In this document: positions 1-64,000 of the stretch, in pieces | Layout of the letters: each line of letters starts with the position of its first letter | Position numbering within the stretch: the stretch's first letter is position 1 | From: Roseovarius sp. A-2 | GTDB taxonomy: Bacteria > Pseudomonadota > Alphaproteobacteria > Rhodobacterales > Rhodobacteraceae | Direction: 5' to 3' | Length of the DNA: 64,000 nucleotides | NCBI RefSeq assembly: GCF_002072155.1 | Contig: NZ_BDIY01000019.1 | Coordinates: 1 to 64,000, forward strand | Notes under the pieces: generated by a model | Told to the model about the DNA's origin: nothing | Database searches by the model: none | What the model saw: only the letters and a program-made list of their open reading frames with translations | Program-made: the position numbers and the translations under genes

Positions 1-140
1 AAAAGGCCCCATTCCGCCCTTGATCGGCAGACGCCTGACGACGCATATTGGGTAGGCTTGGAACAACAAGAAGCAGCATGAAACCTAAACCCGATACACC
101 TTAGAAAAGCTGCAAACATGTCCGAAAAGGTGGGACCACT

Positions 141-971
141 TCAATCTGCCTCGCCATCGATAACGATGCCGTCCACATATTCTGCAGCTTCCGTAAAGAC
201 TTCGCGGAACATGCCCTGATCTTCATCCGAAAGACCGTTCCACGCGGGCTGCGACATCGTCAGCCCGGAACTAGCAAGCATATGCCCGGTGAGGACAAGA
301 TAATCCTGCACCTCGAAAAGCTTCATAGCGCTAATCTGGGTGAAAGGATTTTCTTGCGCATCTACCACACCGTTTGACAGCGCGAGATAGACATCCGCGA
401 CGGGCAACGGAGTGCCAGTAGCTCCCAGCACAGTGGCCGCTTCGGGGTAGGGCGCAAAATTAACGACACGGAGCTTGAGTTTGCTAAAATCCTCAAGCGT
501 TGTCGCAGGGGTGTCGCCTGTAGTGATATGACGGAAACCGAAGGTATACAGACTCAGCTGTTCGACTTCGCAAGCGTCGCTAATATCTCCCAGCAGTGAA
601 GTATATACGTCACTCGCCTTGAACGCACGCCAATGATCGTAGTCCCGGAATGTATAGGGTGACAGCATCACGCCCGATGCGGGCAGGCAGTCGATGGCTG
701 TGTCCAGAGGCGCCATGTCAAGCGTTCCCAACTGAACAGCGGTAATCGCGTCACGGTAGCTCGCAAAGGTGCCTGACGGAAAGACCTGCAGCGCAAAGCG
801 TCCGTCAGACTTCTCCCGCAGAAGCTCATCGGCTTTCATCACTCCTAGATGCACCGGATGGTCAGTACTAAAGACGTGGGCTAGCTTGAACGTCTTTTCC
901 TGCGCCATGGCACTACCGGCAGCGGATATGGCAGCGATTGTCATCGCCATAACTATAGAATTCACTCTCAA
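141..971 (-). CDS. TRAP transporter DctP-type binding protein, C-terminally truncated
   Basis: Periplasmic substrate-binding subunit of a DctP-family TRAP transporter. The frame opens at a TTG with GGAGG seven bases upstream, better placed than the GTG two codons later, and encodes a signal peptide ending AGSAMA. Family hallmarks are FRDYDHW, LKLRVVN (the Arg that pairs with the ligand carboxylate) and VYLALSNGVVDAQENP. The intact relative at 12629 has 326 residues; this one stops at 276, so about 50 C-terminal residues (the last helices) are missing. No DctQ or DctM gene accompanies it in the window, and the 140 bases beyond the stop show no gene. It is probably a decaying or rearranged gene; the fold assignment is secure, function is doubtful. 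Confidence 0.8.
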   Translation of the reverse strand: MRVNSIVMAMTIAAISAAGSAMAQEKTFKLAHVFSTDHPVHLGVMKADELLREKSDGRFALQVFPSGTFASYRDAITAVQLGTLDMAPLDTAIDCLPASGVMLSPYTFRDYDHWRAFKASDVYTSLLGDISDACEVEQLSLYTFGFRHITTGDTPATTLEDFSKLKLRVVNFAPYPEAATVLGATGTPLPVADVYLALSNGVVDAQENPFTQISAMKLFEVQDYLVLTGHMLASSGLTMSQPAWNGLSDEDQGMFREVFTEAAEYVDGIVIDGEAD

Positions 972-1198
972 AATTCTTCCTCCCAGATTGCGTAACCTTT
1001 CATTCTCGTAACCTTGCGGAAAGAAAGGTTCCTTCGTTCTCGCCGATTAATGCAGATCAGGCAAACCGCATTGAGGTATATTAAGAATTTGACTTACTTA
1101 TACGTTTAGCAGTTCGATCCGGGTTGAGGTAAGCGGAGTCGCAGCTACGCACTAAACATTGTTCCGCGACAGGCCCGCACGACTAGAGCAAAGACCGA
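972..1198. other. Intergenic region before the truncated dctP
   Basis: AT-richer stretch between the truncated dctP (leftward) and the first IS6-derived element. It would hold the dctP promoter. I see no gene and no copy of the ACAAAT-type operator found in front of the other TRAP genes. Confidence 0.4.
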
Positions 1199-1554
1199 GG
1201 TGTTGTCACGTTAACGGGTCTGCGGTTTCTGGTTCATTGATCCGGGCGAAGGCGGTGTCGATGCAGCCACAAAAGATCAGCTACAAGGGGCTCAATAATC
1301 GAGCAGAGAACAGTCATTTGCCTTTCCGAAAACGAGAGCGGGTAATGCAAGGGTTCTGATCGCCGGGTAGTTTACAACGCTTCGTCTCGATGCAACCCGT
1401 AATTCCTTCTCCGTACCAGCCTGCCGTCGTTCCGCTCTCACCATCCGCTACCATCGGCTCAAAGCTTCCGAGGCGTTGAAATTCGCGGGACATGCCGCTT
1501 GATCAACGACCGGCATGCCAAATTGCAAACTCGGCGAGTTATCGTGACAAACGC
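1199..1554 (+). mobile_element. IS6-derived internally deleted element, copy 1
   Basis: About 356 bp with imperfect terminal inverted repeats: the left end reads GGTGTTGTCACGTTAAC and the right end, reversed, GCGTTTGTCACGATAAC. The middle encodes only the C-terminal part of an IS6-family transposase (KGLNNRAENSHLPFRKRER; the Glu of RAEN should be the last DDE residue), and this copy stops soon after MQGF. The left end is joined directly to that C-terminal segment, with the catalytic Asp residues and the helix-turn-helix removed. The same joint recurs in three other copies in this window, so it is a non-autonomous derivative rather than random decay. Confidence 0.75.
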
Positions 1555-1665
1555 ATTGGAACGGTTTCTGGTCGGACCGTTTTTCAAAACACCAGGCGTC
1601 GCGTCTATCAAAAGCTCGATCCCTTTGCGGCGGGTGAAGGCGGGACCGGCGCGGCTCGATTAGGA

Positions 1666-2055
1666 TCAGCGTGCGGCGGGGACCATCGCCAAAGCTTCGA
1701 CCTCGACCAGAAATTCGGGTTTGGTAAAGCCTGTGACGATCAGCAACGTCGATGCAGGTTTCACCGCGTGTGCGCGCACCAAGGCATCGCGTACCGCCAT
1801 ATAAGGCGCGAAATCCTCGCGGCGGGTGACATAGCCGGTAAAGCGCATCACATGGGAAAAATCCGCACCCGCTTCGGCCAGAATGACACGGATGTTCTCA
1901 AAACACATCTCGGCCTGTTCGCGAACATCCGCCGGAATCCGGCCATCGGGCGACATCGCCAACTGGCCCGAGGTGACGATCAATTGCCCCGCCTGAACGC
2001 CGTGTTCATAGGCACCGAAGGGGGCGGGCAGGCTATCGGGTGTCAGCCCCTTCAT
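1666..2055 (-). CDS. RidA/YjgF/RutC-family protein
   Basis: Small (129-residue) RidA-family enamine/imine deaminase or related hydrolase. The start at MKGLTPDSLPAPFGAY is chosen because its ATG overlaps the stop of the upstream TetR gene as ATGA. Typical features are the PxPFGxYEHGV opening, SGQLAMSPDGRIPADVREQAE and the C-terminal EVEALAMVP. A central Arg is present (VMRFTGYVT). RidA enzymes clear reactive enamine/imine intermediates; RutC, a relative, works in pyrimidine breakdown. As the last gene of a cluster with a RutR-like regulator and two amidohydrolases, it may process an unstable amino intermediate; that is inference. Confidence 0.85.
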   Translation of the reverse strand: MKGLTPDSLPAPFGAYEHGVQAGQLIVTSGQLAMSPDGRIPADVREQAEMCFENIRVILAEAGADFSHVMRFTGYVTRREDFAPYMAVRDALVRAHAVKPASTLLIVTGFTKPEFLVEVEALAMVPAAR

Positions 2056-2681
2056 ATGCGGCGACCTTTTTCGTCCATACCGCAGCGGCGCAAGAATAGC
2101 GCGGTCGCTTCGGCAGCGATGCGGTCCGCATCCATTGGCTGGCCGTCCGGTGCTTCCATCAACATACGCACCTGTGCTTCGTATTCGGCATAGTGCTGGG
2201 TGACGGCCCACATATTAATCTGGAACAGCAGCGGATCGACGGGTGCGATCTTGCCCGCGTCGATCCATCCGCGAATGGTGTTGTTGGCATCTTCGACAGA
2301 CGCGCTCAGCGGGGCCCAATGGTCGCTCATCTCAGGTGCGCCGCGCGCCATTTCATTAGCAAAAAATCTGGATACATCAGGGTGCTCCAACGCGTGTTCG
2401 ATTTTACGCCTGATGTAATGGGTGATTGCTTCGGCGGGGTTTTCCAACGAAGAAGAGAGCGAAAATAGCTCGCGCCAGTGCGACACGATATAGCCCAGAA
2501 CGTCCTGATACAGGTCTTCTTTCGAAGTGATGTAATAGTGCAATTGCGCCTTGGATATGCCTGCCGATTTCGCAATCGCTTGTGTCGATGTACCCGCCAG
2601 ACCGTTGCGCGCGAATTCGCGGATGGCCGCATCGCGGATCGCTTCTTGAATGGCGCTGCGGCGTATCTTTGCAGTGGTCAT
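2052..2681 (-). CDS. TetR-family regulator, RutR-like
   Basis: A 209-residue TetR-family repressor. The start is MTTAKIRRSAIQEAIRDAA, because the upstream extension lacks family similarity. The N-terminal helix-turn-helix spans about residues 15-60 (FARNGLAGTSTQAIAKSAGI, then KAQLHYYITSKEDLY). The C-terminal domain, with HPDVSRFFANEMARGAP and FQINMWAVTQHYAEYEAQV, resembles that of RutR/YcdC, which senses uracil and thymine. It overlaps ridA by ATGA and lies 117 bases downstream of the ABC binding-protein gene, so it may be both cotranscribed and separately expressed. Probably it regulates this cluster in response to a heterocyclic ligand. Confidence 0.85.
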   Translation of the reverse strand: MTTAKIRRSAIQEAIRDAAIREFARNGLAGTSTQAIAKSAGISKAQLHYYITSKEDLYQDVLGYIVSHWRELFSLSSSLENPAEAITHYIRRKIEHALEHPDVSRFFANEMARGAPEMSDHWAPLSASVEDANNTIRGWIDAGKIAPVDPLLFQINMWAVTQHYAEYEAQVRMLMEAPDGQPMDADRIAAEATALFLRRCGMDEKGRRI

Positions 2682-2798
2682 GGACGGTCCTTGGGTGATC
2701 ACAGGGAAGCCTGAAATGGCAGATATAGCACAAGCTTTACCGCGCACTAGCCGGGAAAGGGTGGCGCGCAGTTGACCCACGCCGCCGCCATGTTCCAA

Positions 2799-3809
2799 TC
2801 AGTTGCTTTTCAGCGCGGCCTTAATGTCCAGCCCGTGCCCCTTGTTGACGAACTGGCTGGTGGCCACTTTGGACAGATCAACAGCGCCCTCTTCGATAAT
2901 GCCGCTGGACACGGCCAGATCGTGAAACGCCTTGATCCGCTCTTGCGACATTGCACCGATCCCGTGTTCCAGCGCATCGCCGCTGTCGATGATCTCAAGC
3001 GCCTTTAGTTGGGCCACTTCCTTGTCCAGTTTTTCGACTGTCATCTCGGGGTTGGCCGCCATGATCGCATCGTACGCGGGCGTGTGATCGCCATAGAGAA
3101 AGTTCACCCAGCCCTCAATTGTGGCATCCACGAATCGCTGGACCAATGTGGGGTTCTCGTCGATCAGTTCCTGACGGGTTTCAAGCGTAGCAGCATAGGT
3201 GTTCCAGCCGTTATCGGCCAACAGGAACACATCAACGTCGGCACCTTGAGCGCGGGCATAAATGGGTTCCGCAGTGCCATAGGCCTGTTGAACCAATCTT
3301 TCGTCGGCCAGAAACTGGGCAAGATTATAGCCGTAGGGACGCAATTGTTCGTTTTTAAAGCCTAGGGCCTGCACCATCCATTCCCAAAAGCTGAACTGCC
3401 CGTCTTTTGATACCAGCACCGTGGGCGCATCCGACAGGGCGGCGAAATCGGAGTATTGCCCTTTGTGTGTCATCAACGCTTGGGGGTCTTTTTGATAAAA
3501 CGCAGCGACGACGGTGGTCGGAATACCGTTGCGCACGTTGTCAAAGGACAGCAACAGGTTGCCTGCCATCAGAAAGTCCAACCGCCCCGCCGAGAGCATC
3601 GGACGGTTGTTGACCTGCGGACCGCCGGGGCTGATTTCAACGTCTAACCCGTATTTTTCATAGGTGCCGTCGGCCAGCGCCTGATAGAACCCGCCGTGCC
3701 CGCCTTGGGCCAGCCAGTTGGTGCCCATCACGACCTTATCGTTGGCCCATGTGACCGTGGCAGAAAGCAGTGCGCAGGCGGCGGCGAATGCTGTAACTGT
3801 CTTCTTCAT
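2799..3809 (-). CDS. ABC transporter substrate-binding protein, NMT1/ThiY-like
   Basis: 336-residue periplasmic binding protein with a signal peptide (MKKTVTAFAAACALLSATVTWA). The opening of the mature chain (TNWLAQGGHGGFYQALADG, then YEKYGLDVEI) is the NMT1/THI5-like signature of ThiY, RibY and SsuA proteins, which bind pyrimidines, riboflavin or sulfonates. GGPQVNNRPMLSAGRLDFLMAG continues the pattern. Its start overlaps the stop of the FAD-oxidase gene as ATGA, and the matching permease and ATPase lie upstream in the same operon. ThiY-like proteins usually bind a pyrimidine-type ring, which fits the deaminase-like neighbour. The ligand is not known. Confidence 0.85.
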   Translation of the reverse strand: MKKTVTAFAAACALLSATVTWANDKVVMGTNWLAQGGHGGFYQALADGTYEKYGLDVEISPGGPQVNNRPMLSAGRLDFLMAGNLLLSFDNVRNGIPTTVVAAFYQKDPQALMTHKGQYSDFAALSDAPTVLVSKDGQFSFWEWMVQALGFKNEQLRPYGYNLAQFLADERLVQQAYGTAEPIYARAQGADVDVFLLADNGWNTYAATLETRQELIDENPTLVQRFVDATIEGWVNFLYGDHTPAYDAIMAANPEMTVEKLDKEVAQLKALEIIDSGDALEHGIGAMSQERIKAFHDLAVSSGIIEEGAVDLSKVATSQFVNKGHGLDIKAALKSN

Positions 3810-5197
3810 GCTGTTTCTCCTTGTCGGTGTTGGTCATCACGGCGCGCCATATCATCGGTCCAGCCGCGTGTTTTTCCGGGGTTCATCAGGCCATATGGGT
3901 CTGCCCGTTTTTTGAAATCGATCTGTGTGGTGTCGATTTCTTTCATGCCGCCATCTTCGATGGTGACGACATGGGGATCGAAAATTGTGCATCCGTCCGT
4001 CTGTTCCAGTTCGGCAATCAGGCGGTACATCTCTTCCTTGCCGCGATAGCGGACCAGAGGCAGGGCAAAAATCTGGATGTCGCCGTCCTGTCGCGCCATT
4101 TCGTGGTGCCAGAACATCTCGTCGCCGTGGCGTGCCATCTGTCGCATCACCAGATCAACGTCGAAGGGACGCGGATAGGCAACCTGCAGATAGGTCCAGC
4201 CCGGATCAACCTTGAGCGCCTGCAAAGTGGTATGGTTCCAGCCGCATTCATAGGCTGGTTGCAGGCCCGCTTCGCGGACCTTTTCCTTGGTCATGGCAAA
4301 GGACACATGCCCGCCCTGCGCTTCGGCCTCGGCTGTGAAACGGTCCATTTCATCCGGTGCCACCATCGCAAAAATAGCGTCGCGATCAGCTGGGAACAAA
4401 TCTCCGAATTTGGTGTAATAGGGGGCAAAGCGCCGCTCTACCGCTGTCAGCAAATAGCAATCCATCCCGCCTTTTTGCGCCAGTGTCGCAAAGTTCAGAG
4501 CGCGGTCATAACCGTCAAACAGGGCGGCGGTGTGAATCCAATCGGTCTTGGGCGTCAGGGCCAGACCCATTTCCACCACGATCCCATTGGTGCCATAGGC
4601 GTGCTGCACCTTCTGGATGTCGTCGCCGTGCAGTTCGATCACCTGTGGCTCTTTCTCAACGGTGATCACTTTGACATAGCTGACATTTCCCGGATCGCGC
4701 AGCATCCCGTGACGCAGCGATCCGATGCCGCCCGACCCACCTGCCAGAAATCCGCCAATCGTCGCCATCTGGCGGGTTGACGGGTACATCAGCAACTCTT
4801 GTCCGGTTTCGTGCGCTGCATCGTCCAGCCGCGAAATCCGCGCGCCAGCCTGTGTGCGCACATGGCCTTGGGTGATCTCCAGCACCTTATCCAGACGGGT
4901 TAAATCCATGATCACCCCGCCCTCCATCGGTACGCACTGGCCATAGTTTCCAGTTCCGCCACCGCGCAAAGTCAGGGGCAGTTTGTATTTGGCGATCAGC
5001 CCTGCCACCTTTATCACTTCCTCGACCGATTGCGGGACGACCAGCAGCTCTCCCAGTTTGTCGGTGAGTTGGTCGTTCAGGATCGGGCTGTACCAGAAAT
5101 AGTCGTGCGAGCGTGCTTCCAGATGTTTTTGGCCATCGTGAAAGCGAATGCCACCAAGTGCGGACTTAAAGTTATTCAGATCGGAAGTGCGGGACAT
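3806..5197 (-). CDS. FAD-linked oxidase (PCMH/GlcD type)
   Basis: 463-residue flavoprotein of the vanillyl-alcohol-oxidase/GlcD fold. The N-terminal PCMH FAD-binding domain shows LTLRGGGTGNYGQCVPMEGG (pyrophosphate-binding loop), ATIGGFLAGGSGGIGSLRHG and the following Tyr-rich strand; the C-terminal substrate cap ends near DPYGLMNPGKTRGW. I take the ATG at 5197, which overlaps the upstream amidohydrolase stop as TGATG; a TTG one codon earlier is possible. It presumably oxidises or hydroxylates a pathway intermediate. Its place between a deaminase-like enzyme and a binding protein suggests it acts on the transported compound. The substrate cannot be read from sequence. Confidence 0.85.
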   Translation of the reverse strand: MSRTSDLNNFKSALGGIRFHDGQKHLEARSHDYFWYSPILNDQLTDKLGELLVVPQSVEEVIKVAGLIAKYKLPLTLRGGGTGNYGQCVPMEGGVIMDLTRLDKVLEITQGHVRTQAGARISRLDDAAHETGQELLMYPSTRQMATIGGFLAGGSGGIGSLRHGMLRDPGNVSYVKVITVEKEPQVIELHGDDIQKVQHAYGTNGIVVEMGLALTPKTDWIHTAALFDGYDRALNFATLAQKGGMDCYLLTAVERRFAPYYTKFGDLFPADRDAIFAMVAPDEMDRFTAEAEAQGGHVSFAMTKEKVREAGLQPAYECGWNHTTLQALKVDPGWTYLQVAYPRPFDVDLVMRQMARHGDEMFWHHEMARQDGDIQIFALPLVRYRGKEEMYRLIAELEQTDGCTIFDPHVVTIEDGGMKEIDTTQIDFKKRADPYGLMNPGKTRGWTDDMARRDDQHRQGETA

Positions 5198-6375
5198 CAA
5201 AGGTCTCCATGAAAAGGGGACAAAACCGCACCGTCACGCCAGACACGCCGCACAGCAGAGGGGCGGCTGATCACATCGTTCAGGTCGGTTGCGTCAAAGT
5301 GGATGAAATCGGCAGGACCGCCAGAGCGAAGGCTCAGGTCGTGGCCCATCCATGCGGCGGGCCGTGCGCTGATCCCGTCCAGCCAGTCTTCGGGTGGCAG
5401 ATGACCCATCAGCACGCCCATTCTCAAAACGTCGATCAGGTCGTAGTCGCCATAAGGAAAGAACCCATCGCGCACATTGTCCGACCCGAGCATGACCGGA
5501 ACGCCAGCGGCGGCGGCCTCTCGTAAGGGCGCAAGACCCCGCAGACGGGGGGTGCGGCCTGGACCTGCATCCTGAAGATAGCTGTTGGCACCGGGCAGGA
5601 CGGTCAGGCCGATGCCCGCTTCGGCGGCGCGACCCAGCAGGGTTTCAACCTCGGCAGGGTCGCGCACGGACAGCGCACAGCCGTGTCCGCAAAGCACACG
5701 ACTCGCCATGCCGCGCCGTGCGGTCTCGTCGATGATCGCGTCGATGCCTTGCGCCTCTGTGTCCAGACCTTCATCGACGTGAAAGTCAAGATGCAGGTCG
5801 TGGGTCTCGGCCAGATCAAAAACGGTCTTGAGATGCGTTGCCAGATCATCGTTGCGATAGACAAAGGCCCCCAGAATGCCACCGTCACGACGTAAGGCCG
5901 GTGCGATGTCAGCCCCTATCCGGGCCAGATCATCCAGAGCCGTCAGCGACGACAGTTGCAGATCGACCCGCCCACGCCAATCCTGCGCCAGTTCGTTCAG
6001 AACGTGCCAGCTGCGCGGTGCATCGGCGTGGGACCAATCCACGTGGCTGCGCATCAGAGCTGTGCCGTGGTGATAGGCCTTGGCCAGTCCCTCTGTCGCG
6101 CGGTTGCGTAGATCCTCGTCGGTCCAGCGGGTCGCGTCCTGCCCCATAATCTCAATCGCATCAAACAGCGATTGCGCCCGATGCGGCATGCGCGGCGCTG
6201 TCATGGTTTTGTCCAGATGGGTGTGCACATCCGCCAACAGCGGCATCACGTATCCGCCGCCGCCCGTGGGCGTAGGACGCAGCGCCGTAATGCGCCCCGC
6301 CTCCTGCTCTAGATCCCAAAAGCCGCTTTGTCCGGCCAGAGTGATGCCTTGCAACCTTGCACGCTTGTCGGTCAT
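5197..6375 (-). CDS. Cytosine-deaminase-like amidohydrolase
   Basis: 392-residue metal-dependent amidohydrolase of the CodA/cytosine deaminase group. Metal and catalytic motifs are in order: HTHLDK, then DFHVDE (His plus catalytic Glu), then CGHGCALS, then GSDNVRDGF (metal Asp). The start is MTDKRARLQGITL, five bases after the permease stop. CodA relatives deaminate cytosine, isoguanine, creatinine or N-heterocycles, or hydrolyse related cyclic amides. Gene order with a creatininase-family enzyme and a ThiY-like transporter suggests a cyclic, nitrogen-rich substrate, but no specific one can be assigned. Confidence 0.85.
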   Translation of the reverse strand: MTDKRARLQGITLAGQSGFWDLEQEAGRITALRPTPTGGGGYVMPLLADVHTHLDKTMTAPRMPHRAQSLFDAIEIMGQDATRWTDEDLRNRATEGLAKAYHHGTALMRSHVDWSHADAPRSWHVLNELAQDWRGRVDLQLSSLTALDDLARIGADIAPALRRDGGILGAFVYRNDDLATHLKTVFDLAETHDLHLDFHVDEGLDTEAQGIDAIIDETARRGMASRVLCGHGCALSVRDPAEVETLLGRAAEAGIGLTVLPGANSYLQDAGPGRTPRLRGLAPLREAAAAGVPVMLGSDNVRDGFFPYGDYDLIDVLRMGVLMGHLPPEDWLDGISARPAAWMGHDLSLRSGGPADFIHFDATDLNDVISRPSAVRRVWRDGAVLSPFHGDL

Positions 6376-6380
6376 CAAAA

Positions 6381-7226
6381 TTAGCCCTCGCGCTTTATCT
6401 CGCTCTCGTGCCAGTGGCCAAGAACGGCGCGGGACAGCCACGCGGTGCTCAGGAAAATACTAACGCCCAGGACCGACACCAGAAACAATGCGGCAAACAT
6501 GCGGGGAATCTCGTTACGAAAGCTGGACTCAAGGATACGCGACGCAAGGCCGGTGTTCTGTCCCGCGGTGCCTGCCACAAACTCGGCCACCACCGCGCCA
6601 ATCAACGCCAGCCCGCCCGCAATTTTCAGGGCGGCCATGAAATAGGGCAATGCCGTCGGGATCAGCAGATAGCGCAGACGCTGCCATGGCGTTGCCTGAT
6701 ACAAGCGAAACATATCGCGCAGGTTATGGTCGGCACTGCGCAACCCGATGGCCGTGTTCGACAGGATCGGGAAAAACGCCACGATCCACGCACAGATCAG
6801 CAGGGCGGCGAACGTATTGCTGACATAGATCAGGATCAGCGGCGCAATGGCCACCACCGGCGTGACCTGAAGGATTACGGCAAAGGGAAACAGGCTCATT
6901 TCAATCGGGCGCGACAGGGCGAACAACATGCCCAAGACCACACCGCCGACAATTGCCAGAGCCAAGGCCATCAGCGTCAGCTTGACGGTAAACATCGCGC
7001 TTTGCATCAGGCTGGCCCCGTCTGTCACCAATGTTTTGGCAATCAGGCTGGGGGCGGGGATCAGGTAGTGCGGCACGTCATTGTACCAGACCAGAAATTC
7101 CCACACCCCCAGCGCAAAGGTGATCGCAGCAAGGGGCAGGATGTAGCGCAATCGCTGTTCACGGCGTTCGCGAATAATGCGCGGGTCCAGCTGTGCGGCG
7201 GGGGATTCAGTGGTTAAGGTCGACAT
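6381..7226 (-). CDS. ABC transporter permease (SsuC/RibX/ThiX type)
   Basis: 281-residue inner-membrane permease of the nitrate/sulfonate/taurine and pyrimidine-precursor ABC family. About six membrane segments are visible, and the EAA-loop region is FRLYQATPWQRLRYLLIPTALPYF. The start MSTLTTESP lies within the last 20 bases of the ATPase gene, so the two are translationally linked. It would pair with the ATPase at 7207-8013 and the binding protein at 2799-3809, although the three are separated by two enzyme genes. Such interleaving of transporter and enzyme genes argues for one uptake-and-degradation pathway. Confidence 0.87.
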   Translation of the reverse strand: MSTLTTESPAAQLDPRIIRERREQRLRYILPLAAITFALGVWEFLVWYNDVPHYLIPAPSLIAKTLVTDGASLMQSAMFTVKLTLMALALAIVGGVVLGMLFALSRPIEMSLFPFAVILQVTPVVAIAPLILIYVSNTFAALLICAWIVAFFPILSNTAIGLRSADHNLRDMFRLYQATPWQRLRYLLIPTALPYFMAALKIAGGLALIGAVVAEFVAGTAGQNTGLASRILESSFRNEIPRMFAALFLVSVLGVSIFLSTAWLSRAVLGHWHESEIKREG

Positions 7227-8013
7227 GGTCCATGGTCCCTTCCAGTGCTGTGCTGACACTGCGGCAGCTTTCTGCGTATTCCGGTGACATGCGGTAGGCC
7301 GCGTTGCGTGGATATCTCCCGCTGAGCGCTATATCATGCACCACACGTCCCGGACGGGCGGCCATGACAGTGACGCGGCTGGACAAATACACGGATTCAA
7401 ACACTGAGTGGGTCACAAAGATCACCGTCAGACCCAGCGATTTCCACAGGGACAGAACCTCGTCATTCAGCTTGGTGCGCGACATCTCGTCCAGCGCGGC
7501 AAAGGGTTCGTCCATCAGCAGCAGCTTGGGTTTTGTCACCATAGCGCGGGCGATGGAGACGCGCATCTTCATGCCGCCCGACAGTTCGCGCGGGTATGAT
7601 TTGGCAAAGTTTGCCAGCCCCACCATCGACAACGCCTCTTCGACACGGGTGCGGGCTTCGGCCTTGCTGACGCCTTGCAGTTTCAGCGGTAGATTGACGT
7701 TTTCAAAGACCGTGGCCCATGGCATCAACGTTGCCTCCTGAAAGACAAAGCCGATGTCGCTGCCTGTTGTGCTTTCGCCCGGACGGTGTCCGTTAACGGT
7801 GATTGTGCCTGCCGAGACCGACAACAGCCCCGAGATCATTTTCAATGCCGTGCTTTTTCCACACCCCGACGGGCCGAGGAAGCTGACAAATTCGCCTTGC
7901 CGGATCGTCAGTGACATATCTCGCACGGCGACGGTGCCATTGCCGAACCGTTTGTCGACATTGCGCATGTCGATCAGCGGCGTGTCGCCTTCGGGGGCTG
8001 GGATGGGTGTCAT
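7207..8013 (-). CDS. ABC transporter ATP-binding protein (SsuB/ThiZ type)
   Basis: 268-residue ATPase with Walker A GPSGCGKST, Q-loop VFQEATLMPW, signature ELSGGMKMRVSIARA, Walker B LLLMDEPFAALD and switch His in VTHSVFES. The LSGGM-K variant and PxLLLMDEPFAALDE are typical of nitrate/sulfonate/thiamine-pyrimidine importers. The start is three bases after the creatininase-family gene, and the 3' end overlaps the permease start by 20 bases. It powers the importer formed with the permease and the ThiY-like binding protein. Confidence 0.88.
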   Translation of the reverse strand: MTPIPAPEGDTPLIDMRNVDKRFGNGTVAVRDMSLTIRQGEFVSFLGPSGCGKSTALKMISGLLSVSAGTITVNGHRPGESTTGSDIGFVFQEATLMPWATVFENVNLPLKLQGVSKAEARTRVEEALSMVGLANFAKSYPRELSGGMKMRVSIARAMVTKPKLLLMDEPFAALDEMSRTKLNDEVLSLWKSLGLTVIFVTHSVFESVYLSSRVTVMAARPGRVVHDIALSGRYPRNAAYRMSPEYAESCRSVSTALEGTMDHVDLNH

Positions 8014-8016
8014 TGC

Positions 8017-8817
8017 TCAGACCTCCGGTTTGCTGTGCAGCCAGTCGGCTGGCATCGCGTCAATTTCGGCCATCGCCTCGGCCAGACGCGCAACCGCGTG
8101 ATCCAGCGTGGCTTCGCCCTTTTCGGCAGTGGCCAGATGCGCCTCGCCGCAGGCACCCGAGGGGCTAAGATCCTGGGTCTTCCACGCAGGCTTGCCCGCA
8201 CGGCTTAGGCCCAGATGAGTGGTTCCCTCGAACAAATCCTGCCCGCGCGACCGGAAATTGCGGGCTTGGGTCATGTCCACATTGTCCCCATCCAACGCCA
8301 GCATCACAGATGTTTCCATATCGCCTGCGTGAATGCCGTGGGTGCGTTCGGTTTCAGAATACACCCCGTCCGGCATGCCAAATCCGAACCAGTTCACCGA
8401 AAACACCAGCATATCGTGAGAGATACGCAATTGCCGCGCGGCTATGTCCATTACCGGAATGTTGCCGCCATGCCCGTTCAGCAGTACCAACTTGCGCACA
8501 CCCGCCCGCGCCACGCTAGCGCCGATTTCGCTCAGAATGCGGATCAGCGTTTCCGCCGTCAGCGTGAGGGTGCCCGGAAAGTCGATATGTTCGTCACTTT
8601 TGCAAATGGCCTGTGTGGGTAGAAAAATCACCGGGCTTTCATCGGGCAGAGCATCGGCCAATCGGTGCGCCACGCCTGTCACGGTGCAACTGTCAACGGA
8701 CATCGGCAGATGCGGCCCGTGCTGTTCAATCGCCCCGATAGGCAGAACCGCGATCAAGCGTTCGTGGTCGAGCGCCGCAAATTCACGCTGGCTGTGATCG
8801 GCCCAGAAACGTTTCAT
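8017..8817 (-). CDS. Creatininase-family amidohydrolase
   Basis: 266-residue protein of the creatininase (creatinine amidohydrolase) family. Metal-site motifs are all present: LPIGAIEQHGPHLPMSVD (Glu, His, Asp), LLNGHGGN and HAGDMETS (His, Glu). The start MKRFWADHS is preceded by AGGG; an upstream in-frame extension lacks family similarity. The family includes creatininase, formamidopyrimidine deformylases and other cyclic-amide hydrolases. It is the first gene of the leftward cluster, so the cluster promoter should lie between 8818 and about 9060. The combination with a cytosine-deaminase-like enzyme suggests two successive amide or amidine hydrolyses. Confidence 0.85.
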   Translation of the reverse strand: MKRFWADHSQREFAALDHERLIAVLPIGAIEQHGPHLPMSVDSCTVTGVAHRLADALPDESPVIFLPTQAICKSDEHIDFPGTLTLTAETLIRILSEIGASVARAGVRKLVLLNGHGGNIPVMDIAARQLRISHDMLVFSVNWFGFGMPDGVYSETERTHGIHAGDMETSVMLALDGDNVDMTQARNFRSRGQDLFEGTTHLGLSRAGKPAWKTQDLSPSGACGEAHLATAEKGEATLDHAVARLAEAMAEIDAMPADWLHSKPEV

Positions 8818-9064
8818 ATCGTCACCCTGCAGGCGTGTAAATGATTGCAGAAATTCGTCATGCGCCCCCCGTGTTTCAGGCAAACATAGCCATCGTCATA
8901 CCAAGCGGTCAAACTGTTCGTTCAGGCTTTTCAAGGTCTGCGCGTGGTCACCGCTTGGTTTGCCTGAAAAAGCAACAAATTACGCGGGACGATGGTATAG
9001 GATAGCCAAATTGGAGAGGGGATCAGTGACTTCGAATATTCAAAAACGGTCAATTTATAGGGCC

Positions 9065-9176
9065 GTTGGTATAAGCTGAGAACCTCATCACGCACCCCAC
9101 CACCGGTAATTGCAACTGCCAGCTTGTCCTTCGAAACGCCGATCCCGGCATGGATCGTCGATTGTTCTTTTGTCAT
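9065..9176 (-). pseudogene. IS110-family transposase N-terminal remnant
   Basis: About 37 codons starting MTKEQSTIHAGIGVSKDKLAVAI match the opening of IS110-family transposases, whose first catalytic Asp normally sits in GIDVSK. Here that residue is Gly (GIGVSK), so the remnant is dead as well as truncated. The frame runs on to 8931 in sequence unlike any transposase. It is a relic of an earlier insertion in front of the creatininase-led operon. Confidence 0.55.
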
Positions 9177-9503
9177 GCCTTTCTCCACCGCAAATAGACA
9201 GCGCTTGCCGCCATGCGATCAGAATGCAGGCTGAACCGTCATGCGCGCGCCGCTGGAGATAGGCATGCGGTCTTACAAGCGTCTATGCTTTGCCGATGCC
9301 GAAAGGGGCGGCGATTGGTTGTGGCGTACCTGGGATTGAGTGGCGTAACGGTGGTCCGATGAGTTCAAGCACGCCAGTAGATCAAGACGTTTCTAACGCG
9401 TCGGCTTCGGTCAAGTTTTCGTGATGCCTTGTTAGGTGACACTTTACCCTGAATGTGGTCTCGCTCGCCTTTGAAATGTTGTCTGTGAAGTGGAGATAAT
9501 GTG
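9177..9503. other. Intergenic region, no gene seen
   Basis: About 330 bases between the IS110 relic and the metallo-beta-lactamase gene. Reading both strands I find no frame with recognisable protein character. The last 60 bases should contain the promoter of the rightward gene, whose ribosome-binding site TGGAGA is visible at about 9491. Confidence 0.4.
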
Positions 9504-11114
9504 ATGGGTGTAAGACGGCTTTTTGCGCGCGCCAAGAATGTCGAAGCAGACCCATCAGGGTCAGAGACCGGACACTACATTCGATCTGTCATCGACCATG
9601 TGCCGCACGCATTTTCGATAGGGCCTTTTCTGGTGGTGGCGCTGTTTTTCTCCGTATCCAGTGCGAGCGCAGAAGGCCGGTCTGTTCGCGATCAGACCTT
9701 GCAAGCTTTGGGCGGTCTTCCTGCGCTTACAGCGGTCAAGGCCGTGGAAATCAAAGGAAGTGGTTCAAATTTCGAGCCCTTCGAGAATGTCGTGAGCGAA
9801 ACACCCATCCACACATCCGATGATACAACTCAAGTCACCTGGCAGCCCGCATCGGGCGAATTTCACCGTGAGGTCGGCCTGCAGACAGCATTTCCCTTTC
9901 CCGGACATTGGGATTTTGTCGAAATCTTTGACGGTACAAGGGGATATCGAAACGGCAGGGACGGTTTTCGCCCCAGTACGGGCGGGATACTGGCGCCTGC
10001 GCGTATCGGAGCCACGCAAAAGGATATCTGGCTGCTCAACCCGCAATTCCTTGTGGCCTATGCCGAGGCGGTTTCCGAGAGGGCAGGATCAACCGGCGCG
10101 GATCAATATCGGCTGGCTCTGAAATTGCCCGATGCGGGCACCGTCTGGACTGTCGATCTGGATCACGCAACGATGCTACCCCGCCGGATTACCGTGACGG
10201 AAACAGATCCGCTTCTCGGTCAGGTGAAAGTTACCGCGAGCTATGATGATTGGCGGGCCGTCGCAGGGATCAAAACGCCGTTCCGGATTGCCAAACATGT
10301 CGATGGCGCATTGGTGCGCCGCGAGATCCGGGACGATATCAGCTACTCGCAAACTAACCTTGCGGGCCGGTTTTCCATTCCCGAAGGGCAGGGTGCGCCC
10401 GATGACACGGGTGACCTGTATGACTGGGGTTGGGACATGTCACATTGGTTTCTGCGCCGGGCGGGCATGGCGGCCCCGGCGGATGAGGATCAATCTTCAG
10501 ATGTCGGGTTTCTCGAGGTCGGCAATGGCGTTTTTCAGATCACCGGGAGCAGTCACCATAATCTCGTGATTGAAGGCTCTGCCGGATTGATCATCGTCGA
10601 CGCACCGCTTTATGATCGCCGCTCAAGAGCCGTCTTGCGCGCCCTCAAAGAGCGGTGGCCCGGTAAGCCGGTTACGCAGCTCGTCCTGACCCATCACCAC
10701 AATGACCATGTTGGTGGTCTTCAGCCCTATATCTCTGCGGGCGCTGAATTGGTCGTACCCGCCGGCACCAGAGACCTCTTTGACGATGTTGTGAAAAGAA
10801 CGCTTGGTGTCTCCGCTGAAATCACGGCTGTGACAGAACATGCGACGCTGGCCGGATCTGGGCGAGATGTGGCATTATACACGGTGCCAAACTCCCATGC
10901 CAACGACATGCTTGTCGTGTATCTGCCTTCCGAGCGCTTACTGTTCAACAGTGACCTGTTCTCGCCGGGGCGCGATACCCAACACCCGCTTTGGGCTGGT
11001 GAATTACTTGCCGCGATCCGCTTTCTGAACCTCGATGTTGCCAATATCGTCGGCGGGCACGGCCATGGAGCCGAGCCGTTACAGGCCCTTGAGAGAGCCG
11101 TCTCCGCGCAGTAG
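9504..11114 (+). CDS. Exported metallo-beta-lactamase-fold hydrolase
   Basis: 536-residue protein with an N-terminal hydrophobic export segment (about residues 35-58, ending SSASA). A region of about 230 residues resembling periplasmic lipoprotein-carrier-like beta folds follows (QALGGLPALTAVKAVEIKG), then a C-terminal metallo-beta-lactamase domain. The latter has the zinc motif LTHHHNDHVGG, a His in TVPNSHANDMLVVYLP, the metal-bridging Asp in LLFNSDLFSPG, and GGHGHG. I take the ATG at 9504 after GGAGA; a GTG one codon earlier is possible. Proteins of this architecture are hydrolases of unknown substrate, and nothing marks it as an antibiotic-resistance enzyme. A small membrane-protein gene follows 46 bases later. 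Confidence 0.8.
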   Translation: MGVRRLFARAKNVEADPSGSETGHYIRSVIDHVPHAFSIGPFLVVALFFSVSSASAEGRSVRDQTLQALGGLPALTAVKAVEIKGSGSNFEPFENVVSETPIHTSDDTTQVTWQPASGEFHREVGLQTAFPFPGHWDFVEIFDGTRGYRNGRDGFRPSTGGILAPARIGATQKDIWLLNPQFLVAYAEAVSERAGSTGADQYRLALKLPDAGTVWTVDLDHATMLPRRITVTETDPLLGQVKVTASYDDWRAVAGIKTPFRIAKHVDGALVRREIRDDISYSQTNLAGRFSIPEGQGAPDDTGDLYDWGWDMSHWFLRRAGMAAPADEDQSSDVGFLEVGNGVFQITGSSHHNLVIEGSAGLIIVDAPLYDRRSRAVLRALKERWPGKPVTQLVLTHHHNDHVGGLQPYISAGAELVVPAGTRDLFDDVVKRTLGVSAEITAVTEHATLAGSGRDVALYTVPNSHANDMLVVYLPSERLLFNSDLFSPGRDTQHPLWAGELLAAIRFLNLDVANIVGGHGHGAEPLQALERAVSAQ

Positions 11115-11160
11115 CGCCACCATAACCCGATCACTTACCTTTTGGATACAGGAAGACCAA

Positions 11161-11661
11161 ATGCAAACCGATGACGCCATGGCGGTATCATCCGCCCCAA
11201 GCCCGACCCGGCACAGCGACACCCTTTTGCTCATCCTCTATGCGGGGGTTATCGGAGAGGTCGTGCTTGAATTTCTCGCGTGGTTCATCGCCCCGTCGAT
11301 CGTCGGCATGCCGATGCGACCGCATTTGCTTCTTGAGGCTCTTGGTCAGAACCTTTTAGGGGTATCCCTTGGAACGCCGTTGGCGGTGAGCCTGCATTTG
11401 ATTTTAGGCGTGGTCGTCATGCCGCTGAGCTTTGTTGCCTTGCGTAACCTGCTTGGATGGTATGGCGGAATAGGGGCGAGCATCGCATGGGGCGTGTTGC
11501 TGTGGTTGGTTGCTCAGGCTATTCTGGCACCGCTTGCTGGGCGGCCGATCTTTCTTGGCTTTATCGCCTATAGCTGGCTCTCCCTCGTGGCGCATGTGGT
11601 CTATGCGGTTACGGTGGATATCGCATTGAGAGGCCTTCATCGGCGGTTTGTCACGCCGTAG
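11161..11661 (+). CDS. Small integral membrane protein
   Basis: 166 residues, with a short soluble N-terminus and about four hydrophobic segments (LLLILYAGVIGEVVLEFLAW; a segment near LILGVVVMPLSFVAL; GIGASIAWGVLLWLVAQAIL; and IAYSWLSLVAHVVYAVTVDI). I do not recognise the family with certainty. The start is the ATG after an AGGAAG ribosome-binding site. It follows the metallo-beta-lactamase-fold gene by 46 bases on the same strand and is probably cotranscribed with it. No catalytic motif is visible. Confidence 0.65.
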   Translation: MQTDDAMAVSSAPSPTRHSDTLLLILYAGVIGEVVLEFLAWFIAPSIVGMPMRPHLLLEALGQNLLGVSLGTPLAVSLHLILGVVVMPLSFVALRNLLGWYGGIGASIAWGVLLWLVAQAILAPLAGRPIFLGFIAYSWLSLVAHVVYAVTVDIALRGLHRRFVTP

Positions 11662-11745
11662 AGCAGACCCATCCAAACGAGGGGTGGTCGCAGAAATTCA
11701 GGCCCGTCGTTATGGTGGATCGCATGACGAGAGAGACGCTCCGAA

Positions 11746-11847
11746 ATGACAAAGAGAAAGACGCATATGCCTGAGTTCAAGGCGAAGGTCGCGCTTGAAG
11801 CGACCCGAGAAGAGCTGACGCTGCACGAGCTGTCGAAGAGCTATTGA
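11746..11847 (+). pseudogene. IS3-family orfA fragment cut by IS6-derived element
   Basis: MTKRKTHMPEFKAKVALEA followed by TREELTLHELSKSY is the start of an IS3-family OrfA (transposase helix-turn-helix protein). It breaks off exactly where copy 2 of the IS6-derived element begins (about 11840), and the stop codon is supplied by that element. The rest of OrfA and all of OrfB are gone. The junction shows that the IS6-derived element arrived in, or recombined with, an older IS3 copy. Confidence 0.7.
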
Positions 11848-12202
11848 CACATTAACTCGTCCAGTCTGCAATTTGGCATGCCGGTCGTTGATCAAGCGGC
11901 ATGTGCCGCGGATTTCCAGGCGTCGAATGCTTCGAGCCGATGGTAGCGGATGGTGAGAGCGGAACGACGGCAGGCGAGGACGGAAAAGGAATTACGGATT
12001 ACAGATTGCATCGAGACGAAGCGCTGCAATCTACCCAGTGATCGGAAGCCCTGCATTACCCGCTCTCGTTTCCTGAAGGGCAAATGGCGGTTCTCGGCCC
12101 GGTTATTGAGCCCCTTGTAGCTGACTTTTTGTGTCTGCATCGACAGCGCCTACGCCCAGATCAATGAACCAGCAACCTCAGCCCCGTTAATGTGACAACA
12201 CC
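11840..12202 (-). mobile_element. IS6-derived internally deleted element, copy 2
   Basis: About 363 bp in reverse orientation and the best-preserved copy. The outer left end (at 12202) reads GGTGTTGTCACATTAAC and the right end (at 11840) includes TTGACACATTAAC. Its frame encodes KGLNNRAENRHLPFRKRER and a longer C-terminal tail of the IS6 transposase ending AFDAWKSAAHAA. The left-end-to-C-terminus joint matches copies 1, 3 and 4. It abuts a cut IS3 orfA on one side and a cut altronate/galactarate dehydratase gene on the other. There is no target-site duplication, so recombination between copies has probably removed flanking DNA. Confidence 0.75.
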
Positions 12203-12479
12203 CCTGGTGTGCTATACCACCGGACGCGGCTCTGCTTTTGAGTCCAAACCCAGCCCTACAATCAAGGTGGCCACCAACACCGAAATGGCAACCCGCATGG
12301 CCGAGGATATCGACGTGGATGCCGGCACCATCCTTGGTATCGGCGCCAGCGACGCTGAGAAGGGCCGCGAGATTTACGAGATGTTTCTGAGGGAGGCATC
12401 CGAAGAGGCCGGCAAGTTCGAGGCGCTGGGGTTGGGAGATTACGAATTCGTGCCGTGGCAGATCGGGGCCGTCATGTGA
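12203..12479 (+). pseudogene. 3' fragment of altronate/galactarate dehydratase (UxaA/GarD family)
   Basis: The last roughly 92 codons of a UxaA/GarD-type sugar-acid dehydratase remain: CYTTGRGSAFESKP, IKVATNTEMATRMAEDIDV, DAGTILGIGA and the C-terminus EFVPWQIGAVM. All upstream catalytic parts are missing, replaced by copy 2 of the IS6-derived element at 12202. The full-length family is about 490-510 residues. UxaA dehydrates altronate to 2-keto-3-deoxygluconate, the substrate of the kinase at 15540. So this locus once had a second uronate branch feeding the same intermediate. Confidence 0.8.
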
Positions 12480-12503
12480 AAGGCACTCGTAAGAACAATC
12501 TTG

Positions 12504-12519
12504 ACAAATTTTTACAAAA
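12504..12519. promoter_or_regulatory. Candidate GntR operator before dctP (12629)
   Basis: ACAAATTTTTACAAAA: two ACAAAT-like half-sites ten bases apart, as at four other places in front of uronate genes. It also sits inside an inverted repeat TTGACA-N15-TGTCAA, whose first arm could be a -35 box. It lies 110 bases upstream of the dctP start, suitable for repression of the dctPQM operon. Confidence 0.6.
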
Positions 12520-12628
12520 AGTGTCAATTCTTGCTCTGTGGCTTGATTTACCTCGCGTAAACGTAAAGTCTAACAGACGAACGCGGTAGTCCCTTCGGCA
12601 AAGCCGCGTCACTTCAGGGAGGAATGAC

Positions 12629-13609
12629 ATGAAATCCACTAATACAATTGCGCTTGCCGCTTCCGCTGTTGCCGCGCTGGGGCTTTTGCCCAGCCTGGCC
12701 GCCGCCGAAACCAAATTGAAATGGGCCCACGTCTATGAAACGAGCGAACCTTACCACACCTGCGCCGTAGCCGCGAACGACCTGCTGATGAGCGCGACCG
12801 ACAACCGCTATGGCATTGAAGTGTTCCCGGCATCCTCGCTGGGTAAAGAGGTCGACATCAACGAGGGACTCGGCTTTGGCACGGTCGATATCATCTACAC
12901 CGGACAATTGTTTGCCGGCCGGTCGTTTGGACCCATCGCCATCGGCGGCGCGCCGTTCATGTTCCGTGACTATGAGCACTGGGATCACTATCGCAACTCG
13001 GATCTGTTCAAGGAATTGGCCCAAGGCTACACCGATGCCACAAACAACCACATCACCGCGATGACCTATTATGGCGCGCGCCATGTGACATCGAACAAGC
13101 CGGTTCTGAAGCCGGAAGACATGAACGGCATGAAAATCCGGGTGCCGAACGCCCCGCTTTACATGATGTTCCCCGAGGCCGTTAGCGCGAACCCGGCACC
13201 CATCGCCTTTGCCGAAGTCTATCTGGCGTTGCAGCAAGGCACCGTGGATGCGCAGGAAAACCCCCTGCCCACGATCCAGGCCAAGAAGTTCTATGAAGTC
13301 CAGGAAAACATCAACCTGACCGGCCACATCACCGACGCACTACTGACCATCGTGGGTGGCCCTGCGTGGGACGCCATGGACGATGCCGATCGCGCGGCCC
13401 TGAGCGACGTGACAAAGGAAACCGCTGTCTGTGCCACCAACGCCATCATCAAGGCCGAGGGCGAATTGGCCGAATGGTTCCGTGGCGAAGGTCTACAGGT
13501 GAACGAGGTCGACCGTGCCCCGTTCATCGAAGCGGTAAAAAAGCTGCATAACGGCCCGGCGGCAACATGGGATCAGGCGACTTATGACCGCCTGCAAGCC
13601 ATCGAGTAA
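12629..13609 (+). CDS. dctP: TRAP transporter substrate-binding protein DctP
   Basis: Full-length (326 residues) periplasmic binding protein of a DctPQM TRAP importer. A signal peptide ends SLAAA. Family motifs are FRDYEHWDHY, GMKIRVPN (ligand-binding Arg), FAEVYLALQQGTVDAQENP and GPAWDAM. GGAGG precedes the ATG. The neighbours downstream encode the small and large permease subunits, then kdgK and uxuA convergently, so a hexuronate or related sugar acid is the likely substrate. A candidate GntR operator lies upstream. It is the intact counterpart of the truncated gene at 141-971. Confidence 0.92.
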   Translation: MKSTNTIALAASAVAALGLLPSLAAAETKLKWAHVYETSEPYHTCAVAANDLLMSATDNRYGIEVFPASSLGKEVDINEGLGFGTVDIIYTGQLFAGRSFGPIAIGGAPFMFRDYEHWDHYRNSDLFKELAQGYTDATNNHITAMTYYGARHVTSNKPVLKPEDMNGMKIRVPNAPLYMMFPEAVSANPAPIAFAEVYLALQQGTVDAQENPLPTIQAKKFYEVQENINLTGHITDALLTIVGGPAWDAMDDADRAALSDVTKETAVCATNAIIKAEGELAEWFRGEGLQVNEVDRAPFIEAVKKLHNGPAATWDQATYDRLQAIE

Positions 13610-13678
13610 CCCTTCCAATCCTTGCACTTTGTGACAGGGCGCAGAGCGCGCCCTGTCCATCTATCAAAGGATTTCGCG

Positions 13679-14245
13679 ATGAAAACGCCCTCCGATGATG
13701 CCCCTCTCACTGCGCCGATCAAGCTAGACGAAGAAAAGATAGATCTGTCCGATCAGCAATGGGATGACGGCCTTGTGCTGATCCTGTTCTGGGTGTTGGC
13801 GGGAATCGTGTTCCTGCAGTTCTTCACGCGGTATATCCTCAACGATTCAGTCGCCTGGACCGAAGAAATCGCGCGGTTTCTTCTGATCGGCGTGACCTTC
13901 ATCGGATCGGTCATGGCCACGCGCAAGCAAAGCCACATCGCGGTGGAGTTCATCTATCGTTGGGTGCCCCGTACGGGCCGGAAGATTGCGCAATTCCTGA
14001 TCGACGCGATCACCACCGGGTTCTTTGTCGTGCTGGCAATCCTCAGCGGGCAAATTGCTGGTCGCACCCGGCAGTTGATGGTCTCTATCGAATTGCCGAA
14101 ATCTTCCGTCTACTGGGTCGTCGCTGCGGCCTTTGTTTGTATGGCGCTCTATTCCGCCTGGAACATGTGGACCCACCTGCGGGACGGCACGTCAAAACTG
14201 ATCGACCCCGAGAAATATGCGGATCAGGTCCGCGCAATCGACTAG
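13679..14245 (+). CDS. dctQ: TRAP transporter small permease DctQ
   Basis: 188-residue small membrane subunit with four hydrophobic segments. The conserved DctQ signatures are FFTRYILNDSVAWTEEIARF and the segment around KQSHIAVEFIYRWVP. The start MKTPSDDAP is preceded by AAAGGA. It anchors the large permease and lies between dctP (69 bases upstream) and dctM (10 bases downstream), in the order typical of a TRAP operon. Confidence 0.9.
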   Translation: MKTPSDDAPLTAPIKLDEEKIDLSDQQWDDGLVLILFWVLAGIVFLQFFTRYILNDSVAWTEEIARFLLIGVTFIGSVMATRKQSHIAVEFIYRWVPRTGRKIAQFLIDAITTGFFVVLAILSGQIAGRTRQLMVSIELPKSSVYWVVAAAFVCMALYSAWNMWTHLRDGTSKLIDPEKYADQVRAID

Positions 14246-14255
14246 GAGCGCACTT

Positions 14256-15536
14256 TTGGACATCATTTGGCTTTTTGCGATGCTGTTTGGCATGCTCGTG
14301 TTCGGGGTGCCCGTCGCTGTCGCCCTGGCAGGTGCTTCTGCAATCTTCATTTTTGCCAACGGGATGCCGCCCACGATGGTCGTCGCACACCGGATGATCA
14401 ACGGGGTCGACAGCTTTCCACTGTTGGCGGTTCCGTTCTTCATTCTGGCGGGCAACCTGATGAACACTGCCGGTATCACCGAGCGGATATTTAATTTTGC
14501 CCTTGCAATGGTCGGCTGGATGCGCGGCGGGTTGGGCCATGTGAACGTCGGCGCCAGCGTAATCTTTGCCGGCATGTCAGGTGCGGCGGTGGCGGATGCT
14601 GGCGGCCTTGGCGCGATAGAAATCAAGGCGATGCGCGATGCCGGGTATGACCCCAAGTTCGCGGTGGGCATTACCGCCGCGTCCTCGACCATCGGGCCGA
14701 TCATTCCGCCCTCGCTGCCGATGGTCATCTACGGTGTCGTTGCGGGCACCAGCATCGGGCAGTTGTTCGTGGCCGGGTTCATCCCCGGATTGCTGATGGC
14801 GGTGTCGCTGATGATCATGATTGCGATCATGGCCCGCACCCGTGGCTTTGGACGGGATCAGGCCTTCTACTGGCCGGTCCTGTTTTCCACGTTTCGGCGC
14901 GCATTCCTGTCGTTGCTGACCCCTGTCATCATTGTGGGCGGTATCCTTTCGGGTGCCTTCACCCCGACCGAGGCAGCGGTGGCGGCCTGTGCCTGGGCCC
15001 TATTCCTTGGAATGGTAGTCTATCGCACCCTGACGATCCCCCGGTTCCTGCGGGTCAGTTTCGACACCATCGAAACGACTGCCGTGGTTCTATTGGTTGT
15101 CGGCGCGGCGGCAATCTTTGCCTGGATACTGACCAGCAACCGCGTGCCCGAACAATTCGCCGCCGGGTTGCTGGCTGTGTCCGACAAGCCGTGGGTTATC
15201 CTGATCGTGATGAACCTGATTCTGCTGGCTGTCGGGTGTTTCATGGAAACGGTGGCCGCGATCACGATCCTGGTGCCGGTCATGCTGCCCATCGCAGTGA
15301 CGCTGGGCATCGACCCCGTTCATTTTGGCGTCATCATGGTGCTGAACCTGATGCTGGGGCTTTTGACGCCGCCGGTGGGCATGGTGCTTTATGTGCTTTC
15401 GCGGGTTGCGAAGGTTTCGTTTGAACAATGCGTTGTCGGCACGGTGCCGTTCCTGATCCCGCTGGTGATTGTCCTGTTGCTGGTCACGTTCATTCCCAGC
15501 ATCACGATGTGGCTGCCTACCCTGATCTATCGCTAG
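14256..15536 (+). CDS. dctM: TRAP transporter large permease DctM
   Basis: 426-residue channel subunit with about 12 membrane segments. It has the DctM landmarks SFPLLAVPFFILAGNLMNTAGI, GASSTIGPIIPPSLPM-like motifs (here ASSTIGPIIPPSLPMVIYG) and GLLTPPVGMVLYV near the end. The start is a TTG at 14256 with AGGAG six bases upstream, right after the dctQ stop; there is no ATG in a suitable place. It ends three bases from the convergent kdgK gene. Confidence 0.9.
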   Translation: MDIIWLFAMLFGMLVFGVPVAVALAGASAIFIFANGMPPTMVVAHRMINGVDSFPLLAVPFFILAGNLMNTAGITERIFNFALAMVGWMRGGLGHVNVGASVIFAGMSGAAVADAGGLGAIEIKAMRDAGYDPKFAVGITAASSTIGPIIPPSLPMVIYGVVAGTSIGQLFVAGFIPGLLMAVSLMIMIAIMARTRGFGRDQAFYWPVLFSTFRRAFLSLLTPVIIVGGILSGAFTPTEAAVAACAWALFLGMVVYRTLTIPRFLRVSFDTIETTAVVLLVVGAAAIFAWILTSNRVPEQFAAGLLAVSDKPWVILIVMNLILLAVGCFMETVAAITILVPVMLPIAVTLGIDPVHFGVIMVLNLMLGLLTPPVGMVLYVLSRVAKVSFEQCVVGTVPFLIPLVIVLLLVTFIPSITMWLPTLIYR

Positions 15537-15539
15537 GAT

Positions 15540-16454
15540 CTAGGCGTCGGGAGCAAGCTCTTTTAAAGGGACAATTGCCCCTTTGTGCCGGATCACCTGA
15601 CCTGCGCAATTCTGTGCAGTGCGGATCGCATCCTTGATCGACAGCCCCCGCAGGAGCGACGCGATGTAAGCGCCGTTAAAGGAATCTCCGGCGGCGGTTG
15701 TGTCCACGACCCCCTCAACCGGTGCAACCGGAAACGCCGTCATCTGGCCTGCCTGAAGATGGATCGTGTCGGATGCGCCATTCTTGACCACGACATGATC
15801 CACACCCAGATTGGCATACCGCCTTGCACTGATTTCAGGCGTGGCGTCTCCAAAAGCTGTCGCCTCGTCATCGAAACTTGGCAGGACAAGATCGCTTTGC
15901 GTTGCAGCACGTGTTATGACATCCAGCATCCGGTTTTTATCCTGCCACAGATGGGGGCGGATGTTGGGGTCAAAGGCCAGAACCGCGCCGTCCTTCTTAT
16001 GCTGCTCTAACCCGACTAGCAGGTCTTCCAGGTCCTCCTGCGGCAGGATCGCCAGCGTGATGCCCGAAAAATAGATAACATCCGCCGCCGCAACCTTGCG
16101 CCAAAGCGAACCGGGCTGACGCACCATCATCCGCGCGGCGGACGTGTCGCGCCAATAGGTAAAGCTGCGCTCTGCCCCGTGCAGGTGGATCGTATAAAGC
16201 CCCGGACGGCGATCTGCGATGCGCGGTGTGTCGTCACATCTGATCCCGCAGGATTGCACAAACGACAGCAATTGATCTGACATCGGATCGGTGCCGACAG
16301 CGGTATGAAACCCGATTTCCGTGTCGTTGAGGGAATGTGCCCGCGCGTACCACAAGGAATTGAAAACATCGCCCGAGAATTTCTGCCGCCACAGATCCCG
16401 CCCCTCGGAGGACAGTTCGATCATGCATTCGCCAATGCCGAGAATGGAAGTCAT
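15540..16454 (-). CDS. kdgK: 2-keto-3-deoxygluconate kinase (PfkB family)
   Basis: 304-residue sugar kinase of the PfkB/ribokinase family. The N-terminal GIGECMIELS and the ATP/anion-hole motif DTTAAGDSFNGAYIAS with the catalytic Asp are clear; the substrate-side FDPNIRPHLW is typical of KDG kinases. It phosphorylates 2-keto-3-deoxygluconate for cleavage by the KDPG aldolase, which is not in the window. Its ATG overlaps the stop of uxuA as ATGA, so dehydratase and kinase are made together. It converges on dctM with a three-base gap. Confidence 0.88.
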   Translation of the reverse strand: MTSILGIGECMIELSSEGRDLWRQKFSGDVFNSLWYARAHSLNDTEIGFHTAVGTDPMSDQLLSFVQSCGIRCDDTPRIADRRPGLYTIHLHGAERSFTYWRDTSAARMMVRQPGSLWRKVAAADVIYFSGITLAILPQEDLEDLLVGLEQHKKDGAVLAFDPNIRPHLWQDKNRMLDVITRAATQSDLVLPSFDDEATAFGDATPEISARRYANLGVDHVVVKNGASDTIHLQAGQMTAFPVAPVEGVVDTTAAGDSFNGAYIASLLRGLSIKDAIRTAQNCAGQVIRHKGAIVPLKELAPDA

Positions 16455-17650
16455 TGCAACGGGTTCCTGTCAGGTGCGGTAAGGGGATGATCGGCGACTG
16501 CAGAAAACGCAGCCCACGCGCCTCTGAGTTCAGCCAGCCCTTTCAGGCGGCCAAGATACGAATAGCCGGGATTGGTTTTCTGGTCCCGCTCGAATGCCAG
16601 AAGGTGGCCGTGGTCAGGGCGCATGGGAATGTTGCGGGCGGGATCTGCCCGTTCAGCCTGCCAAAGGGCTGCAAGCACGCCAAGCATCTCGGCGCTGCCA
16701 TCCAGAACCGCTGCCTCAAAGAAACTGCCGTCCGCCTCACGTTGAACATTGCGCAGATGCGCAAAATGGATCTGTCCCGCAAACCTGTGCGCCATCGCGG
16801 GCAAATCGTTGTCGGCCCGCGCCCCCAGCGAGCCTGTGCAAAACGTCAGACCATTTGCCGGGCTGGGCTGGGCAGCAAGCAGAAACGCCAGATCATCAGC
16901 GGTAGAGACGCAGCGTGGCAAGCCAAATAATGGAAACGGAGGATCATCGGGGTGGATGGCCAGACGGACGCCCAATGCCTCGGCTTCGGGAACCACAGCC
17001 TCAAGAAATGATGCGAGGTTTGCTTGTAAATCGCTGTGGGACAGCGATGAGAAGTCGTCGATCCCGGCGGCCAGATCGGCGCGCGCAAAGCCTTTTGCAC
17101 TGCCGGGCAGGCCCGCGATGATGTTACGCTCAAGTGCCGCCTGCGCGTCCGGGGACATCTGGCGCCATCTGGTCTGCGCCGCTGTCAGCAAATCAGACGC
17201 ATGATCCGCCGCCGCATTTTCGCGGGCCAGAATGTGCACATCGTAGACCACGAAATCAACCATATCAAAGCGCAGGGCCTGCCCTTGTCCGGGCAGATCA
17301 AACGCCAGATCGGTGCGGGTCCAATCCAGCAGCGGCATGAAGTTGTAGCAGATCGTTTTCACCCCTGCGCCGGCGAGATGGCGCATCGTGTCAATCCACG
17401 CCGCGATTTCCGCCTGCGCCGCGCGGCCGTTCAGCTTGATCGCATCCGGCATCAAGATCGACTCGCACACATCCCATGTCAGCCCGCCGGCCTCTATCAG
17501 GGCTTTGCGGGTGTCTATGTCCGCGCGCGACCAGATCGCGCCGGGGGCGTATTCGTGCAGGGCCGTGACCACGCCGGTCGCCCCGGCCTGCCGAATGTTG
17601 TTCAAAGTGACCGGATCATCCGGACCAAACCAACGCCACGTTTGTTTCAT
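16451..17650 (-). CDS. uxuA: Mannonate dehydratase
   Basis: 399 residues, the normal UxuA length. UxuA converts D-mannonate to 2-keto-3-deoxygluconate in glucuronate breakdown. Family signatures are MKQTWRWFGPDDPV, YNFMPLLDWTRTDL, LAIHPDDPPFPLFGLPR, FCTGSLGAR and IPMRPDHGH, with the metal-binding His and Cys residues in place. It overlaps kdgK. Upstream on the same strand is only a cut dctM tail and copy 3 of the IS6-derived element, so the native promoter has probably been lost and expression may depend on the element. Confidence 0.93.
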   Translation of the reverse strand: MKQTWRWFGPDDPVTLNNIRQAGATGVVTALHEYAPGAIWSRADIDTRKALIEAGGLTWDVCESILMPDAIKLNGRAAQAEIAAWIDTMRHLAGAGVKTICYNFMPLLDWTRTDLAFDLPGQGQALRFDMVDFVVYDVHILARENAAADHASDLLTAAQTRWRQMSPDAQAALERNIIAGLPGSAKGFARADLAAGIDDFSSLSHSDLQANLASFLEAVVPEAEALGVRLAIHPDDPPFPLFGLPRCVSTADDLAFLLAAQPSPANGLTFCTGSLGARADNDLPAMAHRFAGQIHFAHLRNVQREADGSFFEAAVLDGSAEMLGVLAALWQAERADPARNIPMRPDHGHLLAFERDQKTNPGYSYLGRLKGLAELRGAWAAFSAVADHPLTAPDRNPLQ

Positions 17651-17678
17651 GGTCCTATCCCCTCAAACCAGGCCGCAG

Positions 17679-17832
17679 TCACTGAAACGTCATCAGCATT
17701 AGCGCCCGGGGCAACCAAAGCGCGATCTCGGGAAAAAAGATCAACAACATTGGCACCAGAATGATGCACACGTCCTTGAGCACCTTCACGACATTCATGC
17801 CCCCGATTGCTGCTGATATCAACAGGCGCAAA
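17679..17832 (-). pseudogene. 3' fragment of a TRAP large permease (dctM)
   Basis: Too short to be an intact gene. Read leftward from 17832, the codons give APVDISAAIGGMNVVKVLKD, then a hydrophobic stretch and FFPEIALWLPRALM before a TGA at 17679. That is the usual C-terminus of a DctM permease (compare FIPSITMWLPTLIYR in the gene at 14256). The 5' part is cut exactly at the edge of copy 3 of the IS6-derived element. It lies 28 bases upstream of uxuA, so uxuA-kdgK was once the tail of a TRAP operon. Confidence 0.75.
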
Positions 17833-18094
17833 GGTGTTGTCACGTCAACGGGCCTGAGGTTGCTGGTTCATTGATCCGGGCGTAGGCGGTGTCGATGCAG
17901 ACAAAAAAGATCAGCTACAAGAGGTTCAATAACCGCGCAGAGAACAGCCATTTGCCTTTCCGAAAACCAGAGCGGGTAATGCAGGTCTTACGATCGCCGG
18001 GTGAATTGCAGCGCTTCGTCTCGATGCAATCTGCAACCCGTATCTTTTCTTCATGCCAGCCTGCCGTCGTTCCGCTCTCACCATCGGCTCGAAG
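17833..18094 (+). mobile_element. IS6-derived internally deleted element, copy 3
   Basis: It begins GGTGTTGTCACGTCAACGGG and carries the same left-end-to-transposase-C-terminus joint as the other copies (RFNNRAENSHLPFRKPER). Similarity stops after CCATCGGCTCGAAG, so the right terminal repeat is missing. Its left end directly abuts the cut dctM fragment. With copy 2 it brackets the 5.6-kb segment 12203-17832, with both left ends facing inward. Confidence 0.7.
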
Positions 18095-18126
18095 TTTCTT
18101 CAGGGTCGGGACAAGACCGTTCTGCG

Positions 18127-18157
18127 TCAGCGACTAGATCGCTGACGCTATCTGTTT
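18127..18157 (+). terminator. Hairpin with T-run near SDR 3' end
   Basis: GTCAGCG-N7-CGCTGAC stem followed by TATCTGTTTTT on the plus strand. It would stop rightward transcripts leaving the IS6-derived element. For the leftward SDR gene it lies just past the stop but lacks a T-run in that direction. Confidence 0.45.
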
Positions 18158-18161
18158 TTGG

Positions 18162-18908
18162 TCAGGAAAACAGCGTGCCGCCGTTGATATCCACATTTGT
18201 ACCGGTGATGAACGCGGCATCATCGGATGCAAGGAACACAGCCAGCTTGGCCACGTCTTCGGATGTGCCTTCCCGCTTGAGCGGTGTGACATTCGCAACA
18301 TGGGTGCGTACTTCGGGCTTGGTAAAGATGTTGTGGAAATCGGTGTCGATCATGCCGGGGCAAAGCGAATTGACGCGGATCTTTGGCCCCAGTTCCTTGG
18401 CCAGACCGCGCGTCAACGTCATCAGTGCCCCCTTGGAGGCGCCATAGGCGGACGCACCCGGCCCGCCGCCATCGCGACCCGCTTGCGACGCCAGCCCGAC
18501 AATGGATGACCCTTCTGTCATATGCGGCAGGCAATCACGCACCATCAGCACAAAGGAGGTCAGATTGACATCCATCACCGCCTGCCAGTGATCCATTGTC
18601 ATTTCGTCCATTTTGACACGTGCAAGGATACCGCCGGTCACATGGATCAGCGAATCTATTCCGCCGAATGTCTCGACCGTCTTGCTGACCAGCGCCTTTA
18701 CATCGGCTTCTTTAGTCATGTCGCCTTGCAGGGCAAACGCCTTGCCACCAGCGGCTTGGATTTCGGCAACCGCGCTGTCGGCCCCTGCAGAGCTTGCGAA
18801 ATAGTTGATGGCGACATTGGCACCCTGCGCCGCAAGTTCCATCACGCATGCGCGTCCGATGTCACGCCCGCCGCCGGTCACGATTGCGGTTTTTCCTTTA
18901 AGGTTCAT
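18162..18908 (-). CDS. Short-chain dehydrogenase/reductase
   Basis: 248-residue classical SDR. The cofactor motif is TGGGRDIGRA with NYFAS after the second strand (suggesting NADP), the catalytic region GLASQAGRDGGGPGASAYGA continues SKGAL (Tyr-x3-Lys), and the chain ends DINGGTLFS. The start MNLKGKTAIV has GGAGAAATAT upstream. It is divergent from the KdgF-like cupin, with two candidate GntR operators between them. In this setting it could reduce 4-deoxy-L-erythro-5-hexoseulose uronate to 2-keto-3-deoxygluconate, feeding kdgK; that is inferred from neighbours only. Confidence 0.85.
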   Translation of the reverse strand: MNLKGKTAIVTGGGRDIGRACVMELAAQGANVAINYFASSAGADSAVAEIQAAGGKAFALQGDMTKEADVKALVSKTVETFGGIDSLIHVTGGILARVKMDEMTMDHWQAVMDVNLTSFVLMVRDCLPHMTEGSSIVGLASQAGRDGGGPGASAYGASKGALMTLTRGLAKELGPKIRVNSLCPGMIDTDFHNIFTKPEVRTHVANVTPLKREGTSEDVAKLAVFLASDDAAFITGTNVDINGGTLFS

Positions 18909-19036
18909 ATATTTCTCCTCCAAAGTTTTGCCTCTGGCCGGACCCTGGCGGGCGGGCACCTGAGCGCTGTGTTTAACACCGATGCCTTCACATCACTTCT
19001 CGCACTGGCATAGTCCAATGCCGCGCTCGCTACAAT

Positions 19037-19052
19037 ACAAATTATTACAAAT
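19037..19052. promoter_or_regulatory. Candidate GntR operator (SDR/cupin intergenic, site 1)
   Basis: Exact ACAAAT-TATT-ACAAAT. It lies 129 bases upstream of the SDR start on the leftward side. With the identical site at 19213 it probably controls both divergent genes. Confidence 0.6.
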
Positions 19053-19212
19053 AATCCGGCAATTTTTGCCCCGGCTCAATCGCAATGGAACGCCATCGAC
19101 GGCCTGTTTCCAGAATCAACGTCTCCAAATATAAACCATATCACAGGGCTTTCCGCCCCTCTGCATCGTTTCAAGAACAACTGGGAATGGTTGACAAGTC
19201 ACCGGAAAAATA

Positions 19213-19228
19213 ACAAATTATTACAAAT
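19213..19228. promoter_or_regulatory. Candidate GntR operator (SDR/cupin intergenic, site 2)
   Basis: Exact ACAAAT-TATT-ACAAAT again, 31 bases before the cupin start, so a bound regulator would overlap its core promoter or ribosome-binding region. Two identical 16-mers in 200 bases of otherwise unrelated sequence are unlikely by chance. Confidence 0.62.
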
Positions 19229-19258
19229 ATCGAGATTTCTCAAAGGAAGGTTTTCCTG

Positions 19259-19594
19259 ATGGTCGATACTTCTGAAACGCCGCAGGACTGGATGACGTCC
19301 GGGCCGGGCGCACAACGCCGCATTCTGTATCAGGACAAGGCGTCGATGATCGGCGAAAGGGATGGCGAGGGCATTCCACATTCCCACCCCCATGTCCAGA
19401 CAACCTATGTCTCAGCAGGTCAGCTCCGGTTGAATGTCGCCGGGGTAACAACGGTTCTGAACCCGGGGGATGCCATTATCATCCCGTCCATTGCTGAACA
19501 TTCCTGTGTTTGCCTGCAAGAAGGACGCCTGCTGGATAGCTTTGCACCGCGCAGCGATGACTTCATGACAGCCCAAGGGCTTGCATTGAACTGA
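19259..19594 (+). CDS. KdgF-like cupin
   Basis: 111-residue single-domain cupin. Metal-binding cupin motif 1 is HSHPHVQTTYVSAGQ and motif 2 is PGDAIIIPSIAEHSC, with the C-terminal LLDSFAPRSDDF that resembles KdgF. KdgF converts unsaturated monouronates, from pectin or alginate lyases, to their open-chain keto form. GGAAGG lies before the ATG at 19259. The divergent SDR, the kdgK gene and two TRAP importers fit a route for unsaturated uronates. No lyase is present in the window. Confidence 0.78.
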   Translation: MVDTSETPQDWMTSGPGAQRRILYQDKASMIGERDGEGIPHSHPHVQTTYVSAGQLRLNVAGVTTVLNPGDAIIIPSIAEHSCVCLQEGRLLDSFAPRSDDFMTAQGLALN

Positions 19595-19605
19595 TCAGGC
19601 GCGGG

Positions 19606-20349
19606 CTAGCCCTGAAACACCCGTTTTCTCGCGTTTTCGACATGGCGACGCATCGCAACGCGCGCCCCGTCCTGATCGCCGCGTTCAAGCGCGTCCAGAA
19701 CTAGAAAATGTTCCTGTTGCACAAGTTCCATACGCTCTTGTGATTTGGTCAACGATAGGTTCCGGGTCAGGTTGAGGCCGGTCAGGATGTTAGCCTTCAT
19801 CGACGTCCGCGCCGCGGTGAAATACTGATTGCCCGAGGCCACAGAGATCGCCTCGTGAAAGGCTTCGTCGGCGTCCACGCCCAGTTCGCCCTCGCGGATG
19901 CAGTGGTCCAGCTTTTGGAGTTGTGCACGCATCTGCGCCAGATCACGGTCGGTGCGCCGTGCGGCGGCCAGATAGGCCGCCTCGCCTTCGATGGCGGCGC
20001 GAAACTCGAATGTGCGCTGGATATCCGCGATGGACCCCACCGGTGCGAATTCAAGAACTGCCGTTTCAGGGCGGCGCTTCACAAACGATCCCGAGCCCTG
20101 CCGCGATACGACCACGCCGTCCTCGCGCAGTTGTTTCAACGCCTGCCGCAGGACGGGCCGGGACACTTCGAGCATTTCGCTCATCGCATGTTCGGTCGGC
20201 AGTTTGGCCCCCACAGGCGTTTCCCCGCTCAGGATCATCGCGAGGATTTTTTCGTAGACTTGATCAGAAAGCGTCCGGTCTTTTCCGGTGCTTACAGGAT
20301 TAGACCTGACCGCCGTCGCTCCTGCTACCTGTTGTTTTGCTGTCGCCAT
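19606..20349 (-). CDS. GntR-family (FadR/FCD) transcriptional regulator
   Basis: 247 residues. The N-terminal winged helix-turn-helix (about residues 28-90) has DQVYEKILAMILSGE, LPTEHAMSEMLEVSRPVLRQ and SRQGSGSFV. The C-terminal all-helical FCD ligand domain has EFRAAIEGEAAYLAA, DEAFHEAISVASGNQ and the HFLVLDALERGDQDGARVAM stretch, where metal- and acid-binding residues lie. FCD regulators often sense sugar acids (UxuR, ExuR). Its start overlaps the 3' end of the RraA-like gene, placing it at the end of the leftward TRAP operon, which has two candidate operators at its head. Autoregulation is therefore likely. Confidence 0.88.
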   Translation of the reverse strand: MATAKQQVAGATAVRSNPVSTGKDRTLSDQVYEKILAMILSGETPVGAKLPTEHAMSEMLEVSRPVLRQALKQLREDGVVVSRQGSGSFVKRRPETAVLEFAPVGSIADIQRTFEFRAAIEGEAAYLAAARRTDRDLAQMRAQLQKLDHCIREGELGVDADEAFHEAISVASGNQYFTAARTSMKANILTGLNLTRNLSLTKSQERMELVQQEHFLVLDALERGDQDGARVAMRRHVENARKRVFQG

Positions 20350-21041
20350 GTCTTAAATTTTTCTTTCGACTTTGGATCAGTGGGCGGATACAGGCCAAAG
20401 ATCGACTCCCCATTCTGCACCATTTCCAAAACGAAGTCCTCAAATACTGTCATTTCTGCGGTTTCTTCTGCTACTTCTGTCACCAGATGCAGCGGGATGC
20501 AAACCACGCCTTCGTTGTCGCCCACCATGATATCGCCCGGAAATACCGAAACCCCGCCACAGGCGATAGGGTCATTGTTTGCGACAGCATGGTGCTTTGT
20601 CAAATTGGTCGGCGCACTGGGGCGCGTATGGTAGGCGGGCATCTGGAGAGCAGAGATTTCGGGTGTGTCGCGAAAACCGCCATCTGTCACAATCCCGTTG
20701 CATCCGCGCATCTGCAAACGGGTGGCAAGGATACACCCGGCAGACGCCGCTGATGAATCCTGCCGCGAGTCGATGACGAACACGGCACCTACCGGACATT
20801 CCTCGACCCCTTTGCGCTGCGGATTTTCCCGGTCGGCAAAGGAGTCAAGAACATCCAGGTCCTCGCGCGCGGGAATGTAGCGCAGAGTATAGGCAGGTCC
20901 GACCATGTTCGGCCCCGGATTCATTCGTTGTGGCCCCTGAATGAAGACGTTGCGAAAGCCACGGCGAAACAGTGAGGTTGTCAAAGTCGCAGTGCTGACA
21001 TGGGCCAGCTTCTCAAGGGTTTCAGGTGTCGGGTTGGTCAT
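20325..21041 (-). CDS. RraA-family protein (aldolase or decarboxylase-like)
   Basis: 238 residues of the RraA/HMG-aldolase fold. Visible motifs are VGPAYTLRYIPARED, GAVFVIDSRQD, GCNGIVTDGGFRDTPEI (the Arg-Asp metal/substrate site) and VFPGDIMVGDNEGVVCIP. Proteins of this length next to TRAP operons are usually divalent-metal 4-hydroxy-4-methyl-2-oxoglutarate or oxaloacetate-type lyases rather than RNase E inhibitors. It sits between dctM and the GntR gene in one leftward operon, so it may cleave a keto-acid intermediate of the imported compound. The substrate is unknown. Confidence 0.8.
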   Translation of the reverse strand: MTNPTPETLEKLAHVSTATLTTSLFRRGFRNVFIQGPQRMNPGPNMVGPAYTLRYIPAREDLDVLDSFADRENPQRKGVEECPVGAVFVIDSRQDSSAASAGCILATRLQMRGCNGIVTDGGFRDTPEISALQMPAYHTRPSAPTNLTKHHAVANNDPIACGGVSVFPGDIMVGDNEGVVCIPLHLVTEVAEETAEMTVFEDFVLEMVQNGESIFGLYPPTDPKSKEKFKTWRQQNNR

Positions 21042-21080
21042 TTTCAGAACCTCTTGCTAGCATTTTATCTTGGGCCGCAT

Positions 21081-22361
21081 TTATTCAAGCAGCGATGGCA
21101 GAAACAGGGACACGGCGGGGACATAGGTCACTAGGACAAGCGCCGCCAGAATCGCAAGGTAGAAGGGCCAGATCGTTCTGAGCGTTTCCTCGATCCTGAT
21201 CCGCCCTACGGCACAGCCCACGAACAGGCACGTGCCCACAGGTGGCGTACACAGGCCAAGGCCAAGATTGACCAAAAGCATGATCCCGAATTGCGTCGGG
21301 TCCATGCCGAGGTCTTTGACAATCGGCAAAAAGATTGGCGTGCAGATCAGGATCAGCGCTGCCATGTCCATGATCATGCCAAGGACCAGCAACATGATGT
21401 TGATCATCAGCAATACGGCGATTTTCTCTTCCGATATGCCCAGCATGAAGCCGCTCAGCTTTTCGGGCACCTGATAGAGCGCCAGAAGATAGGCAAACGA
21501 GCTTGCAAAGCCGATCAGCACCATGACCATAGCTGTCGTGCGTACGGCCGAAACGACAGAGGTTTTGAAACCCTGCCAATCCAGCGACCGATAGACAAAA
21601 AAGGTAAGCAACAGGGCGTAGATGGCCCCGAAGGCACCCGATTCCGTCACAGTGAAAACGCCCGACAGGACGCCGCCCACGATAATGACAGCCGTGACAA
21701 GGCCGGGGATCGCCTGCAAGGACGTGGTCCAGACGGCGTTCCAGCCGGGGAACGGCTCTGCGGGATAGTTGCGTTTGATCGCTATCACATAGGCCGCGAT
21801 CGCCAGGCACAGACACATCAAAATGCCGGGGATTACCCCTGCAAGGAACAGCTTGGAGATCGAAATCCCACCGCCCGCCGCGACTGCAAAGATGATCATA
21901 TTGTGGCTCGGCGGGATGACGATGCCCGCAATGGAGGAGGTTACCGTCACGTTGACTGCGTAATCAGCATGATACCCGCGCTCTTTCATCACCGGGATCA
22001 GGATCGAGCCAAGCGCAGAGATATCCGCGACCGCTGAGCCGGAAATGCCACCAAAAAGCATACTGGAAAAGATGTTTACCGACGCCAAACCTCCGCGCAC
22101 ATGTCCGACCAGGGCAGATGCAAACTTGACCAGCCTCATTGCGATGCCGCCATGCAGCATCAATTCGCCGGCAAAGACAAAGAACGGAATGGCCAGAAGG
22201 GAAAAGACCGAGATGCCAGAGATCGATCTTTGAAAGGTGATCAGCAAAGGAAAGCCTTCGTACCAGAACGCCGATGCAGCAGCGATCCCCATTGCGAAAG
22301 CAACCGGCACACCCAGCACCACGCAGACCCCGAAACTACCAAGTAGAAGTGCCAAGCCCAT
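21081..22361 (-). CDS. dctM: TRAP transporter large permease DctM
   Basis: 426-residue DctM subunit with about 12 membrane segments. Motifs include FSLLAIPFFVFAGELMLHGG, VTSSIAGIVIPPSHNMIIF and GLCTPPVGTCLFVG. I take the ATG at 22361, two bases after the dctQ stop (TGATCATG); an in-frame TTG at 22367 overlaps dctQ. It is only distantly similar to the DctM at 14256, so the two importers are probably of different substrate range rather than recent duplicates. Confidence 0.9.
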   Translation of the reverse strand: MGLALLLGSFGVCVVLGVPVAFAMGIAAASAFWYEGFPLLITFQRSISGISVFSLLAIPFFVFAGELMLHGGIAMRLVKFASALVGHVRGGLASVNIFSSMLFGGISGSAVADISALGSILIPVMKERGYHADYAVNVTVTSSIAGIVIPPSHNMIIFAVAAGGGISISKLFLAGVIPGILMCLCLAIAAYVIAIKRNYPAEPFPGWNAVWTTSLQAIPGLVTAVIIVGGVLSGVFTVTESGAFGAIYALLLTFFVYRSLDWQGFKTSVVSAVRTTAMVMVLIGFASSFAYLLALYQVPEKLSGFMLGISEEKIAVLLMINIMLLVLGMIMDMAALILICTPIFLPIVKDLGMDPTQFGIMLLVNLGLGLCTPPVGTCLFVGCAVGRIRIEETLRTIWPFYLAILAALVLVTYVPAVSLFLPSLLE

Positions 22362-22363
22362 GA

Positions 22364-22894
22364 TCAATAGCTGCCTTTTTCAATATATGGTTTGCCCTGC
22401 ATCAGGCAGGCGATGCGAAAGGCGGCCCGCAGTCCGGTAAAGATAAAGACAAGGCCGCCGAACAGCGCCGCCGAGAGGGACCGAAAGCTTTCGGGGATGT
22501 TCAGCATAGGCAGCAACGTATCCCAGCCGAATTTGAACAGCTCGACACTGGCGATCATCATGATCAGCCCGAAACCCGCGAGAATGATATCAATCAACAG
22601 CTTCAGGAACGTGCTGATCCTCAACCCCATCATGTCACGAAAGATCGTCACACCCAGATGGGTATTTTCGTGAATGCCAACAGCCGCGCCCAGATAGGTG
22701 ATGTAGCAGATCAGCAAGAGTGCCAGTTGTTCCACCCATGTCGGCGTGGCGTTCAGTACATAACGCCCAAAAACAAGCCAGCCAAACGTTGCAACCAAAA
22801 CCACAAGGGCAACCGAAGCGGCAACCATACAAAGAAGGCTCAGTCCATCCAGCACGCATTCAGTCCGGTGCATCCAGCGGGGTTCCTGTTCCAC
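22364..22894 (-). CDS. dctQ: TRAP transporter small permease DctQ
   Basis: 176 residues, four hydrophobic segments, with the DctQ patterns WLVFGRYVLNATPTWVEQLA and HENTHLGVTIFRDMM. A GTG at 22894 preceded by AAAGGAA is the best start; an ATG seven codons later is possible. The gene lies 72 bases after dctP and runs into dctM. Confidence 0.87.
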   Translation of the reverse strand: MEQEPRWMHRTECVLDGLSLLCMVAASVALVVLVATFGWLVFGRYVLNATPTWVEQLALLLICYITYLGAAVGIHENTHLGVTIFRDMMGLRISTFLKLLIDIILAGFGLIMMIASVELFKFGWDTLLPMLNIPESFRSLSAALFGGLVFIFTGLRAAFRIACLMQGKPYIEKGSY

Positions 22895-22966
22895 GAACCA
22901 ATTCCTTTGGGTTGAAGAGGGTCCGCCCCGGCATGAACAGGGCGGACATTGTTTCAAAGGCGCTGA

Positions 22967-23962
22967 TCAGTCTGCGTTGCGGAACAGATTGACCAGATCG
23001 GTCATTTCAGGATTGGCCGCCAGAAATTTTTCATAAACCGGTGCCATTGCGGTTTGAAACGCGGCTTTGTCGGCAATCTCGTTCACTTCGACACCGCCAT
23101 CCGCGATGATCTTCATCGAGGCCGCTTCGCGCTCGGCCCACAGCCTGCGTTGCAGATCGGTCGAGTTCTTACCAGCCGTCTTGACGATTTCCTGCTGCTC
23201 TGGCGTGAGTGCATAAAAGGTCTTTTTGCTCATGCACAGACACTCGGGAATGATCAGGTGCTGCGTCAGCGAGTAGTACTTTGCAACTTCGAAGTGGCTG
23301 GTGGATTCGTAGGACGGCGGGTTGTTCTCGGCTCCGTCGACCACACCGGTCTTGATCGACTGATAGACCTCGGCAAAGGCCATCGGTGTTGCGTTGCCGC
23401 CCATGGATTCGATCATGCCCACGAACAGGTCGTTGTTCATGACGCGCACCTTCATGCCCGCAACGTCTGCGGGCGTGTTGATCGGCTTGACCGAGTTATA
23501 GAATGACCGCGCACCGGCGTCATAATACCCGAGCGCTACGATGCCCTTTTCTTCCAGTGCCACACCAAGGGCCGCGCCGGGGGCACCGTCCATCAATTTA
23601 TACATCTGCGGAACGCTTTTGAACACGAAAGGCAGGGAAACGACGTTTGTCGCCGGAACGGCCTGACCCATCGGCCCAAGACTGAAAACGCCAAAGTCCA
23701 GAATGCCAAGGCGCAGCTGTTCGATCGCATCAGGCTGAGAGCCCAGAACGCCTGCATGAAACACCTTGCCTTTGATCTCGCCGCCGGTCTCTTCGGTGAC
23801 TTCGGCCATGAAGGCTTCCATGCCGTGCGACACGGGATAATCCTCGACGTGGATGTTCCAGCCGCGCCAGTCTTTTGCTTCGGCAACCAATGGCGTCATC
23901 GCCAGAGTCGTTGCGGCAGCAAGGACGAACGCTCCACGACTAATGATGTTGGGGATTTTCAT
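22967..23962 (-). CDS. dctP: TRAP transporter substrate-binding protein DctP
   Basis: 331-residue DctP protein. The start MKIPNIISRG has GAGGAGG nine bases upstream; the signal peptide ends LVAEA. Motifs are GMKVRVMNNDLF (ligand Arg), FAEVYQSIKTGVVDGAENNP and GYYDAGARSFYN. First gene of the leftward operon dctP-dctQ-dctM-RraA-GntR; two candidate operators lie within 70 bases upstream. The neighbouring KdgF-like cupin and SDR suggest an unsaturated or keto uronate as ligand. The closest relatives by motif are sugar-acid TRAP proteins. Confidence 0.92.
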   Translation of the reverse strand: MKIPNIISRGAFVLAAATTLAMTPLVAEAKDWRGWNIHVEDYPVSHGMEAFMAEVTEETGGEIKGKVFHAGVLGSQPDAIEQLRLGILDFGVFSLGPMGQAVPATNVVSLPFVFKSVPQMYKLMDGAPGAALGVALEEKGIVALGYYDAGARSFYNSVKPINTPADVAGMKVRVMNNDLFVGMIESMGGNATPMAFAEVYQSIKTGVVDGAENNPPSYESTSHFEVAKYYSLTQHLIIPECLCMSKKTFYALTPEQQEIVKTAGKNSTDLQRRLWAEREAASMKIIADGGVEVNEIADKAAFQTAMAPVYEKFLAANPEMTDLVNLFRNAD

Positions 23963-23980
23963 TATTGTTTCCTCCTCAGG

Positions 23981-24027
23981 ACAAATTATTGCAAAATAAC
24001 TCACATAGGTTACAAATTTTTACAAGT
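23981..24027. promoter_or_regulatory. Tandem candidate GntR operators before dctP (23962)
   Basis: Two copies 31 bases apart: ACAAATTATTGCAAAA at 23981-23996 and ACAAATTTTTACAAGT at 24012-24027. They sit immediately upstream of the dctP ribosome-binding site and are arranged like the sites in the SDR/cupin region. They would let the GntR protein control its own operon. Confidence 0.6.
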
Positions 24028-24362
24028 AATATTTTTGGAGATCTCGCGTGCTCACGCCCGGCGTTCTTATTTCGTGGTTCCCGATTAGGGCGGTCTCTAG
24101 GACGCCGAGTTGGGGAGTTTTTTCAGTTTTGCAAAGGGATACGCGGGCTCTGGTCGCGTCTTGCGAGATGCAATGAACTGGGAGGGAACGTTAGCCAACA
24201 GAATGAAAACCGGCCCGTCCAACCTTTGAATCAGCGACAGAATCATTCGAACGGCGCCACTTGAGGGTCTCACTGCAAAAAAACCTAACCCACGGGTTGG
24301 ATACGATCTATAGAAACGGCATCCCAAGACGGAAATGCGTCTCAAACCTGAAAGGTCATAAA
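24028..24362. other. Intergenic region between dctP and redoxin gene
   Basis: 335 bases divergent between the leftward TRAP operon and the rightward redoxin gene. It should hold both promoters. I find no convincing gene; one leftward frame is open here but has no recognisable protein character. Confidence 0.4.
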
Positions 24363-24899
24363 ATGACACAATCCACTTTGCCTGCTGGGTCCAAGCTTTG
24401 CGGCGGGGCGCGGTTTCCAGAATTTCAGGTTCCAAAATCTGGCGGCGGCACCCTTCGGTTTGGCGGCACCCAGGACCGCTGGTCCTTGCTGATTGTCTAT
24501 CGCGGCAAACATTGCGGGCGGTGTAAGAATTACCTGAACAAGTTCGAAAAATCCTACGCAGACTGGAAAAATTCCGGATTTGATGTTGCCTGTGTTTCCG
24601 CAGACCCTCTTGAGAAAGTCACCGACGACATTGCTCGCTTTGGCTGGACATTCGATATCGGTTACGATCTGCAAGAAGACGACATGCGCAAGATGGGCCT
24701 TTATATCAGCGATCCGTTATCCGCGCAGGAAACCGACCGCCGGTTCGCCGAACCCGGCGTTTTCTGTATCAGACCGGATGGCACGGCCCAGATTATCGCC
24801 ATCTCAAACGGCCCGGCTGCGCGGCCCGATCTTGATGAGTTGCTGGACGGTATGATCTTTACCATCGAAAATGAGCGTCCGGCGCGTGGCACTGTATGA
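24363..24899 (+). CDS. AhpC/TSA-type redoxin (peroxiredoxin-like)
   Basis: 178-residue thioredoxin-fold protein. The active-site segment is YRGKHCGRCKNYLNKF, a CxxC in place of the usual peroxiredoxin PxxxTxxC, followed by VACVSADPLEKV and a C-terminal GVFCIRPDG. The start MTQSTLPAGSK is chosen over an upstream frame extension with no family likeness. It stands alone between the TRAP operon and a remnant IS6-derived element. It probably reduces peroxides or disulfides in the cytoplasm; its partner is unknown. Confidence 0.8.
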   Translation: MTQSTLPAGSKLCGGARFPEFQVPKSGGGTLRFGGTQDRWSLLIVYRGKHCGRCKNYLNKFEKSYADWKNSGFDVACVSADPLEKVTDDIARFGWTFDIGYDLQEDDMRKMGLYISDPLSAQETDRRFAEPGVFCIRPDGTAQIIAISNGPAARPDLDELLDGMIFTIENERPARGTV

Positions 24900-24947
24900 C
24901 CCTGCTGGATGAGAACCGGCTTTTCCCGACGCGGAAACCGGCGGCGT

Positions 24948-25034
24948 TTGTAGCTGACTTTTGTGTCTGCCCCGACTCCGCCTACGCCCGGATCAATGAA
25001 CCAGCAACCTCAGCCCCGTTAATGTGACAACACC
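24948..25034 (-). mobile_element. IS6-derived element, copy 4 (left end only)
   Basis: 87 bp matching the left end of copies 1-3 in reverse orientation: at 25034 it begins GGTGTTGTCACATTAACGGG and runs to the joint CAGCTACAA, after which similarity ends. All transposase-derived sequence is lost. It ends one base from the terminator hairpin of dgcN, where its usual partner gene would have been expected. Confidence 0.7.
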
Positions 25035-25067
25035 CCGCGTGAGGCATCCGACAGATGCCCCACGCGG
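25035..25067 (-). terminator. Hairpin downstream of dgcN
   Basis: 14-bp stem with one mismatch (CCGCGTGAGGCATC / GATGCCCCACGCGG) around a five-base loop, 10 bases past the dgcN stop. There is no clear T-run because the IS6-derived end starts at 25034. Confidence 0.6.
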
Positions 25068-25077
25068 TGCCGCCGGA

Positions 25078-26079
25078 TCACATCGCGGCGAGTGCCTCGA
25101 CCAGCTTGCCTGGCCCGAAGCGATACGGATCGGTCGCGGGCAGGCCCATCTCTGTCTCGACCTTGTCCAGATAGGCGCGCGCCTCGGCCTCGTTCATGTG
25201 CTGCGTGTTGACCGATACGCCAACCACCTGACACGCGGGATTGGCGACCCGCGCCAGCGGCAGCGCGGTGTCGCGCAACTGCTCCAGAGAGGGCAGGGTG
25301 TATCCAGGCAAACCGCGCATATGGGCGCGTGTCGGCTCGTGGCTGAGGATCAGCGCATCGGGCTGCCCGCCATGGATGAGCGCCATGGTCACCCCCGAAA
25401 AGGACACGTGAAAGAGGCTGCCCTGCCCCTCGATCAGGTCCCAGTGATCGGGGTCATTGTCGGGTGTCAGCCACTCCACCGACCCGGCCATGAAATCGGC
25501 GACAACGGCGTCGAGTGGCACGCCGTTCCCGGTGATCAGGATGCCGGTCTGCCCGGTGGCGCGAAAGGTCGCCTTCATACCGCGCGCGTGCATCTCGCGC
25601 TCCATCGCCATCGCGGTATACATCTTGCCGACCGAACAATCGGTGCCCACGGCCAGACAGCGCTTGCCGCGGCGTTTGGTGCCATCCGCGATCGGATATT
25701 TCACCGACGGCACCCGCACGTCATGCAACTTGCGCCCGGTCGCCTCGGCCACGGCCTTCAGATCGGGCTCGTCGTGCAGCAGGTTGTGCAGCCCGGAGGC
25801 GAGATCGAAGCCCTCCTCAAGCGCGGACACCAACACCTTCTTCCATTCGGGGCTAATGATGCCACCGCGATTGGCAACGCCGATAACGAGGGTGCGCACA
25901 CCGGCGGCTTTCGCCTCCTCCAGCGTCATGTCGGTCAGACCCAGATCGGCCCCGCAGCCGGGCAGCCGGAACTGGCCCAGGGCATTCTCGGGCCGCCAGT
26001 CGCGGATGCCGATGGCCACCTTGGCGGCCAGCATGTCGGGCGCATCGCCCAGAAACAACAGATAGGGGGTCTCGATCAT
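25078..26079 (-). CDS. dgcN: DgcN-type D-glutamate N-acetyltransferase (DUF1611)
   Basis: 333 residues of the DUF1611 family, whose marine members include DgcN, reported to N-acetylate D-glutamate. Features: a Rossmann-like N-terminal domain (TPYLLFLGDAPDMLAAK), a P-loop-like CLAVGTDCSVGKMYTAMAM, and EGQGSLFHVSFSGVTMALIHG then ILSHEPTRAHMRG. The start MIETPYLLFLGD is preferred to an ATG six codons earlier. Its usual partner DgcA (dipeptide-epimerase fold, acts next in the pathway) is not in this window; the downstream side is an IS6-derived element. Divergent from mcl1. Confidence 0.82.
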   Translation of the reverse strand: MIETPYLLFLGDAPDMLAAKVAIGIRDWRPENALGQFRLPGCGADLGLTDMTLEEAKAAGVRTLVIGVANRGGIISPEWKKVLVSALEEGFDLASGLHNLLHDEPDLKAVAEATGRKLHDVRVPSVKYPIADGTKRRGKRCLAVGTDCSVGKMYTAMAMEREMHARGMKATFRATGQTGILITGNGVPLDAVVADFMAGSVEWLTPDNDPDHWDLIEGQGSLFHVSFSGVTMALIHGGQPDALILSHEPTRAHMRGLPGYTLPSLEQLRDTALPLARVANPACQVVGVSVNTQHMNEAEARAYLDKVETEMGLPATDPYRFGPGKLVEALAAM

Positions 26080-26337
26080 GGCAGATGCTCCAAGCATTCG
26101 GAATTCAGGGGAATTTCCGACGAGTCAAACGCGATTTCATACGTATTTCAATGCGAAAGGCAGAAATATCGCATGATCCTGTCGCGAATTATCCTCGCGC
26201 TCGAATTTTCTGCGATCCGTGCCAAAGCCTGACTAGCGTGATCTGCGACGGAAAAGCCGCTTGCGGAGCGGCGCGCAATTTCATACCCAAAGCCGCGACG
26301 TTCACGTAATTTCCTTAACCAACGGAGCGACCCCAAG

Positions 26338-27297
26338 ATGAGCTTTCGCCTGCAACCGACGCCCCCCGCCCGTCCGAATCGCTGCCAGCTGTTCGGCCCC
26401 GGCTCCAACACCAAGCTGTTCGAGAAAATGGCGGCGAGTGCTGCGGACGTGATCAATATCGACCTTGAGGATTCAGTGGCCCCCACCGACAAGGACGTGG
26501 CGCGCAAGAATACGATTGAGGCGATCAATGAGGTGGAATGGGGCAAGAAAACCCTGTCGGTGCGCATCAACAGCCTCGATTCTCCGTTCTGGTATCGCGA
26601 TGTGGTGGACCTGCTTGAACAGGCCGGTGACCGGCTCGATCAGATCATGATCCCCAAGGTGGGATGCGGCGGGGATATCTATGCCGTCGACGCGCTCGTC
26701 ACCGCAATCGAGGCCGCCAAGGGGCGCAGAAAGCGGATCGGTTTCGAGGTGATCATCGAATCCGCCGCCGGCATCGCCCATGTTGAGGAGATCGCCGCCG
26801 CCAGCCCCCGCATGCAGGCGATGAGCCTGGGTGCCGCCGATTTCGCGGCTTCGATGGGCATGTCCACCACCGGCATCGGTGGCACGCAGGAAGATTACTA
26901 CATGCTGCATGAGGGCGCAAAATACTGGGCCGACCCGTGGCATTGGGCGCAGACCGCGATTGTTGCGGCCTGCCGCACGCATGGTATCTTGCCGGTCGAT
27001 GGTCCGTTCGGCGATTTCTCGGATGATGAGGGCTTTCGCGCGCAGGCGCGGCGCTCAGCCACCCTCGGGATGGTTGGAAAATGGGCGATCCACCCCAAGC
27101 AGATCGCGCTCTCCAACGAGATTTTCACCCCGTCCGACGAGGCGGTCGCGGAAGCGCGTGAGATTCTTCAGGCGATGGAAGAGGCGACCGCACGCGGCGA
27201 AGGCGCCACCACCTACAAGGGTCGCCTCGTCGATATCGCCTCGATCAAGCAGGCCGAGGTGATCGTGCGTCAGGCCGAGATGATCGCAGGGCAATAA
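26338..27297 (+). CDS. mcl1: L-malyl-CoA / beta-methylmalyl-CoA lyase
   Basis: 319 residues, matching Mcl1 of Rhodobacterales, a CitE-fold lyase that cleaves malyl-CoA and beta-methylmalyl-CoA in the ethylmalonyl-CoA pathway of acetate assimilation. Motifs: LFGPGSNTKLFEKMAAS, VINIDLEDSVAP (metal Asp/Glu), IMIPKVGCGGD, FEVIIESAAGI and GKWAIHPKQIALSNEIF. It begins at MSFRLQPTPPARP after an AACGGAG element. A terminator hairpin follows the stop. Confidence 0.93.
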   Translation: MSFRLQPTPPARPNRCQLFGPGSNTKLFEKMAASAADVINIDLEDSVAPTDKDVARKNTIEAINEVEWGKKTLSVRINSLDSPFWYRDVVDLLEQAGDRLDQIMIPKVGCGGDIYAVDALVTAIEAAKGRRKRIGFEVIIESAAGIAHVEEIAAASPRMQAMSLGAADFAASMGMSTTGIGGTQEDYYMLHEGAKYWADPWHWAQTAIVAACRTHGILPVDGPFGDFSDDEGFRAQARRSATLGMVGKWAIHPKQIALSNEIFTPSDEAVAEAREILQAMEEATARGEGATTYKGRLVDIASIKQAEVIVRQAEMIAGQ

Positions 27298-27304
27298 CCT
27301 TGGC

Positions 27305-27331
27305 AGGGGCGGCCCAAAGGGTCGCCCTTTT
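27305..27331 (+). terminator. Terminator after mcl1
   Basis: GGGCGGCCC-AAA-GGGTCGCCC stem followed by TTTT, eight bases after the mcl1 stop. It separates mcl1 from the ccdAB pair. Confidence 0.75.
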
Positions 27332-27368
27332 CGGTATTGGTGCAGGGCTCTTGTCAGGGGCCCGTGCG

Positions 27369-27539
27369 ATGAAGTTCAATGTGTCATTCATCAGTGAAGC
27401 GGCCCTGGCCGCAGCGGTTCAGAAAAAGCAGGCGCGCGCCTGGGGCCAAGAGAATGCTGAGGCCATCCAGGAACGCCGCAGCGGGATCGAGGGTAACGCC
27501 CTGCCGCTCGCCGATCACCAGATCCTCAAGAACGACTGA
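27369..27539 (+). CDS. ccdA: CcdA-type antitoxin
   Basis: 56 residues starting MKFNVSFISEAALAAAVQKK. The C-terminal half AWGQENAEAIQERRSGIEG then NALPLADHQ is the conserved toxin-binding tail of type II CcdA antitoxins (RxWxxEN.EAI...NGxPL). Its stop overlaps the next start as TGATG, the usual coupling for a toxin-antitoxin pair. It should neutralise CcdB and, with it, repress its own promoter. Placed in the gap between mcl1 and the convergent oligopeptide operon, which suggests acquisition. Confidence 0.82.
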   Translation: MKFNVSFISEAALAAAVQKKQARAWGQENAEAIQERRSGIEGNALPLADHQILKND

Positions 27540-27835
27540 TGGCTCAGCTCCACGCTTGCCGCCTGCCGAGCGAAATTCTTGTTCTCGATTTGCAGACCGA
27601 TCTGATCGACGTCGGATCGCGGATCGTGGCCCGGCTGATTCCGTTGAGCAACGGGCCGCGCCCTTTGACCCGGCTTGAACCGATTTTCGAGTTCGACGGC
27701 CTACCGCATGTCCTGCACCTCGCGGAAATGGCCGCTGTCAGATCGAGTGCGGTGTCCAGCGCCGCCGTCGCTGATCTCACCAACCGCGATTACGAAATTC
27801 GCGGCGCGCTCAACATGGGTTGCTTAGGGTTCTGA
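27539..27835 (+). CDS. ccdB: CcdB-type toxin (gyrase inhibitor)
   Basis: 98 residues, the normal CcdB size. Family features: MAQLHACRLPSEI, VLDLQTDLIDVGSRIVARL, RLEPIFEFDGLPHVLHLAEM and the C-terminal NRDYEIRGALNMGCLGF, close to the usual R..I..ALD.LF.GI tail. The C-terminal Trp-Gly-Ile-type end that poisons gyrase in F-plasmid CcdB is replaced by CLGF, so gyrase poisoning is not assured. It converges on the oligopeptide ATPase gene with an 11-base gap. Confidence 0.82.
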   Translation: MAQLHACRLPSEILVLDLQTDLIDVGSRIVARLIPLSNGPRPLTRLEPIFEFDGLPHVLHLAEMAAVRSSAVSSAAVADLTNRDYEIRGALNMGCLGF

Positions 27836-27846
27836 GCGAAAAGACC

Positions 27847-29949
27847 TTATTCCGCCGCGATCTTGATCACCGGCTCCATCCGGTCGAGCATCTCTTGTGA
27901 CAGGTGGCATTTGACCTGATGGCCGGGGGCGAGGTCGCGCACCGGAGGCACCTCTCTCTCGCAGAGCCCGTTCGGTACCTCGGATTTCCAGCGGCAGCGC
28001 GTCTGAAACGGGCAGCCGGGCGGCGGATTCATCGCCGAAGGCACATCCCCCTCCAGCACGATATGGCGCTTTTCGACACTGGTATCGGCGATCGGCACCG
28101 CCGACAGGAGCGCCTCGGTATAGGGGTGATAGGGGGGTGAAAAGACCTGATCGGTTGTGCCCAGTTCGACCACATGTCCCAGATACATCACCATCACACG
28201 GTCGCTGAGATAACGCACGATGCTGAGATCATGAGAAATGAAAAGCAATGTCGTCTTCTGCTTGCGCTGGATCTCCATCAGCAGGTCGGTCACCGCCGCC
28301 TGTACGCTTACATCGAGCGCCGAGACGGGCTCGTCCGCCACCACGATGCGCGCGCCGCCGGCAAAGGCGCGGGCGATGCCGACACGCTGTTTCTGCCCAC
28401 CCGAAAGCTGACGTGGCATGCGGTCGGCGAATTCGCGCGGTAGCTTGACCAGATCGAGCAGGCGCAGCATCTCGTCGCGGCGTTCCTGATCCGATGCGCC
28501 GATGCCGAACACTTCGAGCGCGCGGATGATCTGGCGGCCCACGGTCATCGACGGGTTGAGCGTATCGAACGGGTTCTGGAACACCATCTGCACATCCGCC
28601 ACGGTCTGCGTGTCCCGCCTTTCAATGGGAATGTCCTCGATATTGCGGTTGTCGAGCAGGATCTGCCCTTCGGTCGCCGTCTCCAGGCCCATCAGCACCT
28701 TGGCGAAGGTGGATTTTCCGCAGCCCGATTCGCCGACAATGGCCAGCGTCTCGCTCTCGCGCGCCTCGAAGCTGAGGGTCTCGTTGGCCTTGACCACCTT
28801 TTTCGCGCCGCCCCCGCCGAAAAGCGCGTTGGCCGCCACCTCGTAATATTTCTTGAGCTTGTCCATCTTGAGCACGACCTGGCCCGGCTCGCCCGCCTCG
28901 TGCTGCGCCATCGCCTCCACGGGGGCGTGCCAGTCGATGTCGCGGTAGCGCAGGCAGCGGGTGAAATGCCGGTCGTTGTCTTCGATCACCGCCATGGGGA
29001 TGTCACCGGCATCGCATTGCCCGCTCTGGAAATAGTCGCAGCGCGGCCCGAAATTGCACCCCTGTGGCCGCTCATGCGGCAGGGGAAAGTTGCCGGGAAT
29101 GGCCTTGAGCGGGCGGCTGTTCTTGTTTGCGCCGGGCAGCGGGATCGAGCGAAAGAGCGCCTGCGTGTAGGGGTGCTGCATCTTGTCGAACACGTCCGTG
29201 ATGCTGCCGGTCTCCACCGCCTCGCCGGAATACATCACGCAGATGCGGTCGCAGGTTTCCAGCACGAGCCCGAGATTATGCGAAATGAACAGCATCGAGG
29301 TGCCGTATTTGCGCCCCAGATCCTTGACGAGGTCCACCACCGCCGCCTCGACCGTCACATCGAGCGCGGTGGTCGGCTCGTCGAGAATGAGCAGCGACGG
29401 CTTGGACATCAGCGCCATGGCGATGACGATGCGTTGTTGCTGCCCGCCTGAGAGCTGATGTGGATAGCTTTTCATGATCCGCTCGGGATCGGGCAGCTTG
29501 ACGTCGTTCACAACCTCGAGCGCGCGCGCCCAGGCGTCTTTCTCGGAAATACCCTCATGGATCATCGGCACTTCGATCAGCTGACGGCCCACCTTCATGG
29601 CGGGGTTCAGCGACGCCATCGGCTCCTGATAGATCATCGCGATCTCGTTGCCGCGAATGTGGCGCAGCTCCGCCGCGCTTATCTTGCTCAGATCCTGACC
29701 CTTGAAACGGACCGAGCCGCTGACGATACGACCGTTGACGCCCAGATCCTGCATCACGCCAAGCGCCACGGTGGATTTGCCGCAGCCGGATTCGCCCACC
29801 AGCCCCACGGCCTCGCCCGGCTGCACGGCGACGGAAAAATCCATCACCGCCGGGATTTCCCGCAGGCGGGTGAAAAAGGAAATCGACAGGTTCTCGATCT
29901 CGAGGATCGGTCCGTCATAGTCCGGCTTGGCCATGTCCATCTCTTTCAT
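27847..29949 (-). CDS. Fused oligopeptide ABC transporter ATPase (DppD-DppF type)
   Basis: 700 residues: two complete ABC ATPase domains in one chain. The first (about residues 10-330) has VGLVGESGCGKST, HQLSGGQQQRIVIA and LLILDEPTTALD; the second (about 365-640) has LAIVGESGCGKST, RQLSGGQKQRVGIARAF and IVVADEPVSALD. Each is followed by the Cys-rich oligopeptide-type tail (CNFGPRCDYFQSGQCD and CPFQTRCRWKSEVPNGLC) that may hold a metal cluster. I give the longest ATG; starts at codons 4 or 6 are possible. Last gene of a permease operon; no binding-protein gene is adjacent. Confidence 0.88.
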   Translation of the reverse strand: MKEMDMAKPDYDGPILEIENLSISFFTRLREIPAVMDFSVAVQPGEAVGLVGESGCGKSTVALGVMQDLGVNGRIVSGSVRFKGQDLSKISAAELRHIRGNEIAMIYQEPMASLNPAMKVGRQLIEVPMIHEGISEKDAWARALEVVNDVKLPDPERIMKSYPHQLSGGQQQRIVIAMALMSKPSLLILDEPTTALDVTVEAAVVDLVKDLGRKYGTSMLFISHNLGLVLETCDRICVMYSGEAVETGSITDVFDKMQHPYTQALFRSIPLPGANKNSRPLKAIPGNFPLPHERPQGCNFGPRCDYFQSGQCDAGDIPMAVIEDNDRHFTRCLRYRDIDWHAPVEAMAQHEAGEPGQVVLKMDKLKKYYEVAANALFGGGGAKKVVKANETLSFEARESETLAIVGESGCGKSTFAKVLMGLETATEGQILLDNRNIEDIPIERRDTQTVADVQMVFQNPFDTLNPSMTVGRQIIRALEVFGIGASDQERRDEMLRLLDLVKLPREFADRMPRQLSGGQKQRVGIARAFAGGARIVVADEPVSALDVSVQAAVTDLLMEIQRKQKTTLLFISHDLSIVRYLSDRVMVMYLGHVVELGTTDQVFSPPYHPYTEALLSAVPIADTSVEKRHIVLEGDVPSAMNPPPGCPFQTRCRWKSEVPNGLCEREVPPVRDLAPGHQVKCHLSQEMLDRMEPVIKIAAE

Positions 29950-29963
29950 CGTTTTTTAAATAC

Positions 29964-31148
29964 TCAATCCCGCAGGCTTTCCTCGCGCAGACCGTCGGCC
30001 AGCAGATTGAGCCCCAGAACAAGGCTCAAAAGCGCGAAGGCAGGCGGCAGGGCGGGGTGGAGATACATCGACAGGAGCTTGCGCCCCTCGTTGATCGTGC
30101 TGCCCCAATCCGGGCTCTCGGGGCTGAGGCCGAGGCCGAAGAAGCCGAGCGTGCCGAGCAGGATCGTCGTATAGCCGATGCGCAGGCAGAAATCGACCAG
30201 CAGAGGCCCGCGCACATTGGGCAGGATTTCCCACAGCATGATATACCACGGCCCCTCGCCCCGGGTCTGCGCGGCGGCGACATAGTCGCGGGTTTTGATA
30301 TCCATGGTGAGGCCGCGCACGATGCGGAACACGGTGGGCGAGTTGACGAAGACCACCGCCACGAACACCACGAGCAGGTTGGGTGGAAAGCTTACGAGGC
30401 CGAGCGGATCGGCATTCCACGCGATGCCCGAATAGAGCCAGAGCCCAACCACCAGCGTCGCGCCGACATAGAGGTTACGCGTCGCGGGCTGCGTGTGAAA
30501 GCGCGAGTTCCACAGGAGCACGAGGAACACGATGGGAAAGATGAAGAGCACGGCGGCCATATAGACCGGGATGCCGGTCAGCACGATCTCGGGGGTGACC
30601 AGCAGGTAGAAGAGCAGGATCACGGGAAAGGCGAGGATCAGGTTGGCGAGGAAGGACAACAAGGTGTCGAGCTTGCCACCGTAATACCCCGCCGGAAGGC
30701 CGAGCGTGATGCCCACCATGAAGGCGAAGAGGCTGGCAAAAGGCGCGATCTTGATCACCTCCCAGGCGCCAACAATCATGCGGCTGAACACGTCGCGCCC
30801 CAGATTGTCGCCGCCCAGCAGGTAATAGGGGTAGGCATCCGGCGCGACCTCGCCCATCAGCTTGGTATAGGGTGTGCCGGGGACCTTGTTCTTCATCGAG
30901 GCCGATTGGTCGAGCACGTCATGCGTGGTGATCAGATCGAAAGCGCCACCGAGGATGCCGGTGAACACCCAGAACATCACGAGGGCAAAGCCGGCCATGC
31001 CAATGGGGCTGTCAAAGAGCTTGCCATAAAGCCCGAGCCGCCGCTTGAAAGTGATCGACAGAGCAAAGGTGGCGATGAGCGCGATCCAGACGGGCGTGAA
31101 CTGCCCCAGTATCCGCAGGATGATCTCGGCCCAGCTTAGTGCATCCAT
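29964..31148 (-). CDS. Oligopeptide ABC transporter permease (DppC type)
   Basis: 394 residues with about eight hydrophobic segments. The start MDALSWAEIILRIL has AGGAAGGG upstream. The family EAA loop appears as RGLTMDIKTRDYVAAAQTRG followed by WYIMLWEILPNVRGPLLVDF, and the C-terminus GLNLLADGLREESLRD is typical of DppC. It is longer than usual because of an insertion between the first segment and the conserved TM domain. It lies 14 bases from the ATPase gene and 151 bases after the DppB-type permease. Confidence 0.87.
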   Translation of the reverse strand: MDALSWAEIILRILGQFTPVWIALIATFALSITFKRRLGLYGKLFDSPIGMAGFALVMFWVFTGILGGAFDLITTHDVLDQSASMKNKVPGTPYTKLMGEVAPDAYPYYLLGGDNLGRDVFSRMIVGAWEVIKIAPFASLFAFMVGITLGLPAGYYGGKLDTLLSFLANLILAFPVILLFYLLVTPEIVLTGIPVYMAAVLFIFPIVFLVLLWNSRFHTQPATRNLYVGATLVVGLWLYSGIAWNADPLGLVSFPPNLLVVFVAVVFVNSPTVFRIVRGLTMDIKTRDYVAAAQTRGEGPWYIMLWEILPNVRGPLLVDFCLRIGYTTILLGTLGFFGLGLSPESPDWGSTINEGRKLLSMYLHPALPPAFALLSLVLGLNLLADGLREESLRD

Positions 31149-31299
31149 GGTTCGACCCTTCCTGTTCTGGCCTGTCCGGCCTCGCATCCCGCCGTGATGT
31201 CCCGGTTCGACCGGGGTATCTCCGCCACGGCCCCGAACCGCAGGAGAGATTGTCCGGTCAAGCCGGACAAGGGCGCGGTCTTTGGGGCAAAATCCGCGC

Positions 31300-32346
31300 T
31301 CATGTTACGCTGATCCGGGGGTTGAGATAGACATATCCGATATCCGATATCAGTTGCGTCACCAGCACGACAACGACGGACACCACCGACACGGCGAGCA
31401 GCAGCTCGATATCGTTGTTGCTCGCCGCCTGAACCAGCGTCCAGCCGAAGCCCTTGTAGTTGAACAGCGTCTCGACGATCACCACGCCGTTCAGCAGCCA
31501 CGGGAATTGCAGCATGATCACCGTGAAGGGTGCGATCAGTGCATTCCTCAGCGCGTGTTTCATCACGATATTGGGGAAACTCACCCCCTTGAGCCGGGCG
31601 GTGCGGATATATTGCGCGGTCATCACCTCGGCCATCGAGGCGCGGGTCATCCGCGCGATATAGCCCATCCCATAGAGCGCGATGGTCAGCACCGGAAGAA
31701 AGAAATTCTCGAAGGTCGGGTTCTCCATCGCGCTGGTCGCCGTGCCCTTGAACCATCTGAGGCCCACGGCGGTGCTGGCGAAGACCGCGATGAACAGCAC
31801 GCCCGAGACATATTCCGGCGTCGCCGTGGTGGTGATCGCTAAGGTCGAGAGCGTCCGGTCGGTGCGCGAGCCTTCACGCATCCCCGCCATGACGCCCAGG
31901 ATCAGCGCCGATGGCACCATCAAGAGCATCACCCAGAACATCAGTCGTCCGGTCAGTGCCAGCTTTTCGCCGATGATCTCGCCCACGTCCTTCTTGAACA
32001 CGGTGGAATGGCCCCAATGGCCCTGCAGGATGCCGCAGAAACGCGGGGCCTCTTCGGCTGGCGTGTCGGGGCCGATGCAACGCCCGCGCAGGGTGCCGTC
32101 CTCGGCCTGGGTTGTCCAGCCGGGCAACACGCCCATCCATTGCCCGTATTTGACCGGCAGCGGCTCAAGATAGCCGTTGCGCCCGAGATAGCTGGCTACC
32201 TCCTCATCGGTCATGCGGAAATTGCCCTGTGTCTTGGCCAGTTTTTCGAGATTGGGATAGAGGTTCGTCAGGAAGAAGACGACAAACGTCAGGCATAGCG
32301 CAGTCAGGATCATAACCCCGAGCCTGCGCAGGATAAACATGGCCAT
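31300..32346 (-). CDS. Oligopeptide ABC transporter permease (DppB type)
   Basis: 348-residue permease starting MAMFILRRLGVMILTALCLT. Hallmarks are FILRRLGVMI, the EAA region TARLKGVSFPNIVMKHALRN and a final DLGYVYLNPRISV-like end (DIGYVYLNPRISVT). A long periplasmic loop (residues about 40-130) contains GYLEPLPVKYGQWMG. First gene of the leftward transporter operon. No DppA-type gene is upstream; ald begins 127 bases away on the same strand. Confidence 0.87.
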   Translation of the reverse strand: MAMFILRRLGVMILTALCLTFVVFFLTNLYPNLEKLAKTQGNFRMTDEEVASYLGRNGYLEPLPVKYGQWMGVLPGWTTQAEDGTLRGRCIGPDTPAEEAPRFCGILQGHWGHSTVFKKDVGEIIGEKLALTGRLMFWVMLLMVPSALILGVMAGMREGSRTDRTLSTLAITTTATPEYVSGVLFIAVFASTAVGLRWFKGTATSAMENPTFENFFLPVLTIALYGMGYIARMTRASMAEVMTAQYIRTARLKGVSFPNIVMKHALRNALIAPFTVIMLQFPWLLNGVVIVETLFNYKGFGWTLVQAASNNDIELLLAVSVVSVVVVLVTQLISDIGYVYLNPRISVT

Positions 32347-32472
32347 TTTTCGCCCCCCGTTGGCGTTTTCAGAAAACGCTAGTCTACAGGGCGCGGTCGG
32401 TCCAGCATCATTTGCGACACGGATAGTCGTTTTGCGTCCCCGCACCGGGCGGATCGAGGACGCAGAACACGC

Positions 32473-33585
32473 TCAGAGCAGCGATTTGGGATCGACGGTC
32501 TCGATCCCGAGCGCTTCGCCCACGGCGGCATAGGTCAACTGGCCCGCGTGAACGTTGAGGCCGTTGAGCAGATGCGGATCCTCGGCGCAGGCGCGTTTCC
32601 AGCCCTTGTCGGCAAGCGCCAGCATGAACGGCATCGTGGCGTTGCCAAGCGCCAGCGTTGACGTGCGCGCGACGGCGCCGGGCATGTTGGCCACGCAGTA
32701 ATGCATGATGCCGTCGACCTCGTAGATCGGATCCTGGTGCGTGGTGGCTTTCGAGGTCTCGAAACAGCCCCCCTGATCAATCGCCACATCCACCAGCACC
32801 GCACCGGGTTTCATCATCGCGAACTGATCGCGGCGGACCAGCTTGGGCGCGGCGGCGCCGGGGATCAGCACCGCACCGATCACCATATCGGCGAGCGGCA
32901 GCAATTCCTCCAGCAGGCCGACTGAGGAATAGCCGGTCTTGAACGTGCCGCCGAATACATCATCCAGATAGCGCAGCCGCGGCAACGAGCGGTCGAGCAC
33001 GGTGACATCCGCGCCCATGCCCGCCGCGATCTTGGCGGCATGCGTGCCCACCACGCCGCCACCGATCACGATGACACGGGCCGGGCCCACCCCGGGCACG
33101 CCGCCCATCAGCACACCGCGCCCGCCATTGGCCTTTTGCAGCGTCCATGCGCCGACCTGCGGGGCAAGGCGGCCGGCGACCTCGGACATCGGCGCCAGCA
33201 GCGGCAGGCCGCCCGAGCGGTCCGTCACCGTCTCATAGGCAATCGCGGTGCAGCCCGACGCCAGCAGATCGCGCGTCTGCGCCTCATCGGGGGCGAGATG
33301 CAGGTAGGTGAACAAAAGCTGCCCCTCGCGCAGCATCTTACGCTCGGCGGCCTGGGGCTCCTTGACCTTGACGATCATGTCGGCGGTTGCGAAGATCTCG
33401 GCGGCGGTGTCGATGATGGTGGCACCCGTGGCCTCATAGGCGGCGTCGTCAAAGCCTGCGCCGATGCCCGCGCCCGCCTGAATGATCACCTCGTGACCAT
33501 GGCTCACGGCTTCCTGCGCGGCATTGGGTGTCATGCCGACGCGAAATTCCTGGGGTTTGATTTCCGTGGGGCAGCCGATTTTCAT
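32473..33585 (-). CDS. ald: Alanine dehydrogenase
   Basis: 370 residues, the normal Ald length. It interconverts L-alanine and pyruvate plus ammonia with NAD. Motifs: MKIGCPTEIKPQEFRVGMTP, IVKVKEPQAAE (catalytic Lys), LFTYLHLAPD (catalytic His), NAD-binding VIVIGGGVVGTHAAKIA and VDVAIDQGGCFE. GGAGAACC precedes the ATG at 33585. Divergent from an Lrp-type gene that very likely regulates it. Confidence 0.94.
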   Translation of the reverse strand: MKIGCPTEIKPQEFRVGMTPNAAQEAVSHGHEVIIQAGAGIGAGFDDAAYEATGATIIDTAAEIFATADMIVKVKEPQAAERKMLREGQLLFTYLHLAPDEAQTRDLLASGCTAIAYETVTDRSGGLPLLAPMSEVAGRLAPQVGAWTLQKANGGRGVLMGGVPGVGPARVIVIGGGVVGTHAAKIAAGMGADVTVLDRSLPRLRYLDDVFGGTFKTGYSSVGLLEELLPLADMVIGAVLIPGAAAPKLVRRDQFAMMKPGAVLVDVAIDQGGCFETSKATTHQDPIYEVDGIMHYCVANMPGAVARTSTLALGNATMPFMLALADKGWKRACAEDPHLLNGLNVHAGQLTYAAVGEALGIETVDPKSLL

Positions 33586-33675
33586 GTCAAGGTTCTCCTC
33601 CGATTGACTTAGCATGAGAATGCCGCAGACAGCGCGCAAGGCGGTTGAATTTTTCCTCGTCCAGACGGACTTTTT

Positions 33676-33690
33676 GTGAATAATGTTCAC
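33676..33690. promoter_or_regulatory. Candidate Lrp/AldR operator
   Basis: Perfect inverted repeat GTGAA-TAATG-TTCAC between ald and the divergent regulator gene, 35 bases before the regulator start. Lrp-family proteins bind degenerate palindromes of about 15 bp, so this is the best operator candidate for the pair. Confidence 0.5.
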
Positions 33691-33724
33691 TGGAATTGCA
33701 TTTGCTTCGAAAGGTCTTGTGCGT

Positions 33725-34183
33725 ATGTCCCTGGATCAGACAGACCGGCGCTTGTTGCAGGTGCTTCAGCGGCGCGGCCGTATCTCCAATGCGGACCTCG
33801 CTGAGGAGGTCAATCTCTCGGCCTCGGCCTGTCACAGACGGGTGCAACGGCTCGAGGCGGATGAGTATATCAAGGGATATGTCGCGCTGCTGGATGTTCG
33901 CAAGATGGGGGTGCCCGCGACCATATTCGTCGAGATCAGGCTGAGCACGCAGGCGGATGAGGTTCTGGAGGCGTTCGAGAAGGCGGTGGCGCGGGTGCCG
34001 GATGTCCTGGAATGTCATTTGACCGCAGGGGCGGCGGATTACATTCTCAAGATCGTCGCCGAAGACACCGAGGACTTTGCCCGCATTCACCGGCAATACC
34101 TGACGCGCCTGCCGGGCGTGGCCAAGATGCAGTCGAGTTTTGCCTTGCGTACAGTCTTTTCCACGACAGCCCTGCCGGTGTGA
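33725..34183 (+). CDS. Lrp/AsnC-family regulator (AldR-like)
   Basis: 152 residues. N-terminal helix-turn-helix: MSLDQTDRRLLQVLQRRGR, ISNADLAEEVNLSASACHRR, VQRLEADEYIKGYVALL. The C-terminal RAM ligand domain ends VTLPVLPGVAKMQSSFALRT-like text (LTRLPGVAKMQSSFALRTV). An in-frame ATG 14 codons earlier is less likely because its extension is not part of the family. Divergent position beside ald strongly suggests AldR-type activation of alanine dehydrogenase in response to alanine. Confidence 0.88.
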   Translation: MSLDQTDRRLLQVLQRRGRISNADLAEEVNLSASACHRRVQRLEADEYIKGYVALLDVRKMGVPATIFVEIRLSTQADEVLEAFEKAVARVPDVLECHLTAGAADYILKIVAEDTEDFARIHRQYLTRLPGVAKMQSSFALRTVFSTTALPV

Positions 34184-34202
34184 CCGGACGGATATGAAAA
34201 TC

Positions 34203-34226
34203 GGCCCCGGTGTTTCCACCGGGGCC
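34203..34226 (+). terminator. Terminator after the Lrp-type gene
   Basis: Perfect 10-bp stem GGCCCCGGTG / CACCGGGGCC with a TTTC loop, 20 bases after the regulator stop. The T-run is weak. Confidence 0.6.
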
Positions 34227-34398
34227 TACTGGTACGCGAAACCGTGAGTGGTGTCGCACCTGCACTGAACTCGAACCCAAGTCACTCGTATCTGGAACGC
34301 TCAATCCAATTTTATGGTGCAATTATGGAGGAAAAATCGACGCTTGTCGGGTCAGGAAAACCTTACCTTTGGCATGGAAATGCGGATGATGTTACGTA

Positions 34399-34433
34399 AA
34401 AAGGGCCCCGGCGCGGCGCGGCGGGGCCCTTTT
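34399..34433 (-). terminator. Terminator after pnp
   Basis: 11-bp stem AAAAGGGCCCC / GGGGCCCTTTT. Read on the minus strand it ends in a T-run, 17 bases past the pnp stop, so it is a typical intrinsic terminator. Confidence 0.85.
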
Positions 34434-34449
34434 ATGAGTGTCAATCGGA

Positions 34450-36591
34450 TCAGGCGTCGTCTTTTTCGCGCGCGTCGGGCTGGATTTCCTCGCCGGTCTG
34501 CTGATCGACCATCTTCATCGACAGCCGCACCTTGCCGCGATCGTCAAAGCCCAGGAGCTTGACCTTCACATCCTGCCCTTCCTTGAGCACGTCGCTCGGA
34601 TGGTTCAGGCGGCGGTTCTCGATCTGGCTGACATGCACCAGCCCGTCACGCTTGCCGAAGAAGTTCACGAAGGCCCCGAAATCGACGATCTTGACGACCT
34701 TGCCGTCATAGATCTGGCCCTCTTCCGGCTCGGCCACGATTGACCAGATCATGTCATAGGCCTTCTTGATCGACTCGCCGTTGGGCGACGCGATCTTGAT
34801 GATGCCTTCGTCGTTGATATCGACCTTGGCACCTGACACTTCAACGATCTCGCGGATCACCTTGCCGCCCGACCCGATGACTTCGCGGATCTTGTCGGTG
34901 GGGATCTGCATGGTCTCGATGCGCGGCGCGTGGATGCTGAAATCAGCAGCACCAGACAGCGCCTTGTCCATCTCGCCCAGGATATGCATGCGCCCGGCTT
35001 TCGCCTGTTCCAGCGCCTGCTTCATGATCTCGGGCGTGATGCCCGCGACCTTGATATCCATCTGCAAGGAGGTGATGCCCTCCGCGGTGCCCGCCACCTT
35101 GAAATCCATGTCGCCAAGGTGATCTTCATCACCCAGGATATCCGACAGGATCGCGAACTCGCCGTCCTCTTCGAGCACGAGGCCCATGGCCACACCGGCC
35201 ACCGAGGTCTTGAGCGGCACGCCCGCATCCATCATCGACAGCGACCCGCCACAGACCGAGGCCATGGAGGAAGAACCGTTCGATTCCGTGATCTCCGAGA
35301 CCAGACGGATGGTGTAGGGGAAATCGGTCGCGGGCGGCAGCACCGCCTGAAGCGCGCGCCAAGCAAGCTTGCCATGACCGATTTCACGACGACCCGGAGG
35401 GCCCACGCGTCCGGCTTCACCCACCGAATAGGGAGGGAAGTTGTAATGCAGCAGGAAGTTCGATTTGAAGTTCCCGTGCAGCGCGTCGATGAACTGCTCG
35501 TCGTCGCCGGTGCCGAGCGTGGTCACCACGAGGCCCTGCGTCTCGCCGCGGGTAAACAGCGCCGAGCCGTGGGTGCGCGGAAGCAGGCCGGTTTCACAGA
35601 CGATCGGGCGGATTTCATCCAGACGGCGCCCGTCGATGCGGTTGCCGTTCTTGACGACATCGCCGCGCAGGACGACCGACTCGAGCTTTTTCAAGGCCGA
35701 CCCGAGATTGCCGTCTTCAAGCTGCTCTTCGCTCAACTGCGCCTTGATGGCCTCTTTTGCAGCAGAGATTGCATGCGTCCGCTCCTGCTTGTCGCGGATG
35801 GCAAAGGCGGCGCGCATCTGCTCTTCACCGGCGGCTTTGACGGCTGCGTAGAGGTCGGAGTAATCCGGCGGGGTGAAGTTGAACGGCTCCTTGGCACAAT
35901 CTTCGGCCAGCGAGATGATCAGGTCACAGACCGGCTGGATCTGCTCATGCGCGAAGGTCACCGCGCCAAGCATCTCTTCCTCGGTCAGCTCATAGGCCTC
36001 GGACTCGACCATCATCACCGCGTCCTTGGTGCCCGCGACAACCAGATCGAGACGCTGCTCGGGGTTGTTGCGCAGGTTGTGCATGTCGTCGATCTCGGGG
36101 TTGAGGATATATTCCCCATCCGAGAAGCCGACGCGGCAGCCTGCGATCGGGCCCCGGAACGGCGCGCCAGAAATGGTCAGCGCGGCGGAAGTCGCGATCA
36201 TCGCGACGATATCGGGATCATTGACCAGATCGTGGCTGAGAACGGTACACATCACCAGCGTTTCGTTCTTGAAACCCGGCACGAAAAGCGGGCGGATCGG
36301 ACGGTCGATCAGACGCGCGGTCAGGGTCTCTTTCTCGGTGGGGCGGGCCTCACGCTTGAAGAAGCCACCCGGCACCTTGCCCGCCGCGTAGTATTTTTCC
36401 TGATAATGAACGGTCAGCGGAAAGAAATCCATTCCCGGCTTCTGTTCCTTGGCAAAGGTCACGTTCGCCATGACCGAGGTCTCACCAAGGGTGGCGATCA
36501 CCGACCCGTCGGCCTGACGGGCGATCTTGCCGGTTTCCAGTGTGAGCGTTTCCTCGCCCCACTGCATCGATTTTTTCGTCTCTTTGAACAT
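34450..36591 (-). CDS. pnp: Polyribonucleotide nucleotidyltransferase (PNPase)
   Basis: 713 residues: two RNase PH domains (about 1-220 and 310-540) joined by a helical domain, then KH ([14 protein letters not shown]) and S1 ([19 protein letters not shown]) RNA-binding domains. The start is [16 protein letters not shown]. Active-site sequences [26 protein letters not shown] and [20 protein letters not shown] are intact. PNPase degrades RNA from the 3' end and works in the degradosome. The expected neighbour rpsO is not in the window. The 5' side faces fliP. Confidence 0.95.
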
Positions 36592-36616
36592 CTGTCGTTT
36601 CCTAGCTGAGAGCACT

Positions 36617-36633
36617 CCCGGGCGTATCCCGGG
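36617..36633 (-). promoter_or_regulatory. Hairpin in the pnp leader
   Basis: CCCGGG-CGTAT-CCCGGG, 25 bases upstream of the pnp ATG. pnp leaders in other bacteria carry an RNase III-cleaved hairpin used for autoregulation; this stem is shorter, so the parallel is only suggestive. Confidence 0.3.
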
Positions 36634-36806
36634 TCTCCCGTTACAATGACGGCCCCATTGCCGCCGACCCCAATCATTCACATGCGCCCAGGGTCAAAGG
36701 CATCACGTCTCAGATGCGCGCGCATTACAGGAGTTTGCTTTGGATTGAAAGCGGCATGTGTCGCGGTCCTCGCGAGGTGCCGGGCGCGGAGATCGTCGCG
36801 CCGCGC

Positions 36807-37544
36807 TTACATGTATCCGCGCACCAGGGCCTCGGCAAGCAGCGTCCAGCCATCAGCGATCACGAAGAACGCGAGCTTGAACGGCAGTGAAACGATGGCC
36901 GGCGGCACCATCATCATGCCCATCGACATCAGGATCGCCGCGATCACCAGATCGATGATCAGGAAGGGCAGGAAGATCAGGAACCCGATCTGGAAGGCCC
37001 GCGCGATCTCGGACAGCATGAAGCTGGGGATCAGCACCGAAAGCGGGGCCTCCGGCCCGCTCGGGATCTGGCTAGCATCGGGGCGCAGTGCCGCCATTGC
37101 GGCGAAGGTGTCGGGGTCGAGCCGCTGTGCCATGAAGCCGCGAAACGGAGTGATGGCGCGGGTAAGCCCCTCGTCCAGTGGGACCGTCTCTTCGAGCAGC
37201 GGGGCGATGCCCTGCGTCCAGGCCTCGGAAAAGACCGGCTCCATCACGAAATAGGTCAAAAAGAGCGCGAGGCTGACGATCAGCATGTTAGGCGGCGATT
37301 GCTGAAGGCCGATACCGGTGCGCAGGATCGACAGCACGGTCACGATGAAGGGAAAGCAGGTGATCATGATGGCGATGCCCGGTGCAAGGCTGAGCACCGT
37401 GACAAGCGCGATCAGCTGCACCGTGCGCGCGGTGATCGAGCCGCCCTCGCCAAACGAGATCGACAGGTCCTGGGCCATCGCGGCGCTCGCGCAGAAGAGC
37501 GTCAGCGTGGCGATCAGCCAGACCCGCGCGCGCAGGATCGTCAT
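36807..37544 (-). CDS. fliP: Flagellar export gate protein FliP
   Basis: 245 residues with a cleavable signal peptide (ending SAAMA) and four membrane segments. Motifs FIVTVLSILRTGIGLQQSPP, FLTYFVMEPVF, FMLSEIARAFQIGFLIFLPF and IDLVIAAILMSMGMMMVPP are diagnostic. FliP builds the export-gate channel with FliQ and FliR, both in this block. Its ATG overlaps fliN as ATGA. Confidence 0.95.
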   Translation of the reverse strand: MTILRARVWLIATLTLFCASAAMAQDLSISFGEGGSITARTVQLIALVTVLSLAPGIAIMITCFPFIVTVLSILRTGIGLQQSPPNMLIVSLALFLTYFVMEPVFSEAWTQGIAPLLEETVPLDEGLTRAITPFRGFMAQRLDPDTFAAMAALRPDASQIPSGPEAPLSVLIPSFMLSEIARAFQIGFLIFLPFLIIDLVIAAILMSMGMMMVPPAIVSLPFKLAFFVIADGWTLLAEALVRGYM

Positions 37545-37843
37545 CCGAGGCCGTCCTGAAGATTGGCCACCTCGGTCAGGCGCACGGCGAGCTGACCCGC
37601 TTGGTCGCCTTCCATCTCCTCGAGCTGACCGCGCGCGATCAGACGTTCGCCGATATAGAGCTCAACCGCGTCATCGACCCGGCGATCGAGCGGCAGCACC
37701 GCGTCCTTGCCGAGTTTCAGCAGGTCGCGGATCAGGGGGCGCGCCTTGCCGACCGAAATCGTGATCTCGATCGGTACGGTGGAAAACGGATTGCTCAAAT
37801 CCGGTTTGGCCGATGTCGGCGGGGCGGTTGCGGGCTCGGTCAT
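37541..37843 (-). CDS. fliN: Flagellar C-ring protein FliN
   Basis: 100 residues: a short Pro-rich N-terminus then a SpoA domain (PIEITISVGKARPLIRDLLK, LGKDAVLPLDRRVDDAVELY, RLIARGQL). FliN forms the lower C-ring with FliM and binds FliH. FliM and FliG genes are absent here. Overlaps fliP and fliH by ATGA at both ends, showing a coupled operon. Confidence 0.9.
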   Translation of the reverse strand: MTEPATAPPTSAKPDLSNPFSTVPIEITISVGKARPLIRDLLKLGKDAVLPLDRRVDDAVELYIGERLIARGQLEEMEGDQAGQLAVRLTEVANLQDGLG

Positions 37844-38427
37844 GCGATTGCCTTTCTGTTCTCTTCGAAAAAGCCGGAGACGGCGTGCTCGATCGCCCGG
37901 AGCACCGAGTCGAGGTTGACCTCCTCCTCGGTCTCGCCGAAGCGCAGGAAAATCTGGCCGGGGGCCAGGGTGTCGTCCTCGGCAAGGGTGATGTCGAGGC
38001 CGGGCAGGGTCTCGGTCAGCGTTTCCATGCGGTTCATGTCGCCGGGGGCGGCCGCGATCACGATGGGTTGGCGGCCGTGGTCCAGGGCCTTTTCCTGCAG
38101 GATTTCGGCCAGACGGGGCGCGAGCGTGTCCTGGCTCAGGGGGGGCAGGACCGTCGCCACCATCTGTTCGAGCAAAGGGTGCAGGGCATTGAGCACGGCG
38201 GCATAGGCTTCCTCATAGGTGAAGGTGAGATCCTGCAGGTTCTGGGCGAGGTCGGCGGTGATCCTGCGCTCGTCCTCTTTCTGGGATTTGACCGCGTCGT
38301 CCCACCCGGCCTGATAGCCGGTCTCGAAGGCGGCCAGCCGCTCTTCCTCGAGCGAGATATCGGTGATCGAGATCGCGGTGCCGCGCAGGCTCTCGCCGAA
38401 ATCTTCAAGCAGATGCGCGATTGTCAT
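37840..38427 (-). CDS. fliH: FliH-like flagellar assembly protein
   Basis: 195 residues, mostly helical and acidic, with EEERLAAFETGYQAGWDDAV (FliH-type GxxxG-like helix) and a C-terminal domain with VIAAAPGDMNRMETLTETL and AEDDTLAPGQIFLRFGETEEE. FliH regulates the FliI ATPase and docks it to FliN. Sequence similarity to textbook FliH is low; position between fliF and fliN supports the call. Starts MTIAHLLEDF with ATGA overlap to fliF. Confidence 0.75.
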   Translation of the reverse strand: MTIAHLLEDFGESLRGTAISITDISLEEERLAAFETGYQAGWDDAVKSQKEDERRITADLAQNLQDLTFTYEEAYAAVLNALHPLLEQMVATVLPPLSQDTLAPRLAEILQEKALDHGRQPIVIAAAPGDMNRMETLTETLPGLDITLAEDDTLAPGQIFLRFGETEEEVNLDSVLRAIEHAVSGFFEENRKAIA

Positions 38428-40034
38428 CGGGCCTTCTCCTCTTCCTCGCCTTCCAGCCAACTGCGCAGGATCTCGATGGTTTCCTCCTGCCGCTGGCCGA
38501 TCAGGTTGCGCAGGCGGGCGACCGGATCGTCGTCCTGGCCGATCCGCTCGGACGTGTCCGTCGATTTGTCGGAGACCAGCGCAAGTCGGCTGCTGTCGAA
38601 CTCGCCCTCGTCGATTTCACCAGTGAGCGGGGTTGCCGCCTCGGGCGCGGCCGGGGCGGCATCAGGCCCGGGCGACGCCTCAAGCCGCGCTGCGGCGGGC
38701 GTCGGGGGACGGGCCAGGATGGGCCGCACCACGAAAAGCCCCAGGATGATCGCCACGAGCGCCAGCACGATGCCCTGGATCAGCGCCATGACGTCAAGCG
38801 CGAGCCGGTCGAAGAGCCCTGGCACGGCCAGCGTACCTGCGGGTTCGAGGGTTTCGAATGTCATCATCCTGAGGGTCAGCACATCGCCGCGTTCGGGATT
38901 AAGCCCGACCGCCGAGGCCACCAGTTCGCGCAGTGCGTCGAGTTCTTCCTGCGGGCGCGGCTCGACCGTGGTTGCGCCGGTCGCATCGGTGTCGGTGATC
39001 CCGTTGACCAGCACGGCGACGCTCAGACGCTTGATCGCGCCCGGCCCCTGGGTGATCTCGCGTTCGGTTGTTGAGACCTCGTAATTCACCCGTTCGCGGG
39101 TCTCGGTGTTCTGGCTCGACGAGGTGTTTTCGGCCCCTGCATCGCCATCGGGCAGGTTCGAGGCCACGGTGACGCCTCCGCCCTGATCGGAGGAGGTTTC
39201 CGCGCTTTCCTCGGAATCGGTGCTGATCGCCACCCGGCTTTCGGGATCGAATCGCCGCTCGCGGATCGCCTCGCTGCGCATCACCGTCTCGAGCGTCACC
39301 TCGACCACGGCATTGCCGCGCCCGACCCGCGCCTCGAGCAGCCGCTCGGCGCGTTGCCGCAGGGCCGCGGCACGATCGTCGGGGGCGTTGGCCGGGGCGT
39401 CCTCAACACCGATCAGCCCGCCCTCTGCATCAATGATCGCGACATCCTCCGGGGCCAGACCCGGCACCGCAGAGGCGACGAGAAACCGCAGCGCGCGCGC
39501 ATGTTTGGGGCTGATTCCACCCGGTTGCGTCGTCACCGAAACCGAGGCCGATTGGCGAATGTCGCGCTGAAACGGGTTGTTGCCGGAGGAGGCGAGATGC
39601 ACGCGCGCGCTGCGGATCGCGGGGTGGGCGAGGATGGTGCGGGCCAGCTCGCCTTCCTTTGCGCGCCAATAGGCGGCATCGAACATCTGCGATGTGGTGC
39701 CGAAACCCGACAGCCCATCGAGCAGCTCGTATCCCTTGGCGGAGGAGGCCGGAAGCCCCTCTCCGGCCAGGGTCATGCGCAGCGCGTCGCGTTGCGCGCC
39801 ATCGACGAAGATCGAATCGCCGCGCACCTCATGGGCCACGCCGCGCTGTTGCAGCGCTGCGACCACCTCGCCCGCAGCCCCGCCTTCGAGTCCCGCGTAA
39901 AGCAGGCTCAACTGCGGCTCCGAGGCCATGCGGGCCAACGCCAGGACCGCCCAGAACATGGCGAGGGTCGCCACCCCCACGATCACGCGCCGCCGCATGT
40001 CGAGGGAGTGCCAGAGGGTCACAATTTGCTGCAA
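38424..40034 (-). CDS. fliF: Flagellar MS-ring protein FliF
   Basis: 536 residues. Two transmembrane helices (about 13-32 and about 435-460) flank a periplasmic ring-building region with LLYAGLEGGAAGEVVAALQQ, VHLASSGNNPFQRDIRQSAS and AEGGLIGVEDAP. The C-terminal cytoplasmic tail (QEETIEILRSWLEGEEEE), which would bind FliG, is present. The MS ring is the base of the motor. First gene of the leftward fliFHNP operon, divergent from fliL with a CtrA-like box between. Confidence 0.93.
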   Translation of the reverse strand: MQQIVTLWHSLDMRRRVIVGVATLAMFWAVLALARMASEPQLSLLYAGLEGGAAGEVVAALQQRGVAHEVRGDSIFVDGAQRDALRMTLAGEGLPASSAKGYELLDGLSGFGTTSQMFDAAYWRAKEGELARTILAHPAIRSARVHLASSGNNPFQRDIRQSASVSVTTQPGGISPKHARALRFLVASAVPGLAPEDVAIIDAEGGLIGVEDAPANAPDDRAAALRQRAERLLEARVGRGNAVVEVTLETVMRSEAIRERRFDPESRVAISTDSEESAETSSDQGGGVTVASNLPDGDAGAENTSSSQNTETRERVNYEVSTTEREITQGPGAIKRLSVAVLVNGITDTDATGATTVEPRPQEELDALRELVASAVGLNPERGDVLTLRMMTFETLEPAGTLAVPGLFDRLALDVMALIQGIVLALVAIILGLFVVRPILARPPTPAAARLEASPGPDAAPAAPEAATPLTGEIDEGEFDSSRLALVSDKSTDTSERIGQDDDPVARLRNLIGQRQEETIEILRSWLEGEEEEKAR

Positions 40035-40096
40035 GGTGTTGCCTCCTGATCCGCGGCGTTCTGCCGGTCGATGGGGTCATCATTCGCCGATCAGGC

Positions 40097-40111
40097 TTAA
40101 CAATCGGTTAG
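40097..40111. promoter_or_regulatory. CtrA-like box between fliF and fliL
   Basis: TTAA-CAATCGG-TTAG, one base away from the TTAA-N7-TTAA consensus of the CtrA response regulator, which governs motility in many Rhodobacterales. It lies 62 bases before fliF and 45 before fliL, placed to control both arms. Confidence 0.55.
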
Positions 40112-40156
40112 TTTCTCTGGGTCATATTGGCCGCGAGGCAAGTCGAGGATTTTAGC

Positions 40157-40657
40157 ATGGCGGACGAGGACAAGACCGAAGATCTCCCCGAGGCAGGTCG
40201 CAAACGCGGAAAATGGCCGCTGATGCTCGGGCTGGGGCTGGCACTGGTCGGTGGCGGGGCGGGATTCTACGCAGCGACGTCCGGGCTCTTGCCGTTTTTC
40301 CGCGTGCCACAGCAACAGGCCAATGAGGCCGGAGCCGGGGCGACGGTCGATTTCGGTGATGTGGTCTTTGTTCCGGTCGAGCCGCTGGTGATCTCGCTCA
40401 GTCAAGGCGGCGTGACCCGCCACCTGCGCTTTCGCGCCGAACTAGAGGTCGATCATGGGCAAGAGAGAGACGTCACGCGCCTGATGCCGCGCATCGTCGA
40501 TGTGCTCAACACCTATCTGCGCGCGCTCAGCCTTGCCGACATTGAGGAGCGCGCCGCGCTTCTGCGCCTGCGCGCGCAGATGTTGCGCCGGGTGCAGATT
40601 GTCGCTGGGGCGGGCCGGATCAACGATCTTCTGGTGATGGAATTCGTATTGAACTGA
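40157..40657 (+). CDS. fliL: Flagellar basal-body protein FliL
   Basis: 166 residues: charged cytoplasmic N-terminus, one membrane helix (GKWPLMLGLGLALVGGGAGF) and a periplasmic FliL domain (FVPVEPLVISLSQG, HLRFRAELEVD, VTRLMPRIVDVLNTYLRAL). FliL sits round the stator at the MotAB ring and helps torque. Another FliL-family gene lies at 50090. First gene of the long rightward arm. Confidence 0.9.
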   Translation: MADEDKTEDLPEAGRKRGKWPLMLGLGLALVGGGAGFYAATSGLLPFFRVPQQQANEAGAGATVDFGDVVFVPVEPLVISLSQGGVTRHLRFRAELEVDHGQERDVTRLMPRIVDVLNTYLRALSLADIEERAALLRLRAQMLRRVQIVAGAGRINDLLVMEFVLN

Positions 40658-40668
40658 AAGGGGACGGA

Positions 40669-41052
40669 ATGGAACTGATCGCCGATATTCTGCTGGTTGC
40701 CGGGGCGCTGGGGGCCGGATTCTACTGCTACGTGCTTGCCCGTCGGCTCAGCCGCTTCAACGATCTGGAAAACGGGGTCGGCGGGGCCGTGGCCGTGCTC
40801 TCGGCGCAGGTCGACGATCTTACGCGGACGTTACGTGCGGCACAGCAAACGGCGGGCGAATCGACCCGGTCGCTGGACGATCTGACCGACCGGGCCGAGC
40901 GCGTGGCCAAGCGTCTCGAACTTATGGTCGCCTCGATGCATGATTTGCCGGACGAGCCGCAGGTGCCGAATCAGACAGCGGCTGCGGGCGGCCTCCAGGA
41001 CGGTGCGGTCTTTCATCGCCATGCCATGGCCCACGACGAGGAGGCCACGTGA
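40669..41052 (+). CDS. DUF6468-like membrane protein of flagellar cluster
   Basis: 127 residues: one N-terminal membrane helix (MELIADILLVAGALGAGFYC) and a predicted coiled coil (LSAQVDDLTRTLRAAQQTAG, LTDRAERVAKRLELMVAS) before a polar tail. Proteins of this shape between fliL and motA are common in Rhodobacterales flagellar clusters, but their role is not established. It starts 11 bases after fliL and overlaps the next gene as TGATG. Confidence 0.75.
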   Translation: MELIADILLVAGALGAGFYCYVLARRLSRFNDLENGVGGAVAVLSAQVDDLTRTLRAAQQTAGESTRSLDDLTDRAERVAKRLELMVASMHDLPDEPQVPNQTAAAGGLQDGAVFHRHAMAHDEEAT

Positions 41053-41657
41053 TGAGGCGTGCCCGCCCCCGCCAGACGCGCCTGAGGGCCCGAGGTGCCC
41101 TCGGGCTGATCGCGGCCCTGTTGGTGACCTCGGCCTTCGTGCGGCTCGGCGGCGGTGTCGGTCAGGCGGTCGCGCGCGTGTCCGTCGGTGCGGTCGATGC
41201 GGTTGCGACGATGCCGGAAACACATGCGCCGGAAACCTGCGAACGGCCGCAGGATCTGCAGGCCATGCTGAGCGCGCTGCAAGCGCGCGAGGTCCGTCTC
41301 GACGAACGCGAAGCGAGCCTCGCCGACCGCATGCAGGCCCTGCGAATCGCGGATGGCGAAATCGCCCGCAGGCTGGCCGCGCTTCAAGAAGCCGAGGTGA
41401 GCCTGCGCGCTACGCTGGAGATCGCGGAAACCGCGGCCGAGGACGATCTTGTCCGTCTGACGAAGGTCTACGAGACGATGAAGCCGAAACAGGCCGCAGC
41501 CCTCTTCGAACAGATGGACCCGCGATTCGCCGCCGGGTTTCTCGCCCGTATGCGCCCCGAAGCCGCAGCCGAGATCATGGCGGGCCTGACGCCGGGTGCC
41601 GCGCATATGTTCAGCGTCGTGCTGGCCGGGCGCAATGCGGATGTTCCGAGCGAATGA
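41052..41657 (+). CDS. MotE-like flagellar chaperone (MgtE-N fold)
   Basis: 201 residues with an N-terminal membrane anchor (ALGLIAALLVTSAFVRLGG), a coiled coil (residues about 60-130, MLSALQAREVRLDEREASL) and a C-terminal MgtE_N-type helical domain (VYETMKPKQAAALFEQMDPR, FLARMRPEAAAEIMAGLTP). This is the architecture of MotE/FliG-like periplasmic chaperones, which stabilise MotC or MotB in rhizobia. It overlaps the preceding stop. No MotC-like gene is present. Probably it aids stator assembly. Confidence 0.7.
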   Translation: MRRARPRQTRLRARGALGLIAALLVTSAFVRLGGGVGQAVARVSVGAVDAVATMPETHAPETCERPQDLQAMLSALQAREVRLDEREASLADRMQALRIADGEIARRLAALQEAEVSLRATLEIAETAAEDDLVRLTKVYETMKPKQAAALFEQMDPRFAAGFLARMRPEAAAEIMAGLTPGAAHMFSVVLAGRNADVPSE

Positions 41658-41728
41658 CCGGGCCGCGCTCAGCTTTTCTTAACCCGGCGGTGAAAGACTG
41701 CCCGGAGGTCTGAACGGCGGAGAAGGTG

Positions 41729-42598
41729 ATGATCGGTATCATTGGCATTGTGGTGATTTTTGTGATGGTCTTCGGGGGCTACCTTGCCGCGGGGGGCAAG
41801 CTAGGCATCATCCTGCATGCCCTGCCGTTCGAGTTGATGATAATTGGCGGCGCGGCGATTGGGGCCTTTCTGATCAGCAATGGCGCGGGCGCGGTCAAAC
41901 ATACGCTTCGCGATGTCGCCAAGGTATTCAAGGGGCCGAAGTGGCAACCGGACGATTACCGCGACCTGCTGTGTCTGCTCTTCACGCTGATCCGTCTCGG
42001 GCGGCAGAACCCAGTCGCGGTGGAGGAACATATCGAGGCCCCCGAAGACTCCGCGATCTTCTCGAAATACCCGCGCATCCTCGCGGATCGCGAGGCGGTG
42101 GAGCTGATCGGCGACACGCTGCGCTCGGCCTCGATGAACTACGATGATCCCCATCAGGTCGAGGAGGTGCTCGACAAGCGCATGGAGGCGACCCAGCACC
42201 ACGCTCTGCATTCGAGCCATGCGCTGCAGACCATGGCCGACGGCTTGCCCGCGCTCGGGATCGTCGCGGCGGTTCTCGGCGTCATCAAGACCATGGCTTC
42301 GATCGACCAGCCGCCGGAAATCCTCGGCAAGATGATCGGCGGGGCGCTTGTCGGGACGTTTCTCGGGGTTTTTCTGTCTTACGGGCTCGTCGGGCCCTTC
42401 GCCAGCAAGGTGCGCGACGTGGTCGAGGAGGACGCCCATTTCTACAAGCTAATTCGCGAGGTCCTGATTGCCAATCTTCACAACCACGCGGCAAATATCT
42501 GCATCGAGGTTGGCCGGCAGAATACCCCGTCGCATAAACGCCCCGGCTTTGGCGACCTGGAAGAGGCGCTGCGGGCCGTGAAGCAGGACGTCGCATGA
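41729..42598 (+). CDS. motA: Flagellar motor stator protein MotA
   Basis: 289 residues, four membrane segments. Stator signatures: MIGIIGIVVIFVMVFGGYLA, FELMIIGGAAIGAFLIS, the cytoplasmic loop, and GIVAAVLGVIKTMASIDQPP then GKMIGGALVGTFLGVFLSYG. The ATG at 41729 follows GGAG; a GTG one codon earlier is possible. MotA needs MotB, which is not encoded in the window. Confidence 0.93.
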   Translation: MIGIIGIVVIFVMVFGGYLAAGGKLGIILHALPFELMIIGGAAIGAFLISNGAGAVKHTLRDVAKVFKGPKWQPDDYRDLLCLLFTLIRLGRQNPVAVEEHIEAPEDSAIFSKYPRILADREAVELIGDTLRSASMNYDDPHQVEEVLDKRMEATQHHALHSSHALQTMADGLPALGIVAAVLGVIKTMASIDQPPEILGKMIGGALVGTFLGVFLSYGLVGPFASKVRDVVEEDAHFYKLIREVLIANLHNHAANICIEVGRQNTPSHKRPGFGDLEEALRAVKQDVA

Positions 42599-44859
42599 TC
42601 CGGCTCCTCGTCACTCTGCTCGCGCTGATCTTGCCCGCGATCACCGTAGCGCAAACGGTGCCGGTGCGCTCCGGAACGCATCCAGAATTCACACGTCTGG
42701 TGCTCGATATGCCACGCCGGGTCGCGTGGCGCGTCGAGAAGCGAGAGACGGGGGCATCGCTGATCTTCGAAACGCCCGACACCGTGCCCGGCCTCGATTT
42801 CGATCTCGATGCCGTCTTTGAGCGTATCGGGCGCGAGAGGGTGGGTGCGGTATCGTCCGGCCCCGGACGGCTGGAGGTCGACTTTGCCTGCGCGTGCGAT
42901 GTGAGCGTGTTCTGGCATGGTGCCAGCATGCTGGTGCTCGACGTCGCGCCGATGCCGAAAACAGCCTCGGAAAAGGCTGTGTTGCGGCCATCATCGCGGC
43001 CTGTGACCATGCCGGACCGATCGCGTTCGGCCGCGTTTGGCTCGCTGACCGACCGGCTTGATGTCATGACCGGCACCGCCGCCTCGCAAGATGGGGGCGA
43101 TCCGCCGGAGCCGAGGGCGATGCGCGCAGACCTCTCCGCCATGCGCGATGCACTGGTCGAACAGCTTGGCCGTGCGGCAAGCCAGGGATTGCTGACCCCG
43201 GCACGCCGCGATGTCGCCGGACCAGAGACCGACATGGCCGGTGGCGATGCGCGTGCGCCGGTGGATAGGGTGGATCCGGCACTCTCGGGCCTCGCGCCGC
43301 CCGCCGCCGTCAACCTGCGTGCCCATAGCAGCGTCGATATGGCGATCAGCGGTGCCGCGCGGCCCCCGGTCGCCGCCGTTCAGGCACAAAACTGCCCCGA
43401 ATCAGACTGGGTGAATGTCGCCGCGTGGGGCGGTACGGATTCGTTCTACGAAGAACTTGGTCGCCTGAATCGTAACCTGCTGGGTGAATTCGACCGTCCG
43501 AATGACGGGGTCGCGCTGGAACTGACCCGGTTCTATCTGCATCACGGGTTCGGAGCCGAGGCCCGACTGGCCCTGACGCTGCGCAGCCACGCGGATTCGC
43601 AAAGTGACCTTCTGCGGGAGATGTCGTTCATCGTCGATCAGGAGGCTGCCGGGGACATGCCCGGCCTCGCCAGTATGCTGGCCTGCGATGCGCCTGCGAT
43701 GCTCTGGGCAATGCTTGCCATCCCGGATGTGCCCAAGGATATGACCCTCGATCACAAGGGTCTGCTGCGCGCCTTCGCGCTCTTGCCGGACGGGCTGCGG
43801 CAGTCGCTCGGCCCGCCTCTCGCCCGGCGCTTGCTGAGTGCAGGGCACCGCGAGACGTCGCAATCGATCCTGCGCGTCATCGACCGCCATGAGGAGACGG
43901 ATGACCCGGAAACCGCGCTTGCGCGCGCGGAGCTGGCCCGGGCCCGGAAGGAGCCCGAGCTGGAACGCAGCGCCTTGCGCGTTGCGGTGCAGGGGAATGC
44001 GACCGCCTCGGCAGAGGCGGTATTGGCTCTGGTCGAGGGGGCGTTGGAGACCGGCGAACCGGTGCCGCTCGACAGGGCCGAACTCGCCGGTGCCTATGCG
44101 CAGGAGTATCGCGGTACCGCGCTCGGGCATCGCATGACGCGTGCCTATATCGGGGCGCTGGCGCATGCGGGTGCCTATCAGGAAGCGGTGAGCGAACTCG
44201 AAAGGTTGCGCGCGGATATCGATCCCGCACGCACGGATCAGGCGACGGCCGACATGCTGATCGATCAGATGGCACGGCATGCCGACGATGTCACCTTCCT
44301 GCGCCATGTGCTGTCCGGTCGGCTCGGGGGGCCTGCGGATGTCCATCCGGCCATCGGGCGCACTATTGCCAATCGCCTGCTGGCAACGGGATTTGCGGAC
44401 CGGGCGGCCGGGTTCGTGGCACCGAAACTTGCCGGGCACGAGGCGCCGGACTCGCGGCGCTTGCGGGCCGAGATCGCCCTCGCGAAGGGGCGTCCGAGAG
44501 CCGCTGAGGTGGAGTTGCTGGGCCTTGAGGGGCCAGAGGCCGACCGGCTGCGCGCGCGTGCACGCAGCCTTGCCGGGGACCATGGTGCCGCAGCACGGCT
44601 TTATGCTCTGGCCGGGCAGCCGGATGCGGCCGAGCGAGCGGCGTTTTTCGCGGCGGACCCTGCTCCACTGTCCGGTGCGAAGGACCCGATCTTGCGGGAT
44701 GTCGCGGAGTTGCTGCGACAACCCGATGCCACAGAGGCCGCCGACGAGGCGCCGCCGCTCGCGCGGCACCGCCGGGCGCTCGACGCGGCGGCAACGGCGC
44801 GACAGGTGCTCGACCGGCTTCTGGCCGAGACGCCGGGCCCGGATATTCCTGTCAATTGA
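42595..44859 (+). CDS. Large secreted flagellar-cluster protein of unknown function
   Basis: 754 residues with a signal peptide (MIRLLVTLLALILPAITVAQ). The N-terminal about 110 residues form a beta-rich unit resembling AMIN-like peptidoglycan-binding domains (HPEFTRLVLDMPRRVAW, GPGRLEVDFACACDVSVFWHG). After a Pro/Ala-rich linker the rest (from about 300) is repetitive alpha-helical, like tetratricopeptide repeats (LARAELARARKEPELERSAL, AYAQEYRGTALGHRMTRAYI). It overlaps motA by ATGA. It might brace the motor against peptidoglycan; that is inference. Confidence 0.7.
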   Translation: MIRLLVTLLALILPAITVAQTVPVRSGTHPEFTRLVLDMPRRVAWRVEKRETGASLIFETPDTVPGLDFDLDAVFERIGRERVGAVSSGPGRLEVDFACACDVSVFWHGASMLVLDVAPMPKTASEKAVLRPSSRPVTMPDRSRSAAFGSLTDRLDVMTGTAASQDGGDPPEPRAMRADLSAMRDALVEQLGRAASQGLLTPARRDVAGPETDMAGGDARAPVDRVDPALSGLAPPAAVNLRAHSSVDMAISGAARPPVAAVQAQNCPESDWVNVAAWGGTDSFYEELGRLNRNLLGEFDRPNDGVALELTRFYLHHGFGAEARLALTLRSHADSQSDLLREMSFIVDQEAAGDMPGLASMLACDAPAMLWAMLAIPDVPKDMTLDHKGLLRAFALLPDGLRQSLGPPLARRLLSAGHRETSQSILRVIDRHEETDDPETALARAELARARKEPELERSALRVAVQGNATASAEAVLALVEGALETGEPVPLDRAELAGAYAQEYRGTALGHRMTRAYIGALAHAGAYQEAVSELERLRADIDPARTDQATADMLIDQMARHADDVTFLRHVLSGRLGGPADVHPAIGRTIANRLLATGFADRAAGFVAPKLAGHEAPDSRRLRAEIALAKGRPRAAEVELLGLEGPEADRLRARARSLAGDHGAAARLYALAGQPDAAERAAFFAADPAPLSGAKDPILRDVAELLRQPDATEAADEAPPLARHRRALDAAATARQVLDRLLAETPGPDIPVN

Positions 44860-44948
44860 CGGTCTCTTGCGGTGCTTACGGAATATCAACCTCCCGCCGC
44901 TATCGATGATCACGCAACGTGAGATGGATGACCCAGAAAGGGCCAAGC

Positions 44949-45704
44949 ATGCGTAGGATAGTCCAGGGCCTGACGGCCTGCTTCTTGCCGGATGAGCGCG
45001 TGCGCCGGGCTGCGGTGGTCTGGCTTATCCTCGGGTCCGTCGCCCTGTCGCTGCCACATGCCGCGACGGCGCGCCCCGCGCATCTGTGCGACCGGGCCGC
45101 CGAACGCGCGGCGCGGGAGCATGACGTGCCGCTTGCGGTTCTGCGCGCGATCACACGGACCGAGACCGGGCGCGTGCATGCGGGGCGGATGGAACCTTGG
45201 CCATGGACGGTCAACATGGAAGGCAAGGGGCGATGGTTCGAAGATGCCGACGCGGCACGTGCTTATGTCTATCAGGCCTTTCGCCGGGGCGTGCGCAGTT
45301 TCGATGTCGGCTGCTTCCAGATCAATTACAAATGGCACGGCGCGCAGTTCCGCTCGATCATGCATATGTTTGACCCCGAGGCCAATGCCTCCTACGCCGC
45401 GCGCTTTCTGAAGACACTTCATGACGAGACCGGCGATTGGTCGGTCGCGGCGGGGCATTTTCATTCGCGCACGCCCGAACTCGCGGGCCGGTATCGCGCG
45501 CGATTTGAACGGATTCGCAGCGCACTGCCGGATGCGGGTGGTACGCACGACGGAGAGGTGCTCCGCTCTGCGCGCCTGCCTGCCGCGCCCCGTGAGAATT
45601 CCTTCCCCTTGCTGGGTGCCGCGCAGGGAAAGGGCGGTCTTGCCTCGCTGGTTCCACTGGGGAATGGCACGCGCGCGCCTCTCATCGCGCTAGGAGGATC
45701 GTGA
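44949..45704 (+). CDS. Lytic transglycosylase of flagellar cluster (SLT fold)
   Basis: 251 residues with a signal-anchor (VVWLILGSVALSLPHAATA). The SLT domain has the catalytic Glu in LRAITRTETGRV, followed by PWPWTVNMEGKGRWF, RSFDVGCFQINYKWHG, MFDPEANASYAARFLKTLH and WSVAAGHFHSRT. Such enzymes open peptidoglycan for the rod, like SltF in Rhodobacter. The start MRRIVQGL is preceded by AAAGGG. Position before flhA fits a rod-assembly role. Confidence 0.88.
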   Translation: MRRIVQGLTACFLPDERVRRAAVVWLILGSVALSLPHAATARPAHLCDRAAERAAREHDVPLAVLRAITRTETGRVHAGRMEPWPWTVNMEGKGRWFEDADAARAYVYQAFRRGVRSFDVGCFQINYKWHGAQFRSIMHMFDPEANASYAARFLKTLHDETGDWSVAAGHFHSRTPELAGRYRARFERIRSALPDAGGTHDGEVLRSARLPAAPRENSFPLLGAAQGKGGLASLVPLGNGTRAPLIALGGS

Positions 45705-45707
45705 GTG

Positions 45708-47792
45708 ATGAAATCCCTGTCCGTCGCCAATCTCTTCCAGCCGACCGTGATGCTGGCGCTCGCGCTCATGGCGATCATCGTGATGATGATCCTGCCGATG
45801 CCGCCATGGATCCTTGACGTCGGTCTCGCGCTGTCCTTCGCGCTGGCCATCCTGATCTTCACGATCACGCTTTTCATCGAACGCCCGCTGGATTTCTCGG
45901 CCTTCCCGACGATCCTGCTCGCGTCGCTAATGCTACGTCTGTCGCTCAATGTCTCCTCGACCAAGCTGATCATCGGCCAGGGGCATACCGGCACCGCTGC
46001 GGCGGGCGAGGTGATCCGGGGATTTGCCGATTTCATCATGGGAGGCAGCGTGTTTCTCGGACTTGTCGTGTTCGGCGTTCTTCTGATCGTGAATTTCATG
46101 GTCATCACCAAGGGCGCGGCCCGCATGGCCGAGGTGGGCGCGCGGTTCGCGCTCGATGGCATGCCGGGCAAGCAGATGGCCATCGACAGCGACATGTCAG
46201 CGGGTGCGATCACCCATGAGGAGGCCCGCGAGAGACGCGAACGCGAGCAGCAGGAGACGACGTTTTTCGGATCGCTCGACGGGGCGTCGAAATTCGTCAA
46301 GGGTGATGCGGTTGCCGGGCTGCTGATCACGCTGCTCAACCTCGTGATGGGGCTGATCATGGGGACGGTGGTGCATGACATGCCGCTGCGCGAGGCGTTC
46401 GAGACCTACACGATCCTGACCGTGGGCGACGGGCTGGTGACGCAGATCCCGGCGGTGATCATCTCGATCGCCTCTGCGCTGATGCTGGCCCGTGGCGGCA
46501 CGCTCGGGGCCACCGATACCGCGATCTCGGCGCAACTCGCGCGTCACCCGTCAGCACTTGCCACCGTGGCGGTCCTGATGGGGCTTTTCGCGCTGGTGCC
46601 GGGCCTGCCCTTTGTGCCGTTCATCCTGGGGGCGGCGATCCTCGGCCTGACTGCCCTGCTGAGCCTGCGCCGTGTCACGGATACTGCGGATTCGGCCGAA
46701 TCCGAAGAGACCCGGCCGCGCCCACCGGAGGCCTCGATGGGCGATCTGCTGGAACTGGACGATATCCATGTCGAGTTCGCCACGGATCTGGTGAACATGG
46801 TGCTCGATCCGGGGGTTGGGCTCGATGCCCGGATCGCCAACATGCGCCGCTACACGGCCACGCAATACGGGCTGATCCTGCCGGAAATCCGCCTGACGGA
46901 CGAGCCCGGGCTCGCCCTCGGCGGCTACGTGATCCGGGTGCACGGTGCCGAACAGGCGCGTGGGACGTTGCGCGCCGAGGCGGTGCTCGCGCTCGATCCG
47001 GACCGTCATCCGGCGCTACCGCCCGGGGATACGGTGACCGAGCCGGTCTATGGGGCGCCGGCGCGCTGGATTTCGGCGGCGGAGCGCGATGCGGCGGAAC
47101 TGGACGGCGTGACGCTGGTCGCGCCGACCGAAGTGCTCGCCACCCACCTGCTCGAGGTGATCCGGCGCAACCTTGGTCGACTGCTCACGCTCAAGGCCAT
47201 GCGCCGCCTGCTCGACGAAATGGTCAACCTTACGGATCGCACCCGCGCAGAGGCCAATCGCAAACTGCTCGAGGAGACGATCCCCGACCGGGTCACGCCC
47301 GATCTGCTGCATGCGGTTCTGCGCCTTTTGCTGGCAGAACGTGTCTCGATCCGCAATCTGCCGCTGATCATCGAGGCCACGGCGGAAGGGCGTCAGATAT
47401 TGCCCACCCCCGATGCGATATGTGAGCATGTCCGCCAGCGTCTCGGCTTCCAGATCGTGGCCGAGTTGCAGCGCCCCGACGGGACGCTGCCGCTGATTCA
47501 GTTGGCCCCGGAATGGGAGGACACCTTTGCCGGTTACCAGGTCGAGGGCGACAAGGGGCGGCGCGACGTGGCTCTGCCGCCCGAAATTTTCAACAGTCTG
47601 ACCGACGCCATAGGCGCGGAGGTCAGCCGCGCAGCCGACCAGGGGATCGCGCCGGCCGTGGTCACCTCGACGCAACGACGGCGTTTCCTGCACACCGCAC
47701 TTTCGGCCAAGCATGTCAGCGTGCCGGTCCTGTCGTTCGAGGAAATCGGGATTGACGCCCGCCCGGCGCTTGTCGGGGTCGTGGCGGCATGA
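45708..47792 (+). CDS. flhA: Flagellar export protein FlhA
   Basis: About 694 residues: eight membrane segments in the first half and a cytosolic ring domain that handles export substrates. The conserved core SAFPTILLASLMLRLSLNVS then STKLIIGQGHTG, and GMPGKQMAIDSDMSAG are clear; the C-terminal domain has RYTATQYGLILPEIRLTD and IRNLPLIIEATAEGRQ. The ATG at 45708 is ten bases after AGGAGG; a GTG at 45705 is also possible. Confidence 0.95.
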   Translation: MKSLSVANLFQPTVMLALALMAIIVMMILPMPPWILDVGLALSFALAILIFTITLFIERPLDFSAFPTILLASLMLRLSLNVSSTKLIIGQGHTGTAAAGEVIRGFADFIMGGSVFLGLVVFGVLLIVNFMVITKGAARMAEVGARFALDGMPGKQMAIDSDMSAGAITHEEARERREREQQETTFFGSLDGASKFVKGDAVAGLLITLLNLVMGLIMGTVVHDMPLREAFETYTILTVGDGLVTQIPAVIISIASALMLARGGTLGATDTAISAQLARHPSALATVAVLMGLFALVPGLPFVPFILGAAILGLTALLSLRRVTDTADSAESEETRPRPPEASMGDLLELDDIHVEFATDLVNMVLDPGVGLDARIANMRRYTATQYGLILPEIRLTDEPGLALGGYVIRVHGAEQARGTLRAEAVLALDPDRHPALPPGDTVTEPVYGAPARWISAAERDAAELDGVTLVAPTEVLATHLLEVIRRNLGRLLTLKAMRRLLDEMVNLTDRTRAEANRKLLEETIPDRVTPDLLHAVLRLLLAERVSIRNLPLIIEATAEGRQILPTPDAICEHVRQRLGFQIVAELQRPDGTLPLIQLAPEWEDTFAGYQVEGDKGRRDVALPPEIFNSLTDAIGAEVSRAADQGIAPAVVTSTQRRRFLHTALSAKHVSVPVLSFEEIGIDARPALVGVVAA

Positions 47793-48562
47793 GCGGGACG
47801 GCGGATCTGATCGCGCTGTCGCGGGACATTCTGACCCTGCATTTCATTGTCTTTCTGAGGGTGGCGCCGCTGATCGCCCTCTTTCCGGGCTTCGGCGAGA
47901 TGTCCGTGCCGATGCGGATCAAGCTGGGCCTCGCGCTCGCGCTCACGCTTTTGGTTGCCGCTGCGGCCGGGCCTGACATGGCGGGCCCTGATCGGGGCGC
48001 GGTTCCTCTCGTCCGGCTGGTTCTGGTCGAGAGCGGGATCGGCCTCTTGCTCGGCATCGGCGTTCGGCTCTTCGTGCTCGCCTTGCAGACTGCGGGCTCA
48101 ATCGCGGCGCAATCCACCTCGCTGTCGCAGATTCTCGGCAATGCCAGCATCACGCCGATGCCGGCCATGGGGCATGTTCTGGTCACCGGTGCGATCGCGC
48201 TTGCGATGGTCCTCGATCTGCATGTGCGCCTGGCGGAAATGGTCGTGCTGAGCTACCGGATCTTTCCGCTGGCCGAGGGCCTCTCGGGGGCCGAGGTTGC
48301 GCATTGGGGGGTGGGGCGTGTGGCGCATGCGTTCGGCTTTGCCTTCACGCTGGCGGCCCCCTTCGTGATTGCATCGATGCTCTACAACCTGACGCTGGGC
48401 ATCATCAATCGCGCGATGCCGCAGCTGATGGTCGTCTTCGTCGGTGCGCCGGCGATTACCGGGGCGGGGCTGTTCCTGCTGATGCTGCTCGCGCCGACCA
48501 TGCTTGCGATCTGGGTCGAGGCGTTGCAGGGCTTTCTCGCCGATCCGGTGGGAGGCGGCTGA
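47789..48562 (+). CDS. fliR: Flagellar export gate protein FliR
   Basis: 257 residues, about six membrane segments, with FLRVAPLIALFPGFGEMSVP, VRLFVLALQTAGSIAAQSTS and IASMLYNLTLGIINRAMPQL. FliR joins FliP and FliQ in the export gate. It overlaps flhA by ATGA and flhB by TGATG, so flhA-fliR-flhB are coupled. Confidence 0.94.
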   Translation: MSGTADLIALSRDILTLHFIVFLRVAPLIALFPGFGEMSVPMRIKLGLALALTLLVAAAAGPDMAGPDRGAVPLVRLVLVESGIGLLLGIGVRLFVLALQTAGSIAAQSTSLSQILGNASITPMPAMGHVLVTGAIALAMVLDLHVRLAEMVVLSYRIFPLAEGLSGAEVAHWGVGRVAHAFGFAFTLAAPFVIASMLYNLTLGIINRAMPQLMVVFVGAPAITGAGLFLLMLLAPTMLAIWVEALQGFLADPVGGG

Positions 48563-49656
48563 TGCAGGGAGCAGAGGACGACGCCGACAAGACCCACGAG
48601 GCGACGCAACATAAGCTCGACGAGGCGCGCAAGAAGGGCGAATTGGCCCGTTCTGCTGATCTGAACACTGCCGGGTCCTATGGCGGGTTCCTGCTTGCGG
48701 CGCTGGCGGCGGGGGGGGCGTCGATCACCGATACGAGTTCGATCCTGATGCTCTTTCTCGACCGGCCCGACCGGCTCGCCGATCTCATTTTTGCGGCCGA
48801 GGGCGGTGGCGGCGGGGCGGTGCTCGGCGGGGCCGTGTGGGCGGTGACAGGCGCGCTCGCGATCTGGTTCGTGCTGCCCGGGATCATGGCGCTGCTGTCG
48901 GTACTTGGGCAGCGCAGCCTGGTCTTTGCCCCCTCACGGCTTGAGCCGAAACTCTCGCGCATCGACCCGGTCGAGAACGCGCGCAACAAATACGGGCTGA
49001 GCGGAATTTTCGAATTCGCCAAAAGTGCGGTGAAACTGTTGCTCTACGGCATCCTGCTCGGGCTCTACCTGAACTGGCGGCTGCCCGTGATTGCGGGGGC
49101 CCTGCATGGCGAGCCGCTGATCATCGGCGCGTTGATGGCGCAGATGACGCTGGAATTCCTGCTGGTGGTGCTGCTCATCGCGCTCGCTATCGGCGCGGTG
49201 GATTACCTCTGGCAGCACTACGATCATCGCCGCAAGCAGATGATGTCGCACAAGGAGCTGCGCGATGAACACAAGGAGCACGAGGGCGATCCCCATATGA
49301 AGCAGCAACGGCGGCAGAAGGCCATGCAGATCGCGGGCAACAAGATGATGGCGGATGTGCCGCAGGCGGATGTGGTGATCGTGAACCCGACCCATTACGC
49401 GGTGGCGTTGAAATGGAGCCGTGCGCCCGGCTCGGCACCGGTCTGCGTGGCCAAGGGCGTCGATCACATGGCGCATGCGATCCGCGACCTGGCCTTCGAG
49501 CATGGTGTGCCGGTGCATAGCGATCCGCCCACGGCGCGCGCCCTTCATGCCGGAACCGAGATCGGCGAGGAGATTGATCCGGCGCATTACCGCGCCGTCG
49601 CCGCCGCGATCCGTTTTGCCGAGGCGATGCGGCGCAAGGCGGGGCGTCCGGCATGA
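48562..49656 (+). CDS. flhB: Flagellar export switch protein FlhB
   Basis: 364 residues: four membrane segments and a C-terminal cytoplasmic domain with the autocleavage motif NPTHYAVALKW (cleavage Asn-Pro) and AIRDLAFEHGVPVHSDPPTA. The N-terminal KTHEATQHKLDEARKKGELA is conserved. FlhB controls the substrate switch from hook to filament. It is coupled to fliR and overlaps the next small gene by ATGA. Confidence 0.95.
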   Translation: MQGAEDDADKTHEATQHKLDEARKKGELARSADLNTAGSYGGFLLAALAAGGASITDTSSILMLFLDRPDRLADLIFAAEGGGGGAVLGGAVWAVTGALAIWFVLPGIMALLSVLGQRSLVFAPSRLEPKLSRIDPVENARNKYGLSGIFEFAKSAVKLLLYGILLGLYLNWRLPVIAGALHGEPLIIGALMAQMTLEFLLVVLLIALAIGAVDYLWQHYDHRRKQMMSHKELRDEHKEHEGDPHMKQQRRQKAMQIAGNKMMADVPQADVVIVNPTHYAVALKWSRAPGSAPVCVAKGVDHMAHAIRDLAFEHGVPVHSDPPTARALHAGTEIGEEIDPAHYRAVAAAIRFAEAMRRKAGRPA

Positions 49657-50084
49657 GCCGCGCGGAGTTCGACGATCTGGCCGAGGTGACCGAGGCGCTC
49701 TATCAGGCCGAATTGGCGCGCGTGCAGGACATCCTGCGCGACGAGACCCGGCTCCGGCAGGATCTGGCCCGGCTCTCGGCGCATCATCAGGCCAACCGGG
49801 CCCTGCCCCAGGCCGATCTCGACGGATTGCGGCGGATCGGAGCGGATGTGCTGTGGCACGGCTGGGTCGGGCGCAACCGGGTGCGGCTTCAGGAAGAGCT
49901 GGCGCGCGTTCTCGTTCGCAAGGCGGGCGCGTTGCGCAAGCTGCGCGCGGGATTCGGTAAGGCGGAGGCGGTCCGCCAGCTACGTGCAGAGACGCGAGAG
50001 GCTGACACGCGGGCGCGGCTGGCGCATGAAAGCGCGATCCTCACGCGGCTGGCGCTGCTACGAGACCGCAGCGGCAGCGGCTGA
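49653..50084 (+). CDS. Coiled-coil protein downstream of flhB (FliJ-like?)
   Basis: 143 residues, almost wholly helical and charged, with no signal peptide (MSRAEFDDLAEVTEALYQAE, RNRVRLQEELARVLVRKAGA). The length and helix content match FliJ, the stalk of the FliI ATPase, but I see no FliJ signature, so the name is a guess from position. It ends five bases from the convergent fliL2 gene. Confidence 0.6.
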   Translation: MSRAEFDDLAEVTEALYQAELARVQDILRDETRLRQDLARLSAHHQANRALPQADLDGLRRIGADVLWHGWVGRNRVRLQEELARVLVRKAGALRKLRAGFGKAEAVRQLRAETREADTRARLAHESAILTRLALLRDRSGSG

Positions 50085-50089
50085 GCGGC

Positions 50090-50587
50090 TCAGACGTCCT
50101 GTCGGGCGATCTCGGTGATCAGTACGTCGCGGGCGGTCTCGCCCAGGACGCGGGCGGCGACGTCGCGCAGCGCCCGGCGCAAGGCATCCATCCTGTCCGC
50201 GCCGGTGAATTCGCCGTCAAAGCCCCCCATGTTGGCGTGATCGAACAGCACCTGGAGAAACCCGTCACGCAGCTTGGGCTCGCGCGCATAGACAGTCTGT
50301 GTCTGACCGCCGGTGACCTCGAGGCTGAGCGACAGCACGACCAATGCGTCGATCCGCGCATCGCTGACCACGGGGATGACGAACTGGTTGTTGAGCCTGA
50401 CGAAGTCGCTGTCGCCTGCCGTCTCTTCGGCATGTGCGGTCTCTGGCCTGTCCGTTTCCGCCGGGCTGTCCTGGGTCTGTTCCAACGCATGCGCGTCCTG
50501 CGCGGCGGGGCGAAGGACAAGCCCCGCCGCGATGCCGCCGACGGTTCCGAGCAAGGCGAGGAAAAGGGGCAAAAGCATGCGCATCAT
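50090..50587 (-). CDS. Second FliL-family protein
   Basis: 165 residues: one membrane helix (MMRMLLPLFLALLGTVGGIA), an acidic linker and a periplasmic domain with NQFVIPVVSDARIDALVVLS and LRDGFLQVLFDHANMGGFDG plus DVLITEIARQDV at the end, which is FliL-like. It differs widely from the FliL at 40157. It is the last gene of the leftward flgB-to-flgH arm, starting with GGAG upstream. Two FliL-type genes in one cluster suggest separate jobs at the stator and rod. Confidence 0.75.
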   Translation of the reverse strand: MMRMLLPLFLALLGTVGGIAAGLVLRPAAQDAHALEQTQDSPAETDRPETAHAEETAGDSDFVRLNNQFVIPVVSDARIDALVVLSLSLEVTGGQTQTVYAREPKLRDGFLQVLFDHANMGGFDGEFTGADRMDALRRALRDVAARVLGETARDVLITEIARQDV

Positions 50588-50609
50588 CCGGTCGGTCTCC
50601 GTCGCAGGG

Positions 50610-51362
50610 TCAGAAGGGCAGGATCGCGTCCAGCACCTGCTGGCCGATCCGGGGTTGCTGTACGTCGGTGATCTGGCCGCGCCCGCCGTAGGAAATGCGC
50701 GCCGCCGCGATCTTGTCATAGGTGATCTCGTTCTGCCGCGAGATATCCTCGGGCCGCACAAAGCCGTTGACCAGAAGTTCGCGCAGTTCGAAATTCACCC
50801 GCATTTCCTGCGAGCCTTGGATTTCCAGCACGCCGTTGGGCAACACCTGAGTCACGGTGGCGGCCACGCGCAGGGTGATTTCCTCGCTGCGGCTGACCGA
50901 GCCGTCGCCACCCGACTGGCTGGAGGAGTTGATGCCGACGGCGCGGTCAAGGCTCGCGCCCTCGGGCAGGCTGCGGTTGATACGTTGCGGGAGGCCGAAA
51001 AGATCCGGGATGCCCAGATCTTCCGAGCCGCTGCGCGAGCGTTCCGTGGTGTTGGAAATCTCGGCCTCCTCGTCAAGCTCGATCACCACGGTCAGGATGT
51101 CGCCTCGCGTCGCGGCGCGCCGGTCGCCAAGCAGCGACTCGCGATCACCGCTCCAGAGCGAGGCGCGCTCCAGCAGGGCAGGATCTTGCGCGTGCCGGGG
51201 CAGGCCCGGGTTGAACATGGCGAGTTGCTCGCGCGAGTCCATGGTCGGGGTGAAATCCGGTGCCTTGCCGACATGGTCGAGGCGCGCGCAGGCAGCGAGC
51301 GCGCAGGCGGTGACAATCAGGGTCAATGTCCGGAACATGGCTTTGCTTTCTCTTCGTTTCAT
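50610..51362 (-). CDS. flgH: Flagellar L-ring lipoprotein FlgH
   Basis: 250 residues; lipoprotein signal with lipobox LAAC near residue 24. Motifs: SLWSGDRESLLGDRRA, GDILTVVIELDEEAEISNTT, QGSQEMRVNFELRELLVNGF and VRPEDISRQNEITYDKIAAA. It forms the L-ring in the outer membrane. I choose the ATG that overlaps the flgA stop (ATGA, MKRRESKAM), because it gives a basic signal start; the ATG eight codons later is possible. The P-ring gene flgI is not in the window. Confidence 0.92.
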   Translation of the reverse strand: MKRRESKAMFRTLTLIVTACALAACARLDHVGKAPDFTPTMDSREQLAMFNPGLPRHAQDPALLERASLWSGDRESLLGDRRAATRGDILTVVIELDEEAEISNTTERSRSGSEDLGIPDLFGLPQRINRSLPEGASLDRAVGINSSSQSGGDGSVSRSEEITLRVAATVTQVLPNGVLEIQGSQEMRVNFELRELLVNGFVRPEDISRQNEITYDKIAAARISYGGRGQITDVQQPRIGQQVLDAILPF

Positions 51363-51772
51363 CGAGATACCGCGATCCGGCCATCGTCGGTTACCCGGCC
51401 CGTGACCGTGGCGCGCGAACCCAGATTCATCACACGTACATATTCCCCGGCTCCGGCCCGCGAGAGGGCGCGCCCCTCGGTCAGGATTTGCAGGCCGCCA
51501 TGGGCATAGATCAGCGGCACGATCTGGTTGCGCTCGATCAGCGTGGGCGGCTGCACGTGATGGGCCAGAACCGGGCGCCCGGGATAGAGCGCGACCCGCG
51601 CCTCCATGCCGATCAGATCGGCGAGCGTGGTGGGGCCCGCCCCCTCGCCGGGCTTGAGCAGCAAATCGCCGGGGCCGATGACCTCCTGCGCGCGGATCGT
51701 GCGGGTGGGCACGATCACATCGGGAAGGGCGGGGCCCGCGACGCAACACAGCAGGATCAGCACGCGAAGCAT
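51359..51772 (-). CDS. flgA: Flagellar P-ring assembly chaperone FlgA
   Basis: 137 residues with a signal peptide ending PALP and one SAF-type domain (IVPTRTIRAQEVIGPGDLLL, RVALYPGRPVLAHHVQPP, IYAHGGLQILTEGRALSRAG). It is shorter than enterobacterial FlgA (about 219), lacking the N-terminal domain, as is usual in this group. FlgA chaperones FlgI in the periplasm. It overlaps flgG and flgH. Confidence 0.88.
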   Translation of the reverse strand: MLRVLILLCCVAGPALPDVIVPTRTIRAQEVIGPGDLLLKPGEGAGPTTLADLIGMEARVALYPGRPVLAHHVQPPTLIERNQIVPLIYAHGGLQILTEGRALSRAGAGEYVRVMNLGSRATVTGRVTDDGRIAVSR

Positions 51773-52557
51773 CAGCGCACCTGCGTCGTCGCGGCGAGCA
51801 TCTGGTCGGCGGCCGTGATCACCTTGGAGTTCAGTTCATAGCCGCGCTGTGCCTCGATCAACTCGGTGATCTCGCGCACCGGATCGACGGAACTGTCCTC
51901 GAGATAGCCCTGCCGCAGGGTGCCGAGCCCGTCCTGGCCCGCGGTGGTCACATTGGGCGGCCCCGAGGCCTCGGTCTCGATGAAGAGGTTGCTGCCGATC
52001 GCTTCGAGCCCCTTGGCATTGCTGAAGCCTACGAGGTTGAGTTGGCCTATGGACTGCGCCTCGGCCTCCTCCTGAAAGAAGGCGAAGACCTCACCCTCGG
52101 CATTGATCGAGATGCTGCGCGCGTCTTCGGGAATGGTGACCTCGGGGGCGACCGGGTAGCCTTCGGAATTCACGATCAGCCCGTCCGCCGAGCGTTTGAG
52201 CGCGCCGTCGCGGGTATAGCCCGACTGGCCCGACGGCAAGGTCACCTCGAGATAGCCTAACCCCTCGATCGCGAGATCGAGATCGCCGCCGGTCGCGCTC
52301 AGCGGTCCCTGCGCGAGATCGACCGAAATGGCCGAGGGCCGCACGCCGAGGCCGAGTTGCACGCCGGTCGGCAGGACCGTGCCATCGGCAGCGTTGATGG
52401 TGCCCGCACGGGTCAGTTGCTGGTAATGCAGATCGGCGAATTCGGCGCGGCGCGCATTGTAGCCCGTGGTCGACATGTTGGCGAGATTGTTGGAAATCGT
52501 TTCCACCCGCATCTGCTGGGCGGCCATGCCGGTCGCGGCGATCTTGAGAATACGCAT
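51772..52557 (-). CDS. flgG: Flagellar distal rod protein FlgG
   Basis: 261 residues, the typical FlgG length. N-terminal rod motif TGMAAQQMRVETISNNLANM then STTGYNARRAEFADLHYQQL; C-terminal EITELIEAQRGYELNSKVIT. It forms the distal rod. Overlaps flgA by one base; follows flgF by 18 bases. Confidence 0.95.
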   Translation of the reverse strand: MRILKIAATGMAAQQMRVETISNNLANMSTTGYNARRAEFADLHYQQLTRAGTINAADGTVLPTGVQLGLGVRPSAISVDLAQGPLSATGGDLDLAIEGLGYLEVTLPSGQSGYTRDGALKRSADGLIVNSEGYPVAPEVTIPEDARSISINAEGEVFAFFQEEAEAQSIGQLNLVGFSNAKGLEAIGSNLFIETEASGPPNVTTAGQDGLGTLRQGYLEDSSVDPVREITELIEAQRGYELNSKVITAADQMLAATTQVR

Positions 52558-52575
52558 CGGGCGTTCCTTTCAGGG

Positions 52576-53289
52576 TCAGCGGGTGAGGGAGTCGAGCGCG
52601 TTCATCACCCGCTCGTTTTCGGAATCGAGAAAGCTCTGGCCCATCTCGTAGGCGCGCTGCACTTCGACCATGCGCGCGATCTGGCCGATCGGATCGACGT
52701 TGGAGCCTTCGATAAAGCCTTGCAGGATGCGGGCATTCGGCTCTGGATCGAAGCCGCCTTCGGCGCGGAACATCACCCCGTCCTCGCGCAGCAGCACGGC
52801 CCCTTCGGCGGGCCGCACGAGGCCGATCTGCGCCAGCGGGCGCCCGTCGGAACTCAGCGTGCCATCGGACGACAGGCCCAGATCGGATGCATCGGGCGGC
52901 ACGAAGACCGGTGCACCGCCCGCATCGAGCAGTCGGAACCCGTCGCCGGTGACCAGGTCGCCCGCCGCCGATAGCGAGAAGCTGCCCGCCCGCGTCAGGC
53001 GTTCGCCCGCCGGGGTCTCGATCAGAAAAAAGCCATCGCCCTCGATCGCCATGTCGAGCGGCCCGCCGGTATGGTTGAGCGGGCCTTGCAGGCTGGAGAG
53101 GCTGCGCACATTGCCCTGTGCCATCGACACCGAGGCATCATCCGCCGTGCGCCGGACATATTCCGAGAACACCAGCCCCTCTTGCCGAAAGCCGGTGGTC
53201 GCTGCATTGGCGATATTGTTGGCGATGATCTGCATCTCGCGCATCAGCCCCGTCTGGCGTGTCAGGGTGGTATAGCCTGCGGTTTCCAT
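52576..53289 (-). CDS. flgF: Flagellar proximal rod protein FlgF
   Basis: 237 residues. N-terminal rod motif TRQTGLMREMQIIANNIANA then ATTGFRQEGLVFSEYV; middle GPLDMAIEGDGFFLIETPAG; C-terminal RMVEVQRAYEMGQSFLDSEN. It starts METAGYTTL, two bases after the fliQ stop; an upstream extension of the frame lacks similarity. Its tandem position with flgG is conserved. Confidence 0.93.
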   Translation of the reverse strand: METAGYTTLTRQTGLMREMQIIANNIANAATTGFRQEGLVFSEYVRRTADDASVSMAQGNVRSLSSLQGPLNHTGGPLDMAIEGDGFFLIETPAGERLTRAGSFSLSAAGDLVTGDGFRLLDAGGAPVFVPPDASDLGLSSDGTLSSDGRPLAQIGLVRPAEGAVLLREDGVMFRAEGGFDPEPNARILQGFIEGSNVDPIGQIARMVEVQRAYEMGQSFLDSENERVMNALDSLTR

Positions 53290-53291
53290 GG

Positions 53292-53561
53292 TCAGCCTCC
53301 TGTGATCATCGGCACAAGCCGGTCCTGAAAGAATGTCACCAGTGTCTGGGTCATGAACCCCATGGTCAGCCAGAACACCACGACGATGGCACCGAGTTTC
53401 GGCACGAAGGTGAGGGTCAGTTCCTGGATCGAGGTCAGCGCCTGAAAGAGACCGACCAGAAGCCCGGCGACAAGCGCGACCGCGAGGATCGGGAAGGAGA
53501 TGATTACCGAGACCCACAGCCCCTCGCGCAGGGTGTCGAAGAAGAGAACCTCATCTAGCAT
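53292..53561 (-). CDS. fliQ: Flagellar export gate protein FliQ
   Basis: 89 residues with two hydrophobic helices (VSVIISFPILAVALVAGLLV and GAIVVVFWLTMGFMTQTLV) and the FliQ motif GLFQALTSIQELTLTFVPKL. It completes the FliP-FliQ-FliR gate, although it lies 4.7 kb from fliR. Overlap-free, four bases after fliE. Confidence 0.92.
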   Translation of the reverse strand: MLDEVLFFDTLREGLWVSVIISFPILAVALVAGLLVGLFQALTSIQELTLTFVPKLGAIVVVFWLTMGFMTQTLVTFFQDRLVPMITGG

Positions 53562-53565
53562 CTGC

Positions 53566-53844
53566 CTAGACCGGCATCCGCAGGATTTCCTGATAGGCCT
53601 CGACCACGCGGTCGCGCACCGTGACCGCCGCCTCGACCGCAAGCTCGGTCTGGGCGAGCGCCTGCACCAGCGCATGCGGATCCGCGCCGCCGGTCATCGA
53701 CGCCTGGGCGAGGTCTTCGCTTTGTTGCAGCGTGGCGGCAAAATCCCGGGCGAGTCCCTGAAAGGCGGCCCCCGCCTCCTGCGGTTCGGTGGCCGGGCGG
53801 GTGGCGGCGTATTGTCGGGCGGCGTTGACTGCGCTGATATCCAT
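53566..53844 (-). CDS. fliE: Flagellar MS-ring to rod adaptor FliE
   Basis: 92 residues with the conserved C-terminal pattern QTELAVEAAVTVRDRVVEAY then QEILRMPV. FliE links the MS ring to the rod. It follows flgC by 22 bases, in the usual flgB-flgC-fliE order. Confidence 0.9.
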   Translation of the reverse strand: MDISAVNAARQYAATRPATEPQEAGAAFQGLARDFAATLQQSEDLAQASMTGGADPHALVQALAQTELAVEAAVTVRDRVVEAYQEILRMPV

Positions 53845-53866
53845 TCTGGATCTCCTGTATTGCGGG

Positions 53867-54259
53867 TTAACGTCTGAGCAATTCCATCAATCGCGACGAC
53901 ATCTGCCGCGTCTGATCGAACATTTTGAGATTGGCCTCGTAGCTGCGTTGCGCCTCGCGAGCGTCCGCGATCTCGATCATAAGATCGACATTGGAGCCGT
54001 CGAAATGCCCGCTCTCATCGGCGAGCGGATGTCCAGGGTCGTAGACGCGCTGCAGTTCGCTGCGATCGAGGCGCACCGGTCCGGTCTCGACCGTGCCGAC
54101 CGCGTCGCGCAGGCCGAGCGCGGTCTCGAAGGCTACGGTCTTGCGCCGGTAGCCGGGTGTGTCGGCATTGGCGATATTCTCGGAGACATGCTGCAAGCGC
54201 TGGGCCTGTGCCTGCAGGCCGCTGGACGACACCGAGAGGGCCTTGGAAAACTCGCTCAT
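53867..54259 (-). CDS. flgC: Flagellar proximal rod protein FlgC
   Basis: 130 residues with rod motif SVSSSGLQAQAQRLQHVSEN, IANADTPGYRRKTVAFE, VDLMIEIADAREAQRSYEAN and LKMFDQT. It forms the proximal rod with FlgB. It starts 11 bases after flgB. Confidence 0.94.
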   Translation of the reverse strand: MSEFSKALSVSSSGLQAQAQRLQHVSENIANADTPGYRRKTVAFETALGLRDAVGTVETGPVRLDRSELQRVYDPGHPLADESGHFDGSNVDLMIEIADAREAQRSYEANLKMFDQTRQMSSRLMELLRR

Positions 54260-54270
54260 TCTAATCCTCC

Positions 54271-54657
54271 TTATCCGCGTCCCAATGCGGTACGCAGCAC
54301 GGTCAGCGACGAGCGGTAGATCGCGAGGGCTCGGCTGTGCTGGCGCTGCACGTCGATGGCACGCAGCATTTCGGTTTCCAGGGAAACGGAGTTGCCATTG
54401 GGATCTTGCGTCGCCGCGTCGTCGCGGATGGGCTCGAACCTGCCCGGTCCGTCGCCGAGCAAATGCCCGGGCCGTGTTGCACGCGGTGCCGTGGCTTGCC
54501 CGCCGGTTTCATAGAGCGCGGCGAATGGCGCGATGTCGCGGGCCGCGTAGCCCGGCGTGTCGGCATTGGCCATGTTCTGCGCGACCACGGCCTGACGCGC
54601 CCCGGCATGGCGGGCCATCGCATGCGACATGCGAAAGATGTCGAGATTTTCAAACAT
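54271..54657 (-). CDS. flgB: Flagellar proximal rod protein FlgB
   Basis: 128 residues with AMARHAGARQAVVAQNMANA then DTPGYAARDIAPF, and the C-terminal AIDVQRQHSRALAIYRSSLT. The start is MFENLDIFRM after GGGAGAAG. First gene of the leftward rod operon, divergent from fliI. A weak CtrA-like sequence (TTAA-N7-TTGA, minus strand) lies in the 86-base gap. Confidence 0.92.
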   Translation of the reverse strand: MFENLDIFRMSHAMARHAGARQAVVAQNMANADTPGYAARDIAPFAALYETGGQATAPRATRPGHLLGDGPGRFEPIRDDAATQDPNGNSVSLETEMLRAIDVQRQHSRALAIYRSSLTVLRTALGRG

Positions 54658-54743
54658 CGGGGCTTCTCCCTCGATTGGCTTCAATCAAGGCTTAACCCTG
54701 ATTCCTTTAGAAATTGTTTTCAGACAATGATTGGAACGTACGG

Positions 54744-56096
54744 ATGACCGGAAATCAGCTTGAGGGCCTCAGGGCCGAATTGTCGGCGCTCAACGCCACG
54801 CACCCGATTGGCCGCGTGACGGCGGTGCAGGGCGGGGCATTGCATGTTTCGGGCCTGTCCCGCGCCGCGCGCCTCGGGGATCGGGTTCGGATCCAGACCC
54901 GGGCCGGGGCCGTGTTGCATGGCGAGGTGCTGCAACTGCAACAGGCGGCGGTTCTGGTTCTGCCAGAAGAGGCGGCGGAGGGCGTGGCGCTCGGCGATCG
55001 GGTGACCCTGCTCGGGGCTGCCACCATCGCCCCCTCGGCGGGTTGGATCGGGCGGGTGATCGACCCCTTTGGCCAGCCGCTCGACGGTCGTCCGCTGCTG
55101 CGCGGGATGCGGGCTCGCCCGATCCGCGCCGATCCACCCGCACCGGCGCGCCGTCGGGCGCTTGGCGCGCGGCTGGAGACGGGTATGGCGGTGTTCAACA
55201 CGTTCCTGCCGGTGGTGCGTGGTCAGCGGCTCGGGCTTTTTGCCGGGTCGGGGGTCGGCAAATCCATGCTGCTGGGCCACCTTGCGCGGCATATGCAGGC
55301 CGATGTCGTGGTCGTCGCGCTGATCGGCGAGCGCGGGCGCGAGCTTGGTGATTTCGTGCGCGACGTGCTGGGCCCCGAGGGGATGGCGCGCGCTGTGATC
55401 GTCGCGGCGACTTCGGATCGGTCGCCGTTGGTGCGCCGCCGTTGTGCCTGGACGGCGATGGGGGTCGCAGAGCATTTCCGCGATGCGGGTAAGCAGGTCT
55501 TGTTCCTTGCCGATTCGGTCACCCGCTTCGCCGAGGCACATCGCGAGATTGCCACCGCGGCGGGGGAACTGCCGGCGCTGCGCGGCTTTCCGGCCTCGAC
55601 GGCGCATACGATCATGTCGTTGTGCGAACGCGCCGGGCCGGGCGATACGAACGACGCGGGCGACATCACCGCGCTTCTGACCGTGCTCGTGGCCGGTTCC
55701 GACATGGAGGAACCCGTGGCCGACATCCTGCGCGGTGTGCTCGACGGGCATGTCGTGCTCGATCGGCAAATCGCCGAGCGCGGGCGGTTTCCAGCGATCG
55801 ACCTGCTGCGCTCGGTGTCGCGCAGCCTGCCCGGGGCAGCGAGCGACGAGGAGAACGCCCAGTTGTCACAGGCGCGCGCGCTGCTCGGGCGGTATGCCCG
55901 GTCAGAAACGATGATCCGAGCCGGGCTCTATGTCGAGGGCAGCGATCCCGATCTAGATCAGGCCGTAAAGATATGGCCCGAGCTAGACGCCTTTCTCGCC
56001 GAGCCCGAGAGCAAGGGTATCGCCAACAGCTTTGCCCGGCTTTCGGTCATCTTGCGGCGCGCCGGGGCAGGCGGGCGCGGCATGGTACGTGTTTAG
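54744..56096 (+). CDS. fliI: Flagellar export ATPase FliI
   Basis: 450 residues. P-loop GLFAGSGVGKSMLLGHLAR, LIGERGRELGDFVRDVLG, the Walker B region VLFLADSVTRFAEAHREIA and SDEENAQLSQARALLGRY mark FliI. The start MTGNQLEGLRAEL follows a TTGGAACG region; an ATG ten codons earlier is possible. FliI powers substrate unfolding with FliH. It lies between the flgB promoter region and rbfA, 82 bases apart, and is not obviously cotranscribed with rbfA. Confidence 0.94.
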   Translation: MTGNQLEGLRAELSALNATHPIGRVTAVQGGALHVSGLSRAARLGDRVRIQTRAGAVLHGEVLQLQQAAVLVLPEEAAEGVALGDRVTLLGAATIAPSAGWIGRVIDPFGQPLDGRPLLRGMRARPIRADPPAPARRRALGARLETGMAVFNTFLPVVRGQRLGLFAGSGVGKSMLLGHLARHMQADVVVVALIGERGRELGDFVRDVLGPEGMARAVIVAATSDRSPLVRRRCAWTAMGVAEHFRDAGKQVLFLADSVTRFAEAHREIATAAGELPALRGFPASTAHTIMSLCERAGPGDTNDAGDITALLTVLVAGSDMEEPVADILRGVLDGHVVLDRQIAERGRFPAIDLLRSVSRSLPGAASDEENAQLSQARALLGRYARSETMIRAGLYVEGSDPDLDQAVKIWPELDAFLAEPESKGIANSFARLSVILRRAGAGGRGMVRV

Positions 56097-56178
56097 AGGG
56101 CGGGAGCCGTCTGAGGGATTTTGCCGACTCCCGAAATCCGCGCTTGGAATGCGCGGGCACAGCGATTAGATGCGAGAC

Positions 56179-56574
56179 ATGGCCAAGAATAAATTCAATG
56201 ACGGGCCCGGGCCCTCGCAACGTCAACTCCGCGTCGGAGAACTCATCCGCAGGACGCTCTCGGATGTTCTGATGCGGGGCGATATCCACGATCCCGATCT
56301 CAACCGCCTGTCGGTCACCGTGGGCGAGGTGCGCACCTCGCCCGATCTCAAGATCGCGACCGCCTATGTCATGCCATTGGGTGGAAGCGGGCAGGGCGAG
56401 GTGATCGAATTGCTGGCGCGCAACAAGGCCGAGCTGCGCCGGATCATCGGGCGCAAGGCAGGGCTCAAGTTCACCCCCGACCTGCGCTTTCGGCTTGATG
56501 AGACCTTCGATCAGATCGACGAGACGCGCAGGCTGTTCGAGCAGGACGAGGTGCGCCGGGATGTTGAGGACTAG
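56179..56574 (+). CDS. rbfA: Ribosome-binding factor A
   Basis: 131 residues with the KH-like core [50 protein letters not shown] and [20 protein letters not shown]. RbfA matures the 16S rRNA 5' end in the 30S subunit. The start [12 protein letters not shown] is chosen; MRDMAK three codons earlier is possible. Its 3' end overlaps the next gene by 14 bases. Confidence 0.93.
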
Positions 56575-57310
56575 GCTCTGCGCGGCCCTCGCGGCCTGTT
56601 TGTTGGCGGCTCCCGCGGTGGCGGAGTGCCGGGCGGAGCAAGTCGAAGGACAGGGCTATGTGATCTGCGCGGTCGAGGCGGAGGCCGATCTGCGGCTGTT
56701 CCTCAATGAGGCCGAGAGCGGCGTGCCGCTTGGCAGTTTCGCCAGCATCGACCGGCAGCTTGCGCGCGAGGGCAAGCGTCTTGGCTTTGCGATGAATGCC
56801 GGGATGTATCATTCGGATCGAAGCCCCGTGGGGCTCTATATCGAAGAGGGGCAGGAGGCCGCACCGCTTGTCACCCGTGAGGGGCCGGGGAATTTCGGGC
56901 TGTTGCCCAATGGGGTCTTTTGCCTGCGCGACGGGCGCGCGGAGGTAATCGAGACGCTGCGCTATGCGCAGGAGCGCCCCGATTGCCGTCATGCCAGCCA
57001 ATCCGGCCCGATGCTGGTGATTGACGGCGCACTGCATCCGCGGTTTCTGAAGCATAGTGACAGCCGGTATATTCGCAACGGCGTGGGCACGTCCGACGAC
57101 GGGCGGGCATGGTTTGTGATCTCTGACAGGCCGGTGAATTTCCATCGCTTCGCCCGGGTGTTCCGCGATCATCTGGGCGCCGATCAGGCGCTCTATTTCG
57201 ATGGCAAGGTGTCGCGGCTATACGCGCCCCGGCTCGGCCGCAACGACCTCGGGTTTCCGCTCGGGCCGATGGTGGGGCTTGTGGTTGACGCGGAGACCCC
57301 GCTGGATTAG
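56561..57310 (+). CDS. Exported phosphodiester glycosidase-family protein (DUF2233)
   Basis: 249 residues with a signal peptide ([20 protein letters not shown], then AEC). The domain is of the NAGPA/DUF2233 type: [73 protein letters not shown] and [15 protein letters not shown]. Members hydrolyse sugar phosphodiester links in periplasmic or cell-wall glycans. It starts inside rbfA, so translation is coupled. Its role beside ribosome genes is unclear. Confidence 0.82.
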
Positions 57311-57346
57311 CCCTGCGCTTCGTTCAAAAGCAGGAAAAGGCCGCAG

Positions 57347-58252
57347 ATGGCACGCAAACGCAAGGGGCGCGACGTAAACGGGTGGCTGGTGGTGGACAAG
57401 CCTGCGGGCATGACCTCAACCAGCGTCGTGAACAAGGTGAAATGGGCGCTCCAGGCGAAGAAGGCGGGCCATGCCGGCACGCTCGACCCCGACGCGACCG
57501 GTGTTCTGGCGGTGGCGCTTGGCGAGGCGACCAAGACCGTTCCCTATATCACCGACGCGCTCAAGGCCTATGAATTCACCATCCGGCTGGGGCAGGCCAC
57601 CAATACCGACGATGCCGAGGGCGAGGTGATCGCCACCAGCGACGCGCGCCCCACGGATGATGAGATCAAAGCTTTGCTTGGCGGCTTTGTCGGCGACATC
57701 ATGCAGGTGCCGCCGCGCTATTCCGCCGTCAAGATCGACGGGCAGCGCGCCTATAAACTGGCCCGCGAGGGCGAGACATTCGAGGTCGCCGCACGGCCGC
57801 TCTGGGTGGAGGAGCTGCTGCTCGTGGACCGGCCGGATGCCGATCACGCGGTGCTGGAGATGGTCTGCGGCAAGGGTGGTTACGTGCGCTCGGTCGCCCG
57901 CGACCTGGGCGAGGCGCTTGGCTGTCACGGGCATGTCGTGGCGCTGCGGCGGGTCTGGTCGGGCCCGTTCGAGGCCGAAGGCGGGCTGAGCATTGAGCAA
58001 ATCGAGGCGATGGCGCAGTCCCCCGATCTCGACACGTATCTGCGACCCTTGGAAGAGGGGTTGAGCGACCTGCCTATGGTCACCGCCACACAAGAGGGCG
58101 CGGCGCGGCTGCGTAACGGCAACCCCGGCATGGTGTTCGCAAGTGACGTGGAGTATGGCGAGGAATGCTGGGCCGCGCAGGACGGGCGCGCGGTTGCCGT
58201 GGGCCGCTTCAAGGCGGGCGAGTTGCACCCGAGCCGGGTGTTCAATCAATGA
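57347..58252 (+). CDS. truB: tRNA pseudouridine synthase B
   Basis: 301 residues. It makes pseudouridine 55 in the T-loop of tRNAs. Motifs: [40 protein letters not shown] (catalytic Asp) [22 protein letters not shown] and [18 protein letters not shown]. The start [12 protein letters not shown] follows AGGAAAAGG. Overlaps the DUF1643 gene by ATGA. Confidence 0.95.
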
Positions 58253-58818
58253 CCGCAAATGCCCCCGATCATCTGCATGATCCGGGCGGCAAGGTGCGGC
58301 TGCGCCTGCCCGACGGGGTGATCGGCGGGGCGACGTTTTCTGACTGCGGGCGCTATCGGCAGGCGCTGACCCGCGACTGGACGCCTGCGGGCGATGCCGC
58401 GCGCGCGGTACTTTTCGTGGGGATGAACCCGTCGGTGGCCGGGGCGGAGGTGTCGGACCCGACCTGCCACCGCGAGTTGATGTTCGCCCGCGACTGGGGC
58501 TTTACCCGCTACCTCAAGGGCAATGTGCTGGACTGGCGCGCCACCTCGCCGCGTGATCTGCCGCCCGATCCGGCGCTGGCGTGCAGTGCGGCGAATATCC
58601 CCGCGCTGGTGGCGATGGCGCAAGAGGCGGACTGCGTGGTGATGGCCTATGGCAAGCTGCACGCGCGTTACGCGGGCATGGTGAATGAGGCCTTGCGCGC
58701 GATTGCCGAAACCGGTCGACCGCTCAAATGCCTTGGGCTGAACAAGGACGGATCGGCCAAGCATCCGCTCTATCTGCGCAAGGACACCGCGTTGATGGAT
58801 TTCCCCGCGCTGCCCTGA
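58249..58818 (+). CDS. DUF1643-family protein
   Basis: 189 residues of the DUF1643 family, whose biochemical role is unknown. Motifs: [40 protein letters not shown] and [20 protein letters not shown] then [16 protein letters not shown]. It is coupled to truB (ATGA). Association with truB is common in Rhodobacterales and suggests a translation- or RNA-related task. Confidence 0.85.
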
Positions 58819-58827
58819 CGTCGCGGA

Positions 58828-59664
58828 TCAGGAGGGACCGTCAAGGCTGTCGAACCAGCCCCAGGCGTCGGCGGCGAGGTTGGGGCCGATTTCGTAGAAC
58901 CAATGGGTGTGATCGGGGATGAGGTGCAATTCCGTGTCGTGCCCTGCCGCCACAAGCGCCGCCGCTGCCGCCTGCGCGCCTTCCACCGAGAAGATGTGAT
59001 CGCGCTCGCCGAGATAGAGCCGCAGCGGGGGCGCCTCGGGCGTGGGGCGATACTGATCGGGCGGACCATAGCCGCCGTGCAGCGCAGCCGCGCGCCAGGG
59101 ACCAATGCCGCGATTGACGAGCAGGGCGGCGTAGTTTGCCCCGGCCGAGTGACCGAACAGGTAGACATGCGCGCGGTCGATGGGCCGCGTCGCGGCGACG
59201 GTGTCGAGCATGGCCGCGATGCGCGGTGCCGTGATGTCCTTTGCCGCCCAGGTCTGGCCCGGCGCATCCGGGGCGATCAGCACCACCGAACGTGTGCGCC
59301 CGACCCGTTGCCACATGTCGAGCATCGACAGGCCGTCGCGATTGGCCCCGTGCAACAGCACGACCACCGGGGCCGCCGCTTCGCCGGGGGGCACGAGGGC
59401 GTGCCAGAATAGGCCGTCGCTTTGATACCGGGTGCTCTGTCGTGTGATCTCGGCGGAGGGGCTATAGTCGAACTTACCCGGCATCGCGGGCGTCAGAAAG
59501 CCACGTCGCCGTTCGACCAGCGTGCCGGGACGTATCTCGGGGGCCGTTGCCTGTTTGGAGACAGGCGTTGCCTGTTCGGTCGTTGGTACCAGCAACAGCG
59601 CCGCGACGACAAGCGCAAGCGCGCCACCGACGATCCCGATCAACACAACACGCAAAACTCTCAT
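58828..59664 (-). CDS. Exported alpha/beta hydrolase (esterase-like)
   Basis: 278 residues starting MRVLRVVLIGIVGGALALVV, an N-terminal membrane anchor. The fold shows oxyanion region VVLLHGANRDGLSM, nucleophile elbow LFGHSAGANYAALLV (Ser), LYLGERDHIFSV (Asp) and PDHTHWFYEIGP (His). GGAG lies six bases before the ATG. Similar proteins are polyhydroxyalkanoate-depolymerase-like or feruloyl-esterase-like hydrolases; the substrate is unknown. Convergent with the DUF1643 gene. Confidence 0.82.
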   Translation of the reverse strand: MRVLRVVLIGIVGGALALVVAALLLVPTTEQATPVSKQATAPEIRPGTLVERRRGFLTPAMPGKFDYSPSAEITRQSTRYQSDGLFWHALVPPGEAAAPVVVLLHGANRDGLSMLDMWQRVGRTRSVVLIAPDAPGQTWAAKDITAPRIAAMLDTVAATRPIDRAHVYLFGHSAGANYAALLVNRGIGPWRAAALHGGYGPPDQYRPTPEAPPLRLYLGERDHIFSVEGAQAAAAALVAAGHDTELHLIPDHTHWFYEIGPNLAADAWGWFDSLDGPS

Positions 59665-59762
59665 CTGATACTCCGGGAAACCAATAGGGTTGCGCGGCCT
59701 TGATAGCCGATCCTTCAGGTTGTGCGAAGCCTGCATCGCGCAGATGCTATGCCCGGACATGA

Positions 59763-59790
59763 AAAGGGGCACCGTCGGGGGTGCCCCTTT
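59763..59790 (-). terminator. Terminator after degP
   Basis: Perfect 11-bp stem AAAGGGGCACC / GGTGCCCCTTT with a six-base loop, ending in TTT on the minus strand, 21 bases past the degP stop. Confidence 0.8.
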
Positions 59791-59810
59791 GAAGATTTAT
59801 CCGCCCGGCA

Positions 59811-61280
59811 TTAGCTGTCTTCGAGTGTCAGCGCGACAAAGCGCGGCTCACCAGCGCGGCGGACCAGTAGCAGGAGCGATTTGCGCCCTGCCTCGCGCGC
59901 CTCGGCGATGCGGTCGTCGAGATCGCCGATCGAGGCGATCTTCTGCTGCCCGGCCTCGGTGATCACGTCACCGGCGCGCAGGCCCTTTTCATAGGCCTCC
60001 GACAACTCGTCCACATCCGATACGACCAGCCCGGTCGTGTCGCTGTCGAGTTCCAGTTGGGCACGCAACTCGTCATCAAGCGGCTGAATGGTCAGGCCGA
60101 AGATGTCCTTTTGCTGCGGTTCCTCGGACGGATCCTCGCCGGGCTGAGCCACCGGGATCGCGTTCTCGGCCTCTTCGCGGCGGCCCAGCGTAACCTTGAG
60201 TGTCGTAGTCTTGCCGTCGCGGAACACGACCACGCGCACGGCCTTGCCCACGGCTGTATTACCCACCTGGCGTACGAGACCGCGGGTATCCTCGACCTCC
60301 TTGCCGTCGAACGAGACGATCACGTCACCGGCCAGCATGCCCGCCTCGGCGGCGGGTCCTTCGGGCACATCCGTGACAAGTGCGCCCGCGGCTTTCTCAA
60401 GCCCCATCGCCTCGGCCACGTCATCGGTTACGTCCTGGATGCGCACACCCAGCCAGCCGCGTCGTGTCTCGCCGAACTCCTGAAGCTGATCGACCACGCG
60501 CTTGACCACGTTAGAGGCCATCGAAAAGCCGATCCCGATCGAGCCGCCGGTGGGGCTGAGGATTGCGGTGTTGACGCCCACGACCTCGCCGTCGAGGTTG
60601 AAGAGCGGGCCGCCCGAGTTGCCCCGGTTGATGGCCGCGTCGGTCTGGATGTAGTCGTCATAGGTGCCCGAGAGCGCCCGGTTGCGCGCCGAGACGATAC
60701 CCGCCGAGAGCGAAAAGCCCTGACCGAGCGGGTTGCCCATGGCCAGCACCCAGTCACCGACCCGCGCGGTGTCGCTGTCCCCGAAACTGACGAAGGGCAG
60801 CGGCTTGTCGGTCTTGACCTTGAGCAGCGCGATATCGGTTTTGGGATCAGTGCCGACGACTTCGGCAGGCAACATCTCGCCCGAGAAAAACTCGATATTG
60901 ATTTCGTCGGCCGCCTCGATCACGTGGTTGTTGGTCACCACATAGCCGTCCTCGGAAATGACAAAGCCCGAGCCGAGTGCCGATGAGCGCCGGGGCCGGT
61001 CACCCTCTCCCATGCGGTCGCGAAACTGTTCGAAGAAATCCTCGAAGGGAGAGCCTTCGGGCACCATGGGCGCGGGGCCGGTGCCGCGCTCGACGACGGT
61101 CGAGGTGGTGATGTTGACAACTGAGGGGCTGACCTTGTCGGCCAGATCGGCAAAGCTTTCGGGACGGGCCTGTGCAGCGATGGCCTGCGCCAGAAGCAGG
61201 CCCAGCACGAGCGCCATCAGCCACAGCGCTCGAACCGGGGTTGCCGGGCCTCGCGTTGCGGATATCATCGGGAGGTTCAC
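59811..61280 (-). CDS. degP: Periplasmic serine protease DegP/Do
   Basis: 489 residues with a signal segment (ALWLMALVLGLLLAQAIAAQ, then A). Trypsin-like domain with catalytic triad His (VTNNHVIEAADEINIEF), Asp (TDPKTDIALLKV) and Ser (AAINRGNSGGPLFNL); then two PDZ domains (about 260-370 and 400-480). A GTG at 61280 with AAAGGAGA eight bases upstream is the best start; the ATG four codons later is possible. DegP acts as protease and chaperone in the periplasm under envelope stress. Confidence 0.92.
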   Translation of the reverse strand: MNLPMISATRGPATPVRALWLMALVLGLLLAQAIAAQARPESFADLADKVSPSVVNITTSTVVERGTGPAPMVPEGSPFEDFFEQFRDRMGEGDRPRRSSALGSGFVISEDGYVVTNNHVIEAADEINIEFFSGEMLPAEVVGTDPKTDIALLKVKTDKPLPFVSFGDSDTARVGDWVLAMGNPLGQGFSLSAGIVSARNRALSGTYDDYIQTDAAINRGNSGGPLFNLDGEVVGVNTAILSPTGGSIGIGFSMASNVVKRVVDQLQEFGETRRGWLGVRIQDVTDDVAEAMGLEKAAGALVTDVPEGPAAEAGMLAGDVIVSFDGKEVEDTRGLVRQVGNTAVGKAVRVVVFRDGKTTTLKVTLGRREEAENAIPVAQPGEDPSEEPQQKDIFGLTIQPLDDELRAQLELDSDTTGLVVSDVDELSEAYEKGLRAGDVITEAGQQKIASIGDLDDRIAEAREAGRKSLLLLVRRAGEPRFVALTLEDS

Positions 61281-61605
61281 GCCAATATCTCCTTTGGTTG
61301 GTATGAAACGCGGCACGCCGCGCGCGTCAGCTATCGCTTAGATGTAGGTGTTCATCGACGGAACGCAAACCGCGTTCCGTTCTGTCACGCCCATGTGAGC
61401 GCGTTGCCGCGCAGAAATCAAGTCAAGAGCTGCGGCGTGATGTGTCCGGCGTGGGGTGCAGGCGGTCTGTTGCGCGCTGTTGCGTGCGCAACGTCGCGCG
61501 CCGTTTGGCAAGGAATTCGCGCTACGTCCACCAGAAAATCATGGTCAGGGCCGCGTGGCGCGTGTCAGCTTTCCGGCGGGAGAACCGTAACCAAGGGAGG
61601 ATGAC
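61281..61605. other. Intergenic region with inverted repeat
   Basis: 325 bases between the divergent degP and monooxygenase genes. It holds CGGAACGC-AAAC-CGCGTTCCG at 61359-61380, a possible operator or hairpin, and GGGAGG before the monooxygenase start. No gene is visible. Confidence 0.4.
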
Positions 61606-63405
61606 ATGCTCGATTCAACTGTGGTCGATCAGACGCAGGCATTTCTGGACAATTTCGACAAGGCGCTTGAGGCCGGTGATATCGCCGCCGTGCGCGACAT
61701 GTTTCAGGAGGAGTGCTACTGGCGCGATCTTGTGAGTTTCACCTGGAACCTCAAGACCGTGGAGGGCAAGGATCAGGTCGAGGACATGCTGCGCCATCAG
61801 TTGGCCACCACCAAGCCGCGCGGCTGGAAAATCGCGACAGGCGAGGTGCCCGACGAGGCCGATGGTGTGACTACCGCCTGGATTGAGTTCGAGACCGAGG
61901 TGGCGCGCGGCTATGGTCTGATCCGGCTCAGGGACGGCCGAATCTGGACGCTGCTCACTACGATGGTCGAGTTGAAGGGTCATGAAGAGGCCAAGGGCTT
62001 TGACCGCCCGCTCGGGGCCAAGCATGGCGCGGGCAAGAATCAGGCGACCTGGAAGGAAGAGCGCGAACACGAGGCGGCAACGCTTGGTTACGAGACACAG
62101 CCCCATACCGTGATCATCGGCGGCGGGCAGGGCGGCATCGCGCTTGGCGCGCGGCTTCGGCAACTGGGTGTGCCCACCATCATCGTGGAAAAGAACGACC
62201 GCCCCGGCGACAGCTGGCGGCGGCGCTACAAATCGCTCTGTCTGCATGATCCGGTCTGGTACGACCATCTGCCCTATATCAAGTTTCCCGACACTTGGCC
62301 GGTCTTTGCCCCCAAGGACAAGATCGGCGACTGGCTGGAAATGTACACCAAGGTGATGGAACTCAATTACTGGACCCGGAGCGAGGCGAAATCGGCCAGC
62401 TACGACGCGGAGGCGGGCGAATGGAGCATCGTCGTGGATCGCGACGGCGAAGAGGTGACGCTGCGCCCCCGTCAGCTTGTCATGGCTACCGGCATGTCGG
62501 GCAAGCCGCGCATGCCGGAGTTTCCGGGCATGGAGAGGTTCAAGGGCGACCAGCATCATTCCTCGAAACACCCGGGCCCAGATGCCTATGCGGGCAAGAA
62601 ATGTGTGGTCATCGGCTCCAACAATTCGGCGCATGACATATGTGCCGCGCTTTGGGAGCATGACGCGGATGTGACCATGGTGCAGCGTTCGTCGACCCAT
62701 ATCGTGCGCTCGGACACGCTGATGGATATCGGCCTCGGTGCGCTCTATTCCGAAGAGGCGGTGCGCGGTGGCATGACCACGGAAAAGGCCGATCTGATCT
62801 TTGCCTCGCTGCCCTACCGGATCATGCACGAGTTTCAGATCCCGCTCTACGAGCAGATGAAAGAGCGCGACAAGGAGTTTTACGAGGGGCTGGAGAAGGC
62901 AGGCTTCAGGCTCGACTGGGGCGATGACGGCTCTGGTCTCTTCATGAAATACCTGCGCCGTGGCTCTGGCTATTACATCGACGTGGGTGCCAGCCAGTTG
63001 ATCATCGACGGCGAGGTGAAGCTGGCCAAGGGCCAGGTGACCGAGGTGGTCGAGGATGGCGTGCTCCTCGACACCGGCGAGAAGCTCGAGGCCGACCTGA
63101 TCGTTTATGCCACCGGCTACAATTCGATGAACGGCTGGGTCGCGGATCTGATGGGGCAGGCGATGGCCGACCGCGTCGGCAAGGTCTGGGGGCTTGGCTC
63201 GGACACCACCAAGGACCCCGGCCCATGGGAGGGTGAGCAGCGCAACATGTGGAAACCCACCCAAGCTGAGGCGCTGTGGTTCCACGGCGGTAACCTGCAC
63301 CAGTCGCGGCATTACTCGCAGTTCCTCGCGCTGCAACTCAAGGCGCGGATGGAGGGTATTGCAACACCCGTCTACGGGTTGCAGGAGGTGCATCACCTCG
63401 GTTGA
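61606..63405 (+). CDS. SnoaL-flavin monooxygenase fusion
   Basis: 599 residues. The first roughly 145 resemble the SnoaL/NTF2 fold (FLDNFDKALEAGDIAAVRDM, FQEECYWRDLVSFTWNLKTV). The rest is a flavin-containing monooxygenase of the YUCCA/BVMO group: FAD motif VIIGGGQGGIALGARLRQLG, FxGxxxHxxx-like MERFKGDQHHSSKHPG, NADPH motif CVVIGSNNSAHDICAALWEH and YATGYNS. A GGGAGG precedes the ATG. Such enzymes oxidise ketones, amines or sulfur compounds. The substrate is unknown; the next gene is a TAXI-type binding protein, which may be coincidental. Confidence 0.85.
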   Translation: MLDSTVVDQTQAFLDNFDKALEAGDIAAVRDMFQEECYWRDLVSFTWNLKTVEGKDQVEDMLRHQLATTKPRGWKIATGEVPDEADGVTTAWIEFETEVARGYGLIRLRDGRIWTLLTTMVELKGHEEAKGFDRPLGAKHGAGKNQATWKEEREHEAATLGYETQPHTVIIGGGQGGIALGARLRQLGVPTIIVEKNDRPGDSWRRRYKSLCLHDPVWYDHLPYIKFPDTWPVFAPKDKIGDWLEMYTKVMELNYWTRSEAKSASYDAEAGEWSIVVDRDGEEVTLRPRQLVMATGMSGKPRMPEFPGMERFKGDQHHSSKHPGPDAYAGKKCVVIGSNNSAHDICAALWEHDADVTMVQRSSTHIVRSDTLMDIGLGALYSEEAVRGGMTTEKADLIFASLPYRIMHEFQIPLYEQMKERDKEFYEGLEKAGFRLDWGDDGSGLFMKYLRRGSGYYIDVGASQLIIDGEVKLAKGQVTEVVEDGVLLDTGEKLEADLIVYATGYNSMNGWVADLMGQAMADRVGKVWGLGSDTTKDPGPWEGEQRNMWKPTQAEALWFHGGNLHQSRHYSQFLALQLKARMEGIATPVYGLQEVHHLG

Positions 63406-63420
63406 GAGGCCAGTGCTGCG

Positions 63421-63449
63421 GGGCTGTCCGCAAATCACGCGGACAGCCC
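63421..63449 (+). terminator. Hairpin after the monooxygenase
   Basis: Perfect 11-bp stem GGGCTGTCCGC / GCGGACAGCCC with a seven-base loop, 16 bases after the stop. No T-run, so termination efficiency is uncertain. Confidence 0.55.
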
Positions 63450-63566
63450 TGCGGCATGTTGCCATGCCGCATCGCTTCCCATAACGTCCGGGCAGGGCAG
63501 GCCGCAGGCTTGCCGTTTCACAACAGGGGCGTGGCTGAAAACGCCCCCTATAACAGGGAGATAGAG

Positions 63567-64000
63567 ATGGACGGTTTCAAAAGGGGTGCGCGGATTGTGC
63601 TTGCGGGCGCGGCGCTCGTCGCCGGTCTGGCGACGGCTTCGATCGCGCAGGATCTCAAGTTTTTCACCATCGGAACGGGCGGGACAGCCTATACCTATTA
63701 TCCGGTGGGCGGTGTCATCGCCAACGCGATCTCCAAGCCGCCGGGCTCGCGGCCCTGCGACGAGGGTGGCAGCTGCGGCGTCGACGGGCTGATCGCCTCG
63801 GCGGTCTCGTCGCGCGGGTCGGTGGACAATGTGAACGCCATCGTCTCGGGGCTGCGCAATTCCGGCTTTGCCCAATCTGATGTCGCCTATTGGGCCTATA
63901 CCGGCACCGGCACGATGGAGGGCCAGCCCCCCGCCGAGAACCTGCGCACCATCGCCGCGCTTTTTGAGGAGCATATCCACCTCGTGGCGCTCGCAGACAG
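63567..64000 (+). CDS. TAXI-family TRAP transporter binding protein, cut by window edge
   Basis: First 144 codons. A signal peptide ends GLATASIA; the mature start LKFFTIGTGGTAYTYYPVGG is the hallmark of TAXI proteins, the binding subunit of TRAP importers with fused DctQM. AVSSRGSVDNVNAIVSGLRN and FAQSDVAYWAYTGTG follow the family pattern. GGGAG lies nine bases before the ATG at 63567. An unusual short insert with two Cys (PCDEGGSCGVDG) sits near residue 60. The permease gene should lie just beyond the window. Confidence 0.87.
   Translation, partial: MDGFKRGARIVLAGAALVAGLATASIAQDLKFFTIGTGGTAYTYYPVGGVIANAISKPPGSRPCDEGGSCGVDGLIASAVSSRGSVDNVNAIVSGLRNSGFAQSDVAYWAYTGTGTMEGQPPAENLRTIAALFEEHIHLVALAD

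Follow-up and report, generated by a model that had tools for sequence, protein, structure and literature searches.

What does the eight-gene cluster at the start of this Roseovarius sp. A-2 contig take up and degrade? The original prediction for the window, i.e. the whole 64,000-nucleotide stretch that was analyzed, envisaged one operon for an unknown nitrogen heterocycle, partly parallel to the Rut pyrimidine pathway. The gene set is indeed suited to the catabolism of an imported N-heterocycle with participation of an oxidative flavoenzyme, but the Rut comparison largely fails. Instead, a solved flavin oxygenase that had been overlooked, PDB entry 6v42, supplies a concrete candidate substrate class.

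Organization and conservation of the gene set

All eight genes lie on the minus strand, running from 8817 to 1666, and Pfam matches confirm the families that had been proposed for them:

8017..8817, minus strand: creatininase-family metal amidohydrolase (PF02633, 2.8e-73)
7207..8013, minus strand: ABC transporter ATPase (PF00005, 3.3e-37)
6381..7226, minus strand: ABC transporter permease (PF00528, 4.3e-24), start fixed by the 20-base overlap
5197..6375, minus strand: cytosine-deaminase-like amidohydrolase, predicted deaminase (PRK07583, 325.8 bits, cut-off 403)
3806..5197, minus strand: FAD-dependent oxidase/oxygenase (FAD_binding_4), relative of 6v42 (phmmer, 1.2e-117)
2799..3809, minus strand: NMT1/ThiY-type substrate-binding protein (PF09084, 2.2e-18)
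2052..2681, minus strand: TetR-family regulator with YcdC/RutR-type C-terminus (PF08362, 4.1e-32)
1666..2055, minus strand: Rid protein with Ser replacing the catalytic Arg (PF01042, 8e-25)

The junctions are tight, as had been claimed for most of them: 3 bases separate the creatininase-like gene from the ATPase gene, the latter overlaps the permease gene by 20 bases, and the amidohydrolase gene follows after 5 bases. The amidohydrolase/FAD enzyme junction reads TGATG, while both the FAD enzyme/binding protein and the regulator/Rid junctions read ATGA. The single exception is a gap of 117 bases between the binding protein and the regulator. This layout supports the assignment of all eight genes to one operon.

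Relatives carry the genes as a cluster rather than dispersed. In 58 of the 60 relatives whose flanks are long enough, the FAD gene is accompanied by creatininase, amidohydrolase and permease genes, and in 47 all eight kinds are retained; the loci eligible for this count include 36 of 49 that were deliberately selected from genome-search matches. Pairwise distances of six parts across loci correlate with r = 0.65-0.94, to which shared ancestry contributes, and for each of the 15 pairs none of 200 label permutations was as high. Conservation of the gene set is thus far beyond chance. Within the genus, the distribution is sporadic (a homologue at E<=1e-30 in one of 59 other genomes), and two Pseudosulfitobacter plasmid records carry homologues at 91%. 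Hence, the operon was likely acquired horizontally. The gene set is present in Rhodobacterales, Rhizobiales, Brucellaceae, SAR116 and Burkholderiales. Some clusters carry additional Rieske or PDR enzymes, so that substrates may differ by clade. Grouping of 670 flanking ORFs, most of them without annotation, revealed no extra family shared by more than seven loci, and neither a p-aminobenzoyl-glutamate gene nor any other gene plainly specific to folate was prominent among them. Genes of the threonate/erythronate type adjoin three loci (L093, L094 and L105) and are not common more widely.

Enzymes, importer and Rid protein

By far the closest solved relative of the FAD enzyme is 6v42 (model Z 46.6, next entry Z 30.7; rmsd 2.2 over 445 residues). 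Similarity in sequence and fold extends over the full length, with 41% identity (41-44% across comparisons) and a phmmer E of 1.2e-117 over residues 11-448. Together with 6v43, 6v42 resembles the window enzyme in fold and length, and it shares 86 of the 101 residues that are invariant in 37 family members. The title of the 6v42 entry, from which alone its folate role is taken, reads 'flavin oxygenase ... involved in folate catabolism'. In view of this resemblance, the compound handled by the operon may be a pterin.

In a quick tree, in which some rows such as L134 are long-branched, 6v42 falls into a 7-row clade (SH-aLRT 99) separate from that of the window enzyme. The six other rows of this clade (L096, L128, L134, L135, L151 and one of the two L152 copies) all have creatininase, amidohydrolase and permease within 9 kb; the nearest relatives of 6v42 that were found thus lie in the same gene module as the window enzyme. 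The best matches to 6v42, at 66-69% identity, are L096, G098 (from an order for which one genome was sampled), G552 and G698, all within the 6v42 clade. The source of 6v42 and its gene neighborhood were not found among 385 sampled Alphaproteobacteria, with a best identity of at least 69%, nor among 299 genomes of one betaproteobacterial family, with a best identity of at least 47%; as scoring covered the first 4-5 candidates of each genome, these counts are lower bounds. Relatives of 6v42 in Rhizobium and Agrobacterium are accompanied by a LysR regulator (L096, L135, L136) and a Flavodoxin_2 reductase, whereas the window operon has a RutR-like TetR protein in place of LysR and lacks the reductase. 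Gene-content labels were not clustered on the FAD tree (36 changes; shuffles averaged 34.8, and 369 of 500 were as low). In this test, short contigs account for several of the 'noCrea' rows.

The amidohydrolase resembles cytosine deaminase and N-isopropylammelide hydrolase in its PDB matches, among which no pterin deaminase was named at E<=0.001. It shares the fold family of cytosine deaminase and AtzC-like enzymes as well as their HxH, HxxE, H and D, presumably the metal and catalytic residues. H51, H53, H199, E202, H231 and D299 are invariant in 28 sequences, and with roles that we assign from CodA they make up the complete metal and proton-shuttle set of amidohydrolase-superfamily deaminases. 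Cytosine deaminase itself is less well matched, with 325.8 bits falling below the curated PRK07583 cut-off of 403 and no Gln at the position aligned to the substrate-binding Gln of E. coli CodA, which we take to be Q156.

The creatininase-like protein clearly belongs to its family (PF02633, 246.7 against a gathering cut-off of 31.3) and shares the metal-site motif of creatininase, MftE, IolN and ArfB, with E31, H33, D42, H116 and E168, among them the presumed metal ligands, invariant in 29 sequences. Yet, it remains below all four NCBIfam cut-offs matched, including those for creatininase, MftE and IolN. For creatininase (TIGR04448) the score is 107.3 versus 235, and NGHGGN stands where creatininase has NGHYEN; true creatinine use was therefore rejected.

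The importer had been called ThiY-like, which the predicted fold of the binding protein bears out. The model is closest to ThiY-type binders, with Z 29.3 to thiamin-bound 4nmy and 28.1 to aminopyrimidine-bound 3ix1, compared with 21.2 to SsuA and 18.2 to TauA. Given these lower values and a score of 28.5 versus 163.5 for the aliphatic sulfonate binder SsuA (TIGR01728), a plain sulfonate importer was rejected. The protein shares the NMT1/Thi5 fold with the ThiXYZ/ThiY importers but differs by an identity of 17-18%. Neither a TPP nor a THF riboswitch was found at gathering thresholds in the window, L013, L041 and L096, and thiamin salvage marked by a riboswitch was rejected accordingly.

The last gene product had been described as a RutC-like RidA, which does not hold. 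Aligned to YjgF (1qu9), it has Ser in the column of the catalytic Arg, i.e. it lacks Arg105 of RidA imine deaminases (RidA numbering). Among 105 aligned Rids from the loci, window included and 21 near-clonal Brucellaceae rows among them, 104 have Ser, one has Ala and none has the Arg; the Ser-type proteins come from two sequence groups. The score for RutC (TIGR03610) is 28.9 versus a cut-off of 169.1. According to PMC4433059, the catalytic Arg is essential in RidA, Ser is carried by about 10% of RidA proteins, and the subfamilies without Arg, Rid4-Rid7, are called functionally unknown; an excerpt of PMC8113886 states that RutC needs the Arg.

Regulator and upstream region

The regulator carries the PF08362 domain and matches RutR (3loc, 2.1e-31), but lies far below the RutR equivalog cut-offs (150.6 versus 368 for TIGR03613, 127.1 versus 230 for PRK15008), so that of the predicted RutR likeness the family stands and the equivalence does not. 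Three candidate elements precede the creatininase gene:

8896..8915, minus strand: putative operator-like site AGTTTGACCGCTTGGTATGA, overlapping the -35 hexamer
8883..8912, minus strand: promoter-like hexamers TTGACC-18-TATGTT, 9 of 12 matches
8814..8861, minus strand: predicted 15-codon leader mini-ORF whose TGA overlaps the creatininase ATG

The operator-like site resembles TTGACCANNTGGTCAA, which we take to be the RutR box. It is the sole match in the window (0.02 expected) and the sole genome match at up to 3 mismatches, where a reversed control pattern gave 4. Relatives have similar putative sites ahead of their creatininase genes. Among 100 upstream regions that were scanned, 42 score at least 15 bits (10 were used to train the matrix, 21 come from near-clonal Brucellaceae and 11 belong to neither group). 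As 41 of these 42 loci also have a RutR-like gene, regulation of the operon through such a site gains support. The link between site and regulator is not general, however, since a RutR-like gene also occurs in 33 of the 58 loci whose upstream region lacks a strong site; L095 scored -8.5 due to a misplaced upstream region, though its site exists. Regulator and operator are RutR-like in a broad sense only. An excerpt of PMC5343134 reports that RutR motifs differ by taxon. The promoter and terminator scan overall gave no more sites than shuffles, so that support for the promoter comes from conservation in relatives.

A G-rich stretch precedes the ATG of the predicted leader, and a frame of 15-18 codons with the same layout occurs in the window and 11 close relatives. 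The same test, which covers ATGA-type creatininase starts, found none of that length in L015, L023-L025 and L084; many distant loci have no assigned start, and Brucellaceae creatininase genes begin with TTG or GTG and thus fall outside it.

Candidate substrates

Biochemical work has for decades documented the degradation of the pteridine ring by bacteria, with few genes assigned to it. From the observed gene content and family assignments, we infer, with about even confidence, one regulated operon for import and ring degradation of a pteridine, either a pterin or part of folate, or of a compound very similar to it. The ThiY-type ABC importer would bring the compound in, and the amidohydrolase could then strip the ring amino group, converting a pterin into a lumazine type. 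The FAD enzyme, as a relative of the 6v42 flavin oxygenase, may oxidize the ring, before the creatininase-like metal hydrolase opens the ring lactam. Conceivably, the Ser-type Rid handles a reactive nitrogen intermediate without the α-carboxylate bound by the usual Arg, and the TetR regulator would repress the promoter at 8915-8896 until substrate or product is bound.

A pteridine is favored by the match of the FAD enzyme to 6v42, by the occurrence of creatininase, amidohydrolase and permease with rows of the 6v42 clade, by the fold of the binding protein and by the complete aminohydrolase metal site. It is also favored by L126, where no amidohydrolase was detected and a PF00383 deaminase adjoins the module, as if one deaminase had been substituted for another. 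Against it, 6v42 is only 41-44% identical, of another clade and linked to folate by its title; no plainly folate-specific flanking gene stood out, and the THF riboswitch was missing from the four sources. Characterized pterin deaminases, as far as the source extract goes, fall in another amidohydrolase family, and a CDA-type deaminase within 8 kb was seen in just 2 of 106 eligible loci, L126 being the one examined more closely.

The main rival, to which we give appreciable though lower credence, retains the same chemistry for another amino-heterocycle. This could be an aminopyrimidine derived from thiamin, a nucleobase with a methyl group or another modification, or a compound akin to an aminotriazine; in this reading, substrates diversified within the FAD family, and only the 6v42 clade is linked to folate. 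The thiamin- and aminopyrimidine-bound neighbors of the binding protein and the cytosine deaminase and N-isopropylammelide hydrolase matches fit this, as do the extra enzymes and regulators varying between clades and an AtzE amidase near L161. A further point in its favor is a 5'-nucleotidase-like gene in or adjoining the L105 module, which ORFs of L156 and L157 resemble. This rival is opposed by the missing TPP riboswitch in the four sources, by the core gene set recurring across clades and by folate catabolism being the sole experimental label met in the FAD family.

A Rut-like uracil or thymine pathway with the FAD enzyme in place of RutA appears highly improbable. The TetR protein with RutR-type C-terminus, the RutR box-like site, the Rid family protein and ring catabolism in general recall E. 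coli RutABCDEFG/RutR, and this much of the predicted parallel survives. RutC and RutR equivalence do not, however, and the ABC importer lies within the operon. RutA was predicted to be absent, and no genome match exceeds its cut-off (best 25.3 versus 498.3 bits); together with the Ser-type Rid and the low RutR score, this led to rejection of a Rut variant. Moreover, uracil offers no amino group to a deaminase. Use of creatinine, N-methylhydantoin or hydantoin is suggested by the creatininase-family protein and is barely credible given its score and NGHGGN motif; we also know of no creatinine route with a role for an FAD enzyme of this kind.

The claim that no described pathway has this gene set is uncontradicted among the literature matches listed, which include no publication on 6v42 or the gene set, most subscription journals lying outside their coverage; the text of PMC8238504 contains neither 'folate' nor 'creatininase'. 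With greater reserve than for the operon itself, a widespread, as yet unassigned pathway might be envisaged by which marine and soil Proteobacteria open the pteridine ring, with Ser-type Rids performing a reaction that Arg-type proteins cannot; for example, they might hydrolyze a cyclic imine or a peroxide that arises as an intermediate from the flavin oxygenase. If pteridine degradation is the true function, a gene set spread over several bacterial groups would become readable as vitamin and pterin turnover in sea and soil, and a function would be found for Arg-less Rid proteins and for one subfamily each of creatininases and cytosine-deaminase-like enzymes.

Organization and distribution of the operon

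The eight-gene operon is genuine and conserved. Pfam places its genes, all on the minus strand (window positions 1666-8817), in the families of the original prediction, and the junctions read from the sequence are as claimed, i.e. 3 bases, a 20-base overlap, 5 bases, TGATG, ATGA and, at the last pair, ATGA. The sole loose junction, of 117 bases, lies ahead of the regulator gene. Two further features lie upstream of or at the creatininase start:

8915-8896, minus strand: operator-like site AGTTTGACC-NN-TTG-N-TATGA, overlapping a TTGACC/TATGTT promoter-like pair
8861-8814, minus strand: leader mini-ORF of 15 codons, preceded by a G-rich stretch and overlapping the creatininase start (ATGA)

Even allowing up to 3 mismatches, the operator-like site has no second match in the genome; a reversed control pattern gave 4 matches. 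The mini-ORF layout recurs in 11 close relatives with 15-18 codons and an unconserved peptide (ATGA-type starts examined). Further upstream, an 80-codon frame (8937-9176, minus strand), which we take by eye to resemble the beginning of an IS110-type transposase, had no Pfam match. Elsewhere, the window harbors a protein of the metallo-beta-lactamase fold that is weakly similar to quinoprotein relay zinc hydrolases (9501-11114, plus strand), a match to the Ruegeria cis52 sRNA family (31545-31723, plus strand, 163.8 bits), several TRAP solute-binding proteins, and a PfkB kinase with a UxuA mannonate dehydratase (15540-17650, minus strand), a possible uronate operon.

In a scan that covered one genome per species, relatives of the FAD protein were encoded 94 times, and the 80 best loci were retained; 139 loci were annotated with locally built profiles, and neighbours were counted within 8 kb at eligible loci, which extend at least 6.5 kb on either side of the FAD gene. 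This is the synteny check proposed with the original prediction: the FAD gene has creatininase, amidohydrolase and permease neighbours in 58 of the 60 loci from the scan, in 9 of 10 on plasmids and in 20 of 36 from wider genome searches, and all eight gene kinds are present in 47, 2 and 9 of these loci, respectively. Without 19 near-clonal Brucella/Ochrobactrum loci, the scan counts are 39/41 and 29/41. For six of the families, between-locus distances correlate in all pairings (r 0.65-0.94), to which species relatedness contributes. The distribution is patchy (4 of 100 relatives and at least 19 of 385 alphaproteobacterial genomes, own genome counted in both; at least 40 of 299 genomes of one betaproteobacterial family).

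The FAD enzyme and its partner hydrolases

The best solved relative of the FAD enzyme is 6v42 (E 1.2e-117), entitled 'Crystal structure of the flavin oxygenase with cofactor bound involved in folate catabolism'; the folate role is taken here from this title alone. An AlphaFold model (mean pLDDT 87.5), built from 37 sequences of the family, superimposes on 6v42 with Z 46.6 and rmsd 2.2 over 445 residues at 41% identity (next entry, Z 30.7), and 86 of 101 family-invariant residues are the same in 6v42. A quick 121-row tree places 6v42 in a 7-row clade (SH-aLRT 99) whose six other rows all carry creatininase, amidohydrolase and permease within 9 kb, and the window enzyme in a separate well-supported clade. 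The module thus probably predates the split between the two clades, and function transfer across it is plausible. FAD paralogues occur two or three at a time, in tandem or in duplicated modules, at four loci (L160, L126, L158, L127), as if duplication had widened the substrate range.

The creatininase-like protein keeps the metal-site pattern of its family but carries NGHGGN at the position of NGHYEN in creatininase 1q3k, and it scores under the creatininase, MftE and IolN cut-offs. The amidohydrolase retains the full aminohydrolase site but scores under the cytosine deaminase cut-off. A PF00383 nucleobase-type deaminase occurs in 2 of 106 eligible loci; in the one clear case, L126, it adjoins a module where no amidohydrolase was detected, which hints that deamination is a needed step. 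A second set in the own genome (L101, contig C8, about 99-109 kb) combines a creatininase-family protein, an NMT1-type importer and a LysR-like gene with a cytosine deaminase of the PRK07572 type (604.7 bits, above the cut-off) and agmatinase-like and PuuE-like genes.

Rid protein, regulator and the Rut comparison

Membership in the Rut pathway, to which the operon had been likened, was rejected by the tests made. When 105 Rids, one from the window and the others from 104 loci (21 near-clonal Brucellaceae among these), were aligned with E. coli YjgF, only this reference showed Arg at the catalytic Arg column; 104 of the Rids have Ser there and one has Ala. Both Rid types of the module loci lack the Arg. 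Niehaus et al. (PMC4433059) state that imine hydrolysis requires this Arg and that Ser is present in about 10% of RidA proteins, and the RutC paper (PMC8113886) describes the R104A variant of RutC as inactive. Hence, the RutC-like RidA of the original prediction is not borne out, and an ordinary role as 2-imino-acid deaminase is unlikely.

The regulator is RutR-like insofar as it is similar to 3loc (2.1e-31), but it scores under the RutR cut-offs. Sites upstream of the module resemble the RutR box. Of 100 regions scanned, 42 have a site of at least 15 bits (10 of these sites trained the matrix, 21 belong to near-clonal loci and 11 to neither group), and a RutR-like gene is present in 41 of these 42 loci. 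Such a gene also occurs in 33 of the 58 loci without a strong site, which counts against a general site-regulator link. Rhizobium and Agrobacterium clusters near 6v42 have LysR, whereas the window operon has the RutR-like TetR.

Substrate class and accessory enzymes

The closest structures to the binding-protein model (pLDDT 91.8) are 4nmy with bound thiamin (Z 29.3) and 3ix1, an aminopyrimidine binder (28.1), with lower scores for SsuA (21.2), PQQ-binding PqqT (20.9) and TauA (18.2). Taking this importer fold together with the module context and the one PDB title, we regard a pteridine as the most likely substrate class, with about even confidence; the main rival is another amino-heterocycle processed by the same chemistry.

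A Flavodoxin_2 NAD(P)H reductase is added in 27 of the 60 eligible loci of the scan, and a ferredoxin reductase likewise in 27 (the latter in 8 of 41 without near-clonal loci). In 13 of the 60, the module has an AceE-like ThDP enzyme next to it, in some cases along with an Lrp-type regulator, for example:

L013:14088-16481: AceE-like ThDP enzyme adjoining the module

The own genome holds a 79% identical AceE-like copy on another contig (C7:29327-31672). Some loci add a Rieske oxygenase, and some betaproteobacterial clusters, as well as Klebsiella and Pantoea plasmids, a PDR-type reductase; in the Klebsiella pneumoniae and Pantoea plasmids L131 and L132, LysR and a PDR/VanB reductase accompany the module. 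Such added enzymes may mark differing entry substrates. At L105:7906-9717, a 5'-nucleotidase-like protein is encoded within or next to the module (similar ORFs in L156, L157), and an AtzE-family amidase (696 bits) near it at L161:9463-10857 (similar ORFs in L029, L163). The operon works like an oxidative heterocycle pathway.
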